Source of the DNA: a virus
Length of the DNA stretch: 20,131 nt
Strand: one strand, 5' to 3'
IMG/VR virus record: IMGVR_UViG_3300032163_000123
Coordinates: 1 to 20,131 of that record
The translations under genes were made by a program, and so were the position numbers. Below, piece after piece: positions 1 through 20,131 of the stretch; the first letter of the stretch is position 1, and every line of letters begins with the position of its first letter. The notes below the pieces were generated by a model. It searched no databases and was not told the origin of the DNA. It worked only from the letters and a program-made list of their open reading frames with translations.

Positions 1-176
1 CGGTGGGCGATGAACAGAGACGGCCTGTTCTTAATTGAAGCGGCGTGCAGTATGTGCGCGGCGATAACCGTTTTGCCAGAGCCTGTTGGGGCTACCAACA
101 GGACAGAACGAGCGCCGGAGCGAATCGCGTCCCGGACACGCTGCACGGCTTCGGTTTGATAAATTCTAAGCTCCAC
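1..176 (-). CDS. Superfamily II DNA/RNA helicase, N-terminal fragment (runs off window)
   Basis: Only the first 58 codons are in the window; the gene continues past the left edge. The start is GTG at 176, chosen because AGGAG (184-188) sits about 7 nt upstream. The protein opens with a Q-motif-like RIYQTEAVQ, then the Walker A motif APTGSGKT at about residues 29-36, and a motif Ia-like stretch LFIAHR at the edge. This arrangement is that of DEAD/DEAH-type ATP-dependent helicases (UvrB/type III restriction/phage SSL2-like group). It lies 8 nt downstream of a PD-(D/E)XK nuclease-like gene in the same operon, a common phage replication/recombination pairing. The class is secure from motif I and the Q-like motif; the subfamily cannot be told from 58 residues. 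Confidence 0.85.
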   Translation of the reverse strand, partial: MELRIYQTEAVQRVRDAIRSGARSVLLVAPTGSGKTVIAAHILHAASIKNRPSLFIAH

Positions 177-184
177 GATTTCTC

Positions 185-445
185 CTAGGGATTGGTTCGG
201 CATTTCAGTTCGATGAAGGAAACAGCATCCCCATCGCGTTCGGCAAGAAAGTCAATCTCATATCGCCGTGGCAGCTTCATCATGGTGATGCGCCAGACAG
301 ATTCGATGGTCTGTTTCAGTAGCAGTTCTTGCCTGAGAGAGACCGGAGTCTCGTACTCAGGCATCAGGCGGCGATGTCCACGAGAAGTACGCAATCTATG
401 ACCATCCAATATGATTAAAATTTGGGATTTATACTTAACTTCCAT
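185..445 (-). CDS. PD-(D/E)XK nuclease-like protein, apparently C-terminally truncated
   Basis: The start is ATG at 445, behind GGAAGGAG, and overlaps the end of the upstream zinc-ribbon gene by 11 nt. An in-frame upstream extension to 529 would lie wholly inside that gene, so I rejected it. The 86-aa product has a helical stretch (TPVSLRQELLLKQTIE) followed by KLPRRYEIDFLAERDG and FIELKCR. The D...E-x-K arrangement is the core of PD-(D/E)XK endonuclease-like phage proteins. The protein stops three residues after ELKCR, before the beta strand and helix that normally complete this fold. It is therefore either a truncated, probably inactive gene or an unusually short variant. A strong Shine-Dalgarno for the helicase follows at once, so the truncation does not disturb the operon. 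Confidence 0.65.
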   Translation of the reverse strand: MEVKYKSQILIILDGHRLRTSRGHRRLMPEYETPVSLRQELLLKQTIESVWRITMMKLPRRYEIDFLAERDGDAVSFIELKCRTNP

Positions 446-839
446 GATGCTCCTTCCAACAGGCCGCGCAGAGTAAGCCGGGTCCGTTATACGTTCCCCA
501 TCCGCCGATGGTGTGCGATACCATTCCACAATTCGCGCACGTCTCCGGGTTGGCCGTTGGCGGTAGGCTCCAGGACTGCGGCTCCCATCCGATTAACCTT
601 GGGCTTGTATGCCACCCGCATGGCGGATATTCAGTTGGATGACCCAAGGACGGTGAAATCTGCCCATCGGAAGAAATGGTGTGACTGACTGCGACAAGTG
701 GCTTTCCGCAATCCGGACACCAGATGATTGCGCTCCAAAATGGGCGATACTCAGGTTCTGGTGTGTGCGATAGCAACCTTTGCCACGTTCCATGCTGACG
801 GCGCGCCTCGCCTTTTCCTCTTGGGATGTCGATTAGCAT
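435..839 (-). CDS. Double zinc-ribbon phage protein of unknown function
   Basis: This 134-aa protein starts at ATG 839 and has two likely zinc sites. The first is CPDCG (C41, C44) with PCGWH (C74, H77), separated by a segment with SxDGxxSPS, a pattern seen in small phage zinc-finger proteins. The second is CANCG (C101, C104) with CAACW (C124, C127). Such proteins are usually annotated as hypothetical and may bind nucleic acid. No good Shine-Dalgarno is visible; the start codon directly follows an inverted repeat (841-866) that could hide or present the ribosome site. It is the first gene of the leftward operon with the nuclease-like gene and the helicase. Cysteine spacing supports a metal-binding fold; the biochemical role is unknown. 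Confidence 0.75.
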   Translation of the reverse strand: MLIDIPRGKGEARRQHGTWQRLLSHTPEPEYRPFWSAIIWCPDCGKPLVAVSHTISSDGQISPSLGHPTEYPPCGWHTSPRLIGWEPQSWSLPPTANPETCANCGMVSHTIGGWGTYNGPGLLCAACWKEHHGS

Positions 840-840
840 G

Positions 841-866
841 TTAGGGAGTTAAATGTAATTCCCTAA
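841..866 (-). promoter_or_regulatory. Inverted repeat in leader of leftward early operon
   Basis: TTAGGGA (841-847) and TCCCTAA (860-866) form a perfect 7-bp inverted repeat spaced by 12 bp. It lies between the predicted transcription start (about 887) and the ATG at 839, where a Shine-Dalgarno would be expected. It could be an RNA hairpin controlling translation or a DNA operator; the sequence does not decide between them. Confidence 0.5.
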
Positions 867-893
867 AATTTGAGCAGTGAAAAATTATCCAAA

Positions 894-921
894 ATTTTAT
901 TTTCGATGCAGGTAGTGCCAA
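894..921 (-). promoter_or_regulatory. Predicted sigma70-type promoter of leftward early operon
   Basis: Read on the minus strand, TTGGCA (-35, 916-921), a 16-bp spacer and TAAAAT (-10, 894-899) lie about 50 bp before the ATG of the zinc-ribbon gene. The surroundings are AT-rich. There is no competing gene start between the promoter and the operon. Confidence 0.5.
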
Positions 922-1254
922 GGTTTGGAAGTGGTTTTTAAAGAACCTGAGCTTGAGGTTAGGTTTTTCGGGCATAAGACCCCAACGGAACCTGCCAAAA
1001 AGGCTAGAATTTCCGTTGGGGCTTATCCAAGAACCCTCGCCATCGGCTAGGAACCGGGCATTCAAGTCAGAGATATCCTGCTTGAACAGGTGACGTTTAC
1101 GCGATACTGCGTCCAACCGAGTGCCACCGACATACAGCTTTTCAAGCCTAATATCAGCCTTCTCTTGGCGGTTTGGTGTCATTGTGTCGCCACATTCACC
1201 GGAATTTAACCCAATCGTGAGGTTTCCCCGACGCATAAGTGATTCCGGGCGATA
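922..1254. other. Intergenic stretch without a convincing gene
   Basis: No supported coding sequence was found here. A minus-strand open frame crosses it but has no ribosome site, runs through a long hairpin and a promoter, and resembles no protein family I know. The notable content is the nested inverted repeat at 974-1026 and, at the right end, the start of the small-RNA promoter. Confidence 0.5.
974..1026. repeat. Long nested inverted repeat (hairpin)
   Basis: CCCCAACGGAA (980-990) pairs perfectly with TTCCGTTGGGG (1011-1021). The stem extends through ATAAG (974-978) with CTTAT (1022-1026) across one bulged A at 979, giving 16 bp. Inside the loop, GCC (994-996) can pair with GGC (1002-1004) around AAAAA. 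There is no T-run on either side, so it is not a standard intrinsic terminator. Confidence 0.7.
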
Positions 1255-1283
1255 TTGACGTGGGAGTTTTAAACGTGGATACT
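1255..1283 (+). promoter_or_regulatory. Predicted sigma70 promoter for a small RNA
   Basis: TTGACG (1255-1260), an exact 17-bp spacer and GATACT (1278-1283) give a good consensus match on the plus strand. The expected start, about 7 nt downstream, is A1290. No open reading frame follows; instead there are three hairpins and a terminator. Confidence 0.6.
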
Positions 1284-1289
1284 TAAACC

Positions 1290-1382
1290 ACGTCGTCGCA
1301 GACGTATTTATGCACACTCGCTCCCAAAGCGCAAGTGCATAGCACCTAGCCCCTCCAAACTCCAGTTTGGAGGGGCTTTTTG
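1290..1382 (+). ncRNA. Candidate small non-coding RNA (about 92 nt)
   Basis: The predicted transcript begins near A1290 and ends in a strong intrinsic terminator. Hairpin 1 is ACGTC (1290-1294) with GACGT (1301-1305). Hairpin 2 is ATGCAC (1310-1315) with GTGCAT (1335-1340), closed at the top by CGCT (1319-1322) with AGCG (1328-1331) around CCCAA. Hairpin 3 is the terminator. No start codon with a ribosome site lies within it. A consensus-like promoter, discrete stem-loops and a terminal U-run are the layout of a trans-acting sRNA. I do not recognise the family, and the target is unknown. It lies in a regulatory region between early operons and converges with the tRNA-Trp operon. Confidence 0.55.
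1348..1381 (+). terminator. Strong intrinsic terminator of the candidate sRNA
   Basis: AGCCCCTCCAAACT (1348-1361) pairs perfectly with AGTTTGGAGGGGCT (1364-1377), a near-perfect palindrome with an effective TCCA loop. It is followed by TTTTT (1377-1381). The T-run exists only on the plus strand, which fixes the orientation. Confidence 0.8.
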
Positions 1383-1405
1383 TTATGGCGACAAGGGCGG
1401 TAGTG

Positions 1406-1442
1406 AAAAACCTCATCTGGCTCCCGCCTTTTGAGGTTTTTT
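1406..1442. terminator. Bidirectional terminator hairpin, repeat copy 1
   Basis: AAAAACCTCA (1406-1415) pairs with TGAGGTTTTT (1432-1441), with an inner GGC/GCC pairing in the loop. A-runs and T-runs flank the stem on both strands, so it can stop the leftward tRNA operon and rightward read-through. Confidence 0.7.
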
Positions 1443-1466
1443 ATTGTGGCGACAAGGGCGGTAGTG

Positions 1467-1503
1467 AAAAACCTCATCTGGCTCCCGCCTTTTGAGGTTT
1501 TTT
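1467..1503. terminator. Bidirectional terminator hairpin, repeat copy 2
   Basis: This is an identical copy, displaced by 61 bp, with stem arms at 1467-1476 and 1493-1502. It lies directly downstream of the tRNA-Trp CCA end and is the first terminator met by the leftward operon. Confidence 0.75.
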
Positions 1504-1507
1504 ATTG

Positions 1508-1583
1508 TGGCGACAAGGGAGGGACTCGAACCCCCAACCTGCGGATTTGGAGACCGACGCTCTACCAGTTGAGCTACCGAGTC
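1508..1583 (-). tRNA. tRNA-Trp (anticodon CCA), with mismatched stems
   Basis: A 76-nt cloverleaf with encoded CCA is readable on the minus strand. It has D-arm GCTC/GAGC, anticodon loop CTCCAAA (anticodon CCA, Trp), a 5-nt variable loop, T-arm GGGGG/CCCTC with loop TTCGAGT, and discriminator G73. The acceptor GACTCGG/CCTTGTC has mismatches at 4:69 (T/T) and 5:68 (C/T). The anticodon stem TCGGT/TCCGC lacks pairs 27:43 and 31:39. D-arm and T-arm pairing and all loop signatures are intact. It follows the Trp-rich microprotein gene, whose TGA stop uses the first two tRNA bases, so it must be processed from that mRNA. It may be a functional but weak phage tRNA or a decaying one. Confidence 0.8.
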
Positions 1584-1722
1584 ATTTCCGATAATAATCA
1601 TTTAGCTTCTTCCTTAACAGAAACGTACACCACGGTCTCCGGTTCCACCATTCCAGCCAGAGACCACAGCCAAATATGCGGAACCAGAATCCCCACTTCC
1701 AAGAACGTCCGGAGAAGATCAT
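1582..1722 (-). CDS. Tryptophan-rich 46-aa microprotein
   Basis: ATG at 1722 follows GAGGAGAAAAA, an excellent ribosome site that overlaps the stop of the 31-aa gene upstream. The protein begins MIFSGRSWKWGFWFRIFG and has seven Trp in 46 residues (8, 10, 13, 22, 25, 26, 31), all coded TGG in the first 31 codons, then a basic LLRKKL tail. The GFWFRIFGxGL stretch resembles a family of very small phage proteins with GFxFRLFGxGL that I know only as hypothetical. The stop codon TGA overlaps the first two bases of the tRNA-Trp. Amphipathic Trp/Arg content could suit membrane association. The alternative is a leader-peptide-like sensor of Trp supply. Neither role is shown. Confidence 0.7.
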   Translation of the reverse strand: MIFSGRSWKWGFWFRIFGCGLWLEWWNRRPWCTFLLRKKLNDYYRK

Positions 1723-1731
1723 TTTTTCTCC

Positions 1732-1827
1732 TCAGTAAAAGTCTGTGACTGGATTGATGACACTGCTGCGGAATCTCTGTGCGCGATCACGCAGGACGTT
1801 ATACGGATTGATGGGTTTTGCTTTCAT
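1732..1827 (-). CDS. 31-aa microprotein of unknown function
   Basis: The ATG at 1827 overlaps the TGA of the HTH gene as ATGA, so it would be translationally coupled. The product is basic at its start (MKAKPINPYNVLRDRAQRF) and ends VTDFY. No family or motif is recognised. The next gene's ribosome site directly follows its stop (TGAGGAG), so the three genes form a tight operon. Support rests on this two-sided coupling rather than on similarity. Confidence 0.6.
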   Translation of the reverse strand: MKAKPINPYNVLRDRAQRFRSSVINPVTDFY

Positions 1828-2012
1828 TTTCTCTTCCTCGGACTGTGGCGTTTGGTGATACCAAAATAATCGAATATCTGGTACATCCGTTGCCGCGAGA
1901 TACCCGCCTCGGTATGAATCTCATGCGGCGATTTCTTCTCTCGCAGGTAATCCTGAATCATCTTGGTATTCCGGTCCCGGCAGTGGGCCAGCATCTTGCG
2001 ATACGGCGTCAT
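1824..2012 (-). CDS. Small helix-turn-helix DNA-binding protein (62 aa)
   Basis: The start at ATG 2012 (MTPYRKMLAH) is preferred over one 22 codons upstream, because GAGG lies 7 nt ahead of it and the extension would run into the promoter. Residues about 18-50 form an HTH: an amphipathic helix MIQDYLREKKS, then PHEIHTEAGISRQRMYQIFD with the turn at AGIS. The tail is basic (KRHSPRKRK). It is divergent from the ERF/exonuclease genes and sits beside back-to-back promoters. By position it is a Cro/repressor-like regulator, probably acting at 2049-2100. It is the first gene of the microprotein/tRNA-Trp operon. HTH class is moderately sure; the exact family is not. Confidence 0.75.
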   Translation of the reverse strand: MTPYRKMLAHCRDRNTKMIQDYLREKKSPHEIHTEAGISRQRMYQIFDYFGITKRHSPRKRK

Positions 2013-2037
2013 GGAAAATCCTCGGTTTATTTGATGC

Positions 2038-2066
2038 TTTTTAGCACATTGACAGTGACTTGTAAA
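2038..2066 (-). promoter_or_regulatory. Predicted promoter of the HTH/microprotein/tRNA operon
   Basis: On the minus strand TTTACA (2061-2066), a 17-bp spacer and TAAAAA (2038-2043) precede the HTH start by about 25 bp. It is back-to-back with the rightward promoter, the two -35 boxes being 5 bp apart. Confidence 0.5.
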
Positions 2067-2100
2067 GGCTGTTGACATGGCGGTTATTCCGTGTCAGGAT
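2049..2100 (+). promoter_or_regulatory. Predicted rightward early promoter and candidate operators
   Basis: TTGACA (2072-2077), a 17-bp spacer and CAGGAT (2095-2100) lie ahead of the ERF gene; the -35 is perfect but the -10 is poor, so activation may be needed. A second TTGACA occurs at 2049-2054. TGACA (2073-2077) and TGTCA (2092-2096) form an imperfect inverted repeat over the promoter, with CGG and CCG inside it. These are plausible binding sites for the divergent HTH protein. Confidence 0.45.
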
Positions 2101-2134
2101 GCGGCCTGTATTTATCCACTAATAGGAGTTATTC

Positions 2135-2899
2135 ATGGCCAAAACGAACCCTCCAGCAATTGTCCCCGTGGACGAACGTACCGCACTCATTCAGGTAATC
2201 GAGCGTGCAGCGGCAAACCCTGACGTTGATATTTCCAAGATGGAACGTCTGCTGGAGATGCACCAGAAGATCGTTGCCAGTCAGGCCCGGACCGCATTCA
2301 TCTCGGCCTTGGCTCAGATGCAGCCGGAACTGCCTGTCATCGCGGAGCGTGGGTCGATCATGAACACCTCCGGTAAAGTCCAGAGCACCTATGCCCTATG
2401 GGAAGACCTGAACGAGCAAATTCGCCCATTCCTGTCCAAGTACGGATTCGCCCTGTCCTTCCGTTTCGGCACCGAAGCCGGGAGTATCGAGGTAACAGGC
2501 GTTCTGAGCCACAGGGAAGGCCACAGCGAGGAGACCACGATCCGCCTGCCGGTGGATGCCTCGGGCAGCAAGAACGCGGTTCAGGCGGTGGCCTCTAGCA
2601 CCAGCTACGGCAAACGGTACACGGCCACGGCTTTGCTTAATCTGACCAGCCGGTTCGAGGACGACGATGGGCAGGGCGGAGCGCCGGCCACTATCAACGA
2701 AGAACAGGCGGCAGACATCGGCAATCTGATTATGCTGACAGGCTCCGACAAGGCAGCGTTCTTGGCCTACCTGTCGAAGGCTGGCAAGGTCTCGATCAGC
2801 GAGATCAAGGACCTCCCGGCCAATATGTATAAGGACGCTCAGGCGCTTCTGGCGCGGAAGCAGGCAGCAAAGGCAAAGAAGGAGGCCGTCAATGGCTGA
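2135..2899 (+). CDS. erf: ERF-family single-strand DNA annealing protein
   Basis: This 254-aa protein has AGGAG at 2124-2128, 6 nt before its ATG. The ERF core runs from about residue 45 to 185 and contains the family signatures YALWEDLNEQIRPFLSKYGF, a beta-rich VTGVLSHREGHSEET, and the glycine/serine segment AVASSTSYGKRYTATALLNL followed by an acidic EDDDGQG. ERF proteins form rings on single-stranded DNA and anneal complementary strands in phage recombination. The C-terminal part is a variable helical region ending in a Lys/Ala-rich tail. The gene overlaps the YqaJ exonuclease by 8 nt. Exonuclease plus annealing protein is the two-component phage recombination system analogous to lambda Exo/Bet. 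Confidence 0.92.
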   Translation: MAKTNPPAIVPVDERTALIQVIERAAANPDVDISKMERLLEMHQKIVASQARTAFISALAQMQPELPVIAERGSIMNTSGKVQSTYALWEDLNEQIRPFLSKYGFALSFRFGTEAGSIEVTGVLSHREGHSEETTIRLPVDASGSKNAVQAVASSTSYGKRYTATALLNLTSRFEDDDGQGGAPATINEEQAADIGNLIMLTGSDKAAFLAYLSKAGKVSISEIKDLPANMYKDAQALLARKQAAKAKKEAVNG

Positions 2900-3512
2900 G
2901 ATCATTCAGGGTAGTGATGAGTGGAAGCTACTGCGTCTCGGCATTCCTACCGCATCGAGGATGGGTGATCTGATGGCCAGAACCAAGTCTGGTTACGGAG
3001 CTTCTCGGGATAATTACATGGCCGAGCTTTTGGTTGAGCGCCTGACAGGTCAACCCACAGTCTTTGGGTTCGTCAATGACTCCATGAGATGGGGAACCGA
3101 GCATGAGGACGAAGCGGCCTCTGCTTATGCCTTTTACCGGGATGTGGTGTGTGAGAAAATCACCTTCGTCAGGCATCCAGAGTTGGAGAGTGGGGCTTCC
3201 CCGGACAGACTGGTTGGAGATGAGGGTATGGTCGAGATCAAATGCCCGAACACGGCAACCCACATCGAGACGCTGTTGGGTGCGGAGGTTGCGAACAAGT
3301 ATTACCTACAGATGCAATGGCAGATGGAGTGCACAGGGCGGAAGTGGTGCGACTTTGCGAGTTACGATCCGCGCCTTCCAGAGCACCTACGTCTAATTGT
3401 AAAACGGGTTCTCCGGGACGACAAGAAGATCGAGGAGATGGCCGGAGAAGTTTCCAGATTCATGCAGGAGATGATGACGAAACTTCTCCAGTTGGAGAAA
3501 CTTTTTATTTAA
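2892..3512 (+). CDS. YqaJ/lambda-exonuclease-type recombination nuclease
   Basis: This 206-aa protein has its ATG inside the end of erf and GGAGG a few bases upstream. It begins QGSDEWKLLRLGIPTASRM, typical of YqaJ viral recombinases. It then shows MRWGTEHEDEA (motif I acidic residues, about 66-76), ASPDRLVGD (D105) and MVEIKCP (E115, K117), which together make the PD-(D/E)XK active site. KYYLQMQWQMECTGR (about 136-150) is the conserved downstream helix. The enzyme should digest one strand of linear duplex DNA 5' to 3', leaving single strands for the ERF protein. Length and motif order match the family. Confidence 0.92.
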   Translation: MAEIIQGSDEWKLLRLGIPTASRMGDLMARTKSGYGASRDNYMAELLVERLTGQPTVFGFVNDSMRWGTEHEDEAASAYAFYRDVVCEKITFVRHPELESGASPDRLVGDEGMVEIKCPNTATHIETLLGAEVANKYYLQMQWQMECTGRKWCDFASYDPRLPEHLRLIVKRVLRDDKKIEEMAGEVSRFMQEMMTKLLQLEKLFI

Positions 3513-3647
3513 CGAGTCGCACTTGAGAGCCAGCCGTGTCAGGGGTTTTCGAGCAAGACAGTGAGGTGCTGCGGCGCGAGTTGTTTGAGGATTGTTTAGC
3601 GCCGAGCAGAGAATGAAGAAATTCCTTAACGAAACATAGGAGGTAAT
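3513..3647. other. Non-coding spacer with direct repeat and hairpin
   Basis: No supported gene. It contains the first copy of a 25-bp direct repeat (3548-3572) and an inverted repeat CGGCGC (3572-3577) with GCGCCG (3599-3604). One frame reads FEQDSEVLRRELFEDCL without a start codon, which may be a remnant of a lost gene end. Confidence 0.5.
3548..3572 (+). repeat. 25-bp direct repeat, copy 1
   Basis: The sequence TTCGAGCAAGACAGTGA, then GGTGCTGC, matches 4056-4080 at 24 of 25 positions (G against T at position 18). The two copies flank the membrane/coiled-coil gene. Confidence 0.8.
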
Positions 3648-4052
3648 ATGAAATACCAGAAAGGTGAAAGTGAAGTAATATTTGCTGCTGTATCGGCATT
3701 AGTCGTTGTATTTGTTATTGGTTTGCTGTTCTTTGGGCTTCCAGTGTGGAATGTTTGGCGAGCAGGTTTAAGCGGAGAATCTGAGTTAAAGCAAGCCGAA
3801 TGGAATCGGCAGATTGCTGTTCGTGAAGCACAAGCAGCTTTCGATTCCTCCAAGTTAAAGGCTCTTGCCGAGATTGAGCGTGCCAAAGGCAATGCAGAAG
3901 CAAATAAGATTATCGCCGGAGGACTTGGTGGGCCAGAAGGTTATCTGCGTTATCTTTATATTGATGCTCTTTCGCATAACAAAAATGCACAAATTATTTA
4001 CGTCCCAACTGAAGCGCAGTTACCTATTCTAGAAGCTAGTCGGCATAAATAG
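3648..4052 (+). CDS. Small phage membrane protein with SPFH/HflC-like C-terminus
   Basis: This 134-aa protein has AGGAGG just before its ATG. One membrane helix covers about residues 9-34 (IFAAVSALVVVFVIGLLFF). A charged helix follows (SELKQAEWNRQIAVREAQAA, then KALAEIERAKGNAEANKIIA) and then a motif GPEGYLRYLYIDAL...QIIYVPTEAQLPILEA. The helical repeat plus YLRYLYI and IIYVPTE resembles the C-terminal end of band-7/prohibitin-like proteins, and small phage proteins of this shape are widespread with no proven role. The gene is visibly more AT-rich than erf/exo and is flanked by a 25-bp direct repeat, so it may be a later insertion. Confidence 0.8.
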   Translation: MKYQKGESEVIFAAVSALVVVFVIGLLFFGLPVWNVWRAGLSGESELKQAEWNRQIAVREAQAAFDSSKLKALAEIERAKGNAEANKIIAGGLGGPEGYLRYLYIDALSHNKNAQIIYVPTEAQLPILEASRHK

Positions 4053-4055
4053 CAA

Positions 4056-4080
4056 TTCGAGCAAGACAGTGATGTGCTGC
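4056..4080 (+). repeat. 25-bp direct repeat, copy 2
   Basis: This second copy begins 3 nt after the stop codon of the membrane protein gene. It also starts a hairpin: GACAG (4065-4069) with CTGTC (4096-4100) and TACGA (4081-4085) with TCGTA (4091-4095). Confidence 0.8.
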
Positions 4081-4141
4081 TACGAACAAGTCGTACTGTC
4101 TGGTAGCTAGATAGGTCAGGCCAGCACTTCACTTTTACCGT

Positions 4142-4248
4142 CCCTGTCCGGTTGACAGGGTGAGGGGAAGGCGGTTGCCTATAAGGAACTCCCTTGGCGT
4201 AAGCCATAAAGTATGCAGCCGGGTGGGAAAGCTTCCCGGCCAACCGCC
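4142..4248 (+). ncRNA. Structured leader RNA candidate upstream of MazG-like gene
   Basis: CCCTGTC (4142-4148) pairs with GACAGGG (4154-4160). A closing helix GGCGGTTG (4170-4177) with CAACCGCC (4241-4248) encloses two hairpins. One is TGGC (4195-4198) with GCCA (4203-4206), carrying a GNRA-type GTAA tetraloop. The other is GCCGGG (4218-4223) with CCCGGC (4235-4240), for which GGGAA with TTCCC is an alternative pairing. The multibranch junction is followed by a ribosome site 16 nt later. Layout and competing pairings resemble a cis-regulatory RNA, but no known riboswitch consensus was recognised. There is no terminal U-run. Confidence 0.5.
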
Positions 4249-4274
4249 TGATCCGTTTTATTGAGAGGTGAGAT

Positions 4275-4637
4275 ATGAATACACTGGATGAAATAGCAGA
4301 CGAGGTTTATGCGCTTGCTAAAGAAAAAGGCTGGCATAACGACAGCGAATCGGAGGATGCCTTTGTCGAACGTGCATGTAATAATTTGCATGATGAAGTG
4401 AGTGAACTTCATGAGGCATGGCGAAACAATACTCTACGCCTGCCTTGTGACAAAGCTTCCAAAATGGCAAACATAGGCATTGAACCACTTACCTGCCTTG
4501 AAGAAGAAATGGCGGATATCATCATTCGAGTTCTGGATAATTGCCGAAAACTCGGAGTTGATATCACATCGGCGGTGCAGAAAAAGCATTACTACAATAA
4601 AACTCGATCTCATAGGCACGGAGGGAAACGCTCATGA
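4275..4637 (+). CDS. MazG-like nucleotide pyrophosphohydrolase
   Basis: This 120-aa protein has GAGAGGTGAG before the ATG. The metal-binding motifs of the all-alpha NTP pyrophosphohydrolases are present: EVSELHEAW (E41, E44) and EEEMADIIIRVLD (E78, D81, D88). The usual C-terminal signature NKTRSHRHGGK follows at about 108-118. The enzyme would cleave (d)NTPs, or an alarmone, to the monophosphate plus pyrophosphate. Phage copies are thought to clean nucleotide pools or lower (p)ppGpp. Its 5' leader carries the structured RNA at 4142-4248. Its TGA overlaps a 19-codon ATG frame downstream. Confidence 0.85.
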   Translation: MNTLDEIADEVYALAKEKGWHNDSESEDAFVERACNNLHDEVSELHEAWRNNTLRLPCDKASKMANIGIEPLTCLEEEMADIIIRVLDNCRKLGVDITSAVQKKHYYNKTRSHRHGGKRS

Positions 4638-4693
4638 CCCTCAGCGACGAGGAAGCAAAGGAACTCTCACACCAACCGCCCGATTCAACTTGA
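4634..4693 (+). CDS. Possible 19-aa peptide or remnant gene start
   Basis: An ATGA overlap with the MazG-like gene starts a 19-residue frame, MTLSDEEAKELSHQPPDST. The coupling geometry is like that of true genes in this phage, but the peptide is too short for any similarity argument. It may be the stub of a lost gene. Confidence 0.3.
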   Translation: MTLSDEEAKELSHQPPDST

Positions 4694-4703
4694 AGGAGGG
4701 AAT

Positions 4704-4832
4704 ATGCCGTGTGAAAAACAGTTGACTCATGCACAAGAACGGGCTGCGTATAAAAAATGTATTAAGGCTGCCTTGAGAAAAAAATATGTATTTCACGAAT
4801 CAGATTATAGAGAGATGAAGCCCTTGAGTTAA
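4704..4832 (+). pseudogene. Small early gene (42 aa as read), probably frameshifted
   Basis: AAGGAGGGAAT gives ATG 4704 a very strong ribosome site, and the frame begins MPCEKQLTHAQERAAYKKC. As read, it stops at 4832 after REMKPLS. In the -1 frame the sequence continues as DEALELIRKEALAEIKETK and stops with an ATGA overlap at 4870, exactly the start of the next gene, as expected in this operon. The switch would fall in the GAGAGA run near 4808-4816. I infer a one-base loss (mutation or sequencing error), so the intact protein would be about 55 aa. The alternative is a genuine 42-aa protein followed by a chance frame. The function is not recognised; there are two Cys and many basic residues. 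Confidence 0.55.
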
Positions 4833-4869
4833 TAAGAAAAGAAGCACTAGCCGAGATCAAGGAGACAAA

Positions 4870-5127
4870 ATGAAATCAGACACGCAAAGAATATTAACTG
4901 AAATTCTATCTGAACGCGATCGGCAAAGAGAAAAATGGGGCGGAGATTTTGAAGACGACATCCGTAAAGACCCTATTGATTGGGCCAGTGACATTCAAGC
5001 CTATGCAACGTGGGCGAAACAGATGATGCGCATGAGATCACACGAAAAATATCGCAAAAGAATGATGCAGATTGCGGCATTGGCTGTGGCGGCTTGCGAA
5101 TCATTCGATAGACAGGAGACAAAATGA
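4870..5127 (+). CDS. Conserved-looking phage early protein (85 aa)
   Basis: AAGGAGACAAA precedes the ATG. The protein is helical and charged: SERDRQREKWG (about residues 14-24), a DWASDIQAYATWAKQM segment, and RMMQIAALAVAACESFDR near the end. This order (RQxxKWG, then W-x-x-x-I-x-A-Y, then AALAVAAxES) is familiar from hypothetical proteins of many phages, often near MazG or nucleotide-metabolism genes; I know of no established function. The helical acidic layout could suit an all-alpha nucleotide-hydrolase-like fold, but the metal motifs are not clear. Its stop overlaps the next start as ATGA. Confidence 0.75.
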   Translation: MKSDTQRILTEILSERDRQREKWGGDFEDDIRKDPIDWASDIQAYATWAKQMMRMRSHEKYRKRMMQIAALAVAACESFDRQETK

Positions 5128-5486
5128 AACCATTAGACCTGACAAAGCAAATACAAACTGTTGACGGGCGGAAGTATGAGTTGTTGAAGTCGAATTACAA
5201 GGGGCTGGACGGCGATACCCTGATAGGGGTCATTACAGAAAAAGATGGAATTGAACAATTATGTCTTCATCAAGCTAACGGCAAGTACTTTAGCGGAGAA
5301 GAAGAAAGCTCCTCCGACCTCATGAATGTCCCGGAGGTTATGTACGCGAATTTCAACGAGGGAACATACAATCCAGAAATCATATGTTTTGCTGGCTATT
5401 ATCCTTCAAGAAATTACGCCGACAGCGTGGCTGACTCAACCCGATGCGCCTGCATCCGCTTCACTGTGGGGCAGTTTGATGATTAG
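5124..5486 (+). CDS. Hypothetical early protein (120 aa)
   Basis: Its start overlaps the previous gene (ATGA) with CAGGAGACAAA upstream. The first half is beta-rich with repeated G/D turns (GRKYELLKSNYKGLDGDTLI, ITEKDGIEQLCLHQANGKYF). An acidic GEEESSS loop follows, then a C-terminal FAGYYPSRNYADS. I do not recognise a family. Its coupling with the 85-aa gene supports it being real. It is the last intact plus-strand gene before the convergent late operon. Confidence 0.65.
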   Translation: MKPLDLTKQIQTVDGRKYELLKSNYKGLDGDTLIGVITEKDGIEQLCLHQANGKYFSGEEESSSDLMNVPEVMYANFNEGTYNPEIICFAGYYPSRNYADSVADSTRCACIRFTVGQFDD

Positions 5487-5497
5487 GAGATAACAAA

Positions 5498-5542
5498 ATG
5501 GGCTTACCTGCTCAACTTCTTGTCTGCGGCCTTGATCTGTAG
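5498..5542 (+). pseudogene. 14-codon gene stub with strong ribosome site
   Basis: TTAGGAGATAACAAAATG mimics the ribosome sites of the three preceding genes, yet the frame MGLPAQLLVCGLDL stops after 14 codons and runs antisense through the 52-aa gene of the late operon. It looks like the surviving start of a plus-strand gene whose body was lost at the junction with the late module. Confidence 0.35.
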
Positions 5543-5662
5543 GCAGGCCCGAATAGTTCTGAGTCGTTTTTTCAGGTTGTAATTCTCCAGCATCAATTCG
5601 TTGATCCTGTTTAACAAGCAGTCAAAGCGCCGCTGCCTGTTCTTATCGGCGCGCGCGGACAT
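5504..5662 (-). CDS. 52-aa basic coiled-coil protein, end of late operon
   Basis: It starts at ATG 5662, 9 nt after the holin stop, with AGGTGA upstream. The product begins MSARADKNRQRRFDCLLNRI and continues as a Leu/Asn heptad-like helix (NELMLENYNLKKRLRTIRAC), ending KAADKKLSR. It is strongly basic and all helical. Position directly behind the holin suggests a lysis-module accessory or a small DNA-binding protein. No signal or membrane segment is present, so it is not a spanin by itself. It ends 17 bp from the convergent plus-strand gene. Confidence 0.65.
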   Translation of the reverse strand: MSARADKNRQRRFDCLLNRINELMLENYNLKKRLRTIRACLQIKAADKKLSR

Positions 5663-5671
5663 ATAGGAACG

Positions 5672-6190
5672 TCACCTGTGGTTTACCACCCTATCGAGGA
5701 TAGCGGTTTTATCAGTGGATGATTTAGAGGTTCCAAAATAATAATTCAATATTTGTAATTGTGCTCCGGTAAGTCCGCCGATAAGAACCAAAATCAAGTC
5801 TTTCGCCTCTGGAGGTATTCCAAATTTCCAGCATGCCCAGATGGCTCCGAAATATGCTGCCGTGTAAAGGTAGGCCAGTATCCGAACAGTATTGTCTCTG
5901 GTGGATACTTCCCTGGTTCTGGCTGAATCCCTGTCCTTGGCGGCAATATCCTCCATCCTTACCCCGGCATCAGCCAGTTTAGCGGTAAGGTCAGCTTCGA
6001 CCTGTTTAATCTTGGCTAAAACCTCCGGGGATGCCCCCAGAACGGCTTTCTCTATCTCATCCATCGTTCCGCCAGTCTTCCCTAAAAGGGACTCACTGAG
6101 GGCACCTACGGCGGTTGCAGCCAGTGGGCCGCCCAACAGTCCGGCGATTGCCGGCGAAACAGCCTTGATAATGTCTTTCCAGTCGCTCAT
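5672..6190 (-). CDS. 3TM-type phage holin
   Basis: The chosen start is ATG 6190 (MSDWKDIIKAVSP), 1 nt after the nuclease stop; the longer frame would overlap that gene by about 110 bp. The 172-aa protein has a Gly/Ala-rich hydrophobic segment (about 13-36), a charged helix (about 43-97), and two membrane segments (about 103-122, YLYTAAYFGAIWACWKF, and 130-148). It closes with the hallmark NYYFGTSKSS before a polar tail. This order is that of the 3TM holins known from phages and gene-transfer agents, which form membrane holes that trigger lysis. Translation is probably coupled to the upstream gene, since no good Shine-Dalgarno is seen. Confidence 0.82.
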   Translation of the reverse strand: MSDWKDIIKAVSPAIAGLLGGPLAATAVGALSESLLGKTGGTMDEIEKAVLGASPEVLAKIKQVEADLTAKLADAGVRMEDIAAKDRDSARTREVSTRDNTVRILAYLYTAAYFGAIWACWKFGIPPEAKDLILVLIGGLTGAQLQILNYYFGTSKSSTDKTAILDRVVNHR

Positions 6191-6191
6191 G

Positions 6192-6680
6192 CTATTGGCA
6201 CCAAGGCTGGCGAGCGCCACCGCTGTAAGGCCGTCCGACCTTTGCTGCGATGAGAGCGCCCGCCAGTAACTCCCCGGTACGGCCTGTGATGATAGCGTCA
6301 TAGCGCCCGGCGTATTTATCGGGTCTGATCTGTGAAGCGGTCAGCGGCTGCTGGTCCAACACCCACTTATCGGTGAAGTCCTTGGCCTTCTGCGCTAATA
6401 CCATTTCGCACAAGCAGCCGTCGCGCTCCGCGACAGAAGCTCGCTTGTCGCACGCGGCTTTGGTTCGCATCTCGGGGGTATCCACGCCTGCCACCCTGAT
6501 CGCGGCGTCCACGCTCAGGCTTGGCCAAATAACCACATCCGCGCGGATGGTGTCGCCATCAGTCGCTATCGGAGCGGTCAAAACATACGGCCCATATTCC
6601 GCCGACCAGCCAACCGAGGCCGAAAGCAAAAAACTCAGCAGGATGAATCCTCCGATGACGACTCGTGCCATGCGTTTCAT
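6192..6680 (-). CDS. Secreted SNase-like (thermonuclease) nuclease
   Basis: The start at ATG 6680 is preferred over an in-frame GTG at 6686 because GGAG lies 7 nt before it. A Sec signal peptide covers about residues 1-27 (RVVIGGFILLSFLLSASVGWSA). The mature part has the staphylococcal-nuclease motifs DGDTIRADV (D41, D43), IRVAGVDTPE (R62, D67, E70) and DKYAGRYDA (R126), with GELLAGALIAAKVGRPY at the end. All catalytic positions of the SNase family appear kept, so it should be a calcium-dependent endonuclease acting in the periplasm or outside. It sits between DUF5675 and holin in the lysis module, which is unusual. It overlaps neither strongly; spacing is 2 nt or less. Confidence 0.88.
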   Translation of the reverse strand: MKRMARVVIGGFILLSFLLSASVGWSAEYGPYVLTAPIATDGDTIRADVVIWPSLSVDAAIRVAGVDTPEMRTKAACDKRASVAERDGCLCEMVLAQKAKDFTDKWVLDQQPLTASQIRPDKYAGRYDAIITGRTGELLAGALIAAKVGRPYSGGARQPWCQ

Positions 6681-6682
6681 TG

Positions 6683-7135
6683 TCACACTCCATAAGTAAT
6701 ATCCATATTGATGGCCCTCTGGATCAACAGCATGAACTCATCCTCTCCGTTCAGGTAACGCATGAATCTCGGGTAAGCCCCATCAGGGACAGAACCTGAT
6801 TCCAAGACAGCCCACCGCTGGTTGCTGTAGCCGAATTTATTTCCAGGAGCGACACAACCTTCAATGTCTCTCGTCGTATTTCCGACATGAAACAGAATGG
6901 CAGTGCGATTTGGCACGTCCATAATCTGAAAACACTCGCCATGTTTCGGTGTGGTAACGCGCTTGCAGATATAGCCAGCCTCTGGAATACAGGAACCTTC
7001 TTTGCCGGGTTCAGAAGGCCGATTGTCACGCCAGACTTCCTCGACGGTGCAGCAGAAGATGGCCCCGGTTTCGTCGTAGAGATAACCGAAGGTGCCAAGC
7101 GGCGTGTAGTAGCGTTCGAGCTTCAATGCTTTCAT
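6683..7135 (-). CDS. DUF5675-family phage protein (lysis module)
   Basis: The start is ATG 7135 (MKALKLERYYTPLGTFG), which overlaps the upstream stop as ATGA. The 150-aa protein matches the DUF5675 layout: GTFGYLY at about 14-20, a CTVEEVWRDN segment, SCIPEAGYI (about 48-56), VPNRTAILFHVGNT (about 75-87) and GCVAPGNKFGY (about 93-103). Conserved His83, Asn86 and Cys94 in HxGN...D..GC recall the H...GC pattern of cysteine L,D-transpeptidase folds, which is my inference only. No other endolysin candidate is visible in the window, so a cell-wall role is plausible. Family assignment is fairly sure; activity is unknown. Confidence 0.78.
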   Translation of the reverse strand: MKALKLERYYTPLGTFGYLYDETGAIFCCTVEEVWRDNRPSEPGKEGSCIPEAGYICKRVTTPKHGECFQIMDVPNRTAILFHVGNTTRDIEGCVAPGNKFGYSNQRWAVLESGSVPDGAYPRFMRYLNGEDEFMLLIQRAINMDITYGV

Positions 7136-7467
7136 TTCATCACCAGCACAATCGCCGCTGACCCGACGATCCCTATGGTTCCCAAGACTCCACCGATAAC
7201 CCATCCCGAGACAAGTTTCAGGGTTGGCATTTGGGATTCGATCAGCCTCAGCCGTTCTTCATAATCGTCATTGTGTTTCTCCTGTTCATCGGCGGATTCT
7301 TTGATGGTTGCAAAGGCCCGAGATAACCCGTCCCTCGTTTCGGCGTGGTGGGCCTCAAGCTGGCTGAGTAGTTGCAGGCTTTTGTCGATAGAAATAACAG
7401 CGGCCTTGATTTCCCCAACTGTCGATTCAAGGCTTCGGACACGATATTCGATTATTTCTTCGGTCAT
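7132..7467 (-). CDS. Coiled-coil protein with C-terminal membrane anchor (lysis module)
   Basis: The 111-aa protein has an N-terminal coiled coil (about 8-80: heptad-like RVRSLESTVGEIKAAVISID, a KSLQLLSQLEAHH stretch, EERLRLIESQ) and one C-terminal hydrophobic segment (about 86-110, VIGGVLGTIGIVGSAAIVLV) ending in MK. This shape matches the small membrane proteins next to holins, such as XhlA-like hemolysin accessory proteins. A GGGGGA stretch lies about 12 nt before the ATG. It overlaps DUF5675 as ATGA. It is the likely first gene of the lysis module. Confidence 0.72.
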   Translation of the reverse strand: MTEEIIEYRVRSLESTVGEIKAAVISIDKSLQLLSQLEAHHAETRDGLSRAFATIKESADEQEKHNDDYEERLRLIESQMPTLKLVSGWVIGGVLGTIGIVGSAAIVLVMK

Positions 7468-7504
7468 TCAAACATCCCCCGTTCTTTCCTTCTCTCTTGG
7501 TAGA

Positions 7505-7867
7505 TCATTGCGTACACCAATCCAGTCCCGGCTGGTCTTGTTCTATCCCAACGGCGTTGGTCTTGAATACAACGCCATTTACAGGATTAGTCACATCACG
7601 CAACAACCCCATACTGACGTTCTCAACAGGGAAACCTGTAATTGTCGCATTGCTTGGCTGGATGCCGTACAACAGACACTTGAGCCGGTAAGAATACAGG
7701 TATGGGCTATAATGTCTTTCCCATGCGTAGATCAGGTTGTCGTTAGGATTATAAGTGAAGCGAAACTCTAGGTTGGCCGCGACTTCGGCAACGCAGGTGT
7801 TGGAAATGACTTTCGCGGCGTGAGCCGGGAAGGCCAGCAGCAAGAAAATGAACGGGAACTTTCTCAT
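7505..7867 (-). CDS. Secreted protein of unknown function
   Basis: I place the start at ATG 7867 (MRKFPFIFLLLAFPAHA), which gives a clean Sec signal peptide with cleavage after AHA (about residue 17); an in-frame ATG at 7891 would add eight residues. The mature part has aromatic-rich strands (EFRFTYNPNDNLIYAWERHY, LYSYRLKCLLYG) and at least three Cys (25, about 64, and near the C-terminus in DWCTQ). No family is recognised. It lies between the SGNH tail protein and the lysis module, so it may be an exported lysis or exclusion factor. No good Shine-Dalgarno is seen. Confidence 0.65.
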   Translation of the reverse strand: MRKFPFIFLLLAFPAHAAKVISNTCVAEVAANLEFRFTYNPNDNLIYAWERHYSPYLYSYRLKCLLYGIQPSNATITGFPVENVSMGLLRDVTNPVNGVVFKTNAVGIEQDQPGLDWCTQ

Positions 7868-7897
7868 ACCAAGCTGAAATCCGAATTTCATTGGTGC

Positions 7898-9349
7898 TTA
7901 CGAGGCGACTATCGCATTTATTAATGTATCCGCCAAGGCAACACCCAAGGCGTCTCCACCAACGGTATACACCGGATGTCCGGTCGCATCGCTACACAGG
8001 ATGTCGGCGTTACCGACCCCAGTAGTGGCCCCGACGTAACCCGTGCCTGTTAGATAGGATGATCCCACCAAGGAAAAGGCCGACCCAGCAGCATAGGTGT
8101 ATCGAAGAGTTCCAACAATGGTGCACGATGTCTTCCCAGACGAATTGCCAGTAGCCGTAATCAGATGACGCTCACCGGTGCCGGCAGCATCATTGCCAAG
8201 AGAAATGACAGAACCTACAAGGGAATAGCATTTGGTGTCGGTCCCCCAAGCAATATCTATCTCAACATAGGCTTGTCCGGAATTATTCGTAAAGGCCGTA
8301 ATACCTGAGAATAACGCGGCATTATTTGATTGTTCTCCCACATCCACCCATAGAATCTGGGCGGCGGTGGCGGCAGCTTTTTTAGCCGCCCGGTTTCGCA
8401 GACCATTGCTGGATATACCGTCCGCACCGGCGGTGTAAGTAGGCGCGGCGAAAATAATCGCGTTAGGGAGCGCGCCTTTCAGGGTTTGATATAGCGACAG
8501 GGCGGCGGCATAGATCGCAGCATATGTTTGGCTATCATCGTTGACTGAACCGACAATGCCTACCACGTCCGGGCTATAGGCCACGACATCGGTCTGTATC
8601 CGCATGGCGAAGGTCGGAACCGTGTTCCCGTTCGTTGCTATATAACCAGAGCCTCCTACTCCAGACCCCCAGACATCATCCCACGACATGACTTCGGCGA
8701 AAGAATTGGGAAAGGAACTTGGATTGGAGCCGTAACTATCGGACACAAGAATACAGCGAGGCCCTCTGATAGGGGCTTTGACTACCACGTCGGTTGTTCC
8801 TACCGCGAGTTTCACGGGGTAGAATCCGGAGGCATCTGCTCCGCCCGAAATTAAATCTATGCGACGGGTAGCAGAAGAACCGAAGTCATACTTCCTGAAT
8901 TTAAAGGTTTCGGATATTGGCGTCAGGCTCTCGAATTTTCCATCTATCTTCAAATAAAAGACAGTAGTGGTACTCGGATAGAACTCAAATTCCAGATATC
9001 TCCCTGTATGCACGAAAGACAATCTTGCGGTACTAAAACCTTTTGTAACTAGGTTATAGGATAACGTTGTATTGTCTCCCGTCATGGCCGAGTTCGTATT
9101 TCCAGATTTTGGATTAAATGCTGAAAGTGAAAAGGCGGACAATGGTGTTTGATACCCCAAGACGAAAAGTAGCGGAGTTCCTGCCATCGAAGTGGCAGCA
9201 CCACTGGTTATGGTAGGTGCTGTCGCTAATTCTCGTAACGGCAGACTCCCCAGCTGGGCGAAACCGGACCGAATTGAGGAAATGGCGGCATCGAGTTTGG
9301 CGGTGTAGCCAAGCGCGATATGTTCTTTAATGTGTTTAGGTATGCTCAT
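7898..9349 (-). CDS. SGNH-hydrolase tail protein (putative deacetylase/depolymerase)
   Basis: This 483-aa protein has an N-terminal virion-attachment-like part (about 1-190) and a GDSL/SGNH domain. Block I is ILVSDSYGS (Ser205), block II is GSGVGGSGYI (Gly near 232), and block III is GIVGSVNDD (Asn270). The final SDATGHP (Asp454, His458) before GGDALG is block V; the spacing is D-x3-H rather than the usual D-x2-H. About 100 residues rich in T/G/S beta structure (about 345-445) lie between blocks III and V. Such phage proteins remove O-acetyl or acyl groups from surface polysaccharides. The ATG overlaps the upstream stop (ATGA). Activity on capsule or LPS is inferred. Confidence 0.82.
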   Translation of the reverse strand: MSIPKHIKEHIALGYTAKLDAAISSIRSGFAQLGSLPLRELATAPTITSGAATSMAGTPLLFVLGYQTPLSAFSLSAFNPKSGNTNSAMTGDNTTLSYNLVTKGFSTARLSFVHTGRYLEFEFYPSTTTVFYLKIDGKFESLTPISETFKFRKYDFGSSATRRIDLISGGADASGFYPVKLAVGTTDVVVKAPIRGPRCILVSDSYGSNPSSFPNSFAEVMSWDDVWGSGVGGSGYIATNGNTVPTFAMRIQTDVVAYSPDVVGIVGSVNDDSQTYAAIYAAALSLYQTLKGALPNAIIFAAPTYTAGADGISSNGLRNRAAKKAAATAAQILWVDVGEQSNNAALFSGITAFTNNSGQAYVEIDIAWGTDTKCYSLVGSVISLGNDAAGTGERHLITATGNSSGKTSCTIVGTLRYTYAAGSAFSLVGSSYLTGTGYVGATTGVGNADILCSDATGHPVYTVGGDALGVALADTLINAIVAS

Positions 9350-9699
9350 GAGTAAGTCACCGAGGTCGCGCGGTTATCCCAGATCGCCAACCCGCCACCC
9401 GTCACCGGGTAAGTGTTTCCAGTGGCATTGGTCATTTTTGACATGACCCATGAGGCGGCGGAGGTGGCCGTACCGGAAGGAGCTGACCCGAAATAGGTAT
9501 ACCCGGCAGTTGTAGTATTGTCGATCAAATAGATAATATTGGGGTCGGTGACCAGCCCCGCGCCGCCGATGCGTAAAGAACTCCAACCAGAAGTTATCTT
9601 TAAATAAATATCTCCGGTGTCGCTTTCTTCAATAATAACGCCATTGGCGAATGACCCCGCCAATCGTTCGGCATTGGTTTTCTGTAAAATGATGCTCAT
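9346..9699 (-). CDS. Small virion/tail-associated protein
   Basis: The 117-aa protein has an excellent ribosome site (ACAGGAGGTATCT). It reads as beta-structured, with GVIIEESDTGDIYLKI, then IIYLIDNTTTAGYTYFG, SAASWVMSKM and a Thr/Ser-rich tail ending ATSVTYS. The DNTTxxxYxG...SxASWxxxKM pattern is one I associate with phage tail-fibre accessory proteins of unknown structure. It is coupled to the SGNH protein (ATGA), so the two may form one host-surface complex. Function is unproven. Confidence 0.68.
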   Translation of the reverse strand: MSIILQKTNAERLAGSFANGVIIEESDTGDIYLKITSGWSSLRIGGAGLVTDPNIIYLIDNTTTAGYTYFGSAPSGTATSAASWVMSKMTNATGNTYPVTGGGLAIWDNRATSVTYS

Positions 9700-9726
9700 A
9701 GATACCTCCTGTTGTTAATCATTTCA

Positions 9727-10134
9727 TCAATGGGTTCCGTAAGCCCAACCTTGGGCCTGATTGTAATTATGTCCATACGTTCCTTGTGCCGATGAAGTGT
9801 CATTCTGGAATCGGATTGTCGCGGCTAGATCGCCGTTTAATTTCCATCCAAAATGCACTTGCATATATTGTTTCTTTACTTTTGGATCACCCGACCAGCG
9901 AACCATCAGACCAAGGTAGAAGGGAAGCATCGCACGAAAGAAAATGATCCCATTGTAATAAAGAGAAGCATCTTGTCTATGTCCCGTGGTGATGGTGAGG
10001 TTTAGAGGATTGGGCCATTTCTCCGTGCCACATCCCCATTGAAGGGTGAAGAGTGGAATAATAAATCGTTCCGGAAGAGTGAGCCTGTCGGCCCATTTCC
10101 CTATTTTGGCGCGGAGGGTTTGGATTATTTCCAT
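9727..10134 (-). CDS. Hypothetical protein in tail region (135 aa)
   Basis: The ATG at 10134 has only a weak ribosome site. The sequence is rich in Trp and Phe and has one possible hydrophobic stretch (IIFFRAMLPFYLGLMV, about 63-78) between polar segments. It ends in a Gly/Gln/Tyr-rich tail (YGHNYNQAQGWAYGTH). A KQYMQVHFGWKLNGDLAATI segment suggests beta structure. No family that I can name is recognised. Its location among tail-fibre and surface-active genes suggests a virion or host-interaction protein. Confidence 0.65.
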   Translation of the reverse strand: MEIIQTLRAKIGKWADRLTLPERFIIPLFTLQWGCGTEKWPNPLNLTITTGHRQDASLYYNGIIFFRAMLPFYLGLMVRWSGDPKVKKQYMQVHFGWKLNGDLAATIRFQNDTSSAQGTYGHNYNQAQGWAYGTH

Positions 10135-10186
10135 TTAATATCCCATAGCCATATAAGATGGCGTCAGTTCCCCGTCTCGAAACGCT

Positions 10187-10645
10187 TTAGAAACTCATTC
10201 CTACCGATAGCATGTTGCGCGGAGGATTGCTTGTAGTGTTCATGTTATGGTTGAAGAATCGCCGACCGTTGCTCCAATGGTCAAAGTAGAGGCCGAAGTT
10301 TCGTGTAACCTCCCACCCGACACCAAGATGGAAATTAAGTTTTTGCCCAACCTGCTTCAGCGGCTCATCGAAGTAGGCCAAGCCCAGCGTCCCGCGCAGA
10401 CGAAAGGAACCATCGTCGATAAAGGCTCGCTGCCAGTCGGCACCTGCAAACAAGTTCCCCTGTTCGTCGCCGCCACGAATTACACCACCGTTCAGTGCCA
10501 AGCAATCGCGGCAACTATCTTGCGTGAGCCAGACACCTACCATCGTTGCGGCGTCTTGGTCGAGTGCTGCGCCCCCACGGACGGTGATGTCGGCAGAGGC
10601 CGGGATGGATATAAGCAAAAAAAACATAAACATGAATTTTCTCAT
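10187..10645 (-). CDS. PagL-like outer-membrane lipid A deacylase homologue
   Basis: AAGGAGACACC precedes the ATG. A signal peptide covers about residues 1-18 (FMFMFFLLISIPASA), and the protein ends in Phe152, the outer-membrane barrel signature. Alternating strands (FRLRGTLGLAYF, FHLGVGWEV, FGLYFDHWSNG) fit an 8-strand barrel of about 15 kDa, the size of PagL. The H-x-S-N motif (His123, Ser125, Asn126) matches the PagL catalytic pair; the acidic third residue is not obvious. PagL removes the 3-O-linked acyl chain of lipid A. In a phage this could alter LPS after infection, for example to block superinfection. It follows a 31-aa gene (ATGA) behind the tail fibre. Confidence 0.8.
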   Translation of the reverse strand: MRKFMFMFFLLISIPASADITVRGGAALDQDAATMVGVWLTQDSCRDCLALNGGVIRGGDEQGNLFAGADWQRAFIDDGSFRLRGTLGLAYFDEPLKQVGQKLNFHLGVGWEVTRNFGLYFDHWSNGRRFFNHNMNTTSNPPRNMLSVGMSF

Positions 10646-10737
10646 GGTGTCTCCTTTTCGACTGAAACCTTGCTTGCGGCAATATCAGGTTCGATGCGTT
10701 TCTGCTGGCGGAATTTCTCTGCTTCTTCTAAGTTCAT
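10642..10737 (-). CDS. 31-aa microprotein between tail fibre and PagL-like gene
   Basis: The start ATG (10737) overlaps the tail-fibre TGA, and its own TGA overlaps the PagL-like start; both overlaps are ATGA. It reads MNLEEAEKFRQQKRIEPDIA, then ASKVSVEKETP, a charged, probably helical peptide. AAGGAG near its end also serves as the ribosome site of the PagL-like gene. No family is recognised. Coupling on both sides argues that it is translated, and it may mainly carry ribosomes to the next gene. Confidence 0.65.
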   Translation of the reverse strand: MNLEEAEKFRQQKRIEPDIAASKVSVEKETP

Positions 10738-11612
10738 GGAGGCGTCAAGGAATAAACTTTGTAGTTGAACGTGTAGGTTGATCCTGTTCCTAAATTTAGC
10801 AACGAAAGTTGATGCTGTCCGCTTGGATATACGCCTCTATTGATATAAGCAAATAGAGAGTTTGTAATACCTGAATCTGCATATTCAACTTCTCTTGTAC
10901 CGCCAGTCTCGTATACTGAAAATACGAAATATAAATTTGAATCAGACGATCCGAGTAAAATTTTGCCGGTGGTATTATTGTTAACAGCGAGCGTTCCGCT
11001 GGCCACCACGGTCATTGATGGAGTTACTAGAGTCGTTCTGGCGGCGGCGGCGGAGGCTGAATTTACAATCGTGGTCAATGCCGCAGCGCCGTTTACATCA
11101 TCCAACACTGTCCCCATGAAAGCCGAGACAGGCGTTCCCGTGACGGGTGCGCTGGCCCAGATAGCATTACCGGAACTGTCCGCAGCTATAAATTTACCCG
11201 CCCTTGCCGTTGCATCCCCAACCAAATTCTGATCGGTACTCGTTCCTTCCGGTAATTTGATGGAACGATCTAGGGAAGCGTCGAGTTGTTGCTGCACCTG
11301 CCATAAACGGTCGAAGTCATTATCCAGCGTGGTTTCCAGTAGATCACCACCATATTGGTAATCCGTGGCGCGGGATAGGGGCAAGGTTCTTTGAAGCAGG
11401 ACTTGAGCATTATTTACCGGGGCCACTCCAAAAACTACGGTTCCGCCAGTAGGAGAACCCAACCCGGTGATGGTGAAGCCAGATGTCTGTGTTACCCCGT
11501 CAACTTTTACAACCATATCGCCCGCGTCAAGCAGGAAAAAACCATAGGCAAATACGGTTGTAACACCGTTGGCGGTGTGTAGGCTAAAAGGTACTTGAAC
11601 CGAAACTGGCAT
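10734..11612 (-). CDS. Tail fibre with T7 gp17-like N-terminal domain
   Basis: AGAGGTGAATT precedes the ATG. Residues about 1-130 match the T7 tail-fibre attachment domain: FAYGFFLLDAGDMVVKVDG, FTITGLGSPTGGTVVF, then VLLQRTLPLSRATDYQYGGD and LLETTLDNDFDRLWQVQQQL followed by a helical SLDRSIKLP. The rest is Ala/Thr/Ser-rich beta sequence with a C-terminal domain (SGQHQLSLLNLGTG) ending in LTPP. At 292 aa it is far shorter than T7 gp17 (553 aa), so it may be an adaptor that carries the SGNH protein or other receptor-binding units. It lies 14 nt after terL. Confidence 0.88.
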   Translation of the reverse strand: MPVSVQVPFSLHTANGVTTVFAYGFFLLDAGDMVVKVDGVTQTSGFTITGLGSPTGGTVVFGVAPVNNAQVLLQRTLPLSRATDYQYGGDLLETTLDNDFDRLWQVQQQLDASLDRSIKLPEGTSTDQNLVGDATARAGKFIAADSSGNAIWASAPVTGTPVSAFMGTVLDDVNGAAALTTIVNSASAAAARTTLVTPSMTVVASGTLAVNNNTTGKILLGSSDSNLYFVFSVYETGGTREVEYADSGITNSLFAYINRGVYPSGQHQLSLLNLGTGSTYTFNYKVYSLTPP

Positions 11613-11626
11613 AATTCACCTCTACT

Positions 11627-13210
11627 TTAGTGTACATCAAAATTTACCTCGAAACTCCCTGTTCCGGGCCGCCAATCAGGCCGTCCCATGTCAGCTACCC
11701 GGCCAACGATCTGGCCTATCCGGACAGGGGTTTGCTGGATCGCGCCAGCCAAGGCGTCAAGAAAGTCATCCCGTTGATTTTTTACGCGAGGGTTCCAGTC
11801 GCGCATTTGCTTCACGGCTGGCCCTGAAAGCAGGGATTCATGGATATGCAGGAAATTACCGGAAAGCGCCGGTTCGATGTTGAAGATAATGCGCTGCGCC
11901 TTGTTCATCACAGACTGGTCATCCTGAACCGAGCAAATACCTTTTAGGTGTTTCCGCAAAATAGGCGGGACAAAACCACCAGCGCCATTGGTTTCTACCG
12001 TAACAGAGGGCAGATGCAGGGCCAGTACGCTTTCTCGTATGCCAAGACATTGGCTGTCCAATTCTCCGATGACGGCTTTTGCGGCGTGCCAATAAAGATG
12101 ACCCGTGCCATCCGTGAAAACCACACAAAGTACGGAGTCGTCACCAGTCAGCTTCCCAAGGGCGCAATCCCATCGTGCCGCGACTCCGACCATGCGCGTT
12201 TCCCCAATTCTGAGGAAATACTGCCCATTCACTCGTTCGATTTCCACGTCCCCGCTATAAGGGATCAGTCTTTGGGTTTCGAGCCGTGACTGATAAATCG
12301 GACGTGAATCGAGTTGGTACTGAGAATCCCATTCTCCCAGGCCCCGGCATTTTGCCCGACGCTTGGCAATGTCTTGGCGCGTAAACCTTTCCGGCCAAAC
12401 ACAGTCTGCATAAATGTCCACCAAGACACGCGGACATTCCGTGAAGAGAACCATAGTACCAACAACCTTATAATCTATATCTGGCACCAACAGCTTGGAC
12501 GCACGGCCTATCCCCAAGAAGACATATTCCGGGGTAAAGCCTGTCTCAATCCAGTATTCTTTTGCTGGGTTCTCTCGATGATGATGAGAGAACAACGGTA
12601 TTTTGAGCGAGGCCGCGCCTTGTGCAATCTCTTCCTCGTAAACAGAATCAAACGTATGCGGTGTCCCGAGATAACGGGTAATCCCACCCGGAACCAAGAC
12701 ATGCGTTTGCTCCGCCAAGCGAGCGCGTAAGCGTTCCCTCAAGTCGCTGGAAATGATGTTCTTTGGAACTTCGATGTCGTCGTTCTGACACTCATCGGCG
12801 CGTGATGATGTTACGTTCGATAAAATGCCTCTTGCCAGAAAGCTGGAATTTCGTGAATCGTTCTCACTGGCTCCTTCTACCCACCACTGCTGGACATTTA
12901 CATGGTCTGGCAGCAAATCTTCCGTCAGAGGGTGATGACGCAATACGTTCTGGGTGTCGCGTGAAGTCTTGAGCGCCATGCGATCATCCGCGCCTTGATG
13001 CAAGATGCGGTAATTATTATCTATATAAAATTTCCATGCGTTGTACAGCGCCAGTGTGGTGGACTTCGCGCCCCCACGAAAAACCATCAATACCGATTCT
13101 TGATGCGGTTCTTCCATAAAGTCACATATACGGTCGTGGAATTTTGGCACGACCCACCCCATGCGTTCGGCCCATAAGTGGAAAAACTTCTTGAATCCTA
13201 CCTTTCTCAT
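11627..13210 (-). CDS. terL: Terminase large subunit, T7 DNA maturase B type
   Basis: The 527-aa protein begins by overlapping the upstream stop (ATGA). The ATPase half has Walker A FRGGAKST (44-51) and the Walker B region RADECQNDDIEV (Asp144/145, Glu147), with PGGITRYLGTPHTFDSVY in the coupling motif region. The C-terminal nuclease half shows WDCALGKLTGDDSV (first Asp), SVTVETNGAGG and DDFLDALAGAI (last Asp), the three acidic clusters of RNase H-like terminase nucleases. It packages DNA into the prohead and is the most reliable lineage marker in the window. The small subunit is not recognisable here. Confidence 0.93.
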   Translation of the reverse strand: MRKVGFKKFFHLWAERMGWVVPKFHDRICDFMEEPHQESVLMVFRGGAKSTTLALYNAWKFYIDNNYRILHQGADDRMALKTSRDTQNVLRHHPLTEDLLPDHVNVQQWWVEGASENDSRNSSFLARGILSNVTSSRADECQNDDIEVPKNIISSDLRERLRARLAEQTHVLVPGGITRYLGTPHTFDSVYEEEIAQGAASLKIPLFSHHHRENPAKEYWIETGFTPEYVFLGIGRASKLLVPDIDYKVVGTMVLFTECPRVLVDIYADCVWPERFTRQDIAKRRAKCRGLGEWDSQYQLDSRPIYQSRLETQRLIPYSGDVEIERVNGQYFLRIGETRMVGVAARWDCALGKLTGDDSVLCVVFTDGTGHLYWHAAKAVIGELDSQCLGIRESVLALHLPSVTVETNGAGGFVPPILRKHLKGICSVQDDQSVMNKAQRIIFNIEPALSGNFLHIHESLLSGPAVKQMRDWNPRVKNQRDDFLDALAGAIQQTPVRIGQIVGRVADMGRPDWRPGTGSFEVNFDVH

Positions 13211-16200
13211 TTTTTCTTCCAGATAGTTTCCGGACTGAAATCAGGCATCCGTGATGGAGCATGTTCACCGGGACGCCAATAAAAATTCTGATCTGATAGC
13301 TTCTTGGTGCGATCTTCTATACGCTTGGAATATCCCGGATTGGCCCATTCCTGCATGTCATTCACGATTCCGCGCTGGATAGCGGCTCGTGTCCACCACA
13401 GGTTCAGCAGTGGTGTATTGCGCGAGGCAAAATTGATGGCCTCTGCTTTCCAATGTGTTTTCTCTCCCCGCTGCCATTCCATGGCATTTCCTAGCGTCAG
13501 GCCCACCAAGTCACTGGCGAAGCCCATCATGGGATTGTTACTTTTGAAAAACTGACTATCCCCTGTTGGGGTTTCTGATCCAGCGGCATAGATAGTATCG
13601 CCCAACCATCCTAAACCTCCCGACTGAGCCAAGGCCCGAGCGAAAAATCTAGGATCGCGCATGTTATAGGGGTCTTTGCCATCGCGAACCGCTTTTAACT
13701 GCGCCGAGAGAGTGCCTAACGCCAAGGCCAAGGCCGCGTAGGAGGCCATATACAGTATTTTCCCGGATCCGGGTTTCATTTCGGACATGCGCCGTAAATG
13801 CCGCGTGATAATGGCTAGAGGGAATGATGTGAACATCCACATGGCGCGGGCGATTTCGCCCTGAATCTCACCGGGTCTACCGGCGGATTTGATGAAGGTT
13901 CTAGTAGTCAAGTCAGGTTCGGTCGAAGCGAAGTGCGCTTCGTCCTCCACCATTCCCAAGAATCTGGAAACAGCCTGCGTGCGTGCCTGATAAATTTCCA
14001 CGCTCAGTTTTTTATCGGTCTGATTTGAAATGGTCTCCATAGTCTGCTCTCTGGCTGTGGAACGCTGTTCCGACCGCGTAATGAAAGCCTCCATGTCTCC
14101 TTTCAGATCTTCTATCTTTGAAAGCGTTTCTTTGTCCATCCCCTTGAACAGACCGGACTCATCGCTAAAAGCCTCCTTGATCTGTTTTTCAAGATCTGCA
14201 ATCTTGGCTTCTCTGTCGCCTATCTTCTTGCCTAGACTCTCCCCAAGCCAACCACGCTTATCAGAGAACTTTGTTGTTGTTTCGGCTATTTTTTTGTTCC
14301 TACCGTATTTCCCGGAAGCCCGACCACGGCGCTCTGCTTCCAGCACATCGAGAAATTTGACAGTCGCTTTATCCGTGGATAGAAAAGCCAGAATTTCGTT
14401 TTCTGTTTTTGCCATGTCGATGGCTTCGCTTGCGCGGGTCTTCAGGGAATCCAACCATTGCACGAGCTTTCCCGTCTTTCCGCCAACAATCAGTTTTTGC
14501 TCGACAAGACGCTTTCTCAGACTGTCGATGCGGTCATTCAATTTTGTTTCGCGGGCAGAGACCCATGCGGTTTCTTCGGCGTTACGCTCAGACAGCCTGG
14601 TAAGGCGTCTGGCCGCTTCCTGTCGAATCTCTGTAAGCCGTTCGCCGATGATCGGGGAAATGTCCTCATCGCTTACCCGTGCGATGGTGTCACGAGTAAT
14701 GGTTTCGTCCCCGTCCATGTGCATGGTTTCCGCTTTCTGCCAGATAGCGTAGTCTTGCGGGGTGACTCCCTTTGACTGTAAGAACTGCTGGTTCTTGATG
14801 GACAGCTTTTCCCATTCGGCTGTGCGTGTCCACGTCGTCATAACCTTGCTGATGAGTGTCATGGCGGCATTGCGGATGATGTCCGTCATCTGCTGCGCTC
14901 CCTGCGCCATTTGCGTCAGGTGACTTAATTTATGGAAGGTTTCCGATGTGATGTCATCGGCATAACGCGCTACATTCCTTATCATGGAATCCGGCATCAT
15001 GCCTTGATGTGCTAATTCTGTTTCGCGTTTACTCTTGCCAAAGGACTGGAGCAAGTGTTTCGCCATGGTATCGGCGTCCAACCCAAGGGTTCTCCCCATC
15101 ATGGCGAAAGTTCCGAGATCGAACGGTTGAGACAGAATGTTGGATTGCAAAATGGCGGCGGTGAGAAACATGCGGGAACTTCCCATGGCTCCGGCTAATT
15201 TGCCATCCATGGGCATATCGTACATGCCGTTCAGATTGTCCCATTGGCGTTGCGGCGTAACCCACAACTGATATTTGTTGCCTTTCTTGGATTTGCCTTT
15301 GTCCAGTTTTTCGGACAGGCTCAACATCTGGCTATAAACCGCTTCCTTGTTGGTGCCAAAGGTTTCCAGCATCACAATGTCATGGCTCATTTTCTGAACC
15401 ATCTTTTGCAGTTGCCAATGGAACGAACCTTCGCCAACCAATTTATTGTAAGCAATCTCTCCTTCGGCTCCCTTTATATGAAACTCCCGGTGCATGGAAA
15501 GCCCCGACCCGCGAACCGGAGAGGATGGGTCGTTCTTGGTAGCCCCACGGCTGACCTTGGTCTGGTAGATGTCTTTCAAAATTTCCGTCAACTTGGCGTC
15601 ACTTTTTAAAGAACCATCGTTCTCACGGTAGTAATCGCGGTTGGCGTATTTCAACCCAAAATCAACAAAACCCTGCTCGCCCAATTTCCTGAGTTTGACC
15701 ACATCCTCAGACCGTGGCATGTAGGGATAATCCAACTTGCCAATCTGCGCCCCGGCATCGTTCATCCTCAGACGTTGATTCTCCACCCAATCTTTGATGA
15801 CTTTCGCGGCGCGTAACATTTCCGGTTCACCAACACCATCATGGTAGGCTTTGCGTAAAGCATCATCCGCTGCCGGGTCGCCCATCAAACGCCAATATTT
15901 GGGCGCGACTTGCTGCATCGCGTTCAGTAAAGTGGCGTAATTATTACGAGATTCACCCTGTGTCTGAATATAGACTTGGTTCATCCTGTCGATTAAAGAA
16001 ACCGTTGACGAGTTATCCTCCTTTGGGAAACGAGCACGCCTTACCTCAGACATCTGATTAAGGAGATCGAGGTTTGCCGAGGCTTTATTGAGATTGCTTT
16101 CTGAAAGCAAGCGGGCCTGCGTGGCCTCTATGCGAATTTTCTTCGCTGATTCTTCGATGGCGAATTTCAATCGGCCTTGCTCTGAAAGCTGCGATACCTT

Positions 16201-16329
16201 CTCTGGATTTTCGATGGCATTGAGGCGCATCTGCTTGGTTATCCGTTCTTCCAGACGCGCCGCCTGTTCTTGGCTCACCGGCTTCCCGGAGGCTTTGGAT
16301 AGTTCTTTGGCGCACAGTTTTATATTCAT
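13207..16329 (-). CDS. Giant internal virion / DNA ejection protein (1040 aa)
   Basis: This very long helical protein has extended coiled coil (about 560-800: TRLSERNAEETAWVSARETK, LNDRIDSLRKRLVEQK, EKQIKEAFSDE). The C-terminal region is conserved-looking, with FIKSAGRPGEIQGEIARAMW, FTSFPLAIITRHLRRMSEMK, a hydrophobic YMASYAALALALGTL and GKDPYNMRDPRFFARALAQS GGLGW. This order is seen at the end of the large internal-core proteins of T7-like podoviruses, which form the channel for DNA entry. I see no N-terminal lytic transglycosylase motif such as T7 gp16 has. It lies between a 409-aa companion and terL, with ATGA overlaps at both ends. Confidence 0.8.
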   Translation of the reverse strand: MNIKLCAKELSKASGKPVSQEQAARLEERITKQMRLNAIENPEKVSQLSEQGRLKFAIEESAKKIRIEATQARLLSESNLNKASANLDLLNQMSEVRRARFPKEDNSSTVSLIDRMNQVYIQTQGESRNNYATLLNAMQQVAPKYWRLMGDPAADDALRKAYHDGVGEPEMLRAAKVIKDWVENQRLRMNDAGAQIGKLDYPYMPRSEDVVKLRKLGEQGFVDFGLKYANRDYYRENDGSLKSDAKLTEILKDIYQTKVSRGATKNDPSSPVRGSGLSMHREFHIKGAEGEIAYNKLVGEGSFHWQLQKMVQKMSHDIVMLETFGTNKEAVYSQMLSLSEKLDKGKSKKGNKYQLWVTPQRQWDNLNGMYDMPMDGKLAGAMGSSRMFLTAAILQSNILSQPFDLGTFAMMGRTLGLDADTMAKHLLQSFGKSKRETELAHQGMMPDSMIRNVARYADDITSETFHKLSHLTQMAQGAQQMTDIIRNAAMTLISKVMTTWTRTAEWEKLSIKNQQFLQSKGVTPQDYAIWQKAETMHMDGDETITRDTIARVSDEDISPIIGERLTEIRQEAARRLTRLSERNAEETAWVSARETKLNDRIDSLRKRLVEQKLIVGGKTGKLVQWLDSLKTRASEAIDMAKTENEILAFLSTDKATVKFLDVLEAERRGRASGKYGRNKKIAETTTKFSDKRGWLGESLGKKIGDREAKIADLEKQIKEAFSDESGLFKGMDKETLSKIEDLKGDMEAFITRSEQRSTAREQTMETISNQTDKKLSVEIYQARTQAVSRFLGMVEDEAHFASTEPDLTTRTFIKSAGRPGEIQGEIARAMWMFTSFPLAIITRHLRRMSEMKPGSGKILYMASYAALALALGTLSAQLKAVRDGKDPYNMRDPRFFARALAQSGGLGWLGDTIYAAGSETPTGDSQFFKSNNPMMGFASDLVGLTLGNAMEWQRGEKTHWKAEAINFASRNTPLLNLWWTRAAIQRGIVNDMQEWANPGYSKRIEDRTKKLSDQNFYWRPGEHAPSRMPDFSPETIWKKK

Positions 16330-17555
16330 GGGGCATTACTCTGGATGCAAGACAACAGGTCGGATGACTCCAGCAACTCCGCTTCGGAATTGGCCTTGGC
16401 CTCGAATTCGGTCAACACCGAATCTGCATCTTGTGGAGAAATCAATCTTTGTTCTCCCGTCAGCGGGTCTTGAAATGGCATGAGTGCCGGAGGTTTTTCT
16501 GTTTTGAGCCTGAGAGGCAGAGGTTCGACGGAAAATAAAACGTCTTTCTGCACAGAAGAATTTTCTTCATTGATGGCCTTGCTTACTTCGGTCTCTGGCA
16601 GTGGAATGAATTTCGTTCCCTGCATTTCTTGGGCCACATCTACCTTCTTCCCTTCATTGATTTGGTCTATGGCTTTCTTTAAGGCATCCACAGCCCCCTG
16701 TTGGGAATGGACATCCGCAGGTAGTCCGGGGCCGGACTCGCTGGCGCTGTGGTTGTTGATAATAGTGCTTACCGCATCGTCGAGCGCGGATTTTTGAACG
16801 GCTTTACCGCCAATGTAATGCAATGTGCCGAAGGCCAAACCCAAGGCCGTGTCCACCAGAGAAGATTCGACCGAAGGCCCATACTGTTCGGCTAAGTCTG
16901 GGTGTCCGTTTGCTTTCAGCATTTCCGACATTGCCACGCGACTGAGAGAACCAATGACATTATTGACTCCCACGGCGCTTGCCAGATTCACAATCAAGCC
17001 CTTGCCGAATACGGCAGGAACACCAGCGCCCACCGCCATGGTGGCCCCTTGCAAGAGTCCTCCGGCCAAAGCGACATTAGAACTTGCTCCGGCGTCCACC
17101 AGATCGGTTCCGGTTTTCATGGTGGTAGTGGCAACCAGAGCTCCTACTCCCGCCAAGGGGTTTACGGCGGCAAGACCTATAGGGGCGATCCCGCGAGCCA
17201 AGGAATACATAGTTTCCCCACCAAGGGTATATTCTTCAGGACGCGGAACCAAAACCTTATCCACGGCCTTGGAGGCTGTGTCCATGAGGGAGAAATACTT
17301 GTCTTGTAAACTGGTCTGTCGTTCTCCTGTGACATTGGAAAGCATGAAGTCAGCAGAGATAGGGGCGACAGCAGTCGCCATGCCCATTCCTTTTAAAACC
17401 AGATCACCAATGCCACTGGCAAGCCCAAGGGCTGTGCCTGTAACAATTCCTGTCGGTCTAAAATGGCTCTTGTCGTTCGGATCGTCTGGTGGAAGTGATG
17501 GACCTAGACGACTCCATTCTTCACGAAAGTCGCCAAATGCATCAATTTCGCTCAT
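16326..17555 (-). CDS. Internal virion / ejection protein (409 aa)
   Basis: The protein begins MSEIDAFGDFREEWSRLG. Residues about 37-260 are Gly/Ala-rich and hydrophobic (GTALGLASGIGDLVLKGMGM, GIAPIGLAAVNPLAGVGALV, NVALAGGLLQGATMAVGAGV), typical of membrane-inserting phage ejection proteins. The C-terminal third is polar and probably disordered or helical (KAIDQINEGKKVDVAQEMQG, EFEAKANSEAELLESSD). Neighbours on both sides overlap by ATGA, placing it with the other core proteins. Length and composition fit a T7 gp15/gp16 partner; sequence similarity cannot be judged by eye. Confidence 0.72.
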   Translation of the reverse strand: MSEIDAFGDFREEWSRLGPSLPPDDPNDKSHFRPTGIVTGTALGLASGIGDLVLKGMGMATAVAPISADFMLSNVTGERQTSLQDKYFSLMDTASKAVDKVLVPRPEEYTLGGETMYSLARGIAPIGLAAVNPLAGVGALVATTTMKTGTDLVDAGASSNVALAGGLLQGATMAVGAGVPAVFGKGLIVNLASAVGVNNVIGSLSRVAMSEMLKANGHPDLAEQYGPSVESSLVDTALGLAFGTLHYIGGKAVQKSALDDAVSTIINNHSASESGPGLPADVHSQQGAVDALKKAIDQINEGKKVDVAQEMQGTKFIPLPETEVSKAINEENSSVQKDVLFSVEPLPLRLKTEKPPALMPFQDPLTGEQRLISPQDADSVLTEFEAKANSEAELLESSDLLSCIQSNAP

Positions 17556-19603
17556 CTACCTGCCCCACTCCAGAGTGGTTCCTTTATTTTCTGGTTACGA
17601 AGTTCCGTTTTTGGTGACAGAGTAAGGGAAATATCTTTTCCAGACTTATCTGTTACAGGACGTGTTCCCACATCAACCGCATAGCGTATGTTTCCGGAAT
17701 TATCTGGTGGCAACCTCCTTAATTGATAAGCGGGCCATGCGTTCGTTCGAGTCTCGGACAGACCCCGCGTCGTTACTTCATGCACGAAAGCCGCAGTAAC
17801 TTGATCGTTGAATTCTGAAGTGGACATGCCTAATGGCATTATGGTGTTTTTGCCATGAAAATTGTCTACTTCCCCGATTGTGGCTTTCATGGATGCTTTA
17901 ATAGCATCCGTTTCTATTTGTCCCGCACCACCGTTTTTGGTGATATTGACCCCGACAGAATGGGCTTTGATAAGCTGAAGGGCAAGATCAACCAGTTCCG
18001 GATGCGATGCGAACATATCCCCATAGTATCTTGAAAAATCATCACGAATAATTCTGTCTTCAGGAAGACCAAACAGCTTTATCGGCTTGCCATCTTCTCC
18101 CGCCACGGCTTTGGTTTTATTCAATAAGCGATTCCCCACCAATAGCAACTGTCCTGCTTCACCCCCAATTAGTCCGGCATATGCGATGACGGGAGAGTCC
18201 TTGGATATTTGCTGCATGATGCTACGGAACACGTATGGCGTCCCGGCGTTCTGGCTCAACGCCTGTAGTCCCCTGATTTGTTCATTCGAGGACATGCCTT
18301 CCAGTTGAAAAGCGGCATCACGGGCATCCGCTGCTTTCAAATAGTTAGGATGGACACCGGGTATTTTCCCGCGTAACGCATCGACGCTGATTACTCTGTC
18401 TTGCAATCTAGCCGTGGTCTCCATGTCTGGCGTGAACAGGTCTCCAAGAGGGAGGGATTCGTTTCCGGTTTTTGTTTCTAAATAGGTAACAGGGTCCAAC
18501 GCTCGTTGCGCGGATTCTTTCTTGAAACGAGCAGCTAAAATATCGAGACGCAATCTTTCTTTAATGTCGGTAACACCTTGTGTATCCTGTTTGGCGTATT
18601 GCTCATCAATCCAGTTGGCATTTTCAGCATCGGAGAAATTTCTCCTTGCTTGAACCACTGTTTCCACGCCCTGCATTTTTTTGAAGTCTTCTTCCGAAGG
18701 CGTACCTTGAACATCACGTTGAAGTTTCGCCATTACCTCTGGCTTTAAGGTAACGCCATTGGCGATAACATTCTCATATTGGTTTAATGCATTGGTTCCC
18801 GTCATTTCTTTTTTGAGCAAGGCGTGTTCATTCCTATACTCTATAGTTTGGCGTGCCCGGAGAGATTCGTTCAGGGCGGCAATACGCTGCTGCGGGTCAA
18901 TCTTGCCTTTGTAATAATCCCCATTCAAATCTTCTATGATTTGATCCAAAGGCTTGGTGCTGGTTCCGCGCTCCACATTGACAATCCTGCCGTGAGCATC
19001 CAGCGACCACATCTTATCTATTTGATCGCGTAATCTTGCCTCTGGGATTTCTCCACTCCGCGCCATATCCGCCAGTCCTTCCACTTGTTTTACCAAGTCT
19101 TCTGTCTTGACATTCGGCATCCCTATCTGTTTTGCAATAGAGTCAACGGTACGTAAATAATTCGCCTCCACCTCCTGTTTCCGCGAACGCTCTAAAGCCG
19201 GTTGGAGTATCCCTACGTCCTGTTTTTGAGCTATGTTGGCGTTATGGGTGGCGAGAACGTCCGCGTGTTCTGGAGGAATCTGTTTGTCGTAGTGTTCAAA
19301 TATTTTGTCACGGCTGGTCTGCCACTCCTGCAATACCTGTTCTCTGGGGTCGCCACGATCCAATTGTTGTGCGGAACCCATGGTCATTTCAGCCATGGTG
19401 GTGTATTTTTCCGCCATCAAGGCGGTAGTCCGTGAAATACGCGCCTTTTTTTCTTCGTAGGCGCTGGTTTCGGCAACGGTCGCCAAGGCTCCGCCAAGTT
19501 TCGATACGGCACTACCTACCGCACCGGCTGACCCCACATCCACGCTGACGTTGGATGCGGGTTCAGGAAGGATTGCGCCAAATTCTCCGCGAGGGATTAT
19601 CAT
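17552..19603 (-). CDS. Internal virion / ejection protein (683 aa)
   Basis: The protein is soluble and mainly helical. Its start MIIPRGEFGAILPEPASNVS is followed by a GSAGAVGSAVSKLGGALATV segment and long charged helices (EEKKARISRTTALMAEKYT, LQPALERSRKQEVEANYL). The length and the all-alpha charged middle resemble T7 gp15-type core proteins (747 aa), which line the ejection channel. It overlaps the gp14-like gene upstream and the 409-aa gene downstream by ATGA. No enzymatic motif is visible. Confidence 0.75.
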   Translation of the reverse strand: MIIPRGEFGAILPEPASNVSVDVGSAGAVGSAVSKLGGALATVAETSAYEEKKARISRTTALMAEKYTTMAEMTMGSAQQLDRGDPREQVLQEWQTSRDKIFEHYDKQIPPEHADVLATHNANIAQKQDVGILQPALERSRKQEVEANYLRTVDSIAKQIGMPNVKTEDLVKQVEGLADMARSGEIPEARLRDQIDKMWSLDAHGRIVNVERGTSTKPLDQIIEDLNGDYYKGKIDPQQRIAALNESLRARQTIEYRNEHALLKKEMTGTNALNQYENVIANGVTLKPEVMAKLQRDVQGTPSEEDFKKMQGVETVVQARRNFSDAENANWIDEQYAKQDTQGVTDIKERLRLDILAARFKKESAQRALDPVTYLETKTGNESLPLGDLFTPDMETTARLQDRVISVDALRGKIPGVHPNYLKAADARDAAFQLEGMSSNEQIRGLQALSQNAGTPYVFRSIMQQISKDSPVIAYAGLIGGEAGQLLLVGNRLLNKTKAVAGEDGKPIKLFGLPEDRIIRDDFSRYYGDMFASHPELVDLALQLIKAHSVGVNITKNGGAGQIETDAIKASMKATIGEVDNFHGKNTIMPLGMSTSEFNDQVTAAFVHEVTTRGLSETRTNAWPAYQLRRLPPDNSGNIRYAVDVGTRPVTDKSGKDISLTLSPKTELRNQKIKEPLWSGAGR

Positions 19604-20109
19604 CGTCTGAATGCCGAACTGCCGTAAATACTCAATGCCGAACTGGCGGCCCCCATATACCCTGCTGTCATTTCAGATTTCGCGCTGTCCCGATAAATAG
19701 AGGCTTGCGTATCAAGCTGCATACCGCGCTGCTCGCCTTGCATCAGGGTGTAATAAATATCCGCATCGCTGCGCTGCTGGATGTCTGTGCTTACAATATT
19801 ACTCAGATCGGAACCCAAGTCTACCCCACTAGCGGCCAAGGCGGCCTGTGCCGAAGACTTGGTGGCACCGACAGCTTGGCGTAATTTCATCGCCCTGACT
19901 TTAGCGGCTTCACGTTGCTGGCGGGATAACTCTTCTTCGGCGGCAGCCTGTTCTTTTCTGGCTTTGCTATTGGCGCGACCACTCATAATGCTTCCCGCCA
20001 CGCTTAACCCAATGGCGGCCCATCCTACCGGCCCCATTGCTGCAAGGGGAGCCAAACTTGCCCCGGTAGAAGCGGCTCCCATGGTTGTTTCGGTGTCTAC
20101 TAAGGCCAT
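19600..20109 (-). CDS. Internal virion protein, gp14-like
   Basis: GAGG lies 5 nt before the ATG. The 169-aa protein has a Gly/Ala hydrophobic stretch (LAAMGPVGWAAIGLSVAGSI, about 22-41) and then a basic/charged coiled coil (NSKARKEQAAAEEELSRQQ, EAAKVRAMKLRQA). An AQAALAASGVDLGSDLS motif follows, and it ends SSALSIYGSSAFRR. Small membrane-active proteins of this plan head the ejection-protein cluster in T7-like podoviruses (T7 gp14, 196 aa). It is the first gene of the late operon visible here; its promoter must lie outside the window or farther upstream. Confidence 0.8.
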   Translation of the reverse strand: MALVDTETTMGAASTGASLAPLAAMGPVGWAAIGLSVAGSIMSGRANSKARKEQAAAEEELSRQQREAAKVRAMKLRQAVGATKSSAQAALAASGVDLGSDLSNIVSTDIQQRSDADIYYTLMQGEQRGMQLDTQASIYRDSAKSEMTAGYMGAASSALSIYGSSAFRR

Positions 20110-20131
20110 AAATCCTCTATTCGTTTACCGT

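Follow-up and report, generated by a model that had tools for sequence, protein, structure and literature searches.

Small RNAs with regulatory roles are well documented in phages; OOP of lambda, for instance, is complementary to the cII mRNA and sar of P22 to the ant mRNA, both of them coding (PMC12197685). A further point of reference is the Xanthomonadaceae RNA sX13, which is encoded downstream of polA and carries 4C/5C motifs in three loops; through loops of this C-rich kind, sX13 as well as RNAs of staphylococci attach to ribosome-binding sites rich in G (PMC3771888). The locus described here resembles OOP and sar in that a short non-coding phage RNA with its own promoter is predicted in the regulatory part of a probably temperate phage, but it differs from them in that the opposite strand scores as non-coding, with no complementarity to an opposed coding mRNA, and in that no pairing target was found. 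The kind of element, a phage sRNA, is already well known; the sequence is without detected relatives.

The window, i.e. the whole stretch of DNA that was analyzed, comprises the 20,131 bases of the IMG/VR virus record IMGVR_UViG_3300032163_000123. Among its gene products are an annealing protein of the ERF type, an exonuclease of the YqaJ type and a large terminase that is T7-like. The large terminase of Yersinia phage YeP4 is 49% identical to that of the window and the YeP4 record has an annotated repressor, which together suggest, as far as sequence likeness goes, a temperate phage. The frames readable left of the ERF gene lie on the − strand, namely the HTH protein, small frames, tRNA-Trp and further genes; beyond tRNA-Trp this strand encodes a zinc-ribbon-like protein, then a PDDEXK nuclease and then a helicase-like fragment. 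The small RNA cassette is located in a gene-poor stretch with tRNA-Trp on one side and the zinc-ribbon gene on the other. The features of this region are outlined in Table 1.

Table 1 Features of the small RNA locus and its surroundings (positions in the window).
Feature	Position	Strand	Details
Sigma-70-like promoter TTGACG-17-GATACT	1255..1283	+	9/12 consensus match; TTGACG 1255-1260, spacer 17 nt, GATACT 1278-1283
Perfect inverted repeat ACGTGG-9-CCACGT	1273..1293		Spans −10 box and start site; candidate operator
Predicted small RNA, ~95 nt	1290..1384	+	Start A1287-A1290; fold of the transcript from A1290 −46.1 kcal/mol, z −8.1
Stem-loop 1 (SL1)	1290..1305	+	5 bp, loop GUCGCA; fold prediction
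Stem-loop 2 (SL2)	1309..1341	+	7-bp outer stem, 3x3 symmetric internal loop, 4-bp inner stem
10-codon ATG frame MHTRSQSASA	1310..1342	+	Within SL2, no Shine-Dalgarno
Intrinsic terminator	1348..1384	+	13-bp stem (1348-1377, 8 GC), 4-nt loop UCCA, then TTTTTGTT; tail UUUUUGUU
Two 61-nt tandem units	1374..1495		Each with tRNA 3'-end copy (TGTCGCCA on − strand) and hairpin
tRNA-Trp (cca)	1508..1583	−	Convergent with small RNA; acceptor stem with two mismatches
Short HTH protein	1824-2012	−	Left of ERF gene
ERF gene	2135	+	Next + gene after small RNA cassette

A preliminary description of this DNA had proposed a promoter pair followed by a short gap to A1290, and both were found as claimed. The promoter match itself is weak and occurs at chance frequency: four 9/12 matches were found in 4 kb (3.5 expected) and 18 in the whole window (20 expected), and shuffled DNA gives as many. 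It is notable only for its position ahead of the terminator. The latter, likewise claimed as a strong palindrome with a T-run, is present and lies far above chance. When the entire window was scanned for folding on both strands in 60-nt windows (n = 2008), the most extreme of them was 1321-1380, which is the terminator window, and as a sequence feature the terminator is beyond doubt. An intrinsic terminator, as looked for in an independently transcribed sRNA gene, is thus at hand; no + strand gene is located upstream that it could end, the nearby genes being on the − strand. With respect to the comparison with Hfq-dependent sRNAs, the predicted RNA has the 3' tail UUUUUGUU.

Unlike the promoter match alone, the cassette of promoter and strong terminator is unusual. 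A strong terminator with a promoter match no more than 160 nt away was found once in the window, whereas 60 shuffles gave 0.05 on average; when the terminator was defined alike and the distance set to 20-130 nt, only one cassette was obtained in 1.46 Mb of other fetched loci, mostly from related phages. With the terminator taken as given, the probability that a promoter match occurs by chance in the 160 nt upstream is ~0.07, as derived from the match densities of this analysis; consequently, the promoter match may be fortuitous.

For transcripts beginning at 1287 or 1290 every helix (SL1, SL2 and terminator) is formed with a base-pair probability of ~1, and SL1 begins right at the predicted start. 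SL1 depends on the exact ends, being lost when the RNA begins at 1200 or runs on to 1400 (1284-1400). Three stem-loops in addition to the terminator had been counted previously; the actual number is two, SL1 and SL2. Folded without the terminator, these two give a z of −4.15 and rank around 15 of the 2008 windows, which is only mildly unusual and hence suggestive. The apical loop of SL2 is CCCAA, or a UCCC motif when the closing U is counted. The region had furthermore been described as free of ORFs, which holds for long ones, whereas the 10-codon ATG frame had gone unlisted; this frame, the only one present, is without a ribosome-binding site and is probably not translated.

In view of the promoter-hairpins-terminator cassette and the lack of a nearby + strand gene, the locus is best read as the source of a discrete non-coding transcript, and we assign a probability of roughly 0.55 to a small RNA gene of ~95 nt that is specific to this phage lineage and of an ordinary kind. 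The discrete RNA of no recognised class in the preliminary description is thereby retained in its arrangement, its distance from any + gene and its lack of an Rfam family above threshold, but it is weakened by the poor promoter, the lack of a homologue and the lack of an outstanding target.

At gathering thresholds the Rfam search returned only the tRNA. A permissive search gave sX13 (RF02232) with 24.5 bits and an E-value of 0.035, against a gathering score of 50. The two RNAs have in common three stem-loops overall, a C-rich apical loop and a GCCCC..GGGGC terminator, and the match is largely owed to the GCCCC/GGGGC terminator. In contrast to sX13, in which the C-rich motif is carried by all three loops, CCC is present here in one loop only (loops GUCGCA, CCCAA and UCCA).

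No similar DNA was found among 50,697 phage records, and neither the exact 23-mer of SL2 nor a degenerate SL2 pattern nor a 5' pattern matched any entry in IMG/VR. In the GTDB genomes one degenerate pattern gave two matches, both without the surrounding structure and terminator; as about two were expected, they were taken as chance rather than as homologues. When 102 other loci were searched with a covariance model of this one sequence, no match was obtained, and the second match of the model within the window was the same terminator read on the opposite strand. No close relatives of the phage were found: a search with the terminase alone gave none, and those obtained by terminase alignment are at most 52% identical and are without the left-arm genes. 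The relatives of the ERF protein had no tRNA and no similar intergenic DNA. The neighboring proteins were abandoned as handles to homologous loci.

The inverted repeat over the −10 box is accompanied by a third ACGTGG in the −35 region (1258-1263), where it overlaps the −35 box. The pattern ACGTGG-9-CCACGT is expected 0.01 times in the window, a value that has to be read in light of the motif having been picked after inspection. A generic test for triplicated or clustered 6-mers of any sequence in the window yielded 2 versus 1.3 expected, which is not significant, and the triplicated ACGTGG was therefore dropped as operator evidence. Since the motif was chosen post hoc and any repeated 6-mer cluster is expected 1.3 times, the palindrome is a possible operator as a reasonable suggestion only. 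Separately, an imperfect palindrome with one mismatch, TGACATGG-8-CCGTGTCA, was observed at 2073-2096 between the divergent HTH and ERF genes; its half-site resembles that of the palindrome at the small RNA promoter.

If the small RNA gene is real, host RNA polymerase would start at around A1287-A1290 and stop at the intrinsic terminator (1378-1384), resulting in a compact RNA of two hairpins and the terminator hairpin. The palindrome over the −10 box would then act as operator, through which a phage regulator may control expression. The RNA may base-pair in trans, most simply via the accessible UCCC loop of SL2 and the GCACCUA linker, and its targets would be mRNAs of the host or the phage with a G-rich ribosome-binding site. 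As the UCCC loop is of the same kind as the loops of sX13 and the staphylococcal RNAs, base pairing in trans is by analogy the most economical role to propose; confidence in any particular mechanism is low. The earlier suggestion to look for base-pairing targets in phage mRNAs brought no support: with 31 phage start regions and four RNA segments the best p was 0.015 among 124 tests, and none survives. Furthermore, no exact complement to the RNA of more than 10 nt was found elsewhere in the window. The more ambitious proposal, in which the phage sRNA represents a new sequence family, is governed by a phage operator and retargets host or phage translation via its UCCC loop, appears doubtful. If transcribed, the RNA would extend the short list of orphan phage sRNAs by one; the terminase family of the phage in question has members with a repressor annotated in their genomes. 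Targets are known for few phage sRNAs, and only a demonstrated target or an unusual mechanism would alter ideas about the class.

Since the terminator and the tandem units would halt transcription from both sides, the main rival to a small RNA gene is insulation. The + strand terminator and the two bidirectional units would block stray antisense transcription into the unit of tRNA-Trp and HTH protein, with a chance promoter and no functional RNA. This fits the three hairpins with + strand T-runs that stand in series ahead of the tRNA as well as the chance density of 9/12 promoter matches; however, a shield needs no two extra hairpins that form with a probability of ~1 and begin at the predicted start, and such a promoter-terminator distance is rare in the other fetched loci. 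We consider insulation a serious though unlikely explanation.

We regard it as improbable that the + strand RNA lowers a − strand read-through transcript by cis-antisense action or transcriptional interference, as OOP and sar do with their mRNAs. The target would be a transcript that runs on beyond the terminators of the tRNA in the direction of a short frame on the − strand (1236 or 1182 to ~1033). Counted from 1182, the initial 50 codons of this frame have a coding score of 0.147 (95th percentile 0.057), and the small RNA is exactly antisense to its would-be leader. Yet the opposite-strand stretch 1237-1416 has no coding signal, two terminators are situated between the tRNA and that stretch, and the frame is without homologue and without clear Shine-Dalgarno. 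On the − strand the hairpins are just as stable, and they could belong there to the leader of the same frame, the + T-run being accidental; with T-run and promoter match both on the + strand and no − strand promoter found in 1190-1420, we hold this to be very improbable. A leader-peptide attenuator for a downstream + gene was rejected, as the ERF gene lies past three terminators and ~750 nt of opposed genes.

The small RNA gene, which we prefer, is separated from tRNA-Trp by the tandem units. The previously described convergence with a tRNA operon is correct as to the convergence, but the − strand holds a single tRNA-Trp gene (1583-1508) and no operon. The hairpin of each 61-nt unit has T-runs on both strands and forms a bidirectional terminator, and the terminator hairpin of the small RNA is in register with the hairpins of the two units. 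Downstream of tRNA-Trp (1374-1522) a tRNA 3'-end copy, CCCTTGTCGCCA, was observed in each unit. In E. coli, tandem repeats (rtT) are located 3' of the tRNA of tyrT, and the 3' end of that tRNA recurs in every one of them. The units of the neighboring tRNA-Trp region, to which this comparison applies rather than to the small RNA, are likewise tandem, located downstream of a tRNA and equipped with a copy of its 3' end, but they differ from rtT in being two units of 61 nt, each a bidirectional terminator. They recall the tyrT/rtT repeats or attachment-site remnants.

The tRNA-Trp itself has two mismatches halfway along the acceptor stem, and its arms contain further ones; the gene may be in decay, or recombination may have replaced its 3' end. 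On the − strand a 46-codon frame (1582-1722) with a GGAG ribosome-binding site and seven tryptophans (MIFSGRSWKWGFWFRIFGCGLWLEWWNRRPWCTF...) overlaps at its end with the initial bases of tRNA-Trp; it matches no family, and its codon score is like that of non-coding DNA. In the − strand region 1033-1236 about 50-68 codons score as coding, followed by a very stable hairpin at 974-1026 (~ −28 kcal/mol); the downstream frame scores as non-coding, and another frame stops just before this hairpin. The frame is divergent from the small RNA promoter and no homologues were found. Finally, a 25-nt direct repeat (3548-3572 and 4056-4080, 96% identical) is located 3' of two + strand genes of the early operon.
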